Shown here: positions 1-64,000 of the stretch, in pieces
Position numbering within the stretch: position 1 is the stretch's first letter
How the letters are laid out: every line of letters begins with the position of its first letter
The notes under the pieces: model-generated
The model's database searches: none
Told to the model about the DNA's origin: nothing
What the model saw: only the letters and a program-made list of their open reading frames with translations
Made by a program: the position numbers and the translations under genes
Assembly: GCF_003149185.1 (NCBI RefSeq)
Contig: NZ_QGDO01000009.1
Location: forward strand, 1 to 64,000
DNA length: 64,000 nucleotides
Reading direction: 5' to 3'
DNA from: Sediminitomix flava
GTDB lineage: Bacteria > Bacteroidota > Bacteroidia > Cytophagales > Flammeovirgaceae

Positions 1-307
1 TAACTTCATTTTCAGCATTTAAAGGCTTAACCTCTTTCTTATTTCTTTAGCAAACTTGTGCTTAAATTCATTTTTCAAGCGCGCTTCTCGTTTGAAGCGG
101 GTGCAAAAGTGAGGGTTTTATTTGGACTGTGCAAATATTAAATGAATAAAATTTCACCCATAACATTTAACACACTGATATTAAGTGAGAAAAATTAACT
201 TATTCTATAAACAGTATTTTTCATCGGAATAATTCAATTTGTAAAAAATAAAAAAGCTTGCCGTTTTTAACGACAAGCTCTTTTCAAATAATAGTTCGGA
301 ATCTTTT
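1..307. other. Left-edge intergenic region with leftward promoter
   Basis: No complete gene is visible. On the minus strand an ATG at 16-18 followed by open codons could start a leftward gene that leaves the window, but only six codons are seen. Upstream of it, a Bacteroidota-like promoter can be read on the minus strand: -7 CACTTTTG (104-111) and -33 TTTG (132-135), spacing 20 instead of 19. It resembles stable-RNA or strong promoters. The right part holds the ybeY terminator. Confidence 0.35.
255..279 (-). terminator. Intrinsic terminator of the ybeY transcript
   Basis: A 9-bp stem (AGCTTGTCG with CGGCAAGCT, one G-U pair) around an A/T loop, followed on the minus strand by a U-rich run (complement of 243-256). 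It lies about 30 bp after the ybeY stop codon. Confidence 0.8.
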
Positions 308-736
308 TTAGAAGCCTCTTAAAGCTAAATGCTTTTGCTCCGAAGTTCTCATTTCTAAAGCATCTTCCTCTGTTTTGTCTTTTAGACCACATAAATGAAG
401 TACACCATGAATAATTACTCGATGCAATTCATCTTTGAAAGATGTTTCAAATTTGTTTGCATTATCTTTTATTCGATCGATGCTCACGAAGATATCTGAA
501 TCTACTTTATTTGAATCTGGTTCAGAATTATCAAAAGTAATGATATCTGTATATGTATCATGATTTAGATACTCTACATTAATATCGTATAGGTATTCGT
601 CTGAACAGAATATGTAGTTTATCTCTCCAACTGCTTTGTCGTAAGCTTCAAAAGTTTGAGTTATCCACTCTACGACTTTCTCTTTATCTTCTAATTCAAA
701 GTCTATTTGCTCTGTAAAGAAGTTTATTTCTGCCAT
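308..736 (-). CDS. ybeY: Endoribonuclease YbeY (rRNA maturation factor)
   Basis: YbeY is a cytoplasmic metal-dependent RNase needed for 16S rRNA 3'-end maturation and ribosome quality control. The 142-residue length is normal. The family signature H-G-x-L-H-L is present at residues 110-115 (HGVLHLCG), but the third zinc-ligand histidine of the usual GYDH is absent: the sequence reads GLKDK. From memory this is the common Bacteroidota form rather than a lesion. The gene is the last of a minus-strand run; only 3 bp separate it from the RsbW-like gene upstream, which suggests co-transcription. Start ATG at 734-736. Confidence 0.93.
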   Translation of the reverse strand: MAEINFFTEQIDFELEDKEKVVEWITQTFEAYDKAVGEINYIFCSDEYLYDINVEYLNHDTYTDIITFDNSEPDSNKVDSDIFVSIDRIKDNANKFETSFKDELHRVIIHGVLHLCGLKDKTEEDALEMRTSEQKHLALRGF

Positions 737-739
737 TCT

Positions 740-1147
740 CTAACTATTCAGGTAAAATACTAAGGAAACTTTATTACCTGCATCTGAAAATTTAACCTCA
801 TCGGCCAAGTTCTTTATTAAAAAGATTCCTCTACCTCCTGGTTTTTCAAGATTTTCTGGTGCAGTAGGGTCTGGCAAGTTTTCGTAATCGAAACCTAGAC
901 CTTCATCTTCTACTACAAAAGAAAGGTTTTCCTCATTGAGTTCTACAGATAAATGGACATTTTTTTCTTTGTCACTTTTATTCCCGTGAACTATTGCATT
1001 GTTGACAGACTCTGTAACAGCAATCATGATGTTACCATATACGTCATCATTGAATTTGTAGTATTCACGAGCATGGTCTATAAAACTCTCTACTATGCGT
1101 ATGTTATCAGTTAAAGACGGAATCTTGAGCTTTAATGGCTGTTGCAT
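740..1147 (-). CDS. RsbW/SpoIIAB-type ATP-binding protein (anti-sigma-like kinase)
   Basis: A 135-residue stand-alone GHKL ATPase of the HATPase_c_2 class. Visible motifs are the N box (TESVNNA, residues 45-51), the G1 box (DEGLGF, 81-86) and the G2 box (GGRGIFLIK, 104-112). Family members are serine kinases or anti-sigma factors that switch partners with STAS proteins and are countered by SpoIIE-type phosphatases. Both partner types occur elsewhere in this window (SpoIIE domain at 19.4-22.6 kb, STAS-like proteins at 33.4 and 49.6 kb), but no sigma factor or anti-sigma antagonist gene is adjacent. The target is unknown. The gene lies 19 bp after the DUF4175 gene and 3 bp before ybeY. Confidence 0.85.
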   Translation of the reverse strand: MQQPLKLKIPSLTDNIRIVESFIDHAREYYKFNDDVYGNIMIAVTESVNNAIVHGNKSDKEKNVHLSVELNEENLSFVVEDEGLGFDYENLPDPTAPENLEKPGGRGIFLIKNLADEVKFSDAGNKVSLVFYLNS

Positions 1148-1166
1148 TACTTCGCTGCAATTATGG

Positions 1167-4100
1167 TTATTTTCTTATTTTCTTGAAATATTCATTAACC
1201 TCATTCTTGTAATACTGTTTCAAAGAGGTCGGTATTGTTCGGAGTAACTCAACTTGCATTTCTTTTTGCTTGAGGTACTCATCAAAGTTTGCATCTGGAG
1301 ATTCACGATCTTTCTCTTTCGCAGTTTCTCCTTTGCGTTCTTTATCTAATTCTCTTTCTTTCTCAGATTTCTCTGACTCAAGTAATCGAGTTAGGATTTC
1401 TTTCTGGCGTCTGATGGTTTCTTCGGTTAGTTGTTTATTAACCAAATCTTCCTCAGTTTTCTCCATTTTCTGAAGGATTTCTTTGTAAGGATCTCCCTCT
1501 TCACCTTCAGCCTCTCCGTTACCAGATTTTTTTCCTTGCATTTGCTTACGGCCTTTCCCCATACTTTGTTTCAAAGCATTGCGAATCATTTCCTGTTCGG
1601 CAGCAAGTTTTGCTAATTGCTCGGATAATTGACGACCTGATTTCCCACTTTTTTTCAAATCTTGGATTTTCTGATTCAACTGTTTTTGCAAATCACTCAT
1701 GCTCGGAGCTGATGAATTGTTTTTCTGATTCATTTGCTGCCCTGCCATAGACTGAGACATTTGCTGTTGCATCTGATCTAAGATATCATTGAGTAAAAGC
1801 GCAAGATTATTAACCGAAGTCATGGTAAACTGTTGCTTGCTCGATGCAATTTCTGGAATTCTTCTTCGGATAGCATCCAAAGATTCATCCATATACTTAT
1901 TCATCTGAGTCACTTCACGAGTTACGAAAGATTGAATCTGAAAGACTCTTTTTGAAAGTGACATCAAACTGTCTTCAATAAAGCCTGCATCTCCTTTTAG
2001 CTTCAATTGTTCTTGAGAAAGCTTGACAAATTTAGGGTCTATTTTTCGAATATGACGAAATTCTTTCATCAATTCTTCTTGATTGAAGGAAAGCATCAAC
2101 AAATTGTCAAGTATTTGACGAAGATCTTCGTAGTTTTCTTGCATCTGCATTTGCTGAGCTGACTGCATCATGCTTTGAAGCTGTTGTGACATCTGTTGCA
2201 TTTTTTGTCCTGCTTTCTTCTGTGATTCTGATGCTTTCTGTTGTTGCTGCTGCTGAAGCTGCTCGCTGGCATTCTTTTGTTCTTCGGAAACTTCTTCGCG
2301 CTGCTCATCGAGATTATCCATGTTCTGAGAATTTTTCATTTCCTCATTCATCTGGTTCATCTCATCCATTTCTTTCTGAAGTTCCTCAAACTCCTTATTC
2401 AGTTCTTCTTGCTTTTCTTGAAGTGCTTTTTGTTCTTCTTCACTCAAACCTTCTTTATTCTCTCCCTCTTTGTTGTTTTCGCCACTTTCTTTATTACCGT
2501 CATTTCCGTCTTCGCTATTTTCACTATCCTTATTCTCTTTCCCCTCTTCCCCTTTTTCGTCTTTAGAAAGTTCTTCGGTTTCTTCTGCTAGCTCATTTTG
2601 TTTTTTTGCTAACTCTTCAAGCTCACTAGCCACTTCGTTAGCTTTGTTTTCAAATTTGAGTTTTTTGAAAAGCTCCAAAGCTCTATCCAACTCCTTTTGA
2701 AGGTTCTTTTGTTTGAACTCCATCTCATCCAAAGTCTCTTGCAGATTTTGGTTGATATAATTTTGTTCAAGGAGTTTATTTAGTTCATCGTAAAGCTTTT
2801 TGGTATCCTCATCCAAAAGTTCATCCATCAGCTTTTGTAACTGTTCTGCTTTTTGCTGAAGCTCTTTTTCTGAGTTACCAAATTTATTCTGTTTCTGATT
2901 GAGCTGTTCATTTTGCTCTTGAAGCTGTTGAATTGTTTTTGAAAGCTCTTCTTTATCCTTCAGTATCTTCTCTAATTCTTTTTTGTCTTGCCAAGAAAGC
3001 TGCTTTTTCCCTTTGAGTTTATTCTGAACATCTTCTAAACTCTTATTCAGCTCATCTGCTTGTTTAAGGGCTTTATCTATTTTGCTTTCTGTTTTTGTGG
3101 TTTCTGCTTTCAAGCTTTCTTTGAGTGCCTCTTTAGAAGGTAAGTCAAAACGATAAACTCCTGTCTTACTTCTTTTTCTCCCATTAAAACCATCATTGTC
3201 CCAAACTTCTACATAATATTCTAGTGTTTGCCCTGCCTTTAAATTGAGGCTAGCGACATCCATTTTGTAGAAATAACTCTGATTAATAGCTTGACGATTA
3301 AATGGTATTTTTATTGGTTTGAATTTTTCTTTAGAAGTTTGTCTTTCGTCCGTAACTCGATATTTAAGGTTCAATCCAGTAATTCCGTAATCATCACCGA
3401 TATTTCCTCCAACAATCATATAATCAAACATGACTGTATCTCTATAATTCTGAAGATTGATGGAAGGGTGTTCGTCGGGAACAACATTCAAATAGTATTC
3501 TATTTTCTCTTTGTTCTGAGCAAACTCATTTTTCAAAGCAATTTCATAGTCTGTTGCAGCTTTAGCTGTTTTCTCAATCTCAAATAGATTTTCTTCATTT
3601 ATTTGTGCTTCTTCTGCAGACGAATCATTTAAGAAAACCATTTTGACTTCATCAGCATGCTGAGTTTTGAATTGCCAAGCTACTTTCGTTCCCTCTGGTA
3701 CGAGTAGGTTTCCTACATTACTCAGAGTCTCTGATTTTTTCCCTAAGTATTTCGGATAATCAAGTCTTACATTGAAGTTGGCTAGGTTGGGTCTATATCT
3801 GACAGCGATCAGGTTCGTTGAGGACTGATAGCCCGAACCATCGAAAAAGAAATTGACATCTTTCTGAATATTCTTGAAAGTATAAACAAACTCGCCTTCT
3901 CCTTCTTTGATCATTCGGAGCTTTCTACCTTCTGCCGTAACAATACTCACACTACTTGGTAATGCACTTCCTTGAGTTTTTAAGCGAAGCTCAAAATTGT
4001 CATTTCTGAAAGCTAATAATTCTTGATTCTGGATTTCGAAAGTAAAAGGGGCTGTAGGTATAAACTCTTTATCGTAGTTGATAATCTTATGTGTACTTTC

Positions 4101-4613
4101 TGTAAAGAAAGAAGGGGCTAAGAAAACTACTGCTAGAATAATAAGAATGGGAAAAACTAAATACCGTAGATAATGTAATGAGTTTCGATAGCTTATTGCT
4201 GTAGAAAAGTCCGTAGAAGAAAACTTAGCTGAATTTTGCTCAATACTTGCGCTAATTAGGTCACTACTCCCATAAGTTGACTTCTGAATCTGAAGTGTAT
4301 TCAACAAACTATCCTTTACATCAGGAAAACTGCTTCCTATCTGCTTGGCTGCTTCTTCATCCGAAATTTGCTTTGAAGTTCTGAAGATATCAACAATTGG
4401 TTTGATGACTCCAAATACCAATGCCAATCCAAAAATCAGTACTGAACCAAAAAACAATATCCCTCTTGTTTGCTGATTGAATGATCCCCAATATTCGAGT
4501 CCATTGACAATGAGGAATACACTACAAATCAGTGTCACGGCAATGATACTGCTTTTTAATAGAATGTTTCGGTATAGCTTTTTCTTATATGCTCTGATTT
4601 TATCTTCTAGCAT
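1167..4613 (-). CDS. DUF4175 family coiled-coil membrane protein
   Basis: A 1148-residue protein typical of the DUF4175 family of Bacteroidota. The N-terminus has two hydrophobic segments (about residues 19-40 and 50-72) and a third at about 150-170. A beta-rich extracytoplasmic part (about 190-490) follows, then a very long low-complexity coiled coil (about 500-1000) rich in Glu, Gln, Lys and Met, with an acidic Glu/Gly/Asn/Lys tract around 690-740 and several Gln-Met runs. It ends in a charged tail. The biochemical role is not known; family members sit in the inner membrane. The low-complexity coiled coil produces several long antisense open frames that are artefacts. It heads the transcript that runs into the RsbW-like gene and ybeY. 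Confidence 0.85.
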   Translation of the reverse strand: MLEDKIRAYKKKLYRNILLKSSIIAVTLICSVFLIVNGLEYWGSFNQQTRGILFFGSVLIFGLALVFGVIKPIVDIFRTSKQISDEEAAKQIGSSFPDVKDSLLNTLQIQKSTYGSSDLISASIEQNSAKFSSTDFSTAISYRNSLHYLRYLVFPILIILAVVFLAPSFFTESTHKIINYDKEFIPTAPFTFEIQNQELLAFRNDNFELRLKTQGSALPSSVSIVTAEGRKLRMIKEGEGEFVYTFKNIQKDVNFFFDGSGYQSSTNLIAVRYRPNLANFNVRLDYPKYLGKKSETLSNVGNLLVPEGTKVAWQFKTQHADEVKMVFLNDSSAEEAQINEENLFEIEKTAKAATDYEIALKNEFAQNKEKIEYYLNVVPDEHPSINLQNYRDTVMFDYMIVGGNIGDDYGITGLNLKYRVTDERQTSKEKFKPIKIPFNRQAINQSYFYKMDVASLNLKAGQTLEYYVEVWDNDGFNGRKRSKTGVYRFDLPSKEALKESLKAETTKTESKIDKALKQADELNKSLEDVQNKLKGKKQLSWQDKKELEKILKDKEELSKTIQQLQEQNEQLNQKQNKFGNSEKELQQKAEQLQKLMDELLDEDTKKLYDELNKLLEQNYINQNLQETLDEMEFKQKNLQKELDRALELFKKLKFENKANEVASELEELAKKQNELAEETEELSKDEKGEEGKENKDSENSEDGNDGNKESGENNKEGENKEGLSEEEQKALQEKQEELNKEFEELQKEMDEMNQMNEEMKNSQNMDNLDEQREEVSEEQKNASEQLQQQQQQKASESQKKAGQKMQQMSQQLQSMMQSAQQMQMQENYEDLRQILDNLLMLSFNQEELMKEFRHIRKIDPKFVKLSQEQLKLKGDAGFIEDSLMSLSKRVFQIQSFVTREVTQMNKYMDESLDAIRRRIPEIASSKQQFTMTSVNNLALLLNDILDQMQQQMSQSMAGQQMNQKNNSSAPSMSDLQKQLNQKIQDLKKSGKSGRQLSEQLAKLAAEQEMIRNALKQSMGKGRKQMQGKKSGNGEAEGEEGDPYKEILQKMEKTEEDLVNKQLTEETIRRQKEILTRLLESEKSEKERELDKERKGETAKEKDRESPDANFDEYLKQKEMQVELLRTIPTSLKQYYKNEVNEYFKKIRK

Positions 4614-4952
4614 GATATTTCTTCTTGGTATCTGGGATAATTGAGCGTCTTAGTTTACTCTAAATTTTTCTACATAGAAAAATAGTATATCCAAACTAAG
4701 CAATGTTTAGCTTATAAGGTAGAGAAGACTAATAGGCTATCAAAATAATTTTAGTGCAATTTCAGTTGTAATCTATGATTCAAAAAACAGATTAAAACTA
4801 ATGTCCTACTCGTTCTCTAAAACTTCCCTAAAGTACCGACAGATGTAAGCGATTGATTTAGTTCGATATTTTATAAACAAAAAAATAGGGCATTGTGGTA
4901 TAATGCCCTATTCTTTTTAAGAAATTATAATGTAATAATATTTGTATTCGTC
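4614..4952. other. Intergenic stretch between DUF4175 and chrA
   Basis: Apart from the terminator at 4884-4912 I see no gene, repeat or RNA. It must hold the promoter of the DUF4175 transcript, but I could not find a convincing TAnnTTTG element on the minus strand. Confidence 0.5.
4884..4912 (-). terminator. Intrinsic terminator of chrA
   Basis: A perfect 11-bp stem (AATAGGGCATT with AATGCCCTATT) and a 7-base loop, flanked by A-runs on the left and T-runs on the right, so it could act on both strands. It lies 40 bp beyond the chrA stop on the minus strand. Confidence 0.88.
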
Positions 4953-6080
4953 TTAAAATAAAAGAAGTACATAACCTAAGACAGCTCCTACAGCTACCGT
5001 AACCAATGCACTTTTCTTCCAATAGAAAGTCAAGACTGCGCCAACTGCTGCTACCACAAACGCTTGCCATTCTACCAAGGTATGAATACTTAAATCTACA
5101 GTCACAGCTAGCATCAAAGCAACAGCTCCTATATTTACACCATCTAAGAATAAACCTGCCAATGGATGTTTTCTGAGTTTTGGAACAATCGGATTTAAGA
5201 AATACACCAAAACAAATGATGGAAGAAACATTCCTAATGTTGCCCATAAAGCTCCCTGCCAAGACATCAATTGGTATCCGACAAAAGTAGCTGTTGTCAG
5301 AAGTGGCCCCGGCGTGAATTGTCCTATCGCAATAGCATCCAACAATTGAGACTTTGTCAACCAACCTAATCTTTCTACCAATTCTGCATCCAAATACGCA
5401 ATCAGAAGGTACCCACTACCGTAAAGTACTAGGGCTATTTTTAGGAAAACTCCGAAAATACCCATTGCCGATATCGCTCCTCCAATCGACCCGATTCCAT
5501 TTATAAATAAGAATGGTACAACTGACTTCAGATTTCCGCCTTCTTTTTTCTTCTGATTAAAAGAGAATAATAGAATACTTAAAAGTCCAGTTCCAAGAAT
5601 TACGATAACCTCATTCAATCCAAACCAATACGCTCCGAATGCTAGTGCTCCCAAAATCCCTAGCTGATAATTTTTCAAGGCTTTCTTTCCTAGCTTAATT
5701 AAAGCTGAAACGATGATTGCTAAAACGGCAGGTTTAATTCCGTAGAAAAATTGAGCGACATCAGGTATGTCTCCAAATTCGATATACACCCAAGCAAAAG
5801 CAAGTGTCATAGCTGTGGCAGGTAAGATAAATGCCAAGCCTGCTACTGTCAGTCCTAAAAACCCAGCTCTTTCTTTTCCACAGTGCAGAACCATCTGTGT
5901 AGAGTTTGGTCCTGGTATAAGGTTAGTAGCCCCTACCAAGTCCAAAAAATGTTCGCGACTCATCCATTTTCTTTTCTCAATCACCTCATCTTCCAACATC
6001 GCGATGTGTGCTGCAGGTCCTCCAAACGCTAAACATCCTAGTTTGAAGCAGACTGCAAAAATCTCTTTAATTTGATCCAT
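4953..6080 (-). CDS. chrA: Chromate efflux transporter ChrA (two-domain)
   Basis: An inner-membrane chromate exporter of the CHR superfamily. The 375-residue protein is the long, duplicated type: the N-terminal half has the CHR signature FGGPAAHIAMLEDE near residue 19 and PGPNST near 55; the C-terminal half repeats it as GQFTPGPLLTTATFVGY near 263. About ten to twelve hydrophobic helices are visible. It is monocistronic, with its own promoter (-7 box at 6116-6123) and terminator. A pair of direct repeats lies upstream. The family also contains members with no shown chromate activity, so the substrate is inferred. Confidence 0.88.
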   Translation of the reverse strand: MDQIKEIFAVCFKLGCLAFGGPAAHIAMLEDEVIEKRKWMSREHFLDLVGATNLIPGPNSTQMVLHCGKERAGFLGLTVAGLAFILPATAMTLAFAWVYIEFGDIPDVAQFFYGIKPAVLAIIVSALIKLGKKALKNYQLGILGALAFGAYWFGLNEVIVILGTGLLSILLFSFNQKKKEGGNLKSVVPFLFINGIGSIGGAISAMGIFGVFLKIALVLYGSGYLLIAYLDAELVERLGWLTKSQLLDAIAIGQFTPGPLLTTATFVGYQLMSWQGALWATLGMFLPSFVLVYFLNPIVPKLRKHPLAGLFLDGVNIGAVALMLAVTVDLSIHTLVEWQAFVVAAVGAVLTFYWKKSALVTVAVGAVLGYVLLLF

Positions 6081-6115
6081 ATATGTTTGTACAGTTATTC
6101 GCTCTTTAGTTGATA

Positions 6116-6123
6116 CAAAGATA
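6116..6123 (-). promoter_or_regulatory. chrA promoter -7 box
   Basis: TATCTTTG on the minus strand matches the Bacteroidota -7 consensus TAnnTTTG. It predicts a transcript start about 30 bp before the chrA ATG. No clear -33 TTTG is present, so activation by a regulator is possible. Confidence 0.5.
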
Positions 6124-6141
6124 CTTCGCCTAGATTACCTT

Positions 6142-6171
6142 TTTATGGTACCAATTTGAATATTTATGGTA
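6142..6171. repeat. Direct repeats upstream of the chrA -7 box
   Basis: The 9-mer TTTATGGTA occurs at 6142-6150 and again at 6163-6171, exactly 21 bp apart (two helical turns), directly upstream of the chrA -7 element. This geometry suits a dimeric regulator. No regulator gene is adjacent. Confidence 0.4.
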
Positions 6172-6247
6172 TAAATGAAATTCCTATACTTTTACTGAAT
6201 CATGCTTGCTGCCATGTTATTTAAATCTACATAACAGCTAGCCTCTT

Positions 6248-6255
6248 TATATTTG
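6248..6255 (+). promoter_or_regulatory. Promoter -7 box of the DUF5687/ABC operon
   Basis: TATATTTG fits TAnnTTTG and would place the transcript start about 35 bp before the ATG at 6297. No convincing -33 element is present. Confidence 0.4.
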
Positions 6256-6296
6256 ACAATTGCCTATATTTAAGTCTTCACTTTTTATTTCTATCT

Positions 6297-7712
6297 ATGA
6301 AAATCTATTTATTACTGATAAAAGCCTCCATCAGTGGATTCTTTCAAAAGAAAAAGCTGATTACGAGTATTCTTACTTTTATCTTATTTACTGCCCTTGC
6401 CGTTTTCTATGGGGGAATAGCAGGAGCACTTACCAATGAAGCCTTCTTATCCGAATGGCAAAATGATACAGAAGTTCAACAGCAAGGACGTTTTATGCTG
6501 ATTTGGGCTAAATATGGAGAAGCAGGTTTTTTCCATGTTCTTGGTATTTTTATGGCGCTGACCTACTCACTCCGAATTCTTTTAAATCCTAATAGAAATC
6601 GGGTACAAATCACTCAAGTGTTTCAGCCTGTTTCAAAACTAAGAAGATACAGCCTACAGCTTACTATTGAACTTGCTGCTTTTGAGACTTGGTTACTGTT
6701 TCCATTTATCATCGGAATTTTTGTTGGGGGTTACTTCTTCAACATCGTCACAGATTCTCCTACTTACCTCAATTGGTATCATCCGTTGGAAATGACTTCT
6801 TGGCTACTTTTCGCTTTCTTCTTTAGACGATCTGTACTAAAACTTATCAACTTCGATTTGCCTAAAAGCAGTAAATGGAAAGTATTATTAGCTTTTGCCT
6901 TATTAATTGGTTCGGCTTTACTAGGGCTTAGCTTTGGTTTGCCTATTCAGTTTATCGGGCTTGTTCCTGTTTTAGGTTCTGCTCTATTTGTGGGTATCGA
7001 TTATTTCTTACTTGAACCTAAGCAGTTGGAGAAAAAGAAAAATGCCGAATCGACGTTCAAACACCCAATTCTTCAACTTTACTTAAACAATAAGAAATTT
7101 AAGCGAATGGGATTGATGTCTATTTTTATGGGACCAGCTATGACATTATACTTTAGCTTTTTCCTTGATAGCAATCCTGCAGGAGAATATATTTCTTACC
7201 TGTTCCTTTCTTCCTTACTTGTATTCAACTATTGGGCAGCAAATATCTGGGCAATCTTCCCAAGCTATTGGTTGAGTTTACATCTGAGCTCTTCTCCGAA
7301 TCGACTTTTAAGAGAATATGTAAAACTCATCTCGCCCATTCTACTGATGCAAGCAATTGTGATGGTGATCGCTATTTTCTCTTTAGATCTTATTCCTACA
7401 AAATATATTGGAGGATTTGTATGGTATTACATTCTTGGTTTGCTCCTCAATTTCTCGATAGGAACTTTAACCGCTGTCAGATTTGCTGTACAGATAAAGT
7501 CTAAGATGAAAATGAATAAAATGGTCAACCCTTGGGTTAGCATTTCTTTTATGTTGATGAACGGAGGACTTCTTTCTATCATTTTCTATCCTCTGATCCG
7601 AATCCCTGCCGTAATCTTGATCGGTCTCGGATTCATTATGGTTCTGACCAATTTCAGAAGTTTTTATCAGAAGGATAAATACAAGTTGTTTGAAGCAATT
7701 ATGAAATCATAA
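6297..7712 (+). CDS. DUF5687 family ABC-type membrane protein
   Basis: A 471-residue polytopic membrane protein with about ten to twelve hydrophobic segments and short loops, resembling the Bacteroidota DUF5687 family. Members are typically encoded next to a lone ABC ATPase, as here (32 bp upstream of the ATPase gene), so it is probably the permease half of an ABC-2-like exporter. The transported substrate cannot be told from sequence. It starts at the first ATG, followed by a short basic/hydrophobic N-terminus. Confidence 0.8.
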   Translation: MKIYLLLIKASISGFFQKKKLITSILTFILFTALAVFYGGIAGALTNEAFLSEWQNDTEVQQQGRFMLIWAKYGEAGFFHVLGIFMALTYSLRILLNPNRNRVQITQVFQPVSKLRRYSLQLTIELAAFETWLLFPFIIGIFVGGYFFNIVTDSPTYLNWYHPLEMTSWLLFAFFFRRSVLKLINFDLPKSSKWKVLLAFALLIGSALLGLSFGLPIQFIGLVPVLGSALFVGIDYFLLEPKQLEKKKNAESTFKHPILQLYLNNKKFKRMGLMSIFMGPAMTLYFSFFLDSNPAGEYISYLFLSSLLVFNYWAANIWAIFPSYWLSLHLSSSPNRLLREYVKLISPILLMQAIVMVIAIFSLDLIPTKYIGGFVWYYILGLLLNFSIGTLTAVRFAVQIKSKMKMNKMVNPWVSISFMLMNGGLLSIIFYPLIRIPAVILIGLGFIMVLTNFRSFYQKDKYKLFEAIMKS

Positions 7713-7744
7713 CCACCACTTTTTTAGTTAAAACAAGACATCAT

Positions 7745-8500
7745 ATGGCACTAGATATAAATTCAGTTTCTAAAAAATTTGATAAACAAATCGTCTTAGA
7801 TAATATCAGTCTTCAAATTCCTGAAGGAAGCATTTTGGGCTTATTGGGAAGAAATGGAATCGGGAAATCAACACTCATCAATAGTATGATCGATTTACTA
7901 CCACTGGATAGCGGAACGATTAGTTACGATGGGAAAAGTTTGATTGAAGATGAACTAGAAGTAAAAAGAAATCTAGGTATTGTAGGCGAACAGAATCAGT
8001 TGGTCGAAGAGTTTTCAGGAATCAACTACCTCAATTTTGTAGGAGAACTTTATAAAGTTCCTTCTTCAGAATTGAAATCAAGAATTGAGAGTTTGGTCAG
8101 CTTCTTTTTTACCGATAAAGATGTTCTGAAAAAACGCATTAGCTCTTATTCTACTGGGATGAAAAAGCTGATTGGTGTTTGTGCTGCTGTTTTGCATACC
8201 CCAAAATACCTTTTGATGGATGAGCCTTTCTCTGGGCTTGATGCTGTAGCGACACAGAAACTCGTGCAGTTTATCAAAAACTACCAGAATGGAGATCGTG
8301 TGATCTTGATTTCTTCTCACATCTTATACCATTTGGAGAAAGTAGCGACAGATATTGCGGTACTCAATGAAGGGAAAATCGTTTATCACAATAGCTTAGA
8401 TGCCTTTACTTCTGAAGGAAAAGCCGAATTGGATAAAGCATTGCTTGATCTTTTAGTTGTAGAAGATGTGCAAATGGATGATCTTTCTTGGATTCAATAA
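7745..8500 (+). CDS. ABC transporter ATP-binding protein
   Basis: A 251-residue ABC ATPase. Walker A is GRNGIGKST (residues 35-43), the signature motif is the divergent SYSTGMKK, and Walker B is YLLMDEPFSGLD with a switch histidine in ISSHIL. The CcmA/NatA-type layout fits partnership with the preceding DUF5687 permease. It ends the two-gene operon and is followed by a strong terminator. Confidence 0.9.
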   Translation: MALDINSVSKKFDKQIVLDNISLQIPEGSILGLLGRNGIGKSTLINSMIDLLPLDSGTISYDGKSLIEDELEVKRNLGIVGEQNQLVEEFSGINYLNFVGELYKVPSSELKSRIESLVSFFFTDKDVLKKRISSYSTGMKKLIGVCAAVLHTPKYLLMDEPFSGLDAVATQKLVQFIKNYQNGDRVILISSHILYHLEKVATDIAVLNEGKIVYHNSLDAFTSEGKAELDKALLDLLVVEDVQMDDLSWIQ

Positions 8501-8511
8501 ACCTCAAAAAC

Positions 8512-8546
8512 AAAATACCCTCTCCAAAAAATGAAGAGGGTATTTT
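8512..8546 (+). terminator. Intrinsic terminator of the ABC operon
   Basis: A perfect 12-bp stem (AAAATACCCTCT with AGAGGGTATTTT) followed by a T-run, 12 bp after the ATPase stop codon. Confidence 0.9.
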
Positions 8547-8643
8547 TTCCTAACTATTAACTTTTTCCAATTATTTACCTAGTTATCTTACACGCTAGAA
8601 CTCGGATAGAAGTTTCAGATTAGGTCTTATAAAAAGTTAAAGT

Positions 8644-9549
8644 CTATTGTTTTGTCTTCTCTTCTATATATTTCTCTATTTCCTCTAGCTGATCAGGGTG
8701 AAACCAAACTGTATCATGATTTCTTCTGAACCATGTAAGCTGACGTTTGGCGTATCTGCGAGAGTTTCTTTTTAGTAATCTGATAGCCTCTGTCTTATCG
8801 TGTACACCATCCCACCAATCAAAAATTTCTTTATAACCTACAGTCTGAAGTGCATTCAGGTGTTTGTATTCTTTTAGCGCCTCAACTTCTTTCTCCAATC
8901 CATTTTCAAGCATCAAGTCTACTCTCAAATTGATTCGATCATAGAGTTCTTCCCTGTCTCTGTTCAGACCAACTGTAATAATCTCAAACGGACGTTTAGC
9001 TTTTTGCCCAAGTCGCATTTCTGTAAATGTCTTCCCCGAAGTTCGGATGATCTCAATTGCCTTCTGAATTCGTTGAATATTCTGACGGTCTACAACCTCA
9101 TAATATTCGGGATCTTTTTCTTTCAGTTCTTCTACCAAAGGTTCCAAGCCAGATTCATTGTACTCCGCTACAATCTGTGCTCTTATTTCTTGATCGGCAG
9201 GAATATCGTCCATGCCTTCACAAACTGCCTGAACATACAAACCCGAACCACCCGAAAGAATAAGGATATCGTGTTTCTCGAAAAGTTCATTGATTTTTTG
9301 GAGGGCATCACGTTCAAAATCGCCTGCACTATAATCGTCAGTGATTGAAAGGAAATCAACAAAATGATGCGGAATTCCATCCATCTCATCGGGAGTTGGC
9401 TTTGCCGTTCCTATTTCCATTTCTTTAAAAAACTGTCGGGAATCGGCATAAATAATTTCTGTATCGAAATGTTTTGCCACTTCCACACAAGTGCTTGTTT
9501 TTCCAACGGCTGTTGGCCCGACTATGACGATCAAATACTTCTTCTTCAT
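8644..9549 (-). CDS. miaA: tRNA dimethylallyltransferase MiaA
   Basis: MiaA transfers a dimethylallyl group from DMAPP to N6 of A37 in tRNAs that read UNN codons. The 301-residue length is typical. Motifs: P-loop GPTAVGKT (residues 11-18), the DSRQFF substrate motif near 36, GTAKPT near 48, and a C-terminal KRNSRRYAKRQLTWFRR segment typical of the family. It stands alone on the minus strand, divergent from a small plus-strand ORF starting 10 bp away. Confidence 0.95.
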   Translation of the reverse strand: MKKKYLIVIVGPTAVGKTSTCVEVAKHFDTEIIYADSRQFFKEMEIGTAKPTPDEMDGIPHHFVDFLSITDDYSAGDFERDALQKINELFEKHDILILSGGSGLYVQAVCEGMDDIPADQEIRAQIVAEYNESGLEPLVEELKEKDPEYYEVVDRQNIQRIQKAIEIIRTSGKTFTEMRLGQKAKRPFEIITVGLNRDREELYDRINLRVDLMLENGLEKEVEALKEYKHLNALQTVGYKEIFDWWDGVHDKTEAIRLLKRNSRRYAKRQLTWFRRNHDTVWFHPDQLEEIEKYIEEKTKQ

Positions 9550-9558
9550 CGCTTCTCC

Positions 9559-9711
9559 ATGCTTATTCGTTTACAAAACAACATCATTCATCGAGAAGAT
9601 GCCACAGTAAAGGAGATTTTTATGGGAAGACTCATGTTTTGGAAGAAAGAAAACCTAACTGACTTTGAAACCGATCTTCGAAAAATATATTCTCAACCGA
9701 CTTCCAAATGA
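9559..9711 (+). CDS. Possible 50-residue ORF overlapping the next gene
   Basis: An ATG-initiated 50-residue frame (MLIRLQNN to SQPTSK) between the divergent miaA start and the 83-residue membrane protein, whose first 47 bases it overlaps in another frame. No family is recognised. It may be translationally coupled to the downstream gene, or may simply be its leader. Confidence 0.3.
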   Translation: MLIRLQNNIIHREDATVKEIFMGRLMFWKKENLTDFETDLRKIYSQPTSK

Positions 9712-9916
9712 TAAACACCTGCATTTTCTATATGGGCTGATTATCGTTTTACTTCCTTTTTGGACAGCTTGGTTCGGACTAGCTGTTTGCATCTGCCTTT
9801 CTGTTATCAAAGAAATCTATGACTATTATAAAGACAATGGCTGTTTTGACATCTATGATATTTTGGTGAGTGTAGGTGCTGGAGGGCTTGGTGTTCTACT
9901 GAGAATTTGGGCATAG
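9665..9916 (+). CDS. Small VanZ-like/phage-type membrane protein
   Basis: An 83-residue protein: a short polar start (LPNDKHLHF), two or three hydrophobic helices, and the pattern VIKEIYDYYKDNGCFDIYDI followed by a Gly-rich helix. This resembles small putative membrane proteins of the type D/K-LLH...G...KE.YD...DxxDxxA that are found in phages and many genomes. Function unknown. No ATG is available in frame; the most plausible start is the TTG at 9665, inside the upstream small ORF. Confidence 0.6.
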   Translation: MKPIFEKYILNRLPNDKHLHFLYGLIIVLLPFWTAWFGLAVCICLSVIKEIYDYYKDNGCFDIYDILVSVGAGGLGVLLRIWA

Positions 9917-9917
9917 A

Positions 9918-9945
9918 AAAAGCCACCCCATTTGGAGTAGCTTTT
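9918..9945 (-). terminator. Terminator of the PepSY/TonB module
   Basis: On the minus strand, AAAAGCTACTCC pairs with GGGGTGGCTTTT through two G-U pairs and ends in U's. On the plus strand the same sites would be C-A mismatches, so it acts mainly for the minus-strand genes ending at 9974. Confidence 0.7.
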
Positions 9946-9973
9946 AGTTAGAAGAAATCTCACAATCTTCAAC

Positions 9974-11428
9974 TTAATTATATACGACGTTCTTTTTCTC
10001 TTTTATTGCTCGTTTTTTGGCTTTAGGCTTTTTCAATAACATGATTAATCCTAAAAAGGCCACAAGGAAATTACCTAAGGCAAAAAATGACATGATACTA
10101 TCTCTTGTTACTTTTCCCATAAAATCTAGGAAATGATATTTATGAAAATAAGCAAAAAGGAATCCTGAGAATGCTGCTGAATCTTCAATTTTAGCACCTA
10201 ATCTTCCTGTGGCAGTTTCTACATATAGCCTTTCATTTCCAGTGCCCTTGTATTGTACTTTCTGAACAGGTAATAGCTTATTGATAAAACCGTATTCGTG
10301 TTCAAACTTAAAGATCGGATTTACAGAAACAACCTCCTTAGTCGTATGATTTCCGTAAGTATTGGCTAAGAAAACAGCATAAGCTTGATCGCCATTTTCT
10401 AGTTCCTTCTTTGTATTTATATTGAAGTATCTTTTTTCAACTTTTCTTCCCTTCTTCTCAAAACGTTGGAGGTAAGTTTCTCCATTAAATTCTGCCAAAG
10501 AAAGATTTGTAACTGCAATAGTAGAGTCTGATAATGCTTCTAGTACTGAAAAGTCAATGTTCTCACTCTGATAAGTCTGATGATTATTGAATTTTGATCG
10601 GTCAAACTCATTATATTTTGGGAGCATATGTGCTATGGCTGAGCATGCGAACATGAGTAGGGCAAAAGACATCAGTAAGCCAAGATTTCTGTGCCATTTT
10701 CGAGTAGCGGTTCCTCTACTTTTCTTAATGTTTTCCCACATTACACCATACACGAGTACTCCCGAAATAGAAGCCAATAATGCTGTGATGGCAAAGAAAA
10801 TCATTACTGAAATTCGGAGCGGAACCGATACATTGAGAAATTCCCAACTATGCGCCCATTTGAATATTTTCTGGAAAGTAATTCTCAAATCATTGGTTGC
10901 AGAACCCAATCTGTCTGAAGAGGTATCCACAAAAACAATCAGTCCATCTGCTCTATTGAAAGCAATTCGGTAAGCGGGTAAAAGTCTAGAGATTTCTACA
11001 TACTCATGATCGAAAGAAGTTACCACTGAAATATCTTTTACCTCTCCTGCATTTTCACCTGCAAAAGTATAAGCCAATTGTTTTGCATAAAGCTGATCAC
11101 CATTTGGGAGAAATGCTCCTGTTTGGGCATGAAAATACATCAGCTCATGATTTCCTTCTATTCTTAACTGATAATAAAGCTGATTGTCATAATTGACGAA
11201 TCGGAAGTTTTGAAAACTTTCAATATTATTCTGAGTCAAAACACTATCCAAATCCAATTGCACTTGAGCCGTATTCAGTGGTTTTGGAATCAGAAACTTC
11301 TTCGCTAATTCGGGTTTGAAGTTAGACATGAGTGGGTGCATTACACCACTCAACGTCCAAAGTAATACAGGTACTAAAGCGACAATGCTTAGCTTTCTGT
11401 GCCATTTATAGATATTCCTTCTGATCAT
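9974..11428 (-). CDS. PepSY domain-containing membrane protein
   Basis: A 484-residue inner-membrane protein of the PepSY-TM class. The start (IYKWHRKLSIVALVPVLLW) is the characteristic Trp-His-Arg-Lys helix, repeated as RKWHRNLGLLMSF in the middle. Hydrophobic helices are near residues 14-33, 190-220, 235-255 and 440-465, with two extracytoplasmic PepSY-like regions between them. Such proteins are commonly encoded beside siderophore or metal TonB receptors and are thought to help reduce or release the metal. It lies 18 bp downstream of the TonB receptor gene and is likely co-transcribed with it. The C-terminus is strongly basic. Confidence 0.85.
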   Translation of the reverse strand: MIRRNIYKWHRKLSIVALVPVLLWTLSGVMHPLMSNFKPELAKKFLIPKPLNTAQVQLDLDSVLTQNNIESFQNFRFVNYDNQLYYQLRIEGNHELMYFHAQTGAFLPNGDQLYAKQLAYTFAGENAGEVKDISVVTSFDHEYVEISRLLPAYRIAFNRADGLIVFVDTSSDRLGSATNDLRITFQKIFKWAHSWEFLNVSVPLRISVMIFFAITALLASISGVLVYGVMWENIKKSRGTATRKWHRNLGLLMSFALLMFACSAIAHMLPKYNEFDRSKFNNHQTYQSENIDFSVLEALSDSTIAVTNLSLAEFNGETYLQRFEKKGRKVEKRYFNINTKKELENGDQAYAVFLANTYGNHTTKEVVSVNPIFKFEHEYGFINKLLPVQKVQYKGTGNERLYVETATGRLGAKIEDSAAFSGFLFAYFHKYHFLDFMGKVTRDSIMSFFALGNFLVAFLGLIMLLKKPKAKKRAIKEKKNVVYN

Positions 11429-11446
11429 GATCTTCTGTATTTTTGA

Positions 11447-13720
11447 TTAGAAAGAATAACCTAAACCCACTTGGAATGTACGAGGCGCACCAACATTGTA
11501 AGCATAGCCCCACGATGTTCTGCTCGCACGAGTTGCATACATCGTATCACCTAAGTTCATCATGTTCAACCACAGATCGAAACCTTTGTAAGCATAACCC
11601 AATCGAAGATTCAGCAAGTCATAACCACTGTATGAAACGGTATTTGCCTGATCCATAAAATATGGGCTTACGTGTTGCCATTCCAATGCAATTCTAGCCC
11701 CTTTCAATTGTGATGGTCTATATGTAATTTCTGAGTTAGAAATAAACTTTGGAGCATAACTCATATCGTTTCCAGAAAAGTCTGTACCTTTTTCTACAAA
11801 TTCTTCATAAACGTGCGTTGCACTTGTTCCTCCAAAACGTAGTTCCAAATCACGCACAGGGAAAATCTTCAAGGAATACTCGATTCCTTGGTGTAATGTT
11901 TCTCCAGCATTTTGATTGACTGCATTTCCTTCGGTATCAATCACAGACACAATTTCATCTTCGCCAATCATCTGATAAAGTGCCATTTCAAAATAACCTA
12001 AGTTATTCGGCAATTCGTACCAAGCTCCTACTTCATAATTTGAATAAGTTGCTGGATCTAATACAGGAACTTTCACTCCTCTATATAATTCTGAAACTTG
12101 CGGAGGAACAAAACCTACGCTGTAATTGGCATAAGCACCAATTCCTTTTCCAAAATCATAAGTCAAACCTAGCTTTGGCGTAAATGCTTCAAAAGTGTCC
12201 TTCGAGTCTGGCGCTCCTGAGAAAGCTTCTGCTGATAAATTATTTTTATAATCGTAAGTGAAATGATCATATCTGAGTCCTGCTACAATCTGTAGATTTT
12301 TCACAGGATTCATTTCATACTGAAGATAGGCAGCTTTGTTTGTTAGCTTGACATCATAATTGGTTAACTCAATGCCATTTTCTGAATAATCAATGTATCG
12401 ACCACTTTCATCTCTAGTCACATCAATTTGATTTGCCCAAAATGTTGTCGGACTATAATCAAGACTCAAACCAGCTCTTAAAGTAGAATTTAAGAATGCT
12501 AGTTTTTGATTGTGTTGAACAATGGCACCGTAGCTTTCAAAAGCACTTTCATTTATTTCTCCTGTTGCGACAGTCAAATCTGACCAATTGTTCTTTACAC
12601 GATAACTCGGAATCTGCCCCAATGTGTTACTTCTGTAAAAAGCCTTCGCAAAAGTATTGCTACTTTCTGACCAAGTATGTTTTAGGGTAGCTGAAGTTCT
12701 GAACACATCCAATACTCTTTCTGTAAAAGTATGAGAGGATTCATAATTTCGCTCATAGAAGTTGGTACTATCTACCGAAGACCCCATATCCGATCTGTAG
12801 TCAATATAAGTAGTATTCGTCTCCAGTACAGTTTGCTCACTGATTTGATAATCTAAAGCCAAAGAAACAGCCAGTTTATGAAAATCTGAATGATCTAAAA
12901 ATCCATCATTTCTTTCAGCATAATAGGTTCCTAAGCTGTAGCCTAACTTTCCGTCTTTTGTCTTTCCGCTTACACGTCCATCTGTTCTCAAATAACCTTG
13001 ATTATCTCCTCTCACTGAAAATGCACCTTCAAAATCGCTTGTCGGACGTTGAGAAATAAAGTTCATTGCTCCACCAATGGCTTCACTTCCATACATAGAC
13101 GATGCAGGACCACGAATTACTTCTACTCGATCTAGCATTGCCATATTCATTTCGATAAGGGCATTATGGTTAAAAATACCATTCGGACGAACAGGTAATC
13201 CATCTTCCAGATACAAGAAAAGGCTTTTGGTAGAAATTGGCTGACGCACTGCCATCATGTGTTGTTCACTACCAAGGTCTACCATCAAAACGCCAGGCGT
13301 TTTACTCAATACTTGATCTAAAGAACTTGCTTTTGTCTCGTCTAATAATTGAGCTGAAACTGTAGAAATTGCGACAGGAATATCTTTACGCAATTGAGCA
13401 TCTCTACTGGCAGAAACTACCACTGTATTCAACTCTCTTCGATCTTCTTCAAGTGTAATCGTTAGTTCTTTTCCGTTGAAAATTATTTTTTGAGCGATAA
13501 ACCCTACTGAAGAAATCTGTAGTTCGTTTCCTTTTTCAACTTCTAGACTAAAAACACCATCAATATCTGTTGTTGTGCCTTTTTCTGTAGCCGAATTAAT
13601 AATGGTTACTCCTACCAAAGGGTTATTTGATTGATCTGTAATTGTTCCTTTTACAAGCTCTTGAGCGAAAGAAATAATACTTGTAAAGACAAAGAGTATG
13701 ATGAGATTTAGAGATTTCAT
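11447..13720 (-). CDS. TonB-dependent outer-membrane receptor
   Basis: An outer-membrane active-transport receptor. An open frame extends 13 codons further upstream, but the ATG at 13718-13720 gives a proper signal peptide (MKSLNLIILFVFTSIISFAQ), so I chose it. A carboxypeptidase-regulatory-like repeat follows (KGTITDQSNNPLVGV, about residues 22-100), then a plug domain (RKDIPVAISTVSAQLLDE, then DGLPVRPNG and VEVIRGPASSMYGSEAIGGAMNF) and a beta-barrel ending in GLGYSF. Its neighbours (PepSY protein, small Cys protein) point to iron-siderophore, heme or copper uptake; the substrate is not determined. Confidence 0.92.
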   Translation of the reverse strand: MKSLNLIILFVFTSIISFAQELVKGTITDQSNNPLVGVTIINSATEKGTTTDIDGVFSLEVEKGNELQISSVGFIAQKIIFNGKELTITLEEDRRELNTVVVSASRDAQLRKDIPVAISTVSAQLLDETKASSLDQVLSKTPGVLMVDLGSEQHMMAVRQPISTKSLFLYLEDGLPVRPNGIFNHNALIEMNMAMLDRVEVIRGPASSMYGSEAIGGAMNFISQRPTSDFEGAFSVRGDNQGYLRTDGRVSGKTKDGKLGYSLGTYYAERNDGFLDHSDFHKLAVSLALDYQISEQTVLETNTTYIDYRSDMGSSVDSTNFYERNYESSHTFTERVLDVFRTSATLKHTWSESSNTFAKAFYRSNTLGQIPSYRVKNNWSDLTVATGEINESAFESYGAIVQHNQKLAFLNSTLRAGLSLDYSPTTFWANQIDVTRDESGRYIDYSENGIELTNYDVKLTNKAAYLQYEMNPVKNLQIVAGLRYDHFTYDYKNNLSAEAFSGAPDSKDTFEAFTPKLGLTYDFGKGIGAYANYSVGFVPPQVSELYRGVKVPVLDPATYSNYEVGAWYELPNNLGYFEMALYQMIGEDEIVSVIDTEGNAVNQNAGETLHQGIEYSLKIFPVRDLELRFGGTSATHVYEEFVEKGTDFSGNDMSYAPKFISNSEITYRPSQLKGARIALEWQHVSPYFMDQANTVSYSGYDLLNLRLGYAYKGFDLWLNMMNLGDTMYATRASRTSWGYAYNVGAPRTFQVGLGYSF

Positions 13721-14058
13721 AGTTGTGCTTAAATTTTGGCAATAGTCTTCCACCCTCACTTTAGATAGCTCAAAGTGAGAATAGGTTCTAGAAAAATTTT
13801 ATTTGTACTATACCATGATACCGTCTCATAACCTAAAGCTCTATTTTGAGAAGGATATAAGTACTCACACTCCCTTTTCTTTTTGCACTTAACGGATTAA
13901 GGAACGACAATTATTTTCTGTAATAAAACCATAAGATATTACAGAGTTTCTCTAAGTTTTATAGAAAAACTAAGACATAAATCGTTTCCTTTTTTCAGAG
14001 GAGAAAAAGGGTACAATAAGACTTTGAAAAGTAAAATGGTATAAATTCGCTATAGAAA
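13721..14058 (-). other. Leader region of the TonB receptor gene
   Basis: No gene. On the minus strand an 8-bp hairpin (CTCACTTT with AAAGTGAG, 13755-13779) lies 35 bp before the chosen ATG. The region separates the small Cys-protein gene from the receptor and presumably carries the receptor promoter; I could not identify a Fur-type box or a known riboswitch. Confidence 0.4.
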
Positions 14059-14442
14059 CTAAGCGATCCGAGGAGGTTCTAGAATTCGGGCTTCGTAGGT
14101 AGAAAAGCCCAATTCATCATAAACAAAGAAGTGCTTTTTAGGATTGAATTCTGTTTGAGGTTTTGTACTTAACAACTCACTTCGTTCAACATACAGATCT
14201 AAAACAGGGCTTTCCTGCACATTTTCATCTGTATTTGTTTCTTGAGCTTGCTTCAAATTGTCTTTGAGCTGACAACTTCCCGCACAGGCCAATTCAATCT
14301 TATTTTTATTTATACAAAGCACTTCCGCATAATATTCTTTCCGAATCTGATAATCGGCAAAGATGATATGCGTAGCAAATGCATTCACTAGCATGACTAG
14401 TGTTAGCAGATACATTCCGTATGTCTGAACTTTAGTTTTCAA
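14059..14442 (-). CDS. Small secreted/membrane Cys-motif protein of the metal-uptake module
   Basis: A 127-residue hypothetical protein. An N-terminal hydrophobic helix (residues 10-30) is followed by the motif VLCINKNKIELACAGSCQLK (C-x8-C-x3-C) and a low-complexity tail. I recognise this arrangement (tyrosine-rich EYYAEVLC, then the C-x-G-x-C-x-L-K-like motif) as a small protein often found beside TonB receptors in Bacteroidota; its function is unknown, but metal binding is plausible. No ATG fits the N-terminus: an in-frame stop lies just upstream, so the start is the TTG at 14440-14442, or the ATG at codon 10. Confidence 0.65.
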   Translation of the reverse strand: MKTKVQTYGMYLLTLVMLVNAFATHIIFADYQIRKEYYAEVLCINKNKIELACAGSCQLKDNLKQAQETNTDENVQESPVLDLYVERSELLSTKPQTEFNPKKHFFVYDELGFSTYEARILEPPRIA

Positions 14443-14751
14443 GAAGCTAAATGTGTGCTTTGTTTACAGGCACAAATATAGATGCATAACTTATATTTAC
14501 AAAGAAATATTAATTGCATTCTTACAAAAAATAATTTTGTATTATTTCTACATTCTAAAAATCTACTTTCTACTTGCCCAAAAATAGGATTTGAAGCTGA
14601 TGAATAATATTCAACTAAAATTTTTCAAGTTTCTCAATCTACGAATGAGTATATTTGAAATTCGTTTTGTTATCGAGGAGATCATTCTTCTTTAGGAATG
14701 CTCATCCTCAATTTGATAGAACTTTTACCTTTTAATTAAAAACACGAGAAT
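14443..14751. other. Divergent intergenic region before tdk
   Basis: An AT-rich stretch between the leftward Cys-motif gene and rightward tdk. It must hold both promoters, but I found no element matching the consensus well. No ORF or repeat was noted. Confidence 0.4.
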
Positions 14752-15366
14752 ATGTTCATTGAACCTAGGTTTGGAAATGCCTCTAAAGCGCATACAGGTT
14801 GGATTGAAGTTGTTTGTGGATCGATGTTTTCTGGTAAAACAGAAGAACTCATTCGTCGTATCCGTAGGGCAGAATATGCGAAGCAGAAAGTAAAAATTTT
14901 CAAGCCTGCCATTGATGTTCGTTACGACGAATCGGATGTGGTTTCTCACAATAAAAATGCAGTTGAATCTACGCCGGTGCAACATGCCATCGAGATTCTT
15001 CCTTTGGCTACTGACTTTGAAGTAATCGGAATTGATGAGGCTCAATTTTTTGATGAACAAATCGTAGAGGTTTGTAACACCCTTGCCGACCAAGGTAAAA
15101 GGGTTATTCTTAGCGGGCTTGATATGGATTTTCAACGCAATCCGTTTGGGCCAATGCCTGCCCTTATGGCTTCAGCTGAATATATCACGAAACTTCATGC
15201 GGTTTGTATGAGCTGTGGCGAACCTGCACAGTATTCTTACAGAACTGCAGCTTCAGAAGATAAAGTACTTTTGGGTGAGCAAGAAGCTTATGAAGCTCGC
15301 TGTAGAAAATGCTATTTGGAAGGAGAAGCTGAAAAGAAAGAGAAAGCAGAAAAAGCAAATAAATAA
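14752..15366 (+). CDS. tdk: Thymidine kinase
   Basis: Type II thymidine kinase of the nucleotide salvage pathway (thymidine + ATP to dTMP). The 204-residue protein has the P-loop GSMFSGKTEELIRR (near residue 23), the lasso/active-site segment IDEAQFFDE (near 94) with the catalytic Glu, and four zinc-ligand cysteines in C-x2-C (CMSCG near 153) and C-x2-C (CRKC near 183). The C-terminus is a short charged Lys/Glu tail. Monocistronic with a terminator. Confidence 0.96.
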   Translation: MFIEPRFGNASKAHTGWIEVVCGSMFSGKTEELIRRIRRAEYAKQKVKIFKPAIDVRYDESDVVSHNKNAVESTPVQHAIEILPLATDFEVIGIDEAQFFDEQIVEVCNTLADQGKRVILSGLDMDFQRNPFGPMPALMASAEYITKLHAVCMSCGEPAQYSYRTAASEDKVLLGEQEAYEARCRKCYLEGEAEKKEKAEKANK

Positions 15367-15384
15367 AGTAGAGTTTTCTACTTC

Positions 15385-15424
15385 AAAAAAGGAATTCAAT
15401 CACTTAGGTTGGGTTCCTTTTTTG
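15385..15424 (+). terminator. Intrinsic terminator of tdk
   Basis: An A-run, then GGAATTCAA pairing with TTGGGTTCC through two U-G pairs, then a T-run. It starts 18 bp after the tdk stop codon. Confidence 0.8.
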
Positions 15425-15643
15425 TGTTTATAAACTTACAGATTCCCTCAAAATCAGAACATATACTTATTCGAATAATTGACAGTGCTTTTTCACAGAA
15501 AATCAGCTACTTTTTAAAAGGATAAGCATCTTAAATCCAAAAACGAACTACCTTTTGCAATAATTTCGACATCTTAAAATCGAAAACCACTAATATCTCA
15601 CAGACCTACCATTTATCCTTTTACTACCAAATAATTAACAGCC

Positions 15644-16360
15644 ATGATACATGCAACCTCTAAACTTTGGTATTTAGAAAACTACTCTATTATCAAATCT
15701 CTACCAAAATCAGCTCAAACTGTACTCGAAGACATCTCTACCACATATTCGTTTAAGAAAAATGATTTCATTTATCTCAATGGAGACCAAACGGACACCA
15801 TTTACTTTTTGAAAGAAGGCACTATCAAAATCAGCTCTATCACAGAAAATGAGACCGAACAAACAAAATCTATATTGAAAAAAGGTGCGCTCTTTGGAGA
15901 ACTCAGAATAGCGAATATTCATGGTGATGGAGAGGACTTTGTAAGTGTAAAAAGTGAAAAGGCTATTTTATGCAAAATTGATTTTAGCGAAGTAGAAACG
16001 TTGCTAGAAATGTATCCAAACCTTTCCCTAAGTGTTAAAAAACTTCGCTCATTTCAATTTAAAACTTACAAAAACCCTTTGGAGCAAGTCATTTATAAAG
16101 ACCCAAAAAGTAGAATTATTGACTTTATCCTAGACTTTTCAAAGGTCTATGGTCATCAAAGTAAAGATGAAGTATGGAGCTTTAAACTCATTTTTTCGAA
16201 TAGTGAGCTAGCAAAACTGACAGCCAGCTCTCCTAAGGCTGTAAAAAGTATCCTCAAAGAATTACAAAACAACGGTCAAATTCGAATAGAAAAAGGCTAT
16301 ATCTACTTTGAAGAAAAACACTTACTGCTTCAAACCTTACTTTCTGAACTAATTCATTAA
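15644..16360 (+). CDS. Crp/Fnr family transcriptional regulator
   Basis: A 238-residue regulator with an N-terminal cyclic-nucleotide-binding fold (about 20-130; FIYLNGDQTDTIYFLKEG, then KKGALFGELRI) and a C-terminal winged helix (about 150-235; SNSELAKLTASSPKAVKSIL as the HTH). The canonical cAMP-binding Arg/Ser pair of Crp is not evident, and there is no Cys cluster for an iron-sulfur centre, so the ligand is unknown. It is flanked by tdk and a GNAT-like gene; no obvious operon partner. Confidence 0.88.
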   Translation: MIHATSKLWYLENYSIIKSLPKSAQTVLEDISTTYSFKKNDFIYLNGDQTDTIYFLKEGTIKISSITENETEQTKSILKKGALFGELRIANIHGDGEDFVSVKSEKAILCKIDFSEVETLLEMYPNLSLSVKKLRSFQFKTYKNPLEQVIYKDPKSRIIDFILDFSKVYGHQSKDEVWSFKLIFSNSELAKLTASSPKAVKSILKELQNNGQIRIEKGYIYFEEKHLLLQTLLSELIH

Positions 16361-16411
16361 TTCTTTACGCTTTTCTTAATTGCTTTATGTGTTGAGGTAT
16401 AGAGGGAGGGG

Positions 16412-16441
16412 TTTAATATGTCTTATTTCTTATTAAATTTG
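16412..16441 (+). promoter_or_regulatory. Promoter of the GNAT-like gene
   Basis: -7 box TAAATTTG at 16434-16441 (perfect TAnnTTTG) with a TTTA at 16412-16415 at 18-bp spacing as the -33 element. The predicted transcript start is about 20 bp before the ATG at 16470. Confidence 0.5.
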
Positions 16442-16469
16442 CCCCGATAGTAACAGTACTTTGATAATC

Positions 16470-17669
16470 ATGAAGCTACTAACAGTAACAAACAATGAAC
16501 ACATACGCCAATTTTTAGAATGTCCTGTACAACTCTACAAAGACGATCCGAATTACATCAGACCGTTTGATCATGATGTAGAGAATGTATTTGACCCTGC
16601 TAAAAATAAGTTATTCAAAAAAGGGGAAGCTTGCCGATGGATTTTAGTAGATAACCAAGGAAATACAATTGGTAGAGTTGCCGCTTTTATAAATCCGAGC
16701 ACTGTTCATAAGGATAATAAACAACCAACAGGAGGAATGGGCTTTTTTGATTGTATCAACAATCAGGAAGCTGCAAATATGCTTTTCGATCAGTGCAAAA
16801 CTTGGCTTACCGAAAGGGGAATGGAAGCCATGGACGGACCAATTAATTTTGGCGAACGTGACCGATGGTGGGGCTGTCTGGCTGAAGGCTATGACGAGCC
16901 TAACTATTGTATGCACTACAATGCACCATACTACAATGAGCTTTACCAAAATTATGGTTTCCAAGTTTATTTCAAGCAATACACCTATTACAGAGATGTC
17001 CGTACACCTCTTTCTCAGAAGTTGATGGATAAGGCGGCTAATGTTTGGAATGATCCTGACTATACTTTTGAGCATTACCAACATGACCAATTGGAAAAAT
17101 ATGCACTCGATTTTCACAAAGTGTACAACGCCGCTTGGGGTGGTCATGGAGGAGTAAAAGTAATGCCCGAAAAAGTAGCCATCAATATGTTCAAGTCCAT
17201 GAAAATGGTTATTGATGCTGAAATGATGTGGTATGCCTATTACAAAGGTGAACCAGTAGCATTCTACCTTCAGATTCCAGAATTGAATCAGATTAAAAAG
17301 AAATTGAGCGGAGGTAGCTTTGGATGGTGGCAAAAACTAATGTTTATGTTCCACAGAAAAACAGGTGCAAGTAAAAAACTTTTTGCACTCGTTTTTGGAG
17401 TAGTTCCAAGTCAGCAAAGAAAAGGAGTGGAGTCTGCCATTGTAAAAGCATTCAACGAACATGTGCGTAAAAGTTTAGGAAATCCTCCAGAAGATCCTTT
17501 CAGAGATTTCAGATACGAATCTCTTGAGATGAACTGGATCGGAGATTTCAATCCTAAAATGATGCGTACTTGTGAGCTAATTGGCGGTGAGATTTCTAAG
17601 GTACATCATACCTACCGAAAATTATTTGACGAAAGCGTAGAATTTGAGCGAATGAAAATTATTCATTAA
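16470..17669 (+). CDS. GNAT-like hypothetical protein
   Basis: A conserved Bacteroidota protein of about 399 residues. The open frame begins with a TTG three codons earlier, but the ATG at 16470 is the better start. The N-terminal region (YKDDPNYIRPFDHDVENVFDP, then ILVDNQGNTIGRVAAFINP) resembles a GNAT acetyltransferase core, and family members are often annotated that way. The central part carries GPINFGERDRWWG and MHYNAPYYNELYQNYGF, and a second acyltransferase-like segment lies near the C-terminus (RYESLEMNWIGDFNPKMMRTCE). The substrate is unknown. Confidence 0.75.
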   Translation: MKLLTVTNNEHIRQFLECPVQLYKDDPNYIRPFDHDVENVFDPAKNKLFKKGEACRWILVDNQGNTIGRVAAFINPSTVHKDNKQPTGGMGFFDCINNQEAANMLFDQCKTWLTERGMEAMDGPINFGERDRWWGCLAEGYDEPNYCMHYNAPYYNELYQNYGFQVYFKQYTYYRDVRTPLSQKLMDKAANVWNDPDYTFEHYQHDQLEKYALDFHKVYNAAWGGHGGVKVMPEKVAINMFKSMKMVIDAEMMWYAYYKGEPVAFYLQIPELNQIKKKLSGGSFGWWQKLMFMFHRKTGASKKLFALVFGVVPSQQRKGVESAIVKAFNEHVRKSLGNPPEDPFRDFRYESLEMNWIGDFNPKMMRTCELIGGEISKVHHTYRKLFDESVEFERMKIIH

Positions 17670-17698
17670 GCTAAAAGTCAATCTTATAGATCATATCA

Positions 17699-17728
17699 AA
17701 CCTCATTACTATTTTTGTAGTGAGGTTT
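17699..17728 (+). terminator. Intrinsic terminator after the GNAT-like gene
   Basis: AACCTCATTAC pairs with GTAGTGAGGTT (one U-G pair) around a T-rich loop, then TTTATT. It sits between this gene and the PLP-protein gene. Confidence 0.8.
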
Positions 17729-17754
17729 TATTCTTAAATCAAAAGTTTGGACGA

Positions 17755-18438
17755 ATGTCTCTGAAAGAAAATATAGATCGATTCAATAATGAAGTAGAAA
17801 AATATAACTGCAAACTCGTAGCAGTAAGCAAAACCAAACCTGTAGAATTACTTCAGGAAGCTTACGATCATGGGGTTCGTATTTTTGGTGAAAACAAAGT
17901 TCAAGAGCTCGCTCAAAAATTTGAAGTTCTTCCAAAAGATATCGAATGGCATATGATTGGTCACTTGCAGTCCAACAAGGTAAAATATATTGCTCCTTTC
18001 GTGAGTCTGATTCATGCCGTTGACAGTCTCAAGCTTTTGAAAGAGATCAATAAAAGAGCTAAGCAAAATAATCGAGTGATCAATTGTCTGCTTCAAATGC
18101 ACATTGCAGACGAAGAAACTAAGTTTGGTTTAGATAAAGCAGAACTTCTTGAATTGCTGAATAATGATGAATTTGCTCAGTTTGAAAATATCAAGATTGT
18201 AGGGCTAATGGGAATGGCGACCAATACGGATAATGAAGAACAGGTTCGTTCGGAATTTAGAGGACTGAAAAATTTGTTTGAAGAATTGAAAGCTCAAGAA
18301 AATAACTTCCCAAATTGTGCCTTCTCTGAAATCTCTATGGGAATGAGCGGAGACTATCAAATCGCGATGGAAGAGGGGAGTACCATGATCAGAGTTGGAA
18401 GTTCAATTTTTGGACATCGCAATTACCAAAGTCAGTAA
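17755..18438 (+). CDS. YggS/PROSC family pyridoxal-phosphate homeostasis protein
   Basis: A 227-residue PLP-binding TIM-barrel protein involved in vitamin B6 and amino-acid homeostasis. The PLP lysine lies in LVAVSKTKPVE (near residue 24), followed by GENKVQELAQKFE, the WHMIGHLQSNKVKYI signature (near 64) and a phosphate-binding C-terminus (SMGMSGDYQIAMEEGSTMIR, then GSSIFGHR). All core motifs are intact. Five bases separate it from the MnmD-like gene, indicating co-transcription. Confidence 0.93.
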   Translation: MSLKENIDRFNNEVEKYNCKLVAVSKTKPVELLQEAYDHGVRIFGENKVQELAQKFEVLPKDIEWHMIGHLQSNKVKYIAPFVSLIHAVDSLKLLKEINKRAKQNNRVINCLLQMHIADEETKFGLDKAELLELLNNDEFAQFENIKIVGLMGMATNTDNEEQVRSEFRGLKNLFEELKAQENNFPNCAFSEISMGMSGDYQIAMEEGSTMIRVGSSIFGHRNYQSQ

Positions 18439-18443
18439 GCAAG

Positions 18444-19175
18444 ATGAGTACAGACAAAAATATCAAGGTCATAGAAACCAATGATGGCTCAAGTACACTC
18501 TTCAATGAAGAACTGAACGAGACTTATCATTCTTCTCATGGCGCACTTACCGAGTCGGAATATGTATTTATAAAAGCAGGAGTAGAGGCTATTTTACCTA
18601 CCTGTGGCAATCATCTGAAAATTTTTGAAGTAGGTTTCGGAACAGGTCTGAATGCTATTTTGACCATCAAAGAAGCACTCAAACATCCCGATGTACAATT
18701 TCACTACGTGAGTGTAGAAGCATTTCCGCTAAAAGAAGAAATTGTAGCCCAACTCAATTATAAATCATTACTAGACGAAAGTTTACACAGCTATTTCGAT
18801 CAGATACATCAAGTTGAATGGGGAAAAGATATTTCTATTTTACCCAACTTTGTTCTTCATAAAATTGATGGTAAACTAGAAGAGTTTGATTGGGAAGCAG
18901 AGTACTTCGATTTGATTTATTTTGATGCTTTTGCCCCAAGTAAACAAGCTGAGATGTGGGAAAAATCTAGTTTTGATATTTGCTACAAAGTCAGTGCTCC
19001 TCAGAGCATGTTGGTTACTTATTGTGCAAACGGACAATTCAAAAGAACATTGAAGTCTGCAAACTACATCATTGAAGCTTACCCAGGTCCTCCTGGTAAA
19101 CGAGAAATGGTAAGAGGACTTAAAGGAATTACACCTACTTATCCACCAAAACTAAAGTATAAAAAGCCTGAATAA
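18444..19175 (+). CDS. mnmD: MnmD-like tRNA (mnm5s2U34) methyltransferase
   Basis: A 243-residue SAM-dependent methyltransferase of the DUF752/MnmC-N family, which completes the wobble modification mnm5s2U34 in tRNA. The SAM motif is FEVGFGTGLNAIL (near residue 65), followed by SVEAFPL, YFDLIYFDAFAPSKQAEMWE and the C-terminal PGPPGKREMVRG typical of the family. There is no FAD oxidase domain, so it is the stand-alone form. It fits with mnmG (57.4 kb), which makes the precursor modification. Confidence 0.9.
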   Translation: MSTDKNIKVIETNDGSSTLFNEELNETYHSSHGALTESEYVFIKAGVEAILPTCGNHLKIFEVGFGTGLNAILTIKEALKHPDVQFHYVSVEAFPLKEEIVAQLNYKSLLDESLHSYFDQIHQVEWGKDISILPNFVLHKIDGKLEEFDWEAEYFDLIYFDAFAPSKQAEMWEKSSFDICYKVSAPQSMLVTYCANGQFKRTLKSANYIIEAYPGPPGKREMVRGLKGITPTYPPKLKYKKPE

Positions 19176-19225
19176 TGCCATTTTTCGATGATTAAAATCA
19201 GAAAACTGTGACATTTACACGTATT

Positions 19226-19251
19226 AACACCTAATTGTAGAATTAGGTGTT
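19226..19251 (+). terminator. Intrinsic terminator of the yggS-mnmD operon
   Basis: A perfect 11-bp stem (AACACCTAATT with AATTAGGTGTT), a 4-base GTAG loop and a long T-run. Confidence 0.92.
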
Positions 19252-19380
19252 TTTTTTTGACTTCTAAATGACTACCTTAATACAAGTAATATGAAAATGA
19301 AGGCGGGCTTTTTTCTTCCCAAATATTGACCATAAAAAATTAAGAGAAGATCACCTGCCATAACTAAGACCAAACCAACA

Positions 19381-22300
19381 ATGAATATTAGGCAAAGACT
19401 TTTTGCGTCTATACTGACCTTATTATCTTTTTTGTTTTTGAATAATATTTTTGCGCAAAATTATTCAGTATCAACCTACGGAACTAAAACAGGTTTCCCT
19501 TCTGATATTTGTAAAAGTATTGTACAAGACGAGTGGGGCTTTGTATGGATTGCCACTGACGCAGGTATTGTCAGATTCGATGGTAAGAACATCAATGAAT
19601 ATAAAAAATCCCTTCCTAGTCCTTTCATAAAAGACCTTTATGTAGATAAGGGACAAATTTATGTTTCTCATGATTTAGGACTTTCTAAAGTCACTTCTTT
19701 TCCTGATTCTGTCTTCTTTGAAACAGTGATTGAAGGAGGACAAACAGGGACAGATTCTACCCTCATTTACCCTAAACGCATATTTAAGGACCAAAATCAG
19801 AACTTTTGGATTGCTGAAGGGCAAAGCATTGTAAGAAAATCTCCTGACGGAAAAATCAAACGTTTCGACTTTGGTAGTAGCGAACTGACTACCAGTTTTG
19901 AGGTGTCATTTTCATTTACAACCGATGCTAAAGGAAATCTGTACGCCACTTCATTTGTAGGTTCAGTATTCAAATGGAATGCTCAGAAAGAAAAATTTGA
20001 TAAACTAGGGAAGCTACCCCACTATCATGCAGTCTATTCATTCTTGCATACGAAGGATAATCTTTTCTTAGTGGCTACTGACAAGGGTGTTTATCAGTTC
20101 GAGTTAGATGCAAGAAGTAAAATAACTAACTATAAGCATGTCGTTGGTTCATATATTTCTTCTTCACTGAAAAGAAGTAAAAACGGAGACATTTATGCAG
20201 GTTTCTTTAACCAAGGTGTTTATGCTTTACATCCTAAAGGAAAAACCTTTGAGCCAGAGCTAATTCCAAATACACTCAACAAGTCAATAAATAATATCAC
20301 AGAATTGGCTGATGGATCTATTTGGTGTGCTTCATCTGAAGGAATTCTTCAAATTAAAAAGTCTATCTTCAAAACAGAATTTAAAAACTATTTACCAGGC
20401 TTTATTCAAACTATACATCCTTACAAGGGAGGGATTATTTACTCTCAATCGGGTGTTTCAATCTTGGAAAAAGTCGGTAAAGATCAATACACAGATAAAC
20501 TTCTTTTCTTCTTAGATAATGAGTTTGCATCCAAAATTCTCACAAGCGGAGATATTATTTGGGCTGGTTCACAGTTTGGTCGAGTATATAGATTTGACAG
20601 CAAATCTAAAAAACTCACAAAGTATCTTCAGAATTCCGATGCAGGATTTGTAAAAGATATGGCTTTCGACCACGATGGAAATGTATGGGTTGCTAGAACA
20701 CAAAATGGTGGCCTTACAAAAATCAGTGCCGATGGAAAGTTGGTCAAATCTTACCAGAATAACTTCAAAGCTATTCCTGCAAACATTATTGTTTCAAAAG
20801 ATGGAGAAATCTACGTTCTACAAAATAGTAATGAAGACTATCTGAAAAAATACAATAAAGAAAAAGATACATTTGAGTCTATTTCCGATACAGTTCTACC
20901 TTCTGACCTTCCACTTCAATTCAATGACATCATAGAAAGTGAAAATGGAAATTTGATCTTTGCATCAAACATCGGGATACTCAAGTATGATTTTAATACA
21001 ACTTCAATTCTTCCTTTAGCTGGTATTCCAAATAATTCAGAAGGATTAGCGCTATTGGAAAAAGATGGAAAACTATGGATCACTACTAAATATGGTGTTC
21101 TTCAGCGCATCAATGACGATGAACTCGTTATTTACGGAGAACAAAGTGGTATCCCTTCAAATACATATCCTAGAGGAGGTCTTATTGAAGACTCAAAAGG
21201 AGGAATTTGGATTGCGACTTCAAAAGGTTTTGCTTACCTAAAAGATGTCTTAGAACCAAGTCCTACGCCTAAAGCACATATCATTAATGCATCTAGCAAT
21301 GGTGAAAATGAAGGTTCTCTATTTGGTAAACAGACCGTAGAAGTAGCTTACAATGCATATCTGAAATTAAAATTCATCAGCCCTAACTATCCTGCTAAAG
21401 GTATTTTATACAAAAGCAGATGGGGGAATGAAGAAGATATTGAGAATATAGAATGGTCTGAGCCAAACAATGAAAATGAGATTGTTCTTCCTCCGTTAAA
21501 ACCAGGAAAATACATCTACCAATTAAAAGCAAAAGCGAAAGGTGGAAAGCTATGGAGTGAAAACACCAACTTACATTTTGAAGTGGTTACACCTTGGTTC
21601 TTCTCACCATTGGCCTTTATTTCTTATATCCTTCTGCTAGCAATTGTCATTTTCATTGGTATCCGAATTTATACTTGGAGACATCATTTGGAAAAGCAAC
21701 GCCTCGAAAAAATTATTCTGAACAGAACGCAGCAATTGGAAAACAAGAACTACGAACTATCAGAAAAGCAAAGTGAAATTCTTGCACAAAACGAGGAGTT
21801 GATCCAGTTGAATGAAGAGGTAGTTTCGCAAAGAGATCATATTGAAGAAAAGAATACGACACTTGAAAATCAGCATCAGCATATCACAGACAGTTTGAGG
21901 TATGCTAAAAAGATTCAGTCAGCTATTTTGCCTAGCAATATCGATTTCAAGAATAAGTTTGATGACCATTTCATTCTATTCAAACCAAAAGATTTTGTTT
22001 CTGGAGATTATTACTGGACAAAATCAACTGAAGATGCGACTTACTGGGCTGTAGCAGACTGTACAGGACACGGTGTTCCGGGAGCATTTATGTCATTGAT
22101 CGGAACAACACTTCTCAACCACTCTGTAGTAGAATTAAACATCAGAGAGCCTAAAGATATCCTAGAGAAAGTGCATCAAGGTATTCTGAGAGCTGTTTCT
22201 CATGAAGAAGATGCCAATGAAGAAGGGATGACAATGGGACTTTGTATGATCAAAGAAAATCCTGATGGAAACTTTACCGTTAAATTTGCAGGTGCACAGT

Positions 22301-22641
22301 CGCCACTTCTTTACATTGCTATAGATGGAAAACTTGAACGAATAAAAGGAAATAAGAAAGCTCTTGGTTTCTACAAGGCCAAAAAAGGAGAATTGAATTT
22401 AGAACAACATGAATTCATTGTTCCAAAAGGTTGTCAACTATACTTGTACTCTGATGGTTTCCAAGATCAATGTAATAGCGATAAAAAACGTATTGGTTCT
22501 ACTCGCCTACGTTCAATGCTTATTGAGCTTCAAGGAAAACCAATGACATTCCAAGGAAAGGTTCTTGCTGAATATTTGGAAGAACATCAGGGAGATGAAA
22601 TACAACGTGATGATATCACAATAGTAGGTGTGAGGCTATAA
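19381..22641 (+). CDS. Propeller-sensor SpoIIE-type serine phosphatase
   Basis: A 1086-residue membrane signalling protein. A signal peptide (to about residue 25) is followed by two-component-regulator propeller repeats (about 30-620; many xxWxAT/GxGxxx units such as GFVWIATDAGIVRF and GGIWIATSKGFAYL), a Y_Y_Y domain (about 650-735), one transmembrane helix (about 738-762), a coiled coil (765-850) and a C-terminal PP2C/SpoIIE phosphatase. Metal-site Asp residues are in SGDYYW (near 874), ADCTGHGVPGAFMS, SDGFQDQ and QRDDITIVG. The usual DGMD motif reads EGMT. It probably senses a periplasmic signal and dephosphorylates a STAS-type partner; no partner is adjacent. Confidence 0.88.
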   Translation: MNIRQRLFASILTLLSFLFLNNIFAQNYSVSTYGTKTGFPSDICKSIVQDEWGFVWIATDAGIVRFDGKNINEYKKSLPSPFIKDLYVDKGQIYVSHDLGLSKVTSFPDSVFFETVIEGGQTGTDSTLIYPKRIFKDQNQNFWIAEGQSIVRKSPDGKIKRFDFGSSELTTSFEVSFSFTTDAKGNLYATSFVGSVFKWNAQKEKFDKLGKLPHYHAVYSFLHTKDNLFLVATDKGVYQFELDARSKITNYKHVVGSYISSSLKRSKNGDIYAGFFNQGVYALHPKGKTFEPELIPNTLNKSINNITELADGSIWCASSEGILQIKKSIFKTEFKNYLPGFIQTIHPYKGGIIYSQSGVSILEKVGKDQYTDKLLFFLDNEFASKILTSGDIIWAGSQFGRVYRFDSKSKKLTKYLQNSDAGFVKDMAFDHDGNVWVARTQNGGLTKISADGKLVKSYQNNFKAIPANIIVSKDGEIYVLQNSNEDYLKKYNKEKDTFESISDTVLPSDLPLQFNDIIESENGNLIFASNIGILKYDFNTTSILPLAGIPNNSEGLALLEKDGKLWITTKYGVLQRINDDELVIYGEQSGIPSNTYPRGGLIEDSKGGIWIATSKGFAYLKDVLEPSPTPKAHIINASSNGENEGSLFGKQTVEVAYNAYLKLKFISPNYPAKGILYKSRWGNEEDIENIEWSEPNNENEIVLPPLKPGKYIYQLKAKAKGGKLWSENTNLHFEVVTPWFFSPLAFISYILLLAIVIFIGIRIYTWRHHLEKQRLEKIILNRTQQLENKNYELSEKQSEILAQNEELIQLNEEVVSQRDHIEEKNTTLENQHQHITDSLRYAKKIQSAILPSNIDFKNKFDDHFILFKPKDFVSGDYYWTKSTEDATYWAVADCTGHGVPGAFMSLIGTTLLNHSVVELNIREPKDILEKVHQGILRAVSHEEDANEEGMTMGLCMIKENPDGNFTVKFAGAQSPLLYIAIDGKLERIKGNKKALGFYKAKKGELNLEQHEFIVPKGCQLYLYSDGFQDQCNSDKKRIGSTRLRSMLIELQGKPMTFQGKVLAEYLEEHQGDEIQRDDITIVGVRL

Positions 22642-23114
22642 AATACCGAGCCCTAAATATATAAAGTCACTTCAATTCAGTTTGGAGTGACTTTTTTATT
22701 TTCTATTTAAATCACAAAAAGATAGTCTCAAGTATACTACAACTTTCTCCTTAAAGTTATATTATTAGTATTGTGGTCAGCATTTATTACAAATAACAAA
22801 AAGAGTATAAAGTATGAATATATAAAGAATTTAGTACTCAACTTTGTATGTAATAATCTTTATACTTGTCTATATTTCAATCAAAATCAAGTGTGTAATA
22901 TATTCAAACGTCGATACACTTAAAGTAGTTAGGTATAAAATTTGTAACTATTTATAGAATCAACAGCTATCTAAAAAGAAGGTATTCTCTGTTTAATCAC
23001 AAATTGATTGAATAATGAATGTCTCTATTTAATTTAACACACTTTCTGACCAAGGTACTCAGGAATATATATTTAACTAAAATCAATTCAGAACTCTTTT
23101 GTGTCATTTCATTC
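22642..23114. other. AT-rich intergenic region with terminator
   Basis: It holds the terminator of the phosphatase gene (22663-22694) and then about 420 bp of AT-rich sequence with no recognisable gene or RNA. An ATG at 23019 opens a frame into the next gene, but I treat it as upstream leader. A poor -7-like TATAAAATTTG lies near 22935. Confidence 0.4.
22663..22694 (+). terminator. Intrinsic terminator of the SpoIIE-type gene
   Basis: AAAGTCACTTC pairs with GGAGTGACTTT (one U-G pair), followed by TTTTATT. Confidence 0.85.
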
Positions 23115-24284
23115 ATGAATAGATTCTTCAAACTATCCTTTTTTATAATACTTAGTATTATTCATTATCAATCAATTGCACAGTATAATTATTATTCTTT
23201 AGACCAAAATGAAGCTCTTACATCATCAATCACTGATTTAGAAGCGCATGTAAGTGGGTCTAGCAATTGGGCTACGGTAAGCTCAAAAGCAAATTGGGAT
23301 TTGGATGATGTTACTGCTAAGATTACAGTTCCTACTGATGATCAAAATGCTCTTGATACTTACCTTAATTCATGGGAAGGGGATATTCTCACTATAAAGG
23401 AGGGTATAGCTTTGACTTTTGGTGATGGTAATGGAAGTAGTGATGATTTCACTTATGATGGTCTTGACCCAGTTTTAATTATCATAGCAGGTTCTATTAC
23501 TTTTGAAAACAAAGCCTCCTTGACATTACCTCCAGGCTCTTCATTAATTATTCTATCAACAGGCTCTCTAAACTCAAATAAATTAAATGGTGCTAATACA
23601 CCTGAAATTGTAGTAGACACAGGTGGAGCTGGTACTCCTATTTGGGATGGTTCTGACCCAGCTTTAGGTGGTGATGGTTCAATTGATGGCTCAACAACTG
23701 GTTCACAAATTATTGATCAAGACAATCCCGCAGGAACTGACACTCCTCTTCCTGTCCAACTCATAAACTTCAATCTAAAACAAGAAGAAGGGAAAATCAT
23801 ACTTGACTGGACTACCGCTACAGAAATCAATACAAAGCGATTTGACGTTGAGCGTTCAATAGATGGGATAAACTTTGAAAGAGTTTCAGCCGTTGATGCA
23901 ATCGGTGAAAGTCAGTCACTCGTAAACTATCAATATATTGATCAAAACGTTTTAACAGGATACGTATATTTCTATCGCTTGAATATGGTTGATAACGACT
24001 ATTCAAATCAATATTCAAAAAGTCAAATGATTCAGCTTGATGCTTCTGATCTTAATATTAAGTTCTACCCTAATCCTGTTATAGATCAACTTTCTATTTC
24101 AGATATAAAAGGAGGTTTGTCTGAGGTCACGATATATTCTAAAGAAGGGCATAAAGTTTTCCACGCCAAAACTGATGACCATTTTAGAGAAACATTGGAT
24201 CTTAGTGGTTTGAACACTGGTTTATATATTCTTTCAGTAAAAACAAGTACTGACCATCAGACTTACCGATTCATTAAGCAATAA
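23115..24284 (+). CDS. Secreted protein with type IX (T9SS type A) sorting domain
   Basis: About 389 residues. The frame is open 32 codons further upstream, but the ATG at 23115 gives a typical signal peptide (MNRFFKLSFFIILSIIHYQS, then IAQ). The N-terminal half is Gly/Ser/Asp-rich with repeated small polar motifs and a beta-helix-like look; no catalytic domain is recognised. A linker (VQLINFNLKQEEGKIILDWT) of the kind that precedes fibronectin-like regions follows. The C-terminal 75 residues form a type A sorting domain (KFYPNPVIDQLSI ... LNTGLYILSVKT ... YRFIKQ), so the protein is probably exported by T9SS and anchored or released at the cell surface. Adhesion or matrix functions are possible but unproven. 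Confidence 0.85.
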   Translation: MNRFFKLSFFIILSIIHYQSIAQYNYYSLDQNEALTSSITDLEAHVSGSSNWATVSSKANWDLDDVTAKITVPTDDQNALDTYLNSWEGDILTIKEGIALTFGDGNGSSDDFTYDGLDPVLIIIAGSITFENKASLTLPPGSSLIILSTGSLNSNKLNGANTPEIVVDTGGAGTPIWDGSDPALGGDGSIDGSTTGSQIIDQDNPAGTDTPLPVQLINFNLKQEEGKIILDWTTATEINTKRFDVERSIDGINFERVSAVDAIGESQSLVNYQYIDQNVLTGYVYFYRLNMVDNDYSNQYSKSQMIQLDASDLNIKFYPNPVIDQLSISDIKGGLSEVTIYSKEGHKVFHAKTDDHFRETLDLSGLNTGLYILSVKTSTDHQTYRFIKQ

Positions 24285-24306
24285 CTGATATTATTACAGA
24301 TACTCG

Positions 24307-24341
24307 AACGCGTCTTTTCAACTGAATTGAGAAGACGCGTT
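24307..24341 (+). terminator. Intrinsic terminator of the T9SS cargo gene
   Basis: A 15-bp stem (AACGCGTCTTTTCAA with TTGAGAAGACGCGTT, one U-G pair), a 5-base loop, then TTTATTTTA. Confidence 0.92.
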
Positions 24342-24449
24342 TTTATTTTAAATACTATTCGAAGCCATTTTCTTCAAACTTGTATTAAAACTCGTTATCA
24401 AGTATATTGATTCAAATAACTAGTGTCAAATCATCTAAATAACTAAAAC

Positions 24450-24986
24450 ATGAAAACATTTTTTCTAATCACTTCCTTCCTTTTGGTAAGTGTAATTTCG
24501 TTTGCTCAAGAAAAGAAAGAAGAGAACAAAGACGATGTAAATATTCAGATCAATATCAATGAAGAAGATATTGAAAATTGGGTTGGTTCTTTTGCTTTGA
24601 GTATGGAAAACATGGGAAATGCCATTGAGAAAATGGTTGAAACAGAACTCAAGCAATTAAAAGAGCTTGAGAAGCTAAAGAACATTGAGATTGACATGAA
24701 GGATTTAGACTTAGAAATTGATGGTCTTAATCTTCAGATGAATGGCTTAGAAAATTTGCTCAATGGAACCGAAATGCATTTCACTTTTGAGGAAGATGAT
24801 AATGTAAATCTGGATGATGATATTCTTGAAGCCATCAAAAAGAAATACGGTTCGGAAGTAGATCGGGTAAAGGAAATGGATATCCGATTTGAAGACTCAG
24901 AAGTCTATTTCAAAATTAAAGCGCTTCTGAAAAGCGGAGAAGAGGTCAAGCATAAGTTCCGCAAGAAAATAAATGAAGGTTGTTAA
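24450..24986 (+). CDS. Small acidic secreted protein of unknown function
   Basis: A 178-residue protein with a clear signal peptide (MKTFFLITSFLLVSVISFAQ). The mature part is rich in Glu, Asp, Asn and Leu, with amphipathic helical repeats (EKMVETELKQLKELEKLKN, then DLDLEIDGLNLQMNGLENLL) and a charged C-terminus. I recognise no family. A periplasmic or outer-membrane-associated location is inferred from the signal peptide only. Monocistronic. Confidence 0.7.
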   Translation: MKTFFLITSFLLVSVISFAQEKKEENKDDVNIQININEEDIENWVGSFALSMENMGNAIEKMVETELKQLKELEKLKNIEIDMKDLDLEIDGLNLQMNGLENLLNGTEMHFTFEEDDNVNLDDDILEAIKKKYGSEVDRVKEMDIRFEDSEVYFKIKALLKSGEEVKHKFRKKINEGC

Positions 24987-25003
24987 TAGATCTTTACATT
25001 TTT

Positions 25004-25039
25004 ATAAAAGCTATACTGAACTGTCAGTATAGCTTTTAT
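25004..25039 (+). terminator. Intrinsic terminator, 16-bp stem
   Basis: A perfect 16-bp inverted repeat (ATAAAAGCTATACTGA with TCAGTATAGCTTTTAT) around a 4-base loop, 18 bp after the preceding stop codon. Confidence 0.9.
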
Positions 25040-25196
25040 TTTGCATTGCCTTTTGTTTACAAATGATCATTTGATCCTATGTTTGAAAATAAAAATTAAG
25101 AATATTCAATCTTTACATAACACAAATATTCATTGTGATTCCTTAACTAGGGCATGTAACTTTTTAAGATATTCTTTAACAAAACAGTCATTTTAA

Positions 25197-25210
25197 GGCA
25201 AGATTATTGA
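25197..25210 (+). promoter_or_regulatory. Weak sigma-54-like promoter before the 35-residue ORF
   Basis: AGGCAA-GATTA-TTGA: GGCA at 25197-25200 and TTGA at 25207-25210. The two G anchors are exactly 12 bp apart, as in -24/-12 promoters, but three consensus positions differ from TGGCAC-N5-TTGC. The small ORF starts 45 bp later. Confidence 0.25.
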
Positions 25211-25254
25211 AATATGATTGATCATACTTCATGAACTAAACGATCTATATTAAA

Positions 25255-25362
25255 ATGCTTCAACAATTAATCAACGGCTTTCGCAGAGAGCCTGTATTGT
25301 CATTCTTTATGGCAGTGCTATTTATTCCCTTTACAGTAAGTCTCCTTATCACTCTAATTTAG
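25255..25362 (+). CDS. Possible 35-residue membrane peptide
   Basis: An ATG-initiated small ORF. Its product has an amphipathic basic start (MLQQLINGFRREP) and one hydrophobic helix (VLSFFMAVLFIPFTVSLLIT). It converges on, and overlaps by four bases, the end of the histidine kinase gene. A sigma-54-like site lies upstream, next to a sigma-54 regulator pair. No family is recognised. Single-helix peptides of this form are often real small membrane proteins, but without comparison this is a candidate only. Confidence 0.4.
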   Translation: MLQQLINGFRREPVLSFFMAVLFIPFTVSLLITLI

Positions 25363-26711
25363 AATTTTAAGGAGAACACAGTCCCCTTACCATATTCAGA
25401 TTTTACGCTAATTTCACCGTTGTGTAATTGCATAATCTGTTTAGAAAGATACAACCCGATACCCGATCCATCTTTTTTGGTGGAATAGAAAGGTAAAAAC
25501 ACTTTACTTATTGCTTCTTCTACAATACCACAACCATTGTCTTCTACTTCTATGAGCGGACGATTCATGGTATCAAAACCCAAAGTAAGTCGTACCTCTG
25601 CTTGTTCATTTCCTTTTACTGCTTGACGTGCATTTTTCAAAAGATTGATCAATACCATTTCAACTTTCTCTTGGTCAATATGGTGCTTCAGTTTAGGACT
25701 ATCACATGTATAGATCAAGGATACTTTTGCCTCTTGCATCTCTGTTTTAACAAGCTGTACAATGTCTTGCAAAAGCGTATCCAAATAAGTCTCTTCAAAT
25801 TCTGGTTTAGGTAAACTTGTATAATCTCGGTATTCATCCAAGAAATTGACCAGTCCTTTACTTCGTTTACTGATGATCGCTAAACTCTCATTCAAATCAT
25901 CAAAAGTATCATCATCTATTTTTTTCCCATCTGCTAAAGGCTCGCTATCCAATTCCAGAATTTCGATAAGTGTATCTGAAAGTGACATAATTGGAGAAAT
26001 AGAATTGATGATTTCATGACGTAAGACCGAAGTTAATTTCTGCCAAGACTCTATTTCTTTTTGCTGAAGCTCTGAGTATATATTCTGAATTACAACCAAA
26101 TTCACCTTTTCTCCACGAAGACGAATTTCATTTTTCAGTACCGAATACCTTTGTTCGTGACTTTGGGTCAATAATACCTTTTTCCCAACAGGCGATTGTA
26201 CTAGTGTATTCCACCACTGGTAATCCTGCTTTTCTAGTTCTAAGATCAGATGTAAATCTTTCACTTGGAGGTATTGCCCTGCCGCATGGTTTGATAAGAT
26301 GATTTTCCCTTTTTCATCATAAACCAAAATCCCTGTTTGTATTTGATTCAGTATAAACTCAAGTGAAAGTTGATAAGCTTCTTGTTCAGCACGGTCATCT
26401 TTCAGCTTGAAAATGAAGTTTTCTAAGGTCTGCTGAAGTGCGACAAGTCCTGTATCCTTTTTATAATTAGATGAAAACTGAATCGCATAATCTTGGTATT
26501 TTACACTCTCAAAAAAGTCTTTCAAAAGCCTATTTGTTTTCTGACTGTATCTGAATAGTTCTATGACTATTCCAACAACAGCAAGTAGCCCTAAAGAAAG
26601 CGTGAGTGTTCTTTCTTCCCAATGAAATTGTACCCACATAGTTCCCCATATGGCTATCACCAAAAGTAAGATGCGAAGTAGCATCCCGATCTGAAACTTT
26701 CTATAAACCAT
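25359..26711 (-). CDS. NtrB-type sensor histidine kinase
   Basis: A 450-residue sensor kinase with two short N-terminal transmembrane helices (about residues 10-28 and 33-50), a PAS-like region (about 115-210; LVYDEKGKIILSNHAAGQYL), an H box (LRHEIINSISPIMSLSD, His near 231), an N box (LINLLKNARQAV), G1 (VEDNGCGI) and G2 (KKDGSGIGLYLSKQIM). It overlaps the upstream regulator gene by 11 bp, so the two are translationally coupled and form one system. Confidence 0.92.
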   Translation of the reverse strand: MVYRKFQIGMLLRILLLVIAIWGTMWVQFHWEERTLTLSLGLLAVVGIVIELFRYSQKTNRLLKDFFESVKYQDYAIQFSSNYKKDTGLVALQQTLENFIFKLKDDRAEQEAYQLSLEFILNQIQTGILVYDEKGKIILSNHAAGQYLQVKDLHLILELEKQDYQWWNTLVQSPVGKKVLLTQSHEQRYSVLKNEIRLRGEKVNLVVIQNIYSELQQKEIESWQKLTSVLRHEIINSISPIMSLSDTLIEILELDSEPLADGKKIDDDTFDDLNESLAIISKRSKGLVNFLDEYRDYTSLPKPEFEETYLDTLLQDIVQLVKTEMQEAKVSLIYTCDSPKLKHHIDQEKVEMVLINLLKNARQAVKGNEQAEVRLTLGFDTMNRPLIEVEDNGCGIVEEAISKVFLPFYSTKKDGSGIGLYLSKQIMQLHNGEISVKSEYGKGTVFSLKF

Positions 26712-28062
26712 ATTTTTTGACTCTGCGGTATAAAGATGTACGGGTAAGTCCTAACTCATCGGCTGCATGCGTTAGATTTCCTTCGTGTTTTTCCAATGCC
26801 TTTTTGATCAATCGCTTTTCGGTATCTTCCAAATTCAAATTTAGGTCTTGTTCTTGAGCCGATGAACTTGTGCTTGTTCGTTCATAAAACTGAAAATCTT
26901 CGGCTTGTAGAATCGGTTCATTGGCCATAATTACAGCTCTCTCTATGGCATGTTGTAACTCTCTAACATTTCCGTGCCAATGGTATTTCTCCATTCTACG
27001 AAGTGCACCAATTCCAATTCCTGTTATTTCACGATTGTATTTTTGGGCATATATTTCTAAAAAGTATTCGGCTAACAAATGAATATCTTCTTCTCGCTCT
27101 CGGAGAGGAGGGAGGTCAATGGAAATCGTATTGATTCTGAATAAAAGATCTTGACGAAACGTTCCTTCTTCCACCATCTTGAACAAATCCATATTTGTTG
27201 CACAAATCAGTCTGATATCTATTGGTGTCTCTTTATTACTCCCGACTTTGGTTACTTCTCTTTTTTGGAGAACAGTCAGTAGTTTTTGTTGGAGAGGTAA
27301 CGATAAATTCCCGATTTCATCTAAAAAAATTGTTCCTTTATCAGCCTCTTCAAAACGCCCAATACGATCTGTTTTTGCATCGGTAAAAGAGCCTTTGGTA
27401 TGTCCGAAAAGCTCAGATTCAAAAAGTGTTTCTGTCACTGCACCAAGATCAACAGCTACAAAAGTCTCGTCTTTTCGTTCAGAAGCTTCATGAAGTGCTT
27501 TGGCTATAACTTCTTTCCCTGTTCCGTTTTCGCCCAAAAGTAAAACACTCGCATCGGTAGGAGCAACTCTTTGAATTTGGTCAAATACTTTTCGCATAGC
27601 ATTACTCTGACCAATCACTTTCGTTTCCTCCAAATTGATTTCAAGCGTTCCACTCTGGCTTTTTACTTTTTTGAGTTCGATGGCCGTTTTTATAGTATTT
27701 AGCAAACGCTCATTGTCCCAAGGCTTGGTCAGAAAGTCAGTAGCACCAGATTTCACTGCTTTTACAGCCAAATCAATGTTTCCGTAGGCTGTGATCAGAA
27801 TGATCGTGACAGAAGGGGCTAACTGTAAAATTTGATCCATCCAATAAAGTCCTTCCTGTCCACTGTCTACATCTTCAGTGAAGTTCATATCCAGCAAGAC
27901 CACATCGTAGGCTTCATTGGCAAAACGTAAGGGAATTTTATGCGGATCAGGCTCTATATCTACTTGTACAACATGCCTTTTCAAATACAGTCGAGCTGCT
28001 TGAAGCAAATCTTCATTATCGTCAACAATGAGTACTTTACCTATGATCTTATTTCTGGCCAT
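26701..28062 (-). CDS. NtrC-family sigma-54-dependent response regulator
   Basis: A 453-residue response regulator with three domains. The receiver domain (8-125) has acidic pocket D14/D15 and phospho-acceptor D58 in LLDMNF. The AAA+ sigma-54-activating domain (about 148-375) has Walker A GENGTGKEV and Walker B GTIFLDEIG; the sigma-54 contact loop reads GSFTDA instead of GAFTGA. A Fis-type HTH (about 410-453; NLTHAADELGLTRTSLYRR) ends the protein. The frame opens two codons earlier at a TTG; the ATG at 28060-28062 is preferred. The kinase gene follows with overlap. In Bacteroidota such pairs often control MacAB-type efflux operons, and one with a sigma-54 promoter lies at 39.3 kb. Confidence 0.93.
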   Translation of the reverse strand: MARNKIIGKVLIVDDNEDLLQAARLYLKRHVVQVDIEPDPHKIPLRFANEAYDVVLLDMNFTEDVDSGQEGLYWMDQILQLAPSVTIILITAYGNIDLAVKAVKSGATDFLTKPWDNERLLNTIKTAIELKKVKSQSGTLEINLEETKVIGQSNAMRKVFDQIQRVAPTDASVLLLGENGTGKEVIAKALHEASERKDETFVAVDLGAVTETLFESELFGHTKGSFTDAKTDRIGRFEEADKGTIFLDEIGNLSLPLQQKLLTVLQKREVTKVGSNKETPIDIRLICATNMDLFKMVEEGTFRQDLLFRINTISIDLPPLREREEDIHLLAEYFLEIYAQKYNREITGIGIGALRRMEKYHWHGNVRELQHAIERAVIMANEPILQAEDFQFYERTSTSSSAQEQDLNLNLEDTEKRLIKKALEKHEGNLTHAADELGLTRTSLYRRVKKYGL

Positions 28063-28328
28063 TCTCAAAAAAGTGTATTTCTATAAAAAGTACTTTCCTT
28101 CTAAATTCTTCTGTAGTAACCAATTCACAAACTTTCTCCTAATAGTTACCAACAGATGAAAAAGCATAGTTGTTTTTAGTCTTTACAATATAGCAAAGGA
28201 TGAATTAAATCTTGGAGAGTTGCATCATTTCCAAAACAATTTGAAGCATATCAACTTTTCAATACCATTAATCTTTCTAAATTCGCAGCAAATTACAGAG
28301 AGGACACATCATTAAAGATAAACTCACG

Positions 28329-29237
28329 ATGAACCAGAAATATACTACTCAAGGCTATCTGATGGCTATCGGAGCCTATATTATTTGGGGTTTTCTACCC
28401 TTGTATTGGAAAGGGCTTCATGAACTACCTGCCTTCGAAATTCTTTCTCATAGAGTGGTTTGGTCTTTCGCCCTATTACTATTGTTCAATTTGGTTATGG
28501 GACGAAAGGATATTTTTGCCTATTTCAAATCAGCCAAAACAAGACGTCCACTTTACATCACCTCAATTCTAATTTCACTGAACTGGGTGATCTATATTTT
28601 TGCGGTAAATACAGGGCATACAGTAGATGCAAGTTTGGGATATTACATCAATCCGCTTGTCAGTGTTATACTCGGTATGATTTTCTTTAAAGAGAAATTA
28701 ACCAAAACGACAGCTGTAGCACTAGGACTTGCTACATTGGGTGTACTTTATCAGACTATCAGCTATGGTAAATTCCCTTGGGTAGCAATCAGTTTGGCAC
28801 TTACTTTTGGTGTTTATGGTCTATTCAAGAAGAAATATGCGCTAGATTCGATTAATAGTCTTATGGTAGAAACCTTGATGGTTACACCTTTCTGTTTGGG
28901 CTATGTTATTTTCTTAGGAATAAAAGGAGAGGGGCATATCTATTCAGGAAACATACAACATGATGCCTTATTGATGTTGGCAGGGCTTGTAACCTCAATT
29001 CCGTTATACTTATTCGGAGAAGGAGCTAAGAGGATACCTCTATCTGCCATTGGGTTCTTGCAGTACATTGCTCCAACTATGATGCTCTTGATAGGCGTAT
29101 TCTTTTTTGGAGAAGAATTTACCAACGCACATATCATCAGTTTTGCTTTGATCTGGTCTGGATTAGCGGTTTACACAGTATCGGCAATTCGGAAAATGAA
29201 GAAAAGGAAAAAAGAAGAAGTTCTAATCAAATCATAA
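28329..29237 (+). CDS. rarD: EamA family transporter RarD
   Basis: A 302-residue ten-helix inner-membrane protein of the drug/metabolite transporter superfamily. RarD-type features are the start QGYLMAIGAYIIWGFLPLYWKGL, the segment HRVVWSFALLLL and GYYINPLVSVILGMIFFKE, and the C-terminal LSAIGFLQYIAPTMMLLIGVFFFGE. The substrate of RarD is not settled. The C-terminus is Lys-rich. Monocistronic. Confidence 0.9.
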   Translation: MNQKYTTQGYLMAIGAYIIWGFLPLYWKGLHELPAFEILSHRVVWSFALLLLFNLVMGRKDIFAYFKSAKTRRPLYITSILISLNWVIYIFAVNTGHTVDASLGYYINPLVSVILGMIFFKEKLTKTTAVALGLATLGVLYQTISYGKFPWVAISLALTFGVYGLFKKKYALDSINSLMVETLMVTPFCLGYVIFLGIKGEGHIYSGNIQHDALLMLAGLVTSIPLYLFGEGAKRIPLSAIGFLQYIAPTMMLLIGVFFFGEEFTNAHIISFALIWSGLAVYTVSAIRKMKKRKKEEVLIKS

Positions 29238-29240
29238 AAG

Positions 29241-29275
29241 AAAGCCCTGTGATCAAAAGATGATGACAGGGCTTT
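29241..29275. terminator. Bidirectional terminator between rarD and terD
   Basis: A 10-bp stem (AAAGCCCTGT with ACAGGGCTTT) followed by T's on the plus strand and preceded by an A-rich run. It lies between the convergent rarD and TerD genes. Confidence 0.85.
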
Positions 29276-29298
29276 TTTATCGAAACTCTAGTAAATTC

Positions 29299-29940
29299 TT
29301 ATTTTCTAAAGAACTTACCTTTAATGTGATTTACAGTATCTTCAACTCTTTTAGTCTCAACTGGATTTCCTAAAGTTGTAAACTTCCATCCTTTTACATC
29401 ACGGTCCAATACTCCCATCAGCATAGAGACATAGCCTTTGTAAGAAATGTCAGCAGACAGGTCAAATGTGGCTAAGACATCTCGAACCTCATGTGAATTA
29501 CCCTCAAAAATTCGAATCTTAGAATAAGGAATATCAGCAAAATCATGTCCTTCATAAGAATTCAAAAAGAAAAAGATTCGACTCACCTTACTATCAATAT
29601 CTGAAAGCTTTACTTGGATCACTTCATTATCAAATCCATCATCGCCACCTTCATCTCCAGAACGGTCATCACCACTATGGATAATTGCTAGATCATCTGA
29701 TTTAAGTTTGTTGAAATAAACAACATCAAGTGCTTCTCCATTTTGATCAAACAATGCCGCAGATGCATCTAGGTCTACTTTTTCTTTTTCGTCGAATAAA
29801 CCAAAGAATGCTTTCTTTTCAATCATACCCCAGTTCAATCCGATACAAACTTCTCTTAATTGGTTTCCTTCCTTTTCAAGAGAAATAGAACTTCCTTTTT
29901 TAAGGTTAATTCCTGTTTTTTTATTCAGTGAAATTGCCAT
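29299..29940 (-). CDS. Divergent TerD-domain protein
   Basis: A 213-residue member of the TerD family (Ca2+-binding proteins of tellurite resistance and stress response). The start MAISLNKKTGINLKKGS matches its neighbours, but the protein is longer, has an extra insertion (EKKAFFGLFDEKEK), and its Ca-binding loop reads HSGDDRSGDEGGDDGFDNE rather than HTGDNRTGAGEGDDE. This looks like the TerZ/TerF-like subclass. It is the last gene of the operon, 6 bp after the next terD. Confidence 0.88.
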   Translation of the reverse strand: MAISLNKKTGINLKKGSSISLEKEGNQLREVCIGLNWGMIEKKAFFGLFDEKEKVDLDASAALFDQNGEALDVVYFNKLKSDDLAIIHSGDDRSGDEGGDDGFDNEVIQVKLSDIDSKVSRIFFFLNSYEGHDFADIPYSKIRIFEGNSHEVRDVLATFDLSADISYKGYVSMLMGVLDRDVKGWKFTTLGNPVETKRVEDTVNHIKGKFFRK

Positions 29941-29946
29941 ATTTCC

Positions 29947-30504
29947 TTATGCATAAATGTCTACTAATCCTTGTAATCCTTTTCGATCTCCAAAACCAGA
30001 GGCTTTAAAAGTCCATCCATCAACACCTCGAATCAAACGTCCGAATTCTACATCGGTCGCGTCTGAGTATTCAGCATCCAGGTCATATCTAAGGATTTCT
30101 GTGTTATTTTCTACATCTACAATTCGAACATAAGCATCTTGTAAATCACCAAAACTAGCACCTACATGGTTGTCATGAACAGAAACTGTTATTAGTATCT
30201 CTTTTACCTGTGGGTTTATAAGGTCTAGATTAGCTAAGATCATTTCATCATCACCTTCTCCTGCTCCAGTTCTATTATCACCCGTGTGTTGAACTGATCC
30301 ATCAGGAGACTTTAGGTTATTGTAGAAAACGAAATATTCGTCTGAAGGAAGCTTTCCATTTTCACCAATCATAAAAACAGATGCGTCTAGATCAAGAGAA
30401 GCGTTTGGTTTCAACTCCCATCCTAATCCAATCATAATTTTCTTAAGGGTAGGAGCTTTTTTGGTTAGGTTAATACTTCCTCCCTTTTTTAAAGAAATAG
30501 CCAT
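29947..30504 (-). CDS. terD: TerD family protein
   Basis: A 185-residue canonical TerD-domain protein. Signatures are KKIMIGLGW near residue 20, LDLDASVFM near 37, FVFYNNLKSPDGSVQHTGDN and RTGAGEGDDE (two acidic Ca2+-binding clusters), then the C-terminal DVEFGRLIRGVDGWTF. TerD proteins are cytoplasmic or membrane-associated and bind Ca2+ in stress-response systems. It is closely similar to the genes at 30.5 and 32.4 kb, so recent duplication is likely. Confidence 0.93.
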   Translation of the reverse strand: MAISLKKGGSINLTKKAPTLKKIMIGLGWELKPNASLDLDASVFMIGENGKLPSDEYFVFYNNLKSPDGSVQHTGDNRTGAGEGDDEMILANLDLINPQVKEILITVSVHDNHVGASFGDLQDAYVRIVDVENNTEILRYDLDAEYSDATDVEFGRLIRGVDGWTFKASGFGDRKGLQGLVDIYA

Positions 30505-30532
30505 AAAATACAGTTATATAAAAAATAAATAG

Positions 30533-31093
30533 TTAAGCATAAATATCAACAAGTCCTTGTAAACCTTTGCGTTCACCAATACCAGAAGCTACAAAAGTCC
30601 ATCCACCATCTTCTCTTACAAGTTTTCCAAATTCTACATCTGTAGCTTCTGAAAACTCATTCCCAAGATTGTATCTTAATACTTCATTTCCAGTATCAAC
30701 ATTAACTAGTCGAATATAAGCATCACTTAATAAGCCAAAAGAATGGTTTCTCTGATCGCCATCATGAATAGTCACTGTAATGATTATTTCTTGAACTGAT
30801 GGATTAATCAGGTCTAAATTTGCGAGAATCATTTCATCATCGCCTTCACCAGCTCCAGTTCTATTATCACCTGTATGCTGTACTGCTCCATCTGGTGATT
30901 TGAGATTATTGTAGAATACAAAGTACTCATCGGCAGGTAACTTTCCATTTGCACCGACCATAAATACCGATGCATCCAAATCAAGAGTAGCCCCAGCTTT
31001 TACTTCCCAACCGAGACCAATCATAATTTTCTTAAGAGTTGGTTCTTTTTTACTTAGATTAAATCTGCCACCTTTCTGTAATGATATTGCCAT
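30533..31093 (-). CDS. terD: TerD family protein
   Basis: A 186-residue TerD paralogue with the same motifs (LDLDASVFM, HTGDNRTGAGEGDDE, DVEFGKLVREDGGWTF). Relative to the 29.9 kb copy it has HDGDQRNHSF where that copy has HDNHVGASF. The 28-bp spacing suggests co-transcription with the two downstream terD genes. A 132-bp gap separates it from the PspA-like gene upstream. Confidence 0.93.
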   Translation of the reverse strand: MAISLQKGGRFNLSKKEPTLKKIMIGLGWEVKAGATLDLDASVFMVGANGKLPADEYFVFYNNLKSPDGAVQHTGDNRTGAGEGDDEMILANLDLINPSVQEIIITVTIHDGDQRNHSFGLLSDAYIRLVNVDTGNEVLRYNLGNEFSEATDVEFGKLVREDGGWTFVASGIGERKGLQGLVDIYA

Positions 31094-31225
31094 GTCTTAT
31101 AAAAAATAATTGATAAAGATTTAATAATTAACTATACGACTACAATAGTTAAAAGGTTGATTAATTAGTGTAAATCTATAATTCTAAAAATGAAATATGA
31201 GCGGATAAAATCTAGGTGAATAAGC

Positions 31226-32197
31226 TTATTCATCCTCTGTATTAAAGAAATCATCTATTTTATTTTGTTGCTCACTTTGCTTAAAAAAGTCGTCCATTAT
31301 TGATTTCTTATCTTTCTCAATTGAAGGATTTTCTTCAGGTTTTGCTGGTATTTTACTTTGTTTCTCGCTAAAAAAATCATTAATCAAATCTTTCTGAGAT
31401 TTCTGATCAGAGTTCTTTCTGTCCTTTTCCCAAGAAGCTATTACCTCAGACTTTTTCTTGGCATTCTCTTCAAGTTTAGTTTTTAGAAGTTGTTGCTCTT
31501 TCTCAGGTGAAACACGCATTAATTGTTGTATTCTTTTCTGGAGGGCTATATCTTTTTTACGCTGTTCTTCTATCTGCAAAGTATTTAACTCTTCTTGAAG
31601 GCTATTTACATCGTCATTCAGTTCTATTTGGGCTATTTCATCATCCAATGAGAGTACTTCTTCAGCCATATCGGCTTGTATTTCCATTTTTAATACTTCT
31701 TCCTCAAAAAGCTCGATATGATTATCCTTATCCAATTCTGCTAAGTTCTCTTCAAGACTTCTTTGTGTATTGGCACTTTCTAATTTTGCTGAAAGGATAG
31801 CTTCTTTATTTTCAATTTCTTCTTTCTGAATTTTCAGTCTTACCAACTGCTTTTCTATTCGGCTTACAGTCAAGTTTATCTCCTTACACATTTCAGCCAA
31901 CTTATTTTTATAAAGCTTTGTTGTATTTTCCTTTTCAAGATACATTTCAGCTAACCTTTCATGCTTATTCTTCACCGCATCCAATGCCTTCTGATGATGA
32001 AGGTTTTGTTCGTTTTCAGCTTCCTGTAACTTACTGATTAGCTCTTTTTGCTTTACAAGCGTATTTTTTAATACAGCATTATTCTTTTCTATTGCAACTT
32101 CAACCTCTTGAATAGCCAAACGAATGATTTTTTTAGAATCTTGATTTTCTTCCTTTGTCACGAGTTGCTGAACCTTACTATATAATTTTGCCCACAT
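31226..32197 (-). CDS. PspA/IM30-like coiled-coil protein with C-terminal DFF repeats
   Basis: A 323-residue, almost wholly helical protein. The start MWAKLYSKVQQLVTKEEN followed by KKIIRLAIQEVEVAIEKNN resembles the N-terminal amphipathic helix and first coil of PspA/IM30 phage-shock proteins, which coat and repair the inner membrane. The coiled coil runs to about residue 250. Unlike PspA, the C-terminal tail is Lys/Ser-rich and carries three copies of a short motif: LINDFF (271-276), IMDDFF (300-305) and KIDDFF (313-318). It sits inside the TerD cluster, in line with the known link between TerD systems and membrane-stress proteins. Confidence 0.75.
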   Translation of the reverse strand: MWAKLYSKVQQLVTKEENQDSKKIIRLAIQEVEVAIEKNNAVLKNTLVKQKELISKLQEAENEQNLHHQKALDAVKNKHERLAEMYLEKENTTKLYKNKLAEMCKEINLTVSRIEKQLVRLKIQKEEIENKEAILSAKLESANTQRSLEENLAELDKDNHIELFEEEVLKMEIQADMAEEVLSLDDEIAQIELNDDVNSLQEELNTLQIEEQRKKDIALQKRIQQLMRVSPEKEQQLLKTKLEENAKKKSEVIASWEKDRKNSDQKSQKDLINDFFSEKQSKIPAKPEENPSIEKDKKSIMDDFFKQSEQQNKIDDFFNTEDE

Positions 32198-32305
32198 TTG
32201 ATTCTTGTTTTAATCAGTAAATGATATAAATACAAAGTAGATAATTCAGTATGAAAAATAAAGATAGAACTAATACTATATGAGCATCTCATCAGATTAA
32301 AATAA

Positions 32306-32335
32306 AAAAGGACTACTTACAGAAGTAGTCCTTTT
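32306..32335 (-). terminator. Terminator after the first terD gene
   Basis: A perfect 13-bp stem (AAAAGGACTACTT with AAGTAGTCCTTTT) and a 4-base loop. It lies downstream of the 32.4 kb terD and upstream of the PspA-like gene, so that terD is probably a separate transcription unit. Confidence 0.88.
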
Positions 32336-32356
32336 CATTTAACTATAAATAGCTTT

Positions 32357-32917
32357 TTATTGATACGTAGAAACGAGTCCTTCCAATCCTTTTGTTGCTC
32401 CTTTTCCTAAAGCCTCAAAAGACCATCCAGTTTCTGTTTTCAGAAGTCTTCCGAACTCAATATCTGTTGCATCTGAAAACTCTGAGCCTAAAGAATACCT
32501 CGCTACTTCTTTCCTAGTATCAATATTTACCAAGCGAATGTAGGCTTCATTCAAAAGTCCAAAGGATTGTTCCTTCTCAATGGCATTATGAATTGTAGCT
32601 GCAATAATCACTTCATGTACCTCTGGGTCTATACTCTCTAGATTTACCAGAAGCATTTCATCATCACCATCTCCAATCCCTGTACGATTGTCCCCTGTGT
32701 GCTGAATGGCTCCATCTGGTGATTTGAGGTTGTTGTAGAATACTAGGAATTCACTGGCAATTAACTTTCCGTCTTTTCCAAGCATAAAAGCGGAAGCATC
32801 TAGGTCTAGGCTTGCATTGGGCTTCAACTCCCAACCCAATCCAATCATTACTTTTTGAAGTGGTGGTGAGGTGTGAGAAAGATTACATCTTCCTCCTTTT
32901 TCAAGAGTGATAGTCAT
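32357..32917 (-). CDS. terD: TerD family protein
   Basis: A 186-residue TerD paralogue, the first gene of the cluster. It begins MTITLEKGGRCNLSHTSPPL, so it differs from the MAISL start of the others. Ca-binding motifs are intact (LDLDASAFM, HTGDNRTGIGDGDDE). It is separated from the rest of the cluster by a strong terminator. Confidence 0.92.
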   Translation of the reverse strand: MTITLEKGGRCNLSHTSPPLQKVMIGLGWELKPNASLDLDASAFMLGKDGKLIASEFLVFYNNLKSPDGAIQHTGDNRTGIGDGDDEMLLVNLESIDPEVHEVIIAATIHNAIEKEQSFGLLNEAYIRLVNIDTRKEVARYSLGSEFSDATDIEFGRLLKTETGWSFEALGKGATKGLEGLVSTYQ

Positions 32918-33078
32918 AATTAGGTCTTGTTACTTTTTATTCGGGCTACAATTTATTCGAAAATATTTATCGTAAAGAAGCTTTAACTTATTAATCAAAA
33001 ATCTTCAAGGATGAAGTAATTCATAGCTTCCGAATGTACAATGTAGATAGGATGACTCTAAAAAACTAGGGTACAAAA

Positions 33079-33108
33079 AAAGCCCTTAGAACTAAATCTA
33101 AGAGCTTA
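33079..33108 (-). terminator. Terminator of tRNA-Arg (copy 1)
   Basis: AGCCCTTAGA/TCTAAGAGCT, a 10-bp stem with one mismatch, flanked by an A-run (U-run on the minus strand). It lies a few bases beyond the 3' end of the tRNA. Confidence 0.75.
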
Positions 33109-33111
33109 TTG

Positions 33112-33185
33112 TGACCTCCGCAGGATTCAAACCTGCAACCTTCTGAGCCGTAATCAGATGCTCTATTCAGTTGAGCTAGGAGGCC
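33112..33185 (-). tRNA. tRNA-Arg(ACG), copy 1
   Basis: A 74-nt cloverleaf on the minus strand. The acceptor GGCCTCC pairs with GGAGGTC (one G-U), discriminator A; the D-stem is GCTC/GAGC; the anticodon stem TCTGA/TCAGA holds loop TTACGGC, anticodon ACG; the T-stem is GCAGG/CCTGC. CCA is not encoded. The D-loop has TGAAT (A at 19 instead of G) and the T-loop TTTGAAT (U at 56 instead of C), so the tertiary pair 19-56 is A-U rather than G-C. Identical to the copy at 63.3 kb. Confidence 0.95.
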
Positions 33186-33205
33186 GTTTTTGTTTTAAAG
33201 CGTTG

Positions 33206-33236
33206 CAAAGGTAAGAAGGATTTCCATATCTGCAAA
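33206..33236 (-). promoter_or_regulatory. Consensus promoter of tRNA-Arg (copy 1)
   Basis: On the minus strand: -33 TTTG (33233-33236), exactly 19 bp, then -7 TACCTTTG (33206-33213). This is a perfect match to the Bacteroidota housekeeping promoter TTTG-N19-TAnnTTTG. The predicted transcript start is about 15 bp before the tRNA. Confidence 0.85.
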
Positions 33237-33379
33237 CCTTAAATCCTAAATAAAATTTAAGCTAAGATTCTTCATCCACTTATTTCTCTGATTCTGTGAA
33301 ATGTACATGAGTAACTTTTTTTTAATTTTTCTTCTACATTTTTTCTCCAGCTTTCAGAATTTAGTGAAAAAAGAAAAAC

Positions 33380-33805
33380 ATGGAAGTCATCTATAAAAGT
33401 AAGTACCACGTAATCGAGTATTCTCCAGAAACCCAAACTATGTCTAACTATTGGTTAGATGAAAGTAATAACCTTGATGCAGTAAGTTATAAACAGGAGG
33501 TTCTTGTTTGGTTAGATATGTACGCAAAGAAGAAACCTGAATTTCTGTTCACAGACCTTACCAACTTTACTTATACTATTTCTCCTGAAGAACAAGAGTG
33601 GGCTAGTATAGAAACACAGTTTTTCTACTCAGAGGACGAATGTAAAAAACATGCTTTCATTGTCAGTGATGATTTCTTTTCTCAGTTATCTGTAGAACAA
33701 GGAATAGAAAATACAATGGACAAAAGTATAGAGCTAAAAGTGCAGTATTTTCAGTCTAAAGAAAAAGCATGTATGTGGTTATACAATAAAACCCAAGTCA
33801 ATTAA
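33380..33805 (+). CDS. STAS/SEC14-like small protein, paralogue 1
   Basis: A 141-residue soluble alpha/beta protein. The segments FLFTDLTNFTYTISPEEQEW, KKHAFIVSDDFFSQLSVEQ and QYFQSKEKACMWLYN follow the pattern of SpoIIAA/STAS-SEC14-like proteins. A clear paralogue lies at 49.6 kb (shared DFF-x-Q-x-SVEQ and the C-terminal F-x-S/D-x-E-x-A-x-x-W-L). I see no signal peptide. The function is unknown; regulation through partner switching is a guess from the fold. Confidence 0.6.
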   Translation: MEVIYKSKYHVIEYSPETQTMSNYWLDESNNLDAVSYKQEVLVWLDMYAKKKPEFLFTDLTNFTYTISPEEQEWASIETQFFYSEDECKKHAFIVSDDFFSQLSVEQGIENTMDKSIELKVQYFQSKEKACMWLYNKTQVN

Positions 33806-33818
33806 ACACTGACTTGGG
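33792..33818. terminator. Terminator between the STAS-like gene and rprY
   Basis: CCCAAGTCA with TGACTTGGG, a 9-bp stem that includes the end of the STAS-like gene, between convergent genes; followed by TTTATTTAT on the plus strand. Confidence 0.7.
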
Positions 33819-33845
33819 CTTTATTTATCTTTATATAGCTATTTA

Positions 33846-34547
33846 TTAGTTCAATTCAACCAATTTGAAACCTTGACCGTGTACGTTCACAATCTTCAGT
33901 TTTTCATCTGGCTTCAAGAACTTTCTTAATTTCGTAATATAAACATCCATACTTCTAGAGTTGAAATAGTTATCGTCTAACCAAATCTTCTTCAGTGCCT
34001 CTGAACGATCCATTACTTCATTTTTATAAATGGCTAATAAACGTAGCAAAGCAGACTCTTTTGAAGTCAAGCGTTGCTCATCGCCATTTAGCGTATTGGT
34101 CAATAACTGTGCATTGAAGTCAAATGAGAAAATTCCTACTTCAAATATCGTTTGTGTCTCTTTAGAGGATGTATCTTTCTTCGATCTTCTAAGGATTGCT
34201 TGTATACGTGCCAAAAGCTCTTCCATACTGAAAGGCTTGGTCATATAATCATCACCACCTACGGCAAATCCTTGTAGCGTATCTTCTTTCAAAGACTTGG
34301 CTGTAAGGAAAAGAATAGGCGTTTCTGTATCTCTTTCACGGATTTTTTTCGCTAAGGTAAATCCATCTACCTTAGGCATCATCACGTCAAATATACAGAT
34401 GTCATATGTATCTTCAGTATATGCATTGTAACCTTCTTCTCCGTCAGTACGGTGAGTTACATCATATCCTTTAACTTCAAGATATTCTTTTAGAAGCATT
34501 CCCAAGTTTGGGTCATCCTCAGCTAATAGCACCTTCGTTTTGTCCAT
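33846..34547 (-). CDS. rprY: OmpR-family response regulator (RprY type)
   Basis: A 233-residue regulator with a receiver domain (1-120; acidic D11/D12, phospho-acceptor D54 in CIFDVMMPKVDGF, K105-P in DDYMTKPFSMEELLARI) and a C-terminal winged helix (about 140-230; RLTSKESALLRLLAIYKNEVMDRSEALKKIW and SRSMDVYITKLRK). The sequence resembles RprY of Bacteroides. Its start overlaps the end of the kinase gene by 29 bp, so translation is coupled. Confidence 0.9.
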   Translation of the reverse strand: MDKTKVLLAEDDPNLGMLLKEYLEVKGYDVTHRTDGEEGYNAYTEDTYDICIFDVMMPKVDGFTLAKKIRERDTETPILFLTAKSLKEDTLQGFAVGGDDYMTKPFSMEELLARIQAILRRSKKDTSSKETQTIFEVGIFSFDFNAQLLTNTLNGDEQRLTSKESALLRLLAIYKNEVMDRSEALKKIWLDDNYFNSRSMDVYITKLRKFLKPDEKLKIVNVHGQGFKLVELN

Positions 34548-36177
34548 GCTTATGCGGTAAATATATAATGAATGAGGTTCCTTTATTTAGTTCACTTTTT
34601 ACTTTGATGTCTCCTTTATGTGCACTCACAATTCGTTTCACATAACTCAACCCGAGACCAAAGCCTTTGACATTATGTACGTTTCCTGTCGGAACTCTGT
34701 AAAATTTGTCAAAGATTTTATGTACTTGATCTTTTGCAATACCCTGTCCTTTATCAGAAACGATAATTCTTACTCCTTGGTTACTATCAACCGTACGAAT
34801 TTCAATTTCTGGTTTTTCAGGAGAATACTTAATGGCATTATCCAAAAGGTTATATACTATATTGGTTAAATGCACTTCATCTCCTTCAATAATAGGATTT
34901 GTAGCCTGTAAATCAGCAGATAACTTCCCTTCTCTTTGCTCAATCTGAAGATGTGTATTCTCTAGTGCTTTTTCTACAACCTGATGTAGGTTAATAGGAA
35001 CTACTTTAAGTTTAAAATCTTCTTTTTCTAAACGAGCAATCTGTAATACTTTCTCTACTTGTGTGGAAAGACGTTTATTTTCGTCTTTAATCACATTCAA
35101 ATATCGATTCGAAATAGATGGAATCTTTTGAATATCTGGATCAAGCAGTGCTTCACAAGCCAATGAGACCGTTGAGATTGGCGTCTTAAGCTCGTGAGTC
35201 ATATTACTGATGAAGTCATTTGTAATCTCAGATAGCTTTTTCTGTAAAATGATCGTTCTGATTGCAAATACAAATGAGAAGATTGTTAACAGTATGAATA
35301 AACAAGATGAAAGCAATACAATTCCCATTTTCTGAACAATGATTTTATATTCATCAGGAAATGTAACATAAAGCATATTTCTACTATCAAAGATATCTTT
35401 TGGAAAAAGCTTTATTCTGTGTTCTGACTCTAAAATACTGTTCTTCTTGGCTTCATTGCTACAAATCACAACTTCATTGTCATGTCCGTGATCGAGGTCT
35501 GTACTTCTTACAGCAAAATCATATTTTACCAATAAACCTCTATTCACTAACTCTTGAGTCAATAAAGAATCTAGCAATGATTGATCTATTCTATCTTTTA
35601 TATCTTGTCCTTCACTACTCAGTACTAACTCTCTCAAAATATTTCGAATAAAGTCGGACTTCATTGCAATTTTAGCGATTCGCTCTTCTTGCTGTCCATC
35701 CACTGTATCCGAATCAATAAACATATTCGGGAAATCTCCTTTAGGGAGTTCTAACCGAACTTTTGAGTCCATATCAGTTAGACTTTTCTTCTTTACAACA
35801 CCCGTTTGGAAGATTTTAGTCTTTTCCATGACTTCAAAGACAAATCCACTTTCTTCCAGACTCTTAGAACTAAATGTCTTAGTGACATCAAACTGATGTG
35901 CTTTAGTCCATGTTGCAGAAGAACTTGCAGTGTCAGCCTGTACCATAACATCGTCATTAGAAACATTGACCTGCTTCAACTCTTGCTTGGCAAGATAGAT
36001 TGCTTCTCTTTGTTCCAAACGCGAGACCACAGCTGTCAATACTTCATTGACTTCTGATCGAAAATGATCTTTCTTCACTCTTATTGCTTCCTGAATCCAG
36101 TAGAACTGTAAGATCGTCAGTCCTAGCATAGCAATACTTGTGAGTGAGATAATCGATATTAACTTCTTCTTTGTCAC
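34519..36177 (-). CDS. rprX: Sensor histidine kinase (RprX type)
   Basis: A 552-residue membrane kinase. Helix 1 is at about 5-29 (SIISLTSIAMLGLTILQFYW), a periplasmic sensor of roughly 250 residues follows, helix 2 is at about 283-310, then the H box (MTHELKTPISTVSLACEAL), N box (IVYNLLDNAIKYSPEKP), G1 (VSDKGQGIAKDQ) and G2 (GFGLGLSYVKRI). No ATG fits: the start is the GTG at 36175-36177, after an in-frame TAG. A GGGAGG six bases upstream of it is an unusually good Shine-Dalgarno-like site for this phylum. Operon with rprY. Confidence 0.9.
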   Translation of the reverse strand: MTKKKLISIISLTSIAMLGLTILQFYWIQEAIRVKKDHFRSEVNEVLTAVVSRLEQREAIYLAKQELKQVNVSNDDVMVQADTASSSATWTKAHQFDVTKTFSSKSLEESGFVFEVMEKTKIFQTGVVKKKSLTDMDSKVRLELPKGDFPNMFIDSDTVDGQQEERIAKIAMKSDFIRNILRELVLSSEGQDIKDRIDQSLLDSLLTQELVNRGLLVKYDFAVRSTDLDHGHDNEVVICSNEAKKNSILESEHRIKLFPKDIFDSRNMLYVTFPDEYKIIVQKMGIVLLSSCLFILLTIFSFVFAIRTIILQKKLSEITNDFISNMTHELKTPISTVSLACEALLDPDIQKIPSISNRYLNVIKDENKRLSTQVEKVLQIARLEKEDFKLKVVPINLHQVVEKALENTHLQIEQREGKLSADLQATNPIIEGDEVHLTNIVYNLLDNAIKYSPEKPEIEIRTVDSNQGVRIIVSDKGQGIAKDQVHKIFDKFYRVPTGNVHNVKGFGLGLSYVKRIVSAHKGDIKVKSELNKGTSFIIYLPHKHGQNEGAIS

Positions 36178-36341
36178 AGTGCCTCCCTACTAAATGTATT
36201 ATCGTTTCTACGTTCTGAGTTCTACGAATGTAAGGCTTGTTAATTTAAAATCGTTTTATTTGGCACATAAAATTTGCTAAACTTTGATAAGAAACCAAAA
36301 ACCTATACTTCCTATAAGAGCTTCAAAATGTGCATATAACA

Positions 36342-36368
36342 AAGGCATAGCCTATTCAGCTATGCCTT
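36342..36368 (-). terminator. Terminator of the epimerase gene
   Basis: A perfect 10-bp stem (AAGGCATAGC with GCTATGCCTT) with a 7-base loop, just after the epimerase stop. The U-tract on the minus strand is weak. Confidence 0.6.
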
Positions 36369-36390
36369 CATTTTTAATTTAAAGCTATAC

Positions 36391-37320
36391 TTATCTTGAT
36401 TCTAGTACTCTGTTTATACCTTCTTCTAGTGGTAATAAATCTCGACCAAGTAAGTTTCGCATTTTTTCAATGTCTGGTTGACGGCGTGTCATATCACCTT
36501 CTTCCAATGGTGGTAGGTGTACAATCTTAGAGGTAGAACCTGTTAGTTTTACAATAGTCTCTGCTAGCTCTAAAATTGTTACAATTTTATCATTACCTAA
36601 GTTTACGACATCATTTACATGCTTATCTTCATAAAGGCATTTTACAGTAGCATCTAAATTATCATCGATAAAACAGAAGGTACGAGTCTGATTTCCTTCT
36701 CCGTAAACCGTAATATCTTTATTTTGCTTAGCAGCACTAATAAACTTAGACATTACAAAGTCTGTACTTTGCAATGGACCGTAAGTATTAAAGAATCTGA
36801 AGATTGTATATTCTAAACCATACTCTTGGTAGAATGATTTACAATATGCTTCTCCTAAGTTCTTTACGATAGCGTAAGGTAGTCTAGAGTTTAAAGGAGT
36901 TGTCACCTCATGCTGTGGTAAATGCACAGGCTCTCCATATACCTCTGAAGAAGATGAATAAAAGACTCTTTTTACACCTGTACTCTTAGACAGGTTAAGT
37001 ATATTTTCAATTCCTTTGATATCATCCAGAACCATTACAGGGTTGTCTAGGGTACGTTTTACCCCAACAACAGCAGCATAATGGAAAACATAATCAAATT
37101 TATAAGCTGTCATAATTGGTGCGATATCATTATAGACATTCACATCACACTTTATAAACTTGACATTATCTCTTTGTGGAATATTCTCTTTTCTCCCAGT
37201 TAAAAAATTATCAACTAAGACAAGGAAGTTATCTGGGTCTTCTGCCAAACGCTCCGCAAGTGATGCTGGAATAAATCCTGCTCCACCTGTAATTAAAATA
37301 TTTCTCCTGTAAGTACTCAT
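36391..37320 (-). CDS. NAD-dependent nucleotide-sugar epimerase/dehydratase
   Basis: A 309-residue extended short-chain dehydrogenase. The Rossmann motif is ITGGAGFIPASLAERL (residues 10-25), the catalytic Ser-x-x-Tyr-x-x-x-Lys appears as SSSSEVYGE with YAIVKNLGEAY (Tyr near 148, Lys near 152), and the substrate-binding RFFNTYGPLQS follows. It resembles UDP-glucose/GlcNAc 4-epimerases or UDP-glucuronate decarboxylases of surface polysaccharide synthesis. Note GFIPASL where GFIGSHL is usual. No glycosyltransferase genes are adjacent, so the exact substrate is open. Confidence 0.85.
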   Translation of the reverse strand: MSTYRRNILITGGAGFIPASLAERLAEDPDNFLVLVDNFLTGRKENIPQRDNVKFIKCDVNVYNDIAPIMTAYKFDYVFHYAAVVGVKRTLDNPVMVLDDIKGIENILNLSKSTGVKRVFYSSSSEVYGEPVHLPQHEVTTPLNSRLPYAIVKNLGEAYCKSFYQEYGLEYTIFRFFNTYGPLQSTDFVMSKFISAAKQNKDITVYGEGNQTRTFCFIDDNLDATVKCLYEDKHVNDVVNLGNDKIVTILELAETIVKLTGSTSKIVHLPPLEEGDMTRRQPDIEKMRNLLGRDLLPLEEGINRVLESR

Positions 37321-37400
37321 TTGGGTAATTCTATTCTTTAGGACTATTGTACTGGATTGTACAATAATAATACCGTATCCTTTTCAAAAAGTACAAATTA

Positions 37401-37441
37401 AAAAAAGCCCTTTGGAAAACTTCTTTGAAATATTCCAAAGG
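37401..37441 (-). terminator. Terminator of der
   Basis: CCTTTGGAA with TTCCAAAGG (37409-37417 and 37433-37441) and an A-run before it, which is a U-run on the minus strand. Confidence 0.75.
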
Positions 37442-37464
37442 ACTCTATGTATTGTTACAATATT

Positions 37465-38769
37465 TTATTTGTCCCTAAATACCAATTTGATTGGAATTCC
37501 CTCGAATGGGAAGTGCTCACGCATCTTATTTTCCAGAAAACGTTTGTAAGGATCCTTAATATGTTTCGGGAAGTTACAGAAAAAGGCAAACGTTGGATTA
37601 TGCGTAGGAAGTTGTGTGATATATTTAATCTTGATGTATTTACCACGGTATGCAGGTGGAGGATATCTTTCAATTTCTTTCTGCATAACTTCATTTAGCT
37701 TAGAAGTAGAAATCTTAGTGACTTTATTTTCATAAATTTCTACCGCTTTTTCCATTACTCTCAATACACGTTGTTTCGTGAGTACCGAAGTAAAAATGAT
37801 TGGAATATAGCTGAATGAACCTAATCGATCTCTGATATCTTTTTCTACATTACGGGCTGTGTTGGTTTCTTTTTCCACCAAATCCCATTTGTTCATCATA
37901 ATCACTACCCCTTTCTTATTCTTTTGAGCTAGGTTTACAATGTTGATATCTTGAGCTTCCAATCCACGTGTTGCATCTACTACCACTATACAGATATCTG
38001 AATCTTCAATAGCCCTCAATGCACGTAGAACAGAATAGAATTCGATATCTTCATGTACTTTAGATTTCTTACGAATACCTGCTGTATCTACCAATACAAA
38101 ATCCTTTCCGAAAGCCGTATAATGAGAATCGACAGTATCACGAGTTGTTCCTGCAATATCAGTAACAATACTTCTTTCTTTATTTAGAAGTAAGTTTACC
38201 AATGAAGACTTACCCGCATTCGGACGTCCTACAATTGCAATTTTTGGAATGTGATCTTCTTCAACTTCTGGCTCTGGCTCAAAGTGTGAAGTAACCGCAT
38301 CCAAAAGCTCACCTGTACCATAACCATTTGATGCCGATACAGGATAAACATCTCCCATACCTAAAGCATAAAAGTCTCCAGCCATTTGTACACGTTCTGT
38401 AGTATCAGCTTTGTTACATACTACATAAACAGGTTTCTTAGAACGGCGAAGAACCTTTGCAAAATCATTATCTAAACCTGTAAGTCCGTCATAAATATCT
38501 ACAACGAACAAAATGACAGAGGCTTCTTCCAAAGCCATTTCTACTTGACTACGGATCGCTCCTTCGAAAATATCATCCGAACCATGAACGTACCCGCCTG
38601 TATCTATAACTGTAAAACGTTTATCAGTCCACTCACCTGTGCCATAATGACGATCTCGGGTCACGCCACTATGGTCATCCATAATTGCATCCCTTTTTCC
38701 TACAAGCCTATTGTAAAGGGTAGATTTCCCAACATTGGGTCTCCCTACAATTGCTACAATATTTGCCAT
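37465..38769 (-). CDS. der: Ribosome-assembly GTPase Der (EngA)
   Basis: A 434-residue double-GTPase needed for 50S subunit assembly. G domain 1 has GRPNVGKSTLYN (residues 8-19), DTGG and NKAD; G domain 2 has GRPNAGKSSLVN (near 180), DTAGIRKK and NKWD; a C-terminal KH-like domain follows (RYPPPAYRGKYIKIKYITQ, then GIPIKLVFRDK). All motifs are intact. Monocistronic on the minus strand. Confidence 0.97.
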   Translation of the reverse strand: MANIVAIVGRPNVGKSTLYNRLVGKRDAIMDDHSGVTRDRHYGTGEWTDKRFTVIDTGGYVHGSDDIFEGAIRSQVEMALEEASVILFVVDIYDGLTGLDNDFAKVLRRSKKPVYVVCNKADTTERVQMAGDFYALGMGDVYPVSASNGYGTGELLDAVTSHFEPEPEVEEDHIPKIAIVGRPNAGKSSLVNLLLNKERSIVTDIAGTTRDTVDSHYTAFGKDFVLVDTAGIRKKSKVHEDIEFYSVLRALRAIEDSDICIVVVDATRGLEAQDINIVNLAQKNKKGVVIMMNKWDLVEKETNTARNVEKDIRDRLGSFSYIPIIFTSVLTKQRVLRVMEKAVEIYENKVTKISTSKLNEVMQKEIERYPPPAYRGKYIKIKYITQLPTHNPTFAFFCNFPKHIKDPYKRFLENKMREHFPFEGIPIKLVFRDK

Positions 38770-39135
38770 ATTATTTTCTTATAAATGATGCCCTATCTTT
38801 TCAGATCGGGTTACATACATATTTCGAGTAGTCTCCCGACTAGTCTTCATTGCTAGAAGAATGCTTGTTGTGGCAATCTCTAGCTATAAAAAAACGAGTA
38901 GAAAAGAGTTGGAGTTCTTTTGTAACCTACTCTGAACCTAAATTTTAGGAGGCTCTCTTTTAATTAAGCTGCAAATATCCGAATGATATTTGAAAAGGTC
39001 ATAGCTTATTCCTTTTTATTCCAAGATTTGGCTAAACTTTTTGTTTTTAGATGCTATAATTATCTCAATATTTTATAACAGTATACTTATTTTAGTATAG
39101 TTTCTATTCCACTGAATCTTTAAACCAAAGAAATC

Positions 39136-39231
39136 ATGAGCTTCAGCAGCAAAAGCAATTCACAGTACTTTTTCCTTCTTTTTGCCGCGCGATTTCGCCC
39201 ACTTTCGTACCAAATCGAACTTCATAAATGA
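39136..39231 (+). CDS. Possible 31-residue leader ORF
   Basis: ATG-initiated frame MSFSSKSNSQYFFLLFAAR onward, ending HK and TGA, followed by a weak hairpin with a T-run. It may be a small independent unit or a chance frame; the composition (Phe/Ser/Arg) gives no functional clue. Confidence 0.2.
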   Translation: MSFSSKSNSQYFFLLFAARFRPLSYQIELHK

Positions 39232-39255
39232 ACACTTTCGAAAAAAACAGGCTTA

Positions 39256-39285
39256 AATAGCGTATTTGGAGCTATTCTTTTTTTT
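39256..39285 (+). terminator. Weak terminator before the sigma-54 promoter
   Basis: AATAGC with GCTATT (6 bp, 9-base loop) followed by C and a run of T's. It would insulate the efflux promoter from upstream transcription. Confidence 0.4.
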
Positions 39286-39299
39286 GGCACAGCCCTTGA
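39285..39299 (+). promoter_or_regulatory. Sigma-54 (-24/-12) promoter of the efflux operon
   Basis: TGGCAC (39285-39290), 5 bp, TTGA (39296-39299): the TGGCAC-N5-TTGC consensus with a single mismatch in the last base and exact 12-bp GG-to-G spacing. It is 55 bp before the adaptor gene. An NtrC-type activator is encoded at 26.7 kb. Confidence 0.65.
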
Positions 39300-39353
39300 A
39301 ATTCTCTTTTTCGACTGATTAACTATTTCAATTTTTTATTCAAGGTTTTCATT

Positions 39354-40595
39354 ATGGATAAAGTCATCAAGAAAAAAAATCCATTCAAAAAATATATTGC
39401 TACACTCGCTGTACTTGTAGTCATTGTTGCTTCTGCGGTTGCTGCTTTAGACTGGAAAGATAGCATTGGTGTAGAACGTGATCGATTGGCTATCGCTGAA
39501 GTAATCGAGGGACAGTTCGAAGACTTTATTTTGATTACAGGATATGTGCAGCCAATTCGTTCTGTTTTTATAGATGCCATTGAAGGTGGAATAATTCAAG
39601 AGGTACAGAAAACCTCAGGGGAACAAGTACAGGAAGGAGAAACGATCATTAGTCTGACTAATTCAAATTTGCAGTTGGATGTACTTAATCGGGAAGCACA
39701 GCTTTATGAGCAAATCAATAATGTAAAGAACACAAGACTTTTACTCGATCAGAATCTTTTGAACTTGAAAAATGAATTAGCTGAAATTGATTATCAACTC
39801 GAAATTCTAAAACCCGAACTAGAACGCAAGAAAGTATTCTTTGAGCGAAAGATGATTTCTCAAAAAGAGTTTGAAGATTTCAGAGCACAATTCAAGCTTT
39901 ATCAACAAAAAAGAGAAAACACTGCATCCTCATACAAAAGAGACTCGGCTATGAAGCAACTTCAGATGCAGCAGTTGGATGAGTCGGAAAAAAGAATGTG
40001 GCAAAGCTTGAACTCTATTGGTAAGATTGCGGATAATCTGACGGTAAAAGCTCCGATCAAAGGACAGCTTTCAACTCCCGATTGGCAAGTTGGTCAGTCT
40101 ATTGAAAGAGGCGAGCGCATCGGACAAATTGATATGGATGGAGGCTACAAAGTCAGAGCTAAAGTAGATGAGATTTACCTTCCAAAAACAGAAGTAGGGC
40201 AGAAGGCAAAACTTCATTTCGATCAGAATGATTATGTACTGACCGTCACCAAAATCTATCCGAGTATCAAACAAGGGACTTTTGAAGTAGATCTACTTTT
40301 TGAAAATAAAATCCCTGCAAATATCAAAAGAGGTTTGAGCCTACATATGCAATTGCAATACGAACAAACTAATAATAGTAAAATGCTTCAGATGGGCGGA
40401 TTCTACCAATCTACAGGAGGAAACTACGTCTATGTATTGTCTGACGATGGACAAACAGCACAGAAACGAAAAATCAAATTAGGAAAACAAAACTCAAAAT
40501 TCATTGAAGTGACTAGCGGACTTTCAGTAGGAGAGAAGGTCATTGTTTCAGGCTACGAAAACTTCGGGGATAAAGAAATCTTAGATATTCATTAA
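39354..40595 (+). CDS. MacA/HlyD-type efflux periplasmic adaptor
   Basis: A 413-residue membrane-fusion protein. A single N-terminal membrane anchor (about residues 13-33) is followed by a beta-barrel/lipoyl half (IEGGIIQEVQKTSGEQVQEGETI), a long helical hairpin (about 105-215; QIN through MWQSLN), the second lipoyl half (VKAPIKGQLS) and C-terminal beta-barrel segments (KIKLGKQNSKFIEVTSGLSVGEKVIVSGYE). It bridges the inner-membrane ABC pump to a TolC channel. First gene of a three-gene operon behind a sigma-54 promoter; no tolC gene is in the window. Confidence 0.9.
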   Translation: MDKVIKKKNPFKKYIATLAVLVVIVASAVAALDWKDSIGVERDRLAIAEVIEGQFEDFILITGYVQPIRSVFIDAIEGGIIQEVQKTSGEQVQEGETIISLTNSNLQLDVLNREAQLYEQINNVKNTRLLLDQNLLNLKNELAEIDYQLEILKPELERKKVFFERKMISQKEFEDFRAQFKLYQQKRENTASSYKRDSAMKQLQMQQLDESEKRMWQSLNSIGKIADNLTVKAPIKGQLSTPDWQVGQSIERGERIGQIDMDGGYKVRAKVDEIYLPKTEVGQKAKLHFDQNDYVLTVTKIYPSIKQGTFEVDLLFENKIPANIKRGLSLHMQLQYEQTNNSKMLQMGGFYQSTGGNYVYVLSDDGQTAQKRKIKLGKQNSKFIEVTSGLSVGEKVIVSGYENFGDKEILDIH

Positions 40596-40624
40596 TCATT
40601 CAGTGTCGACTAAAACACATTACT

Positions 40625-41323
40625 ATGCTTACACTAGAGAAATTATCAAAAATCTACCGCACAGACGAATTAGAAACTACAGCTCTAAATCAAATTGATC
40701 TGAAAATTAAAGATAGCGAATTTGTAGCGATCATGGGACCATCGGGCTGTGGAAAATCAACACTACTTAATATTCTTGGTCTGATCGATGCCCCATCGGA
40801 CGGCTCAATGATCTTCTTGGAAAATGAAATTGTAGGCTACAACGAAGAACAACGTTCAAAGATCAGAAAAGGAAATATCGGGTTCATTTTCCAGAGCTTT
40901 AACCTTATCGACGAGCTGACCGTTTTCGAAAATGTAGAACTAGCTTTGCTTTACTTAAAAGTCCCTGCCAAAGAACGAAAAGCTCGTGTTGATAAAGTCT
41001 TGGAAGAAATGAACATCATGCACCGCCGAAACCATTATCCACAACAGCTTTCGGGTGGTCAACAACAAAGAGTTGCGATTGCAAGAGCCGTAGTTACCAA
41101 TCCACCACTAATTCTTGCCGATGAGCCTACAGGTAACTTGGATTCCAAAAATGGAGAAGAAGTGATGAACCTTCTTACCCAACTCAATGAAAAAGGCACA
41201 ACCATCGTGATGGTAACACACTCATCTTACGATGCTAGTTTTGCACACCGTGTCATCGATTTATTAGATGGTGAAATAATCAGTGAAAGAGTCAATGACA
41301 AGAACACACTTGTGACTCCATAG
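40625..41323 (+). CDS. MacB/LolD-type ABC transporter ATP-binding protein
   Basis: A 232-residue ABC ATPase with Walker [10 protein letters not shown] (residues 39-47), Q loop FQSFNLI, signature [14 protein letters not shown], Walker [13 protein letters not shown] and H loop MVTHS. The sequence type is that of MacB/LolD exporters. It lies 29 bp after the adaptor gene; the permease gene follows after a 290-bp gap. Confidence 0.93.
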
Positions 41324-41374
41324 AAAGTGAGTAAGTCTATTTCACTTCATACACATTTTTCTGTGTTACCTTTT

Positions 41375-41585
41375 CTTGAGGGGCATTTGCCTCAAAAGCG
41401 GAGGAAATAAGGGATGCGGGCTGTCCGTTTTTTATGAGGCTTGATTTTCTTTGGTTCGTTTCTTTGATCAAGCAAAGAAATGAACAACTCAGAGTGAACA
41501 CCCCTAAATATCTCCACTGTGTATGAATGATACCTATGAAATACTCTCACTAAAGAAATATTTCTCTTTTGTGTCAAGACAAAAG
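41375..41585. repeat. Hairpin-rich intergenic element
   Basis: A 210-bp stretch between the ATPase and permease genes with three stem-loops: TTGAGG/CCTCAA (41376-41395), a 13-bp stem with one G-T pair around ATCAAG (41454-41485) and CTTTTGT/ACAAAAG (41566-41585). Part of it resembles, from memory, dispersed intergenic repeats of Cytophagales. An antisense frame through it looks like a repeat-encoded artefact. Confidence 0.4.
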
Positions 41586-41613
41586 AATAATACAACACTA
41601 AACACCATCTACT

Positions 41614-44034
41614 ATGTGGAAGAATTACTTAAAAATTACGGTACGCCACCTACTCAAACATAAATTTTACACCTTCATCAATGTATTCGGACTATCTGTA
41701 GGTCTATCTGTTTGTCTGATGATCTTTTTCTATGTCCAAGACGAACTCTCATACGATAGACATCATGAGAATGTTGATCAGATTTATAGAGTCTATGGTG
41801 ACCTAACATTTAATGAAAGTCGATTTGAAGGACCAATTACACCATATCCTGTAGTACAAAGTTACTTGGATAACTTCAACGAATTTGAAGCTGGAGTAAG
41901 GCTTAAGCACTATGGCGAGGAACTCATTCAATACAACAATAAGACCTTGAAGATTGATGAGATCATGCGTACAGAGCCAAGTATCTTTGATGTTTTTACC
42001 ATTCCATTTATAAAAGGAGATCCTAAAACAGCTTTACAAGATGAAACTTCCATTGTATTGGATGAAGATCATGCTACCAAGATTTTTGGAGATGAAGACC
42101 CTATAGGAAAAACAATCCTGTTTGAAAACAAAAAAGCCTACACTGTTCGTGGAGTGATGAAAAACTTGCCTTCCAATTCTCATTTAGAATTTAAGGCAAT
42201 GGTATTGATGGTCGCAAAAGATAACTTCAATTATCGCTCATGGCTATCTAACAACTACTATTCATATTTTAAAGTAAAAGAAGGTGTTGATATTGAAGAG
42301 CTAGGTGACCGCATATCTATGCATAGTGTTGAAAAAATGCTTCCAGAAATTGAGCAGTTTTTAGGAAAAGCAGCTGCAGACCCTGTATTAATGCGCCAGA
42401 GTGTACATTATAGTCTTCAGAAATTAGTTGATATTCATTTGTATTCGCATTCAGATTCAGAAATGAGTAACAACGGAAATATCAGCTATGTCTATATCTT
42501 TTCAGCAATTGCATTCTTTATTTTACTCATCGCATGTATCAACTACATCAACCTTGCGACAGCTCGCTCAGCAGATAGAGCTAAAGAAGTAGGTATCCGA
42601 AAAGTATTAGGAGCTGCTCGTAAGCAAGTCATCAAGCAGTTTCTATCAGAGTCATTCTTGTTGGCTGTCATTGCGATGATTTTTGCCTTATTGATTGTAG
42701 AAAACACATTACCTTACTTCAATACACTTGCCGGAAAAGAACTTGACCCGAGCTATTTCGGTAATCTCCCTGTATTTATCGTACTCATTGGTTTTATCCT
42801 TTTTGTAGGAGTATTGGCAGGGAGTTATCCTGCATTATTCCTTTCTTCATTTGTTCCTTCAAAAGTATTGAAAGGGAGTTTACGCACAGGAATGAAAGGA
42901 GGAAGCTTGAGAAGTATTTTGGTAATTGGGCAGTTCGCCATCTCTACATTCTTGATTGCTGCCACTCTGATTATTTTCAAACAGCTCAATTATATCCAAA
43001 ACAAAGAATTGGGTTATGACAGAGAACATATCATCATTCTAGGTGATGCTCATATGCTAAAAGATCAGAAGAAAAGTTTCCGAAATGAACTCGCTAAACA
43101 TAGCAGTATAAAATCTTCATCTTCGTCTAGTTATTTACCTGTTCCGAGCTGGAATAACAACACGATGTATTGGCCTACACCAAATGCAGACTTAAACACA
43201 GGTTTATTAATGGATGTCTTCAATATTGATGAAGATTATGTAGATGTACTCAATATTGAAATCATTAAAGGAAGAAACTTTGATCGAAAAATATTAACCG
43301 ATTCCACTGCTATCATTTTGAATGAAAGTGCTGTTGAAGAAATGAATCTTGGAGAAAATCCTCTTGGTAAGTTTGTCTATACCTACAAAAGTCCAACAGA
43401 ATTGCAGCCTTTAAAAATAATTGGTGTCGCCAAAAATTTCCATTACCGCTCACTTCATCATCAGATTGGAGAATTAGGTTTGAGAATGGGCAATTATTCA
43501 CAAGATATAATCATCAAAACTCAAGCAAATCAACTCGATCAAGCGCTTGAGCATATTGAAAAGCAATGGTCGGCTACTACAGGAGGTTTACCTTTCAAAT
43601 ACCATTTCTTTGATGAGAAATTCAATAATATGTACAAGACAGAACAGCAAACAGGACAACTCTTTGCGGTATTGGCAGGGCTTTCTATCCTTATTGCTTG
43701 TCTCGGACTATTTGGGTTGGCAGCATTTACAGCCGAACAGAAAACAAAAGAAATCGGTGTAAGAAAAGTATTAGGGGCGAGTGTTATGCAGATTGTCATG
43801 ATGATCTCTAAAGAATTCGGAAAGCTTGTCTTAATAGCCTTTGTGATTGCTGCTCCGCTTTCATGGTTTGTAATGAATGAATGGCTTACAACCTTCGAGT
43901 TCCGTACAGAAATAAATGTGAGTGTGCTTCTTTTTGCTGGCTTTATCTCTGCTCTGATTGCTTGGCTCACGATGAGCTATCACGCGATCAAAGCTGCTCG
44001 CACAAATCCTGCATTCTCTCTGAAATATGAATAG
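41614..44034 (+). CDS. FtsX/MacB-type ABC transporter permease
   Basis: An 806-residue double permease: an N-terminal helix (about 20-42), MacB-type periplasmic region (about 50-280), FtsX-type helices (about 290-425; ATARSADRAKEVGIRKVLGA), then a second copy (helix near 435, periplasmic region to 670, and FtsX helices from 680; EQKTKEIGVRKVLGASVMQI). This is the duplicated Bacteroidota permease with two E-[IV]-G-[IV]-RKVLGA coupling motifs. It works with the preceding ATPase and adaptor to move a hydrophobic or peptide substrate from the periplasmic side. Confidence 0.9.
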   Translation: MWKNYLKITVRHLLKHKFYTFINVFGLSVGLSVCLMIFFYVQDELSYDRHHENVDQIYRVYGDLTFNESRFEGPITPYPVVQSYLDNFNEFEAGVRLKHYGEELIQYNNKTLKIDEIMRTEPSIFDVFTIPFIKGDPKTALQDETSIVLDEDHATKIFGDEDPIGKTILFENKKAYTVRGVMKNLPSNSHLEFKAMVLMVAKDNFNYRSWLSNNYYSYFKVKEGVDIEELGDRISMHSVEKMLPEIEQFLGKAAADPVLMRQSVHYSLQKLVDIHLYSHSDSEMSNNGNISYVYIFSAIAFFILLIACINYINLATARSADRAKEVGIRKVLGAARKQVIKQFLSESFLLAVIAMIFALLIVENTLPYFNTLAGKELDPSYFGNLPVFIVLIGFILFVGVLAGSYPALFLSSFVPSKVLKGSLRTGMKGGSLRSILVIGQFAISTFLIAATLIIFKQLNYIQNKELGYDREHIIILGDAHMLKDQKKSFRNELAKHSSIKSSSSSSYLPVPSWNNNTMYWPTPNADLNTGLLMDVFNIDEDYVDVLNIEIIKGRNFDRKILTDSTAIILNESAVEEMNLGENPLGKFVYTYKSPTELQPLKIIGVAKNFHYRSLHHQIGELGLRMGNYSQDIIIKTQANQLDQALEHIEKQWSATTGGLPFKYHFFDEKFNNMYKTEQQTGQLFAVLAGLSILIACLGLFGLAAFTAEQKTKEIGVRKVLGASVMQIVMMISKEFGKLVLIAFVIAAPLSWFVMNEWLTTFEFRTEINVSVLLFAGFISALIAWLTMSYHAIKAARTNPAFSLKYE

Positions 44035-44037
44035 AAT

Positions 44038-44080
44038 AAAAAACTCCATACAGTCACTTAAACTGTGTGGAGTTTTTTTT
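44038..44080. terminator. Bidirectional terminator after the efflux operon
   Basis: AAAAAACTCCATACAGT with ACTGTGTGGAGTTTTTT (17 bp, one U-G pair on the plus strand), with A/T runs on both sides, between convergent genes. Confidence 0.92.
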
Positions 44081-44084
44081 TATT

Positions 44085-44600
44085 CTAAAATGTATAACCA
44101 ATTCTAAAATCAATACTCAAACCTAATTCATCTTTTCCTTTAGGTACAATCTCATAAGCTCCTCCTGCTGCAAATTCATAGCTAAAGTGCTCTCCAATTG
44201 TTCTGCGCATTCCCCACATCGGTAATAAATACATCCGATGTTTTCGTGAATCTTCATAGAACGGGTCTTTCCAATACATCGAACGTAAGCTCAAATAGTT
44301 TCCAGAATTCTTAGCAATGTTTTTGCCCTTCTCTTTTCGCTTTTTCAAATTGTAATAATACTTGGGTTCTAAAGCAATTGCAGGATTAATTTCAAATCCC
44401 AAAGATTTAGAATACCCCCAAGTTGTAAAAACTTCCGTCCGTAAAGCAAAACTATGATTTAACTTATGTTCATAATATGCCGAAATACCAGATGTCAATC
44501 CGAGTTGTAATCCAAAAATTCGATCTTCTACGCTTGCTTGTTGAGCAAATCCAGTAGTAGAAATAATTATAAAAATGAGGGTAGAAATGATAGCTTTCAT
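44085..44600 (-). CDS. Secreted outer-membrane beta-barrel-like protein
   Basis: A 171-residue protein with a signal peptide (MKAIISTLIFIIISTTGFAQ). The open frame starts one codon earlier at a TTG; the ATG at 44598-44600 is the better start. Alternating hydrophobic strands (LQLGLTSGISAYYEHKLN, SFALRTEVFTTWGYS, YYNLKKRK) and the ending LGLSIDFRIGYTF suggest a small outer-membrane barrel of the porin-like/OMP-beta-barrel class. Function unknown. Confidence 0.65.
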   Translation of the reverse strand: MKAIISTLIFIIISTTGFAQQASVEDRIFGLQLGLTSGISAYYEHKLNHSFALRTEVFTTWGYSKSLGFEINPAIALEPKYYYNLKKRKEKGKNIAKNSGNYLSLRSMYWKDPFYEDSRKHRMYLLPMWGMRRTIGEHFSYEFAAGGAYEIVPKGKDELGLSIDFRIGYTF

Positions 44601-44787
44601 CAATGCTTTAGTTTAAAGATTAATAGTTTCTCACAGCATTGACATCTCCCTCAAATCGAAAGACAATTCCTTTACATTATTTTACATGAAGTTAAACTTA
44701 TTTCACAATCTTATACCTAAAGAACTAAGTTCTCTATTCTACATATTTGGAATAAGTCTTACACAACTGCCGAAACATCACATTCAA

Positions 44788-44818
44788 TTTTAATCCCTCC
44801 CGATTATTTGTAATTTTG
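44788..44818 (+). promoter_or_regulatory. metG promoter
   Basis: -7 TAATTTTG (44811-44818) fits TAnnTTTG; a TTTT at 44788-44791 with exact 19-bp spacing serves as an imperfect -33. Confidence 0.5.
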
Positions 44819-44863
44819 TTGTGATTAATTCATTCTGAATTCAACCTTCACGATATAAATATA

Positions 44864-46936
44864 ATGGCAGATAATCAGCAGTTTGAAAGATATACCGTAA
44901 CGGCAGCGCTTCCGTATGCCAATGGCCCCCTTCATATTGGTCATATAGCAGGAGCCTACTTGCCTGCGGATATCTATGTAAGATCTTTAAGACAGAGAGG
45001 AGAAGACGTCGTTTTTGTTTGTGGTAGCGACGAGCATGGTGCAGCCATCACCATCAGAGCAAAGAAAGAAGGTATCACACCTCAGGAAATTATTGACAAA
45101 TACCACAACATCAATAAAACCGATTTCGAGAACTTCGGAATTAGCTTCGATATGTACCACCGTACTTCGGAGCCATTACATCACGAAACTGCCCAAGAGT
45201 TTTTCACGAAGCTAAACGATCAAGATAAGTTTACTTTGAAAGAAAGTGAGCAATATTATGATCCAAAAGCAGAACAATTCTTGGCTGATAGATACATTAC
45301 AGGTACTTGTCCGAAATGTGGTAACGAGAATGCTTACGGAGATCAGTGTGAAAAATGTGGTACTTCTTTAAGTCCTACAGATTTGATCGATCCTAAATCT
45401 CAAATCACAGGAGAAACACCTATTCTTAAGACAACAAAACACTGGTACCTCCCAATGGAAAACCATGAGGATTGGTTACGTGAATGGATTGAGAATGGTA
45501 AACTAAACGGAGAACAACTTCATGATCCAAACGACTGGAAACGTACAGTATTTGGTCAGTGTAAATCTTGGTTAGACGGAGGTCTTCAAGCACGTGCCAT
45601 GACTCGTGACCTTGACTGGGGAGTGAAAGTTCCTGTAGAAGGCGCCGACGGTAAAGTAATGTACGTTTGGTTAGATGCCCCAATCGGATATATTTCTGCA
45701 ACCAAAGAATGGGCTTCTCAAAATAATAAGGACTGGGAAAAATATTGGAAAGACGATAAAACGAAACTTGTTCACTTTATCGGGAAAGATAATATCGTAT
45801 TCCACTGTATCATTTTCCCAATCTTGTTGAATGCCGTAAATGACGGTTACATTTTGCCTAAAAACGTTCCTGCAAACGAGTTCTTGAACCTTGAAGGTGA
45901 TAAACTTTCAACTTCTCGTAATTGGGCGGTTTGGTTGAACGAATACTTAGAAGCTTTCCCAGATAAACAAGATGTATTGCGTTATACGCTTACTTCAATT
46001 GCTCCAGAAGCAAAAGACTCTGAGTTTACATGGAAAGATTTCCAAGCGAAAAATAACAATGAGCTGGTAGCAATCTTGGGTAACTTCTTCAACCGTACAA
46101 CTGTATTGACACACAAATACTTTGACGGAGAAATCCCGATGCGTGGAGAAATCACACCAATGGAAAAAGAAATCTTCCAAAAATTGGCTGAAGCTCCTGC
46201 TAAGATTCAGAACTTGATCGATCAATATAAATTTAAGGAAGCACAATTCGAATTGATGAACATTGCTCGTATGGGTAACAAATACCTTGCTGATACAGAG
46301 CCTTGGAAACTCATCAAAGACGATAAGGAGTTGGTAGCTACAATCTTGAACGTTGCGCTACAAATTTCAGCAAACCTTGCAATCATTATGGTTCCTTTCT
46401 TACCAAATACGGCTGAGAAAATCCGTCATATCTTGGGAATGAAAGAATTGAACTTCAAAGATGCAGGTAGCCCAGATATCCTTTATGCTTACGATAAATT
46501 GGCTCCAACTGAATTGTTGTTCGATAAGATCGATGACAAAGTAATTGAAGCACAAATCGAGAAATTGGAGAAAACAAAATTGGCTCAGACTCCAGCAGAA
46601 CCTCAAAAGGATGAAGCTACTTTCGATGATTTCATGAAAATGGATATCCGTGTAGGTACAATCTTGAAAGCAGAGAAAGTAAAGAAAGCCAAAAAGTTAC
46701 TTCAATTAACCGTAGATACAGGTCTTGACCAACGTACCATTGTAAGTGGTATAGCGGAATACTTCGAACCTGAAGATATCATCGGGAAACAAGTAAGTGT
46801 CTTGATCAACTTGGCTCCTCGTAAAATCAGAGGAATTGAGTCTCAAGGTATGATCTTGATGGCAGAAGATAAAGATGGATCATTGTCATTTGTATCACCT
46901 ACAGCAGAAGTAACGCCAGGTAGCACAATCAGATAA
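44864..46936 (+). CDS. metG: Methionyl-tRNA synthetase
   Basis: A 690-residue class I synthetase that charges tRNA-Met. HIGH motif: [11 protein letters not shown] (residues 17-27); zinc-binding C-x2-C...C-x2-C ([18 protein letters not shown] near 149-166); KMSKS-type motif as DKLSTS (near 346). The C-terminal 110 residues form the OB-fold tRNA-binding domain ([20 protein letters not shown] to GSTIR) that allows dimerisation. Full-length and intact. Monocistronic with a terminator. Confidence 0.97.
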
Positions 46937-46959
46937 TTTTCCTTTCGAAATAGATTTCT

Positions 46960-46995
46960 ATCCCTCTTTGGCATTGTGCTAGAGAGGGATTTTTA
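46960..46995 (+). terminator. Intrinsic terminator of metG
   Basis: ATCCCTCT (46960-46967) with AGAGGGAT (46983-46990), 15-base loop, then TTTTTATTT. Confidence 0.8.
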
Positions 46996-47063
46996 TTTGT
47001 ACGATCTCTAGTAATTTTGAAGCAAAGAATAGATTATCTTTCTTTGAATAGCACTAAACACTT

Positions 47064-48224
47064 ATGAAAATGAAAGTAATTTTTAACCTAACACTTCTTT
47101 TTACATTTCTCTCATTCTTTGCATGTAGCAACCAACAAAATGCTGAAGAATCAAATAAAAAAGAGATCAGCTTCATCGTCACTTCTCCCGATTTGGACAG
47201 TGATACCGATGTTTACATTTCTGGAGGAGATCAGAAACTCGGAGCATGGCATCCGCAAAAAGTAGCCTTAGACAAACTCGGAGATCATAAATGGAAAATT
47301 GATCTCGAATTTGAAAAAGGACTAGCGCTCGAATATAAATTCACACTAGGTAGTTGGAGCAATGAAGCTGCAGATTCAACAGGAAATCCTCTTTCTAATT
47401 TCATTCTTAAAGTAACAGATAACGAGAATATCCATCATGAAATAAAGTATTGGAAAGAAGGAGGAGAAATGCCTATCAGAGGTCAGATTACAGGAAAAGT
47501 AGAATACCTCGAACAGCTAAAAGGAGAGGGGATACTTCCGCGTGATGTTATTGTTTGGTTACCTAAAGAATACGAAGCGAATCCCGATAAAAGATATCCT
47601 GTACTTTATATGCACGATGGTCAGAATATCATTGATCCGAAAACAGCATCTTTTGGAGTAGATTGGGCTATAGATGAAACGGCAACCGAACTTATCAACA
47701 ATAAGGAAATCCAGCCATTCATCATTGTAGGCGCTTACTGCACCGAAAACAGAACTCCAGAATACAGCCCAGGAAAGGAGGGAAGTGCCTATATGGATTT
47801 TATGGTGAATACACTCAAATCAATAATCGATAAGAAATACAGAACCAAGACTGGCAGGGAACACACCATCGTTGGAGGCTCATCTTCGGGAGGAATCATC
47901 TCATTTATGCTCGCTTGGGAATATCCCCAAATCTACTCGGGAGCTATCTGTATGTCACCCGCCTTCAAAATTCAAGATATCGATTATGTAGACGATGTGC
48001 TTGCTTATACAGGAAAGAAAAAAGACTTAAAATTCTACATCGATAACGGTGGAATAGGACTCGAACAAAAGCTACAGCCGGGCATTGATGAAATGATTAA
48101 AGTTCTTCAAGAAAAAGGATATATCTTAAACCAAGATTTATTTTATGTGATTGATGAAAACGCACAGCACAACGAAGCCGCTTGGGCAAAACGGATGCCT
48201 AAAGCCTTGAAGTTATTTTTCTAG
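47064..48224 (+). CDS. Lipoprotein esterase with starch-binding-like domain
   Basis: A 386-residue predicted lipoprotein (signal MKMKVIFNLTLLFTFLSFFA, lipobox Cys near residue 22). The N-terminal region (about 35-135) looks like a CBM20/carbohydrate-binding fold (SDTDVYISGGDQKLGAWHPQ). The C-terminal part is an alpha/beta hydrolase of the Fes/IroE-like esterase group (YPVLYMHDGQNI, then VGGSSSGGIISFMLA with the nucleophile Ser near 273, and a C-terminal QHNEAAW His). It probably hydrolyses an ester of a carbohydrate, siderophore or peptide at the cell envelope; the substrate is not determined. Confidence 0.82.
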   Translation: MKMKVIFNLTLLFTFLSFFACSNQQNAEESNKKEISFIVTSPDLDSDTDVYISGGDQKLGAWHPQKVALDKLGDHKWKIDLEFEKGLALEYKFTLGSWSNEAADSTGNPLSNFILKVTDNENIHHEIKYWKEGGEMPIRGQITGKVEYLEQLKGEGILPRDVIVWLPKEYEANPDKRYPVLYMHDGQNIIDPKTASFGVDWAIDETATELINNKEIQPFIIVGAYCTENRTPEYSPGKEGSAYMDFMVNTLKSIIDKKYRTKTGREHTIVGGSSSGGIISFMLAWEYPQIYSGAICMSPAFKIQDIDYVDDVLAYTGKKKDLKFYIDNGGIGLEQKLQPGIDEMIKVLQEKGYILNQDLFYVIDENAQHNEAAWAKRMPKALKLFF

Positions 48225-48316
48225 CCTTGTATCTTTTTGCATCAGTCAAATGTATGACTTTCATTATCACCAACAGATTGCTTTTCAAAAGGACTTCAAC
48301 TTTATGTTTTTTCTAT

Positions 48317-48324
48317 TAAATTTG
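48317..48324 (+). promoter_or_regulatory. pheS promoter -7 box
   Basis: TAAATTTG fits TAnnTTTG; transcript start about 60-65 bp before the ATG. No clear -33. Confidence 0.4.
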
Positions 48325-48393
48325 TTCCTTTATAAATTGATCTTCACTGAGTAGGTATAAAAGCCTACTCATTGCATATAAATTCAAAAGAGC

Positions 48394-49416
48394 ATGCTTG
48401 AGCAAATCGAAAAAATAGCAGAAGAAATTGCCCAATCTACGGCAGCCAATGCAGAAGAACTTGAAGCCTTCCGTATGCGCTTCATTAGCCGTAAGAGTGT
48501 TATTGGTGATATCTTCGGACAAATGAAAAACGTCGCTCCTGAAGAGCGTAAAGAATTTGGGCAGAAAGTAAACATGCTGAAAAATGCTGCTCAAGATAAA
48601 TTCAAAGAATTAGTTGAAGCTTTGGAAAGTGCATCAGACAATTCTGCTGCAGAAGGACTTGACCTTACACTTCCAAATATTCCTCATGAGTTGGGTAGTG
48701 TTCATCCAATTACAAAAGTAAGAGCTGAAATCAACCAAATCTTTGAAAGAATTGGTTTCAATATTTCTGAAGGTCCAGAGATTGAAGATGATTGGCATAA
48801 CTTCACTGCCTTGAACTTCCCTCCAAACCACCCAGCGAGAGAAATGCAAGATACTTTCTTCTTGGAGAAAGATCCTGATATTGCTTTGCGTACACACACT
48901 TCGTCTGTACAGGTTAGGGTTATGGAAAATCAAGAGCCTCCAATCCGTACACTTTCTCCAGGTCGTGTATATCGTAACGAAACAATTTCAGCAAGAGCAC
49001 ACTGTATCTTCCACCAAGTAGAAGGACTTTACATTGATAAAAATGTAAGTTTCAAAGACTTGAAAGATACTTTGTATTATTTCGCCAAAGAGCTTTTCGG
49101 ACCAGACACAAAAATCCGTTTGCGTCCATCTTACTTCCCATTTACTGAACCAAGTGCAGAGCTTGACGTAAGCTGTAACATTTGTGGTGGTAAAGGCTGT
49201 AATATTTGTAAGTACACAGGATGGGTAGAAATTGGTGGTTGTGGTATGGTAGACCCTAATGTATTGGAAGCTTCAGGTATTGATCCTGACAAATACACAG
49301 GTTTTGCCTTCGGTATGGGTATCGAGCGTATCACGATGTTGAAATACCGCATCAACGATTTACGTCTTTTCACAGAAAATGATGTCCGCTTCTTAAGACA
49401 ATTCAGTTCAATATAA
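48394..49416 (+). CDS. pheS: Phenylalanyl-tRNA synthetase alpha subunit
   Basis: A 340-residue catalytic alpha subunit. The N-terminal coiled coil (1-85) is followed by the class II core: motif 1-like region (TKVRAEINQIFERIGF), motif 2 (CIFHQVEGLYIDK), the SYFPFTEPSAELDV stretch, an extra C-x2-C-x3-C-x2-C cluster near 258-268 (CNICGGKGCNIC) and motif 3 (FAFGMGIERITMLKY). A -7 box TAAATTTG lies at 48317-48324. pheT is not adjacent, which is common in Bacteroidota. A terminator follows. Confidence 0.97.
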   Translation: MLEQIEKIAEEIAQSTAANAEELEAFRMRFISRKSVIGDIFGQMKNVAPEERKEFGQKVNMLKNAAQDKFKELVEALESASDNSAAEGLDLTLPNIPHELGSVHPITKVRAEINQIFERIGFNISEGPEIEDDWHNFTALNFPPNHPAREMQDTFFLEKDPDIALRTHTSSVQVRVMENQEPPIRTLSPGRVYRNETISARAHCIFHQVEGLYIDKNVSFKDLKDTLYYFAKELFGPDTKIRLRPSYFPFTEPSAELDVSCNICGGKGCNICKYTGWVEIGGCGMVDPNVLEASGIDPDKYTGFAFGMGIERITMLKYRINDLRLFTENDVRFLRQFSSI

Positions 49417-49438
49417 TTTCTGATTGGATTATCCATAT

Positions 49439-49473
49439 AAAAGCTAAAAGCAGCCTGTCTGTTTTTAGCTTTT
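49439..49473 (+). terminator. Intrinsic terminator of pheS
   Basis: A 15-bp stem AAAAGCTAAAAGCAG with CTGTTTTTAGCTTTT (one G-U pair), 5-base loop, then a T-run. Confidence 0.9.
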
Positions 49474-49552
49474 TTTATGCTTTCCTCTTTCGCGTAAGCT
49501 TCTTCACAAATAGCAAAAGAAGTCTTTCTTCTACTTCATTAGTTTTGAATCA

Positions 49553-49969
49553 ATGATGAGTGAAACTATGGAAGTATTAAAAAACAAGTACTGCAGCCTA
49601 TTCCACAATAAAGAAACTGAAACGCTTGATTGTATTTGGAATTCGCAGTCTTATTATATGCCAGAAGATGAATTCAAAAGATTTCTTCTTCAGGTAGTTG
49701 ATATATCTACGCAAGAAGATGCTAATTATATCTTTTGTGATAATCGAGAATTTCTTTTCACAATGGATGATCACTTTCACCAATGGCATGATATCAATGT
49801 AGCCATTCCTTTATCTCAAAATATGAGAAAAATGGCCTTTGTACAATCGCCTGATTTCTTCACTCAGGTTTCTGTAGAACAAATTTTTGAGGAAGATCAT
49901 GGTAAAAACATGCCTGTAAGACATTTTGAGGATAGCGAAGAGGCAAAAGCCTGGTTATTACAGAACTAA
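49553..49969 (+). CDS. STAS/SEC14-like small protein, paralogue 2
   Basis: A 138-residue paralogue of the protein at 33.4 kb. The N-terminal third is more divergent and may start at a later ATG (49556 or 49568). Shared features include ANYIFCDNREFLFTMDDHFH (aligned with the other copy's FTDLTNFTYTISPEEQEW), AFVQSPDFFTQVSVEQ, and the tail FEDSEEAKAWLLQN. Function unknown. It stands alone upstream of a thioredoxin gene, with a 143-bp gap. Confidence 0.6.
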   Translation: MMSETMEVLKNKYCSLFHNKETETLDCIWNSQSYYMPEDEFKRFLLQVVDISTQEDANYIFCDNREFLFTMDDHFHQWHDINVAIPLSQNMRKMAFVQSPDFFTQVSVEQIFEEDHGKNMPVRHFEDSEEAKAWLLQN

Positions 49970-50112
49970 CCACATTGTTTTTCTTTCAATGAATACCAGC
50001 TATATTTCATTTATATACTAACTGTTTAGGCGTGTCATTAAAAAAAATGCAAACAAATTTATACAAAGAAGAGTTTCAAGTGTATTGAATATTTATGTGA
50101 AGTTGAATTTGT

Positions 50113-50403
50113 ATGGCACGCTTTAAACGACTGATATTTTCTGAAAAACCCGTATTACTATTTTTCTACGCCAATTGGTGTGAACCTTGTAAAGCATTTA
50201 TCCCAAAACTCGATGCGATGATGGAAACCATAGATCTGCGTTGGGTAAAAGTAAATGTAGATATGCACAAACAAGCAGCACTACAATGTCAGATAAAAAG
50301 TATACCAACACTTATTCTTTTTCAAAAAGGACAAGAATTGTGGAGACATCAAGGAGAAATCACTTCTGAAGAACTTAAAGATATTTTAGTAGCCACAATT
50401 TAA
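50113..50403 (+). CDS. Thioredoxin-family protein
   Basis: A 96-residue single-domain thioredoxin fold. The active-site motif is WCEPC (residues 22-26) instead of WCGPC, in FFYANWCEPCKAFIPKL; the cis-proline is in IKSIPTLILF. There is no signal peptide, so it is cytoplasmic. The Glu in the CxxC should alter its redox potential relative to thioredoxin 1. Its stop codon is inside the terminator stem. Confidence 0.9.
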   Translation: MARFKRLIFSEKPVLLFFYANWCEPCKAFIPKLDAMMETIDLRWVKVNVDMHKQAALQCQIKSIPTLILFQKGQELWRHQGEITSEELKDILVATI

Positions 50404-50432
50404 GTCATCCCAAAAGAAATTTAGGATGACTT
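50402..50432 (+). terminator. Intrinsic terminator of the thioredoxin gene
   Basis: AAGTCATCC with GGATGACTT (9 bp) then TTTT; the first arm overlaps the stop codon. Confidence 0.85.
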
Positions 50433-50474
50433 TTTTGAGAGAAATCAAATCAACTTAAATCCAATTTATTGCCC

Positions 50475-51248
50475 TTAAGCAGCCGCTATATCATCATAAA
50501 TACGTACTGCACTTATCTTATTATCCTGATCCAACTCATAAATTGCCATACCTGCCTGAGGTTCTAATTTATTTCTTCCCCATTGATCACAGACATATTC
50601 TACAGCAAGTTGTTTTCCATCAAAAGTAGTCGTGCACTCTTTTAGCTGTACACCACCTTTGGCTAAAACATTCTGAAAATAAACCTCTCTTTCCTCTTTG
50701 CCCTGATGTACGAATGCATCACCAATAGGCTCTCTGATGTAAGCTTTTTCACTGAACAAGTTTAAAATTTCTTGTTCACTGCCATGTCTGAGCGACACAA
50801 AGTAATTCTGGATTACCTCTGGCTCTTCCAACTTCTCCTTAGTTCTTAAGATGGGTTTTCTGATATGATTAGTACCCGAAAGTGGCAATGTACTATGGTA
50901 GCTTCTCAAATACAGTATTTTGCCATCTCTGATATCTGCTGTTACAGATACAGGCAACTCAACCAAATCAGACTCTGTAGGTTCTTTCAGCGTTAGTAGC
51001 AACTTCACTTCTACCACTATTCTGTTCTCCGTTTCAATTACAGAAACAATATCACAACTTGAATTATGTGCATTCAACCACTGCTGACGATCTTTCACGT
51101 AGGCCATAAATGCTGCTCTACCTACTACTTCACCATGCTGAGGTGTATTAATTCTGGGTTCACTGTGAAAAAATTGTTCTAAAGACTGATAATCACCTTG
51201 AAGAATTAATGAATAGTACTGTTTAATTTTAGCTTTTATATTATCCAT
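50475..51248 (-). CDS. Tandem SnoaL/NTF2-like protein
   Basis: A 257-residue protein made of two NTF2-like (SnoaL) domains. Residues 1-120 (YYSLILQGDYQSLEQFFHSE, then VTADIRDGKILYLRSYHST) and 138-257 (YFVSLRHGSEQEILNLFSEK, then MAIYELDQDNKISAVRIYDD) have the same layout, so the gene arose by internal duplication. The fold occurs in ketosteroid isomerase-like enzymes and in non-enzymatic proteins; no catalytic Asp pair is certain here. It diverges from the methyltransferase gene. Confidence 0.75.
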   Translation of the reverse strand: MDNIKAKIKQYYSLILQGDYQSLEQFFHSEPRINTPQHGEVVGRAAFMAYVKDRQQWLNAHNSSCDIVSVIETENRIVVEVKLLLTLKEPTESDLVELPVSVTADIRDGKILYLRSYHSTLPLSGTNHIRKPILRTKEKLEEPEVIQNYFVSLRHGSEQEILNLFSEKAYIREPIGDAFVHQGKEEREVYFQNVLAKGGVQLKECTTTFDGKQLAVEYVCDQWGRNKLEPQAGMAIYELDQDNKISAVRIYDDIAAA

Positions 51249-51387
51249 AACTACCCGATTGATTTGTTTTATCTTAGAACTTATTTACGTGTACAAATAG
51301 TTCTTTATACTGTCTGAGTAGATTTGAAAACTTATCTTCTACTATCTAGTTAATCCTATTTGGGATAGGAATTCCTAAATCGAAGTG

Positions 51388-51395
51388 TATTTTTG
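51388..51395 (+). promoter_or_regulatory. Promoter -7 box of the methyltransferase gene
   Basis: TATTTTTG fits TAnnTTTG, 29 bp before the ATG at 51424; no -33 at the right spacing. Confidence 0.35.
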
Positions 51396-51423
51396 AGTAT
51401 CAGAAGTCAATAATTAGAACAGA

Positions 51424-52176
51424 ATGGAAGTGAACAAAACCGCAGAAAAAGACTGGTTTGCCGATTGGTTTAATACTCCTTACTACCATCTGCTTTATAG
51501 AAATAGAGATTTTTCTGAAGCAGAGTTTTTTATCAACAATCTCATTGAAAAATTGGAGGTTAAGCCCGAACACAAGGTCATGGATCTTGCCTGTGGTAAA
51601 GGACGTCATTCTATTTTTTTGTATAAAGCAGGACTTGATGTTACAGGTTTAGACCTTTCTATGGAGAGTATTCAATATGCTAAACAATTTGAAAATGAGC
51701 GACTTCATTTCGTACAACACGATATGAGAGAAGTCTATCAAACAAAAGGATTTGATTTCATATTCAATATGTTTACTAGTTTTGGCTATTTCATGGAAGA
51801 TGAAGAAGATCAAAAAGCGATTTCTGCAGTTGCCCAAAATCTAAAAACAGGAGGGAAGTTAGTTATCGATTTTTTCAACACTTCAAAAGTAATCTCAACG
51901 CTCCCAAACAGAAATATTACGCCAAGAGATCATATCGATTTTCATATTCACAAATACCTACAAGACGAAAGGTATATCATAAAGGAAATTGCTTTTGAAG
52001 ATAAAGGAAAGTCTCATTTTTATAGCGAACGTGTAAAAGCATTACACAAAGATGATTTTGTAAAGTATTTTGAGAAAGCTGGGCTAAGTTGTCAACAAAT
52101 TTATGGCAGTTATTCACTTGATCCTTTCGATATAGAGAATTCTGACCGAATGATTCTTGTTGCAGAGAAGTTATAA
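51424..52176 (+). CDS. Class I SAM-dependent methyltransferase
   Basis: A 250-residue methyltransferase (type 11/25). Motif I is VMDLACGKGRHSIFL (near residue 44), followed by VTGLDLSMESIQYAK, FDFIFNMFTSFGYF and a C-terminal region with EIAFEDKGKSHFYSERV. The WFADWFNTPYYHLLYRNRD start is characteristic of a conserved bacterial group. The substrate is unknown. Confidence 0.85.
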   Translation: MEVNKTAEKDWFADWFNTPYYHLLYRNRDFSEAEFFINNLIEKLEVKPEHKVMDLACGKGRHSIFLYKAGLDVTGLDLSMESIQYAKQFENERLHFVQHDMREVYQTKGFDFIFNMFTSFGYFMEDEEDQKAISAVAQNLKTGGKLVIDFFNTSKVISTLPNRNITPRDHIDFHIHKYLQDERYIIKEIAFEDKGKSHFYSERVKALHKDDFVKYFEKAGLSCQQIYGSYSLDPFDIENSDRMILVAEKL

Positions 52177-52184
52177 ACAAAAAT

Positions 52185-52219
52185 CTGTTGATAAGTACTA
52201 GACTTGTCAACAGCTTTTC
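52185..52219. terminator. Terminator between methyltransferase and TPR gene
   Basis: CTGTTGATAAGT with ACTTGTCAACAG (12 bp, one G-U pair), 5-base loop, then CTTTT. It serves convergent genes and includes a DnaA-box sequence (52186-52194). Confidence 0.75.
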
Positions 52220-52244
52220 ACTTTTTAAGCTATTTCTTACGTTT

Positions 52245-54071
52245 TTAGTTGATATTATCCCCACGTAATGTTCTGAATCGCTTACGGGCATCCACATTAT
52301 AAACACTGCCTTTAAATTTCACGAGCTGATCTTTATAATATTCCATAGCCTTGTCATTATCTTTCAGATATTCCTCGTAAATCGTTCCAATCAAATAATT
52401 GGCATCATCTCCCCAGATATCTGTCGTATAGTTATCCACAATTTGTTGTAAAGCGTTGATAGATTCCTTGTATTTCCCTTGTTTTAGGTAAATCTGTCCC
52501 ATTTGCCACAAAATCTCATCAGAAAGACTGTGATTCGGAAAATCTTTCAACATTTGTTGATAACCTTCGAGTGCTCCATCGTATTTGCCTTGAAATTCCA
52601 GTAGATCAATACTAGCATAGGTTTGCATAGTGGTCGCTGTGGTATCCAATTCCAAATTATCTTGTATCAGAAGAGAGAGCGCCATGGCATCATTGGAAAT
52701 TTCGCGTGTAGTAGCCATTTTCAGAATATCTAAATGCGCTTTAGCTAGTTCAAAATTCCCAATGTAATAATTCAACTTCGCATTTTTGAGTTTTGCAGTA
52801 TGTCCCAAAGGTGATTCTTTCTCACTTTTTTCAACTTGTGAATACAAAAGCGTGGACTCCCAGTGTGTCCCTTTCAAAAGATAAATATCTCCCAAATCAA
52901 GCTTTGCACGTGAGTGTACTTTCTGAGGGACTGAACGCTCTTTTATCAACTGATTAAGGATTTCTATAGCTTTATCTTTATTATCGAGATAGAAGGCCTC
53001 TAAGAGCGCCATATTTCGCATTACATCTGCAGTACTACTTCTTACCCCCATTTCATTTAACATCTCCTTATAGTCTTGTATAAGGGTTCTGATCGCTTCT
53101 TTATCCACAGGGTAAGTATGTTTTACCAATTCCTCTTTAGTATTTATCAACAATTTGCGAGAAACTGGATATACAGCCTTGTCTTTGTACTTATCAACAA
53201 TGTATGTGAAAATCTTCTTGGAAGCTTTATAATCTTGGTTGTTCAATGCCATTTGCCCAAGCTCAAGTAATCCTTCACCTTCCATACCTCTACGTTTGTC
53301 AATTGCTTTGGCTTGAATAAAAGCTTTAGAAAAGGATTTTTCTTGCAAATAATACCATAAGAGTAATTCATTCAGAATAATCTGATTTGGCGATTTCTGA
53401 ATTCTTCTGATCAGATTCAATTCCAAAGTATCAAAGTCTTCATCTTTCTTTATCCGATCTTGTAAGGCTACTTCTATAAACTCCAACTGACGTCCATCTT
53501 GCAATAACCACTCGATATAGGCATCTATCATTTTATCTGTTCTATCCCAAGCATAATAAAGCTCGGCATACTCTCTGTACAGATTTTGATTTTTATTGAT
53601 TTTATCGGCTGTCTTGTAGCTTGTCTCTGCCCATTCAAATTTACCTGCATCTATAAAGTAAAGCGCAGTCATTCGTAGACGATCAGAATCCTTCTTTATT
53701 TCTTTAATATAATCTGTCCAATGGCTGTAAGCTTTTGAACTATCCTTCATGTTCAAATAGAGTAAGCCATAATCCACATTATAAACAGGACTCAAAGGAT
53801 CTTTCCGAATCTGACGTTTGAGATACTTTTGTGCTTTCTTAAATTCTTTATTGTTGATAAGTGCACTCAAATATTTTTTATGTACTTCTGAAATGGATGT
53901 TTCATCTTCTTTTAAAGCTTTTTCATAATACTCGATAGCCTTCTCGTATTCTCCATTAAAATAATATTCGTTTGCTAATTCGATCTCTTGTGTTTGTGCA
54001 TAAGAAAAAGTGGTAATAATGAATAAAAGGAAAAAGCTTAATCCAAATCTCTTTTTTTTCAAATGATCCAT
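52245..54071 (-). CDS. TPR repeat protein, periplasmic
   Basis: A 608-residue protein with a signal peptide (to about residue 25; FFLLFIITTFSYAQ) and many tetratricopeptide-like repeats along the whole length, for example ANEYYFNGEYEKAIEYYEKAL near 28-50 and EILWQMGQIYLKQGKYKESI near 515. It resembles the large TPR proteins of Bacteroidota that scaffold envelope complexes (a gliding/secretion-type scaffold cannot be confirmed). The gene also holds four exact DnaA-box matches (52432-52440, 53101-53109, 53144-53152, 53191-53199) plus one at 53852-53860, next to the candidate origin. Confidence 0.8.
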   Translation of the reverse strand: MDHLKKKRFGLSFFLLFIITTFSYAQTQEIELANEYYFNGEYEKAIEYYEKALKEDETSISEVHKKYLSALINNKEFKKAQKYLKRQIRKDPLSPVYNVDYGLLYLNMKDSSKAYSHWTDYIKEIKKDSDRLRMTALYFIDAGKFEWAETSYKTADKINKNQNLYREYAELYYAWDRTDKMIDAYIEWLLQDGRQLEFIEVALQDRIKKDEDFDTLELNLIRRIQKSPNQIILNELLLWYYLQEKSFSKAFIQAKAIDKRRGMEGEGLLELGQMALNNQDYKASKKIFTYIVDKYKDKAVYPVSRKLLINTKEELVKHTYPVDKEAIRTLIQDYKEMLNEMGVRSSTADVMRNMALLEAFYLDNKDKAIEILNQLIKERSVPQKVHSRAKLDLGDIYLLKGTHWESTLLYSQVEKSEKESPLGHTAKLKNAKLNYYIGNFELAKAHLDILKMATTREISNDAMALSLLIQDNLELDTTATTMQTYASIDLLEFQGKYDGALEGYQQMLKDFPNHSLSDEILWQMGQIYLKQGKYKESINALQQIVDNYTTDIWGDDANYLIGTIYEEYLKDNDKAMEYYKDQLVKFKGSVYNVDARKRFRTLRGDNIN

Positions 54072-55011
54072 TCCTGATAGCCTTTTTTGTTTATCAACAT
54101 CTATAATAAAAGAGTAAAGTAAAAATTAATTTCCTTATTCTATTATTATTATGCTGTGAATATGTTGATTACTTCTTTTATCAACAGCTTTTCACAGCTT
54201 ATCAACATTCTATTCATAGCTTAAATAGCACGTAATGAGGGATTTATTTGAGTTATAAACAGTGTTTATATTGTTCTATAAGTGCTTATCAACTGTTTAT
54301 ATCTTGCTATTTTCTGTTGATTTCATCCACAATTTGCTTATCAACACACCTGTTAGTATTGTTGGTAAGTACTTATTGTGAATAGCTGTTGATAAAAAGG
54401 CTAGGTTACAAACACTAAATTCACATCAGCCATTTTCTGTGGATAATAGGGTGTTTATATGTTGGTAATAAGATTTATTTACAATTGTTGAAATACATAA
54501 CTCTTTTTAAATACTGTTTTAGAGGCTTTTATGTAAATGATAGTAAAATTTTTCTGTGAATAATTCAATAAGTTATTCACATAGGATTTATCCAGTTTAA
54601 AATATGACAATAGTAAAATGATTTTTTAGAATTCAATTTTTACTTTTTGAGATTGTTTACATTTATTTTCAACATGCCTGATTTTTTATCCACTGAATAT
54701 GTTGATAACTTTTACGGTTTATAATAAGTCGTGTTGATAAGAAATCGTATCTGCTGGAGTTATTCAGAACTTTATCAAATATTTTAGATTTATTCGAGGA
54801 TTTATTGATTGATGATTTGTTGCTTTGTTTCATCTTATATAGTTTTGCCTTTCCTCATTTCCAACGCCAATTGTTGATAACTTTTTGATTTTTCAACTTT
54901 CCTGATTGAAAAATCGATTTTTCTATTTTTTATCCACTTTTCTGTGGATAAGTCCTATTTCAAGTATTTTCACCCCATTTTCTGAATAAATATGGCTTTA
55001 TGCCTATGTGG

Positions 55012-55066
55012 AGGCTGTTTTCATATGAATATATTATCTTATTTTCATGTGAAAACAGCCTTTTTT
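55012..55066 (+). repeat. 18-bp hairpin with T-tract inside the origin region
   Basis: AGGCTGTTTTCATATGAA (55012-55029) pairs with TTCATGTGAAAACAGCCT (55044-55061), one G-T pair, 14-base AT loop, followed by TTTTTT. It has the form of a rightward intrinsic terminator but no gene precedes it; it may end an origin-proximal small RNA or block transcription into the DnaA array. Confidence 0.6.
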
Positions 55067-55569
55067 CTTTCATTTATCCACAATTTCATGGTTGAAAAAT
55101 CTATAAATGGCCTATTTATTTAAAAGTTATCAACAATTGTATAGGCTTATTTTAGATAAATGGATTTTTTTAGACTATAAACAAAAAAAGTGTTGATAAC
55201 TTTTGACTAAATCAAAATTTATCAACACTATAATTTTATATAACTATCTATGAATCAGTAAAATAAATTGTGTTTATATACTTATTCACATATAGGTTCG
55301 AGTTATCAACATATATTGTGGATATATAATTATCTTTTTATGAAATTGAAGGATTTAAATATTTATTTCGGTGTGTGTGGATAAGTTATACCCTATTTTT
55401 TAGACTTATCAACATTTGAAAGATTTATTGTTGATAAATAGTAAAAATGTGCTTATAAATTAAATAAAGACACATTTTGTTTGTTGATAAGTACTTTGAA
55501 AAGTGAAAAAATAAGAACTTTGTCAACATCGGGAGAGAAATCTCTTTATATCTTGTGGATAAACATAAA

Positions 55570-55604
55570 AAGCCCGTACAAATATACACAATTTGTACGG
55601 GCTT
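55570..55604 (-). terminator. Terminator of the Ig-like protein gene
   Basis: A perfect 14-bp stem (AAGCCCGTACAAAT with ATTTGTACGGGCTT), 7-base loop, A-run on the left giving a U-run on the minus strand. Confidence 0.9.
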
Positions 55605-55636
55605 CTTCATTAATATATGATTGATACGTTTAAAGT

Positions 55637-57349
55637 CTAAAATTCAATGACCGTATCAGAACGCATAATTTCCCAGTTTGCTTTGACCGTTATTTTCTTT
55701 TTGAATATGATCACAGGCTCTGGAGGAATTTTATCTTTATAAGATCCTTTTGACCATTCACCATCCTTATTTTCGTCTACTAAAATTCGGATAAAATAAT
55801 CTCCAGGTTTTACATATTCAAATCTGAAGTATTCTTCATTTTCAATTTCATCGACAACTTCAAATTTGCTATCTAATAACTGTACGAAGAATGGCAGTTT
55901 ATCTTTCGATTTTGCTTGCCCTTCAATTGCTCCAAATTTAGTTTCATCTTTGATAGAAAATTTGATTGTCTCTGTCTCACTACTATCTCCGAAAACAGAA
56001 ATAAATGCTCCCGGATTGAAGACCAATGCAAAAGCAGAATCCGCGACAAAACCTGAGTAAGTATATTGAGAAAAATTGAAGTTTACTTCTGGAGCTTTAT
56101 CCAATACCAAAGTGTCTTCACCATAAATTGCCCAAACACTGTCAGCTGTGTAATTCAATACAGGTTTTTCAAAGTCTAAAACAAGATCAAATTTTTCTGT
56201 AGGACGAAGATCGTTTTGTAATGGTTCACGCTGTGTAAACTTGAAAGTAGGTCCTCTTTTTTCGGTTTCATCTTCTTTACCTCTAAAGAGTCCACCAATA
56301 CCACTATTTTTCTTTTCTTCAGCAACTCTTTTTTCTTTGATATCAGAAGTCAAGAATAATTTAGCTGTTGTGTCTAATTTTTGGAGTAAAGAATCTACAG
56401 CGAAAAGCTTTATGTCTAGAGAATCTTCAGGCATATCATCTTGACCTGTGTAGAAAAGTTGAAGTTCACCTTCGGCAGTTAATTTATGGAAAAGGCTGTC
56501 TTTATAGTTTTCATCTAGAATTTCAATTCCATATTCAATAAGACCTTTATTAAAATCTAGGAATGTTTTTCCTTTTTCTTTCTTGACTCTTTCATAAATG
56601 ATAGTGTCATTATCATATTCAATTAGCTTGAATACAACATTTGCAGAGTCTTTATTGATGTCGAAGGTTTTGTTGAAAAATTGAATTTTCTCCTCTCTTT
56701 GGTCATATTTCAAATTTCCACCGTCTTTTCCTTCGTATAAACCGTAAGCTCTATACTCTCCCGATTTTATATTTGAAATAGAAAAACGTCCGTCTTCATC
56801 GGTATTCGCATAATAATAAGGAGCTACACTATCTATGACAGCGGTATCAACTTTTGCATCATACAAACTTATAACTGCATTTTCTAAAGGCTTATTATCC
56901 ATTAAATTTAGAACTGTACCACTAATCTGAATTGTATCCAGTTCTGGTCCCGTACTAAATGCCACAATTGCATTTTCACTCGGATTACCTTCAGTTACGT
57001 CAATGACTGCATTTCTGAAATTGAAATTAAAAGTTGTACTGTCCTCTAAAGGTTCATTAAACTCTAAAATCAGTTTATTATTTCGAGTCTTGTATCTGTA
57101 AATACGTCTGTCTTTGTAAGGATTGATCTGAAGCTGTTTTGTGATCTTATCGACTTTTATAGCTTCATCAAATATGAAAGTAAGTTTGTCTTCCTGAAAA
57201 TTCACCCCATTATTTAAAGGAACTGAAGCAACAAGATTTGGAGGATCTTCATCTTTAGGACCACCACCAGGTGAAACTACAGTTGCACAGGAATAGAAAA
57301 AAAACACAAATACGGCTAAGTATATAGCACGAATAAAAATATTCTTCAT
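55637..57349 (-). CDS. Ig-like-domain lipoprotein
   Basis: About 570 residues. The frame opens eight codons earlier at 57373, but the ATG at 57347-57349 gives a lipoprotein signal (MKNIFIRAIYLAVFVFFFYSC). After CATVVSPGGGPKDEDPPNLV comes a Big_5/SbsA-like Ig domain (KLTFIFDEAIKVDKITKQLQI to AFSTGPELDTIQIS), a SpaA-like carboxypeptidase-regulatory domain (GTVLNLMDNKPLENAVISLYD) and a C-terminal DUF-type beta region. Conserved in Bacteroidota; probably an outer-membrane surface lipoprotein. The role is unknown. Confidence 0.85.
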   Translation of the reverse strand: MKNIFIRAIYLAVFVFFFYSCATVVSPGGGPKDEDPPNLVASVPLNNGVNFQEDKLTFIFDEAIKVDKITKQLQINPYKDRRIYRYKTRNNKLILEFNEPLEDSTTFNFNFRNAVIDVTEGNPSENAIVAFSTGPELDTIQISGTVLNLMDNKPLENAVISLYDAKVDTAVIDSVAPYYYANTDEDGRFSISNIKSGEYRAYGLYEGKDGGNLKYDQREEKIQFFNKTFDINKDSANVVFKLIEYDNDTIIYERVKKEKGKTFLDFNKGLIEYGIEILDENYKDSLFHKLTAEGELQLFYTGQDDMPEDSLDIKLFAVDSLLQKLDTTAKLFLTSDIKEKRVAEEKKNSGIGGLFRGKEDETEKRGPTFKFTQREPLQNDLRPTEKFDLVLDFEKPVLNYTADSVWAIYGEDTLVLDKAPEVNFNFSQYTYSGFVADSAFALVFNPGAFISVFGDSSETETIKFSIKDETKFGAIEGQAKSKDKLPFFVQLLDSKFEVVDEIENEEYFRFEYVKPGDYFIRILVDENKDGEWSKGSYKDKIPPEPVIIFKKKITVKANWEIMRSDTVIEF

Positions 57350-57379
57350 TTGTAATGTTCTAGTTATAGCCATAAAAAT

Positions 57380-57418
57380 AAGGCATATCAGAGAAAAACT
57401 ATTACTCTAATATGCCTT
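57380..57418 (-). terminator. Terminator of mnmG
   Basis: A 14-bp stem (AAGGCATATCAGAG with CTCTAATATGCCTT; one G-U pair on the minus strand) between mnmG and the Ig-like lipoprotein gene. Confidence 0.75.
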
Positions 57419-57438
57419 GAAATGGAATATATTCTTTT

Positions 57439-59313
57439 TTAACGATTTTCTAGATGTACCATCAAAATAGAAACATCGGCAGGACTTACACCACTAATTC
57501 TTGATGCTTGACCAAGTGTCATTGGTTTCATTCTATTCATCTTTTCTCTTGATTCAGCCGAAAGAGCTTTTAGAGAATGGAAATCGAAACCTTCAGGTAT
57601 CTTATAGTTTTCTAAAGAAGTCAGCTTCTCAGCTAGTTTTTCTTCTTTTTCAATATACGTTTCATACTTCACCAAGATCTCAGTCTCCTCTTTTACTAAA
57701 GTATCGAGACCTGTGATTCGCTCACGAATTGGCTCAGAACAGTCTCCCAAAATCTCCATTGAGACATTCGGACGTTTCAAGATTTGTTCAGCTTTCATCC
57801 CTTGAGCTAAAAGATCAAGTCCATGTTTTTCTAATGCCGGGTTTGCCTCTTTAGTCTTTACTGAAGTGTCTTTGATCAGTGCAGTAAGTTCTTCGATTTC
57901 TTTATATTTCTTTTGAACTTTTTCATAAGCCTCATCACTTGCCAATCCTACTTTATGTCCTAGTGGAGTCAAACGATAATCTGCATTGTCTTGACGAAGA
58001 AGAATTCTGTATTCAGCTCTTGAAGTAAACATACGGTAAGGCTCATCTGTACCTTTGTTGATAAGGTCATCGATAAGAACTCCAATATAAGCTTCAGAAC
58101 GTTTTAGAATGAATGGTTCTTCTTCTCTGATTTTATTTACAGCATTAATACCAGCCATCAAACCTTGAGAAGCTGCTTCCTCATAACCTGTAGTACCATT
58201 GATCTGTCCAGCAAAGTACAAGTTTTCTACAAGTTGAGTCTCCAAAGTTAGTTTCAACTGCGTTGGAGGGAAGAAATCATATTCGATAGCATAACCAGGA
58301 CGGAACATTTTTGCGTTCTCGAAACCAGGAATAGTTCTCAATGCTTTGTATTGAACGTCTTCTGGTAGAGAAGTTGAGAAACCATTTACATAGATTTCAC
58401 AGGTGTTCCAGCCTTCTGGTTCAACGAAAATTTGATGTCTATTTCGTTCCGCAAAGCGGTTAATTTTATCTTCAATTGATGGACAATAGCGAGGTCCTAA
58501 ACCTTTGATACGTCCTGCGAACATTGGCGAACGCTCAAAACCTGTTTTCAAAATGTCATGAACTTCAGGATTTGTGTAGGTAATATGACAGCTTCTTTGC
58601 TTCTCTAAAGGAAGGATTTCTGTTTGATCGCTGTATGAAAACTTGCTTGTAGCATCATCTCCTTTTTGCTCTTCCATCGCTTCCCAGTTCAGAGAACGAC
58701 CATCAACTCTTGGAGGAGTACCTGTTTTCATACGTCCAGCTTCAAAGCCTAGCTCTACCAATTGTTCAGTAATACCAGTAGCAGCACGTTCTGCAGCACG
58801 TCCACCTCCGAATTGTTTTTCCCCAATATGGATCAAGCCATTTAAGAAAGTACCGTTGGTAAGCACTACTGCTTTTGCTTTGAATTCGATTCCTAGTCCA
58901 GTTTTTACACCTACTACTCGACCATCTTCTACGACAAGTTCTTTAGCCATTTCTTGCCAGAAGTCGACATTCGGATTATTTTCCAAAGCCATTCGCCATT
59001 CTTTAGCGAACAACATACGATCATTTTGAGATCTAGGACTCCACATTGCAGGTCCTTTAGATCTATTCAGCATACGGAATTGAATCATGGATTTATCAGA
59101 AATGATTCCTGACATCCCACCAAGTGCATCAATCTCTCTTACAATTTGACCTTTAGCAACTCCACCAATTGCGGGGTTACAGCTCATTTGAGCAATAGTG
59201 TCCATGTTCATTGTGATGAGCAAAACTTTTGCGCCCATCTTTCCTGCTGCGTTTGCGGCTTCACATCCAGCATGTCCACCACCTACTACAATAATATCGT
59301 ATTCTGGATACAT
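57439..59313 (-). CDS. mnmG: tRNA uridine-5-carboxymethylaminomethyl modification protein MnmG (GidA)
   Basis: A 624-residue FAD-dependent subunit of the MnmEG complex that adds cmnm5 to U34 of tRNAs. Dinucleotide-binding motif [19 protein letters not shown] near residue 10, the GidA signature [24 protein letters not shown] near 48, the second FAD-binding [20 protein letters not shown], and the C-terminal domain ending in VDRSGISPAD-like [13 protein letters not shown]. Full length. In many bacteria mnmG is beside the origin; here it flanks the DnaA-box region and has parS sites in its leader. Confidence 0.97.
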
Positions 59314-59345
59314 TATTTTTCCTCTTAGTATTTCCTCTCACTTCA

Positions 59346-59361
59346 TGTTCCACGTGGAACA
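59346..59361. other. parS: parS site 1
   Basis: TGTTCCACGTGGAACA, a perfect 16-bp palindrome (extended to 20 bp, CATG at both ends, 59344-59363). It matches the ParB-binding consensus TGTTNCACGTGNAACA. Located 33 bp upstream of the mnmG start. Confidence 0.88.
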
Positions 59362-59382
59362 TGATAGCTATATTTTGTAAAA

Positions 59383-59398
59383 TGTTCCACGTGGAACA
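59383..59398. other. parS: parS site 2
   Basis: A second copy of TGTTCCACGTGGAACA (flanks A/T), 37 bp centre to centre from site 1. Two sites this close would give a strong ParB loading point. Confidence 0.88.
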
Positions 59399-59475
59399 TC
59401 AATGTCAAAATACCTCAAAATGGATATATCGGTTAAGAAATAGTTGTTTTTTAAGGCATTACTAAAATTTAGATA

Positions 59476-59483
59476 CAAATATA
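59476..59483 (-). promoter_or_regulatory. mnmG promoter -7 box
   Basis: TATATTTG on the minus strand fits TAnnTTTG. The predicted start is about 155 bp before the mnmG ATG, so both parS sites would be inside the transcribed leader. Confidence 0.4.
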
Positions 59484-59570
59484 ACAGTAAAGTTGTCTTG
59501 AATGTTACTCTGAAAAGAAAAGAAATATTAATAGGGCTTGAAAAAGAATAAGATAGCTGTGGAACAAAAA

Positions 59571-59596
59571 AAAGCTTGAGATAAATCCCAAGCTTT
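59571..59596 (-). terminator. Terminator of the rnr-pyrR operon
   Basis: AAAGCTTG with CAAGCTTT, 8 bp, preceded by an A-run (a U-run on the minus strand), 23 bp beyond the phosphoribosyltransferase stop codon. Confidence 0.8.
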
Positions 59597-59619
59597 CTGT
59601 ATAGAGAGTACTCTTTTGT

Positions 59620-60126
59620 TTAGAAAAGAGTAACACTGATATCATTGGTATCTTCCAAAATAACCTCGATATGTTCTTGAATTGTTGTTGATAATTCGTA
59701 GCCTGTATAGTCTGCCGATACAGGGAATGATCTGTGATTTCTGTCAACAAGAACTGCAATCTGCAATTTGTTCACTGAAATATTCAAGAAAGGTTTCAAG
59801 CTATGTACAAGCGTTTTTCCTGTATTCAGTACATCATCTACAATGATGATCACTTTATCGTTAAGCTCTTCTAATGGTTGGTCAAGCTCAATGAAGGTTT
59901 GCGTGATGGCTTTTTTATCAAGCGTAACTTTCAACAGTGAATTATTCAGAGGTGAAATAGCACTAAACTCTTTTTGTAAAAGCTTTGCCAATTCGTATCC
60001 ACCACCTACAATGCCTGCAAAAATAACTTCTTTCTCCTCGAAGTTCTGCTCATAGATTTCAAAGGCAATACGGCGGATTTTACGCATTACCTGTTCATGT
60101 GATAATATGATATTTGATTCTGTCAT
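59620..60126 (-). CDS. PyrR-like phosphoribosyltransferase
   Basis: A 168-residue type I phosphoribosyltransferase. PRPP loop VIIIVDDVLNTGKT (near residue 94) and the C-terminal segment VLVDRNHRSFPVSADYTGYELST match PyrR (uracil phosphoribosyltransferase/pyr attenuation protein) rather than other PRTs. RNA-binding residues of Bacillus PyrR are not certain, so it may act only as an enzyme. Its start overlaps the rnr stop by four bases (ATGA), giving translational coupling. No pyr genes are adjacent. Confidence 0.82.
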   Translation of the reverse strand: MTESNIILSHEQVMRKIRRIAFEIYEQNFEEKEVIFAGIVGGGYELAKLLQKEFSAISPLNNSLLKVTLDKKAITQTFIELDQPLEELNDKVIIIVDDVLNTGKTLVHSLKPFLNISVNKLQIAVLVDRNHRSFPVSADYTGYELSTTIQEHIEVILEDTNDISVTLF

Positions 60127-62273
60127 GATAGCAATTCAAAATCGATTGTTCTTTTTTCAATATTTGTGGTTTTCACCAAGACTTTAACCTCATCCCCTAT
60201 TCGGTATCTGTTGTGGTATCTTTGTCCTACAACCTCTTTGGTTTCGTCATCATAAATGTACATATCATCCTCAATAGAAGTCAAACGAATCATACCTTCA
60301 CATCGAGTTTCTTTCAATTCTACATACATTCCCCACTCTGTAATGCCCGATACTACACCTTCCATTTCTTCGCCAAGGAACTCCGACATGAATTCTACTT
60401 GCTTGTATTTGATGGATGCTCTTTCTGCATCGGCTGCTACTTTTTCTCTTTGAGAAGAATGAAGACACTTATCATCGAAGTCTTCTGCGTTAGCCGATTT
60501 TCCTTTATCCAAATAATGTTGGAGGAGACGGTGAGCCATCATATCTGGGTAACGACGAATTGGTGAAGTGAAGTGACTATAATGCGCAAAGCCTAAACCA
60601 TAGTGTCCTTCTGGAGTGGTTGAGTATTTTGCTTTACTCATCACACGAATAGCTTGACTCTCGATAATATTTTGCTCTGGTCTACCTTCAACTGTAGAAG
60701 CCAAATGATTTAGCGTAGAAGCTAACTTGTTACCGTCAGTGTCAATGTCATAACCAAATCGTTTCGCAAAGCTTGCAAATGCTGTTACCTTATCTGGATC
60801 TGGCGGTTCGTGAGTACGATAAACCATAGTGACAGGCTTGTTATTTTCCTTCTTACGGAAGACATATTCAGCCACACGCTTATTGGCTAGAAGCATAAAC
60901 TCTTCTACAAGTTTGTGAGCATCTTGACGAATTTTTGGGAAGAGACCAATCGGTTTTCCATTTTCATCTAACTCAAATCTAAGCTCAACAGATTCAAATG
61001 AAATTGCACCATTCTTGAAGCGTTTCACTTTCATCTTCTTTGCAATCTCGTTTAGGGTGATGATTTCTTTGGCAAAGTCTCCTTCTCCCGACTCGATGCG
61101 TTCTTGTGCTTCCTCGTAAGTAAACCTTCTGTCGGAATGAATAGCTGTACGCCCGAACCATTGTTTGTGTACTTTACCTTCTTCATCAATTTCGAAGACT
61201 GCAGCAAAGGCAAGACGATCTACATGAGGGTTCAATGAACAGAGTCCGTTTGAAAGTTTCTCTGGAAGCATCGGAACAGTACGGTCTACTAAGTAAACAG
61301 ACGTAGCTCTTTCGAAGGCTTCTCTTTCGAGTTCTGTACCTGGGCGAACGTAGTGAGTTACGTCTGCAATATGGATTCCGATTTCCCAATGACCATTTTT
61401 CATCTTTCGAATAGAAATGGCATCATCAAAGTCTTTTGCGGTAAGCGGATCAATTGTGAAAGTAGTCCTGTTTCTGAAATCTCTACGATTACTGATTTCT
61501 TCTTCAGAGATAGTTTCAGGAATAGCTAAAGCTTCTTTTTCTACTTCTTCTGGGAATTCGAAAGGCAAGCCATATTCAAACATGATCGAGTGAATCTCGG
61601 TGTTGTTGTCTCCCGATTTACCCAATACCTTTTTAATTTTCCCGATAGGGCTTTTGTCTTTGTCTTTCCACTGCGTCATTTTCACAATGACTTTGTCTCC
61701 GTTTTCAGCTCCTCCAAGATTGTCTTTATAAACAAAAATATCTTGGTGCATTCTACGTCCACTAGTGACCACAAAGGCATAGGTTCGATTGATCTGAAGT
61801 GTACCGATAAACTCGGTTGTTTTTCTTTCAATCAGGCGAGTCACCTCCCCTTCTATTCTATTTCTTCTTTTGTTGTAGAAAGTCTTTAATTCGACCTTAT
61901 CTCCATCAAGTGCTCTTTTCAGATTTCTTGAAGAAACTACAATATCATTTTCTAGTCCTTCAACAATAACGTAGGCATAGCTTGGGTTTACGTAATCTAC
62001 GATACCTACTAAGACTTCTTGTTTTTTGGTCGAATGATATGAACGTCCTGGTCTTTCCAAACGATCTTGTTTGACCAATTCGTCAAGTATATTTTGTAAA
62101 TCTTGTTTGTGAGTACGACTTCTAATCTTGAAGTGTTTGCAAAGCTGTTTATGTGTATAAGATTTATCTGGATCAGAATCGAAGAGTTGCAATAGATCTT
62201 TCAAGAACTGCTGATTGATTTTCCCTTCTTCTTTTTTTCCTCTTTTCTTTTGTTTTGTCTTCTTCTGGGACAT
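60123..62273 (-). CDS. rnr: Ribonuclease R
   Basis: A 716-residue 3'-to-5' exoribonuclease that degrades structured RNA. Order: helical/HTH-like N-terminus (KSYTHKQLCKHFKIRSRTHKQ), cold-shock domains (about 80-240), RNB catalytic domain (TIDPLTAKDFDDAISI near 273 with the metal-binding Asp residues, then FTSPIRRYPDMMAHRLL) and an S1 domain (MEGVVSGITEWGMYVEL) near the C-terminus. The N-terminal tip is a Lys-rich stretch. First gene of the rnr-pyrR operon. Confidence 0.95.
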   Translation of the reverse strand: MSQKKTKQKKRGKKEEGKINQQFLKDLLQLFDSDPDKSYTHKQLCKHFKIRSRTHKQDLQNILDELVKQDRLERPGRSYHSTKKQEVLVGIVDYVNPSYAYVIVEGLENDIVVSSRNLKRALDGDKVELKTFYNKRRNRIEGEVTRLIERKTTEFIGTLQINRTYAFVVTSGRRMHQDIFVYKDNLGGAENGDKVIVKMTQWKDKDKSPIGKIKKVLGKSGDNNTEIHSIMFEYGLPFEFPEEVEKEALAIPETISEEEISNRRDFRNRTTFTIDPLTAKDFDDAISIRKMKNGHWEIGIHIADVTHYVRPGTELEREAFERATSVYLVDRTVPMLPEKLSNGLCSLNPHVDRLAFAAVFEIDEEGKVHKQWFGRTAIHSDRRFTYEEAQERIESGEGDFAKEIITLNEIAKKMKVKRFKNGAISFESVELRFELDENGKPIGLFPKIRQDAHKLVEEFMLLANKRVAEYVFRKKENNKPVTMVYRTHEPPDPDKVTAFASFAKRFGYDIDTDGNKLASTLNHLASTVEGRPEQNIIESQAIRVMSKAKYSTTPEGHYGLGFAHYSHFTSPIRRYPDMMAHRLLQHYLDKGKSANAEDFDDKCLHSSQREKVAADAERASIKYKQVEFMSEFLGEEMEGVVSGITEWGMYVELKETRCEGMIRLTSIEDDMYIYDDETKEVVGQRYHNRYRIGDEVKVLVKTTNIEKRTIDFELLS

Positions 62274-62354
62274 GTATTTGATTCTAAATGAATGCAGTAA
62301 AATTGCTTACGAACGGGTCATTTTTCCATTCTGTTGAGATCCTTTTTCCCTCCG

Positions 62355-62362
62355 CAAATTTA
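62355..62362 (-). promoter_or_regulatory. rnr promoter -7 box
   Basis: TAAATTTG on the minus strand fits TAnnTTTG, 82 bp before the rnr ATG. No clear -33. Confidence 0.45.
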
Positions 62363-62439
62363 GAGGAAATATCAGAAAAACATTGGAGTTATGAACATAG
62401 AAAGGTAAAAGCTTCCATCTGTTTTAGGAATAATCTTAT

Positions 62440-63117
62440 TTATGGTGCAACACGGATTTGCTGATACTTTACTTGGTTGTCTCTGACTACTGCTTTGTAA
62501 TATTTTCCGTCATATTCATAAAGGTTTTCACCATTGCGGATAATTGCCTTTGCTCCCTCTGGAAGTTTGTCAAATATATTACCCGAAGGCGAAGACACGA
62601 TTTCATAGACAGTTTCATTCCCCAAATCAATTGGTTTGTAGTAGGTATTTCCCGATTGGTAATACAACTCCTCTCCCACCATGACTTCTTGGCTTTCTAT
62701 CGGTAATCTATAAATTTTCATTCCGATGGGAGCTTCAGCCAATTCATACCTATTTTTTTTGATCTGACGATAATACTGTTCTCCATCGTAATAATAAGAA
62801 TTGCCTTGCCATTCGTAAAGTTGAGCATATTCGGAAATCTCTTTTATCTTTTTCTTTTTAGGAGGTCTTTGTGTGTAGTAGTTATTATCATACGGATAGT
62901 ACGAGTTATCGTAATAAGGATACGAAGGTCTGTTGTAACCGTAGAAATTATTATAGCCAAAATTGTATCCGTAATTAAAACCGAAATAGGGTGTACAAGC
63001 TCTAGGTGTGATTACAATTCCTGATCTGTAATATTGAGCTTCAGTCTTAGGACTAAAATAAAGTAGCAAGCACCAAACAAGAAAGAAGGCACCTAACTTA
63101 TGCGTTTGAGTTTTCAT
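62440..63117 (-). CDS. DUF6515-like secreted Tyr-rich protein
   Basis: A 225-residue protein with a signal peptide (KLGAFFLVWCLLLYFSPKTEAQ) followed by a Tyr/Asn/Gly-rich low-complexity stretch (YNFGYNNFYGYNRPSYPYYD) and then repeated units of the type YEWQGNSYYYDGEQYYRQ and LFQ..-like YYQSGNTYYKPI, EYDGKYYKAV. Three such Y-x-Y repeats resemble the DUF6515 pattern. Probably periplasmic or surface located; function unknown. Confidence 0.65.
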   Translation of the reverse strand: MKTQTHKLGAFFLVWCLLLYFSPKTEAQYYRSGIVITPRACTPYFGFNYGYNFGYNNFYGYNRPSYPYYDNSYYPYDNNYYTQRPPKKKKIKEISEYAQLYEWQGNSYYYDGEQYYRQIKKNRYELAEAPIGMKIYRLPIESQEVMVGEELYYQSGNTYYKPIDLGNETVYEIVSSPSGNIFDKLPEGAKAIIRNGENLYEYDGKYYKAVVRDNQVKYQQIRVAP

Positions 63118-63242
63118 GTTAGTAGGATTTAAGAGACTCCTTCTTTAATAGAAAAATAGATAGCCTGAAATAATTCCATGAAGGAAATATTTATTTGAAG
63201 AAAAATCAGTGAGGATTGTAATTGAAGAAGGAAGTGGAAATA

Positions 63243-63274
63243 AAAAAGCCTTCAGAAATAAATCTGAAGGCTTA
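63243..63274 (-). terminator. Terminator of tRNA-Arg (copy 2)
   Basis: AGCCTTCAGA with TCTGAAGGCT, a perfect 10-bp stem, with AAAAAA on the left giving a U-run on the minus strand. Confidence 0.88.
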
Positions 63275-63278
63275 ATGG

Positions 63279-63352
63279 TGACCTCCGCAGGATTCAAACC
63301 TGCAACCTTCTGAGCCGTAATCAGATGCTCTATTCAGTTGAGCTAGGAGGCC
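63279..63352 (-). tRNA. tRNA-Arg(ACG), copy 2
   Basis: Identical over all 74 nt to the copy at 33.1 kb, including A19 and U56. The anticodon loop is TTACGGC, anticodon ACG. CCA is not encoded. The flanking sequence differs except for the promoter boxes. Confidence 0.95.
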
Positions 63353-63372
63353 GTTTGCTTAATTAGCGGTTG

Positions 63373-63403
63373 CAAAGGTACGTAATAATTTATTTTATCC
63401 AAA
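63373..63403 (-). promoter_or_regulatory. Consensus promoter of tRNA-Arg (copy 2)
   Basis: -33 TTTG (63400-63403), exactly 19 bp, -7 TACCTTTG (63373-63380): perfect TTTG-N19-TAnnTTTG, as in copy 1. Confidence 0.85.
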
Positions 63404-63502
63404 TTTTTCAGAAATAAAATTTATAAAACGTCAAATTAGTTTTAATTAAAACATATTTATGTTAATACATTTGTAAATTATGTTACAAGTAAAATATATG
63501 AA

Positions 63503-64000
63503 TTAAAAGTATATAAGTAGTTCGATGTTCCACATATCAGTTTTAATTTCAACATTAGCTCCGCTATCCACATTATCAATTAAACCTCTCATATATTGAA
63601 GTCCAAAACCAAAGGTTTGTTCCATATTTCCTATTTGTCCAAGTTCAATGCCAACTCCCAGAAAAAGAGATAGATCTACAGCATTTAAATCATCTAAAAG
63701 GACTTTGTCTTGATCGATATTATCCCCAATTTTTATGTCTAAAGCAGGGCCTAAATTGATGTATGCTTTGAGCCTGTCGTTTATATTATTGGTCAATAAT
63801 TTTAGGCCAAAAGGAATTTGTAGATATTGAATTCTGTATCCTTCCGTAAAATTTTCTGTATTATCACTCCCTTTTAGCTCAATTCCTTTAGGCTGATAAA
63901 TAAGACCCGTAGAGAAATAATATTTACCACCAAATAAAAACTCAGGCATAACTCCAAAAGCGCCTTTAAAAGCCGTTCCATCACGATCTACATCAAAGGT
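63503..64000 (-). CDS. Outer-membrane beta-barrel protein (5' end outside window)
   Basis: At least 165 residues of a minus-strand frame that is still open at the right edge. Beta-strand pattern with alternating hydrophobics (TGLIYQPKGIELKG, IQYLQIPFGLKLL, LKAYINLGPALDIKIG, FLGVGIELG, FGFGLQYMRGLIDNV) and a C-terminal IELLIYF are typical of PorT/OMP-b-brl_2 family barrels. The methionine at 63947-63949 is internal, not a start. Confidence 0.8.
   Translation of the reverse strand, partial: TFDVDRDGTAFKGAFGVMPEFLFGGKYYFSTGLIYQPKGIELKGSDNTENFTEGYRIQYLQIPFGLKLLTNNINDRLKAYINLGPALDIKIGDNIDQDKVLLDDLNAVDLSLFLGVGIELGQIGNMEQTFGFGLQYMRGLIDNVDSGANVEIKTDMWNIELLIYF

Follow-up and report, generated by a model that had tools for sequence, protein, structure and literature searches.

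In our assessment, positions 54072-55636 of the sequence analysed here hold oriC, the site from which a bacterium of the Flammeovirgaceae (Cytophagales, Bacteroidota) starts to replicate its chromosome; we give this reading a probability of about 0.94. The window, that is, the whole stretch of DNA that was analysed, comprises the opening 64 kb of the 240-kb contig C9, which belongs to a draft genome of 6.6 Mb in 39 unordered contigs; the closest MnmG proteins found belong to Flammeovirga and are 77% identical. An earlier note had put the locus forward as a candidate chromosomal origin, and box enrichment, a switch in GC skew and synteny all support that proposal. The more unusual part of the system is not oriC itself but a set of satellite arrays of DnaA boxes.

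Results

A dense DnaA-box array in gene-free DNA

The region carries 23 exact DnaA boxes between 54091 and 55562, namely 15 copies of TTATCAACA, five of TTATCCACA and three of TTATTCACA, with 11 on the plus strand and 12 on the minus strand. In 2,000 shuffles of the same 1.5 kb under a first-order Markov null, the mean was 0.15 boxes and the maximum 2. The earlier note had counted 22; its figures for TTATCCACA and TTATTCACA stand, whereas TTATCAACA occurs 15 rather than 14 times. Its rough estimate of fewer than one box by chance agrees with the shuffles, and its description of the DNA as gene-free and AT-rich is likewise accurate (longest ORF 61 aa; 74% AT). Genome-wide, TTATCMACA occurs 296 times in 6.6 Mb (0.045 per kb), compared with 20 times in the 1.5 kb of the array. 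The gene for the TPR protein on the left holds six boxes as against 1.0 in synonymous-codon shuffles, and the array thus runs on leftward. The high AT content might suggest that the array is a chance product or compositional artefact, but composition-preserving shuffles yield almost no boxes and reversed-sequence controls are near zero across the corresponding gaps of the Cytophagales; these two results refute a chance origin, which we regard as negligible.

Table 1. Features of the probable origin locus (positions in the window) and of satellite clusters in relatives (positions in the locus named)
Feature	Position	Strand	Basis or remark
Probable oriC core, gene-free and AT-rich, 23 exact DnaA boxes	54072..55636		Box counts, ORFs, skew, synteny
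Left extension of the array, 7 more TTATCMACA, 6 of them within the TPR gene	52186..54071		Box search, synonymous shuffles
Candidate unwinding stretch	54092..54180		Second least stable 60-mer of the 64-kb window; presumed role
Second candidate unwinding stretch	55227..55290		Third least stable 60-mer; presumed role
Convergent box pair (55191, minus; 55219, plus) in a 31-nt imperfect inverted repeat	55176..55242		
Inverted repeat of 22 nt (91% complementary) with a T run after it; terminator-like on the plus strand	55012..55061		
Intrinsic-terminator-like hairpin, 3' of the Ig-like gene	55567..55607	-	
TPR-protein gene, left flank, kept in Cytophagales	52245..54071	-	Pfam
Big_5/Ig-like-domain gene, right flank, kept in Cytophagales	55637..57373	-	Pfam
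mnmG (gidA)	57439..59313	-	Pfam
Kinase-gene box cluster	L160 11832-13148; L229 15327-16643		
panB box cluster	L159 5976-6458; L228 10785-11070		

From what is known of other origins, DnaA encoded elsewhere in the genome would bind the many boxes of the array and form an oligomer, which would melt an AT-rich stretch between boxes; the replicative helicase would then load at the melted stretch and two forks would leave. The candidates for melting are the two unwinding stretches of Table 1. The first is adjoined by boxes at 54091, 54178 and 54199, with TAATAATAATAG there on the minus strand, and the second by boxes at 55219, 55282 and 55303. Runs resembling DnaA-trios gave a weak signal (five, compared with 1.5 in shuffles), and the search of the array region for unwinding elements found no 13-mers of the E. 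coli type.

The hairpin 3' of the Ig-like gene, read from 55607 to 55567, would end the transcript of that gene before it entered the array. The other terminator-like repeat (55012-55061) sits in the middle of the region, where there is no gene to terminate on the plus strand. A match to a Bacteroidota-type promoter lies at 54816; there are five such matches in the window, possibly by chance. Farther out from the array, Pfam matches identify metG, pheS and an RNase R-like gene, and the strands of most of the named genes bear out the statement of the earlier note that most flanking genes would be transcribed head-on to the forks. An Rfam search returned two tRNAs and nothing else.

The genome encodes a DnaA initiator, given by a single Bac_DnaA match (547 aa, C1:1609749), and the 3.5 kb around this gene contain one box and no array. 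The earlier note was right that no dnaA adjoins the array, but the caution that it drew from this is not upheld, because the single dnaA of the genome is on a different contig, with no array beside it. The lack of dnaA at oriC is normal in these bacteria.

Conserved position and box usage across the Cytophagales

Across the Cytophagales, mnmG is followed in the same way by the Ig-like gene, a box-rich gap and the TPR gene. Of 36 Cytophagales loci, 35 have at least one box and 33 at least two between the Ig-like and TPR genes; a few genomes are counted twice among the 36, as they came from two collections. The position of the array is thus conserved among relatives. Its size is not matched elsewhere, as the highest count in any other Cytophagales gap examined was 9, compared with 23 here.

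In these gaps TTATCAACA, TTATCCACA and TTATTCACA reach densities of 2.42, 1.69 and 1.50 per kb, as against 0.136, 0.060 and 0.076 per kb in the flanks, which corresponds to enrichments of 18-fold, 28-fold and 20-fold, respectively; the reversed-sequence controls gave 3, 0 and 1 matches in the gaps. A further box, TTATACACA, is also enriched in gaps over flanks. The earlier note had suggested that the A at position 6 of the dominant box, which accounts for 15 of the 23 in the array, may mark a lineage-specific preference of DnaA. This suggestion is not borne out: the enrichment of TTATCAACA is no larger than that of the other two boxes, and the predominance of A therefore seems to be largely a matter of background composition. 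Judged by these counts, A at position 6 would be accepted by DnaA and not specially preferred.

GC skew

On contig C9 the cumulative GC skew falls across the window to its minimum at ~70 kb, about 14 kb to the right of the array, and from there climbs far above the minimum by the end of the contig at 240 kb, except for a reversed block at 120-140 kb; genes at 120-160 kb lie mostly on the minus strand. For this genome the skew is that of contig C9, as 39 unordered contigs give no genome-wide minimum. Three relatives carry the array on large contigs. Skew values come from sampled stretches. In G007 (5.2 Mb) the skew is mixed to the left of the array at 4.754 Mb and persistently positive from 4.765 Mb; in G011 (5.19 Mb), with the array at 107 kb, it changes from -0.10 at 100-120 kb to +0.09 at 120-140 kb; and in G014 (7.66 Mb), where the array is at 7.224 Mb, the switch falls between 7.16 and 7.215 Mb and its reverse at 3.4-3.9 Mb, on the opposite side of the chromosome. 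A skew minimum elsewhere in the genome, the outcome that the earlier note had set against an origin, is thus not what was found: on the own contig and in these three relatives the switch falls at the locus or within tens of kb of it.

Beyond the draft state of the assembly, three observations were counted against oriC. One is a second array, on contig C12, which is taken up below. Another is the offset of the skew minimum, which in several genomes is displaced by 10-15 kb from the array toward the side of minus-strand genes; on C9, minus-strand genes account for 96% of the coding bases between 54 and 70 kb. Since the offsets fall on minus-strand genes, we infer that transcription-linked skew is their likely cause. 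The third is the skew curve of G007 and G011, which is nearly flat for ~100 kb to the left of the array.

The array on contig C12

The second array of this genome has 15 boxes in 0.7 kb (C12:51883-52557, near the contig end), and overlaps the first ~220 codons of a 749-aa ORF that encodes a lamin-tail domain together with a type IX secretion signal domain. It is as dense as the array beside mnmG, and both E. coli and B. subtilis have clusters of DnaA boxes outside the origin (PMC5295017), so that one could take the mnmG array for a DnaA-titration or regulatory locus of the datA or DBC kind and look for the true origin elsewhere, for example on C12. We consider this very improbable. In relatives with both arrays on one contig, the lamin-tail gene lies 70-196 kb from the mnmG array, and in G014 it is embedded in DNA of negative skew while the switch occurs at the mnmG array. 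Moreover, the mnmG array is syntenic across the Cytophagales, whereas the C12-type array extends over coding sequence, and several other genera of the family have no boxes there. A second origin on C12 was likewise rejected, as the skew of G014 and synteny both point to the mnmG array.

A second chromosome has been described in Flammeovirga species (PMC8653839), and in an unordered draft the mnmG array could in principle belong, as origin, to such a replicon or to an integrated plasmid and not to the main chromosome. This is highly improbable, for relatives carry the array on their large contigs (5.2, 5.19 and 7.66 Mb), mnmG and essential tRNA-synthetase genes stand beside it, and the second chromosomes of Flammeovirga are reported to have RepA/ParAB, with dnaA on chromosome I only (PMC8653839). 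The arrangement of one array per replicon on two chromosomes was rejected because relatives assembled in few contigs hold both arrays on the same large contig.

Satellite arrays near the origin

The lamin-tail ORF of this genome contains 14 boxes, compared with 2.4 in synonymous shuffles (maximum 5). Its homologues in relatives are longer, at 1500-2500 codons, and in most genomes where the gene has boxes their number exceeds that in synonymous-codon shuffles. The gene of G017 (2436 codons; G017:C9:2716000-2732000) has 34 exact boxes (shuffles 6.4, maximum 13), and those of all nine Flammeovirga genomes have 5-9 (shuffle means 1.1-3.0); in G004 and G008 the count is not above the best shuffle, and in G002, G012, G013 and G015 the gene has zero boxes. 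Many of the boxes in G017 repeat every 777 bases. The excess over synonymous shuffles is one at the DNA level, but it would be compatible with some of the boxes having been copied by duplication of protein repeats.

Two further clusters occur in Flammeovirga (Table 1). One lies inside a gene for a sensor histidine kinase in seven of nine genomes, with six boxes in each of the two genes tested, compared with 1.7 and 1.1 in synonymous shuffles; in G007 and G011 this cluster is 62-71 kb away from oriC. The other, mostly intergenic, lies by a pseudouridine-synthase-like gene that adjoins panB in all nine genomes, 88-96 kb from oriC in G007 and G011. Clusters of at least four boxes per kb are thus found outside but near oriC, at 62-196 kb, in G007, G011 and G014; these distances are those of relatives, the C12 array of the present genome being on a separate contig from the C9 array. 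The distant samples, which came from three genomes and amounted to 975 kb, showed no cluster of that density, and 100 genes far from the origin in G007 contained 21 boxes, compared with 13 expected. A small cluster of four boxes in the present genome (C6:200122-200871) has a short ORF on one side and a metallophosphatase-like gene on the other.

Discussion

In E. coli, oriC is also found beside mnmG (gidA). The locus shares with origins of this type a cluster of DnaA boxes in AT-rich intergenic DNA near mnmG, a GC-skew switch and the absence of an adjacent dnaA; it differs in its immediate flanks, which are the Ig-like and TPR genes, and in its 23 exact boxes over 1.5 kb. An oriC at mnmG has already been reported in Bacteroidota, where Ori-Finder 2022 and GC skew placed it there in a Flavobacteriaceae strain (PMC12843772); the location is therefore of a known kind, and this locus is a further case. 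The main text of the paper on the chromosomes of Flammeovirga makes no mention of oriC or GC skew (PMC8653839).

The satellite arrays are candidate DnaA-titration loci, by analogy with the DnaA-box clusters of B. subtilis and datA of E. coli. The clusters proximal to oriC in B. subtilis (Okumura et al. 2012), as far as they are described in PMC5295017, resemble them in lying outside yet near the origin, the distance here being that measured in the relatives; unlike them, some of the present satellites are inside coding sequences, and a titration effect is here only a candidate one. In E. coli, DnaA boxes accumulate in general around oriC, and datA is, like the satellites, a box-rich locus in the neighbourhood of oriC at which DnaA could be held (PMC12371093, PMC5295017); datA is described as non-coding, and the likeness, on present evidence, does not extend to an IHF site or ATP hydrolysis. 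We propose tentatively, and at somewhat less than even odds, that the origin-proximal arrays which accompany oriC in the Flammeovirgaceae, at least two of them within unrelated genes (one for a lamin-tail surface protein, the other for a sensor histidine kinase), are DnaA-titration loci under selection at the DNA level. Such smaller arrays near the origin may help to time replication.

With this locus, a little-studied family of Bacteroidota gains an oriC defined by its sequence, and the conserved gene order lets the origin be located in draft genomes of the Cytophagales. The satellites allow initiator titration to be tested directly in bacteria other than E. coli and B. subtilis, and they suggest selection on DnaA sites inside coding sequences. 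If this is true, an initiator-titration system of the Bacteroidota would be lodged in genes.
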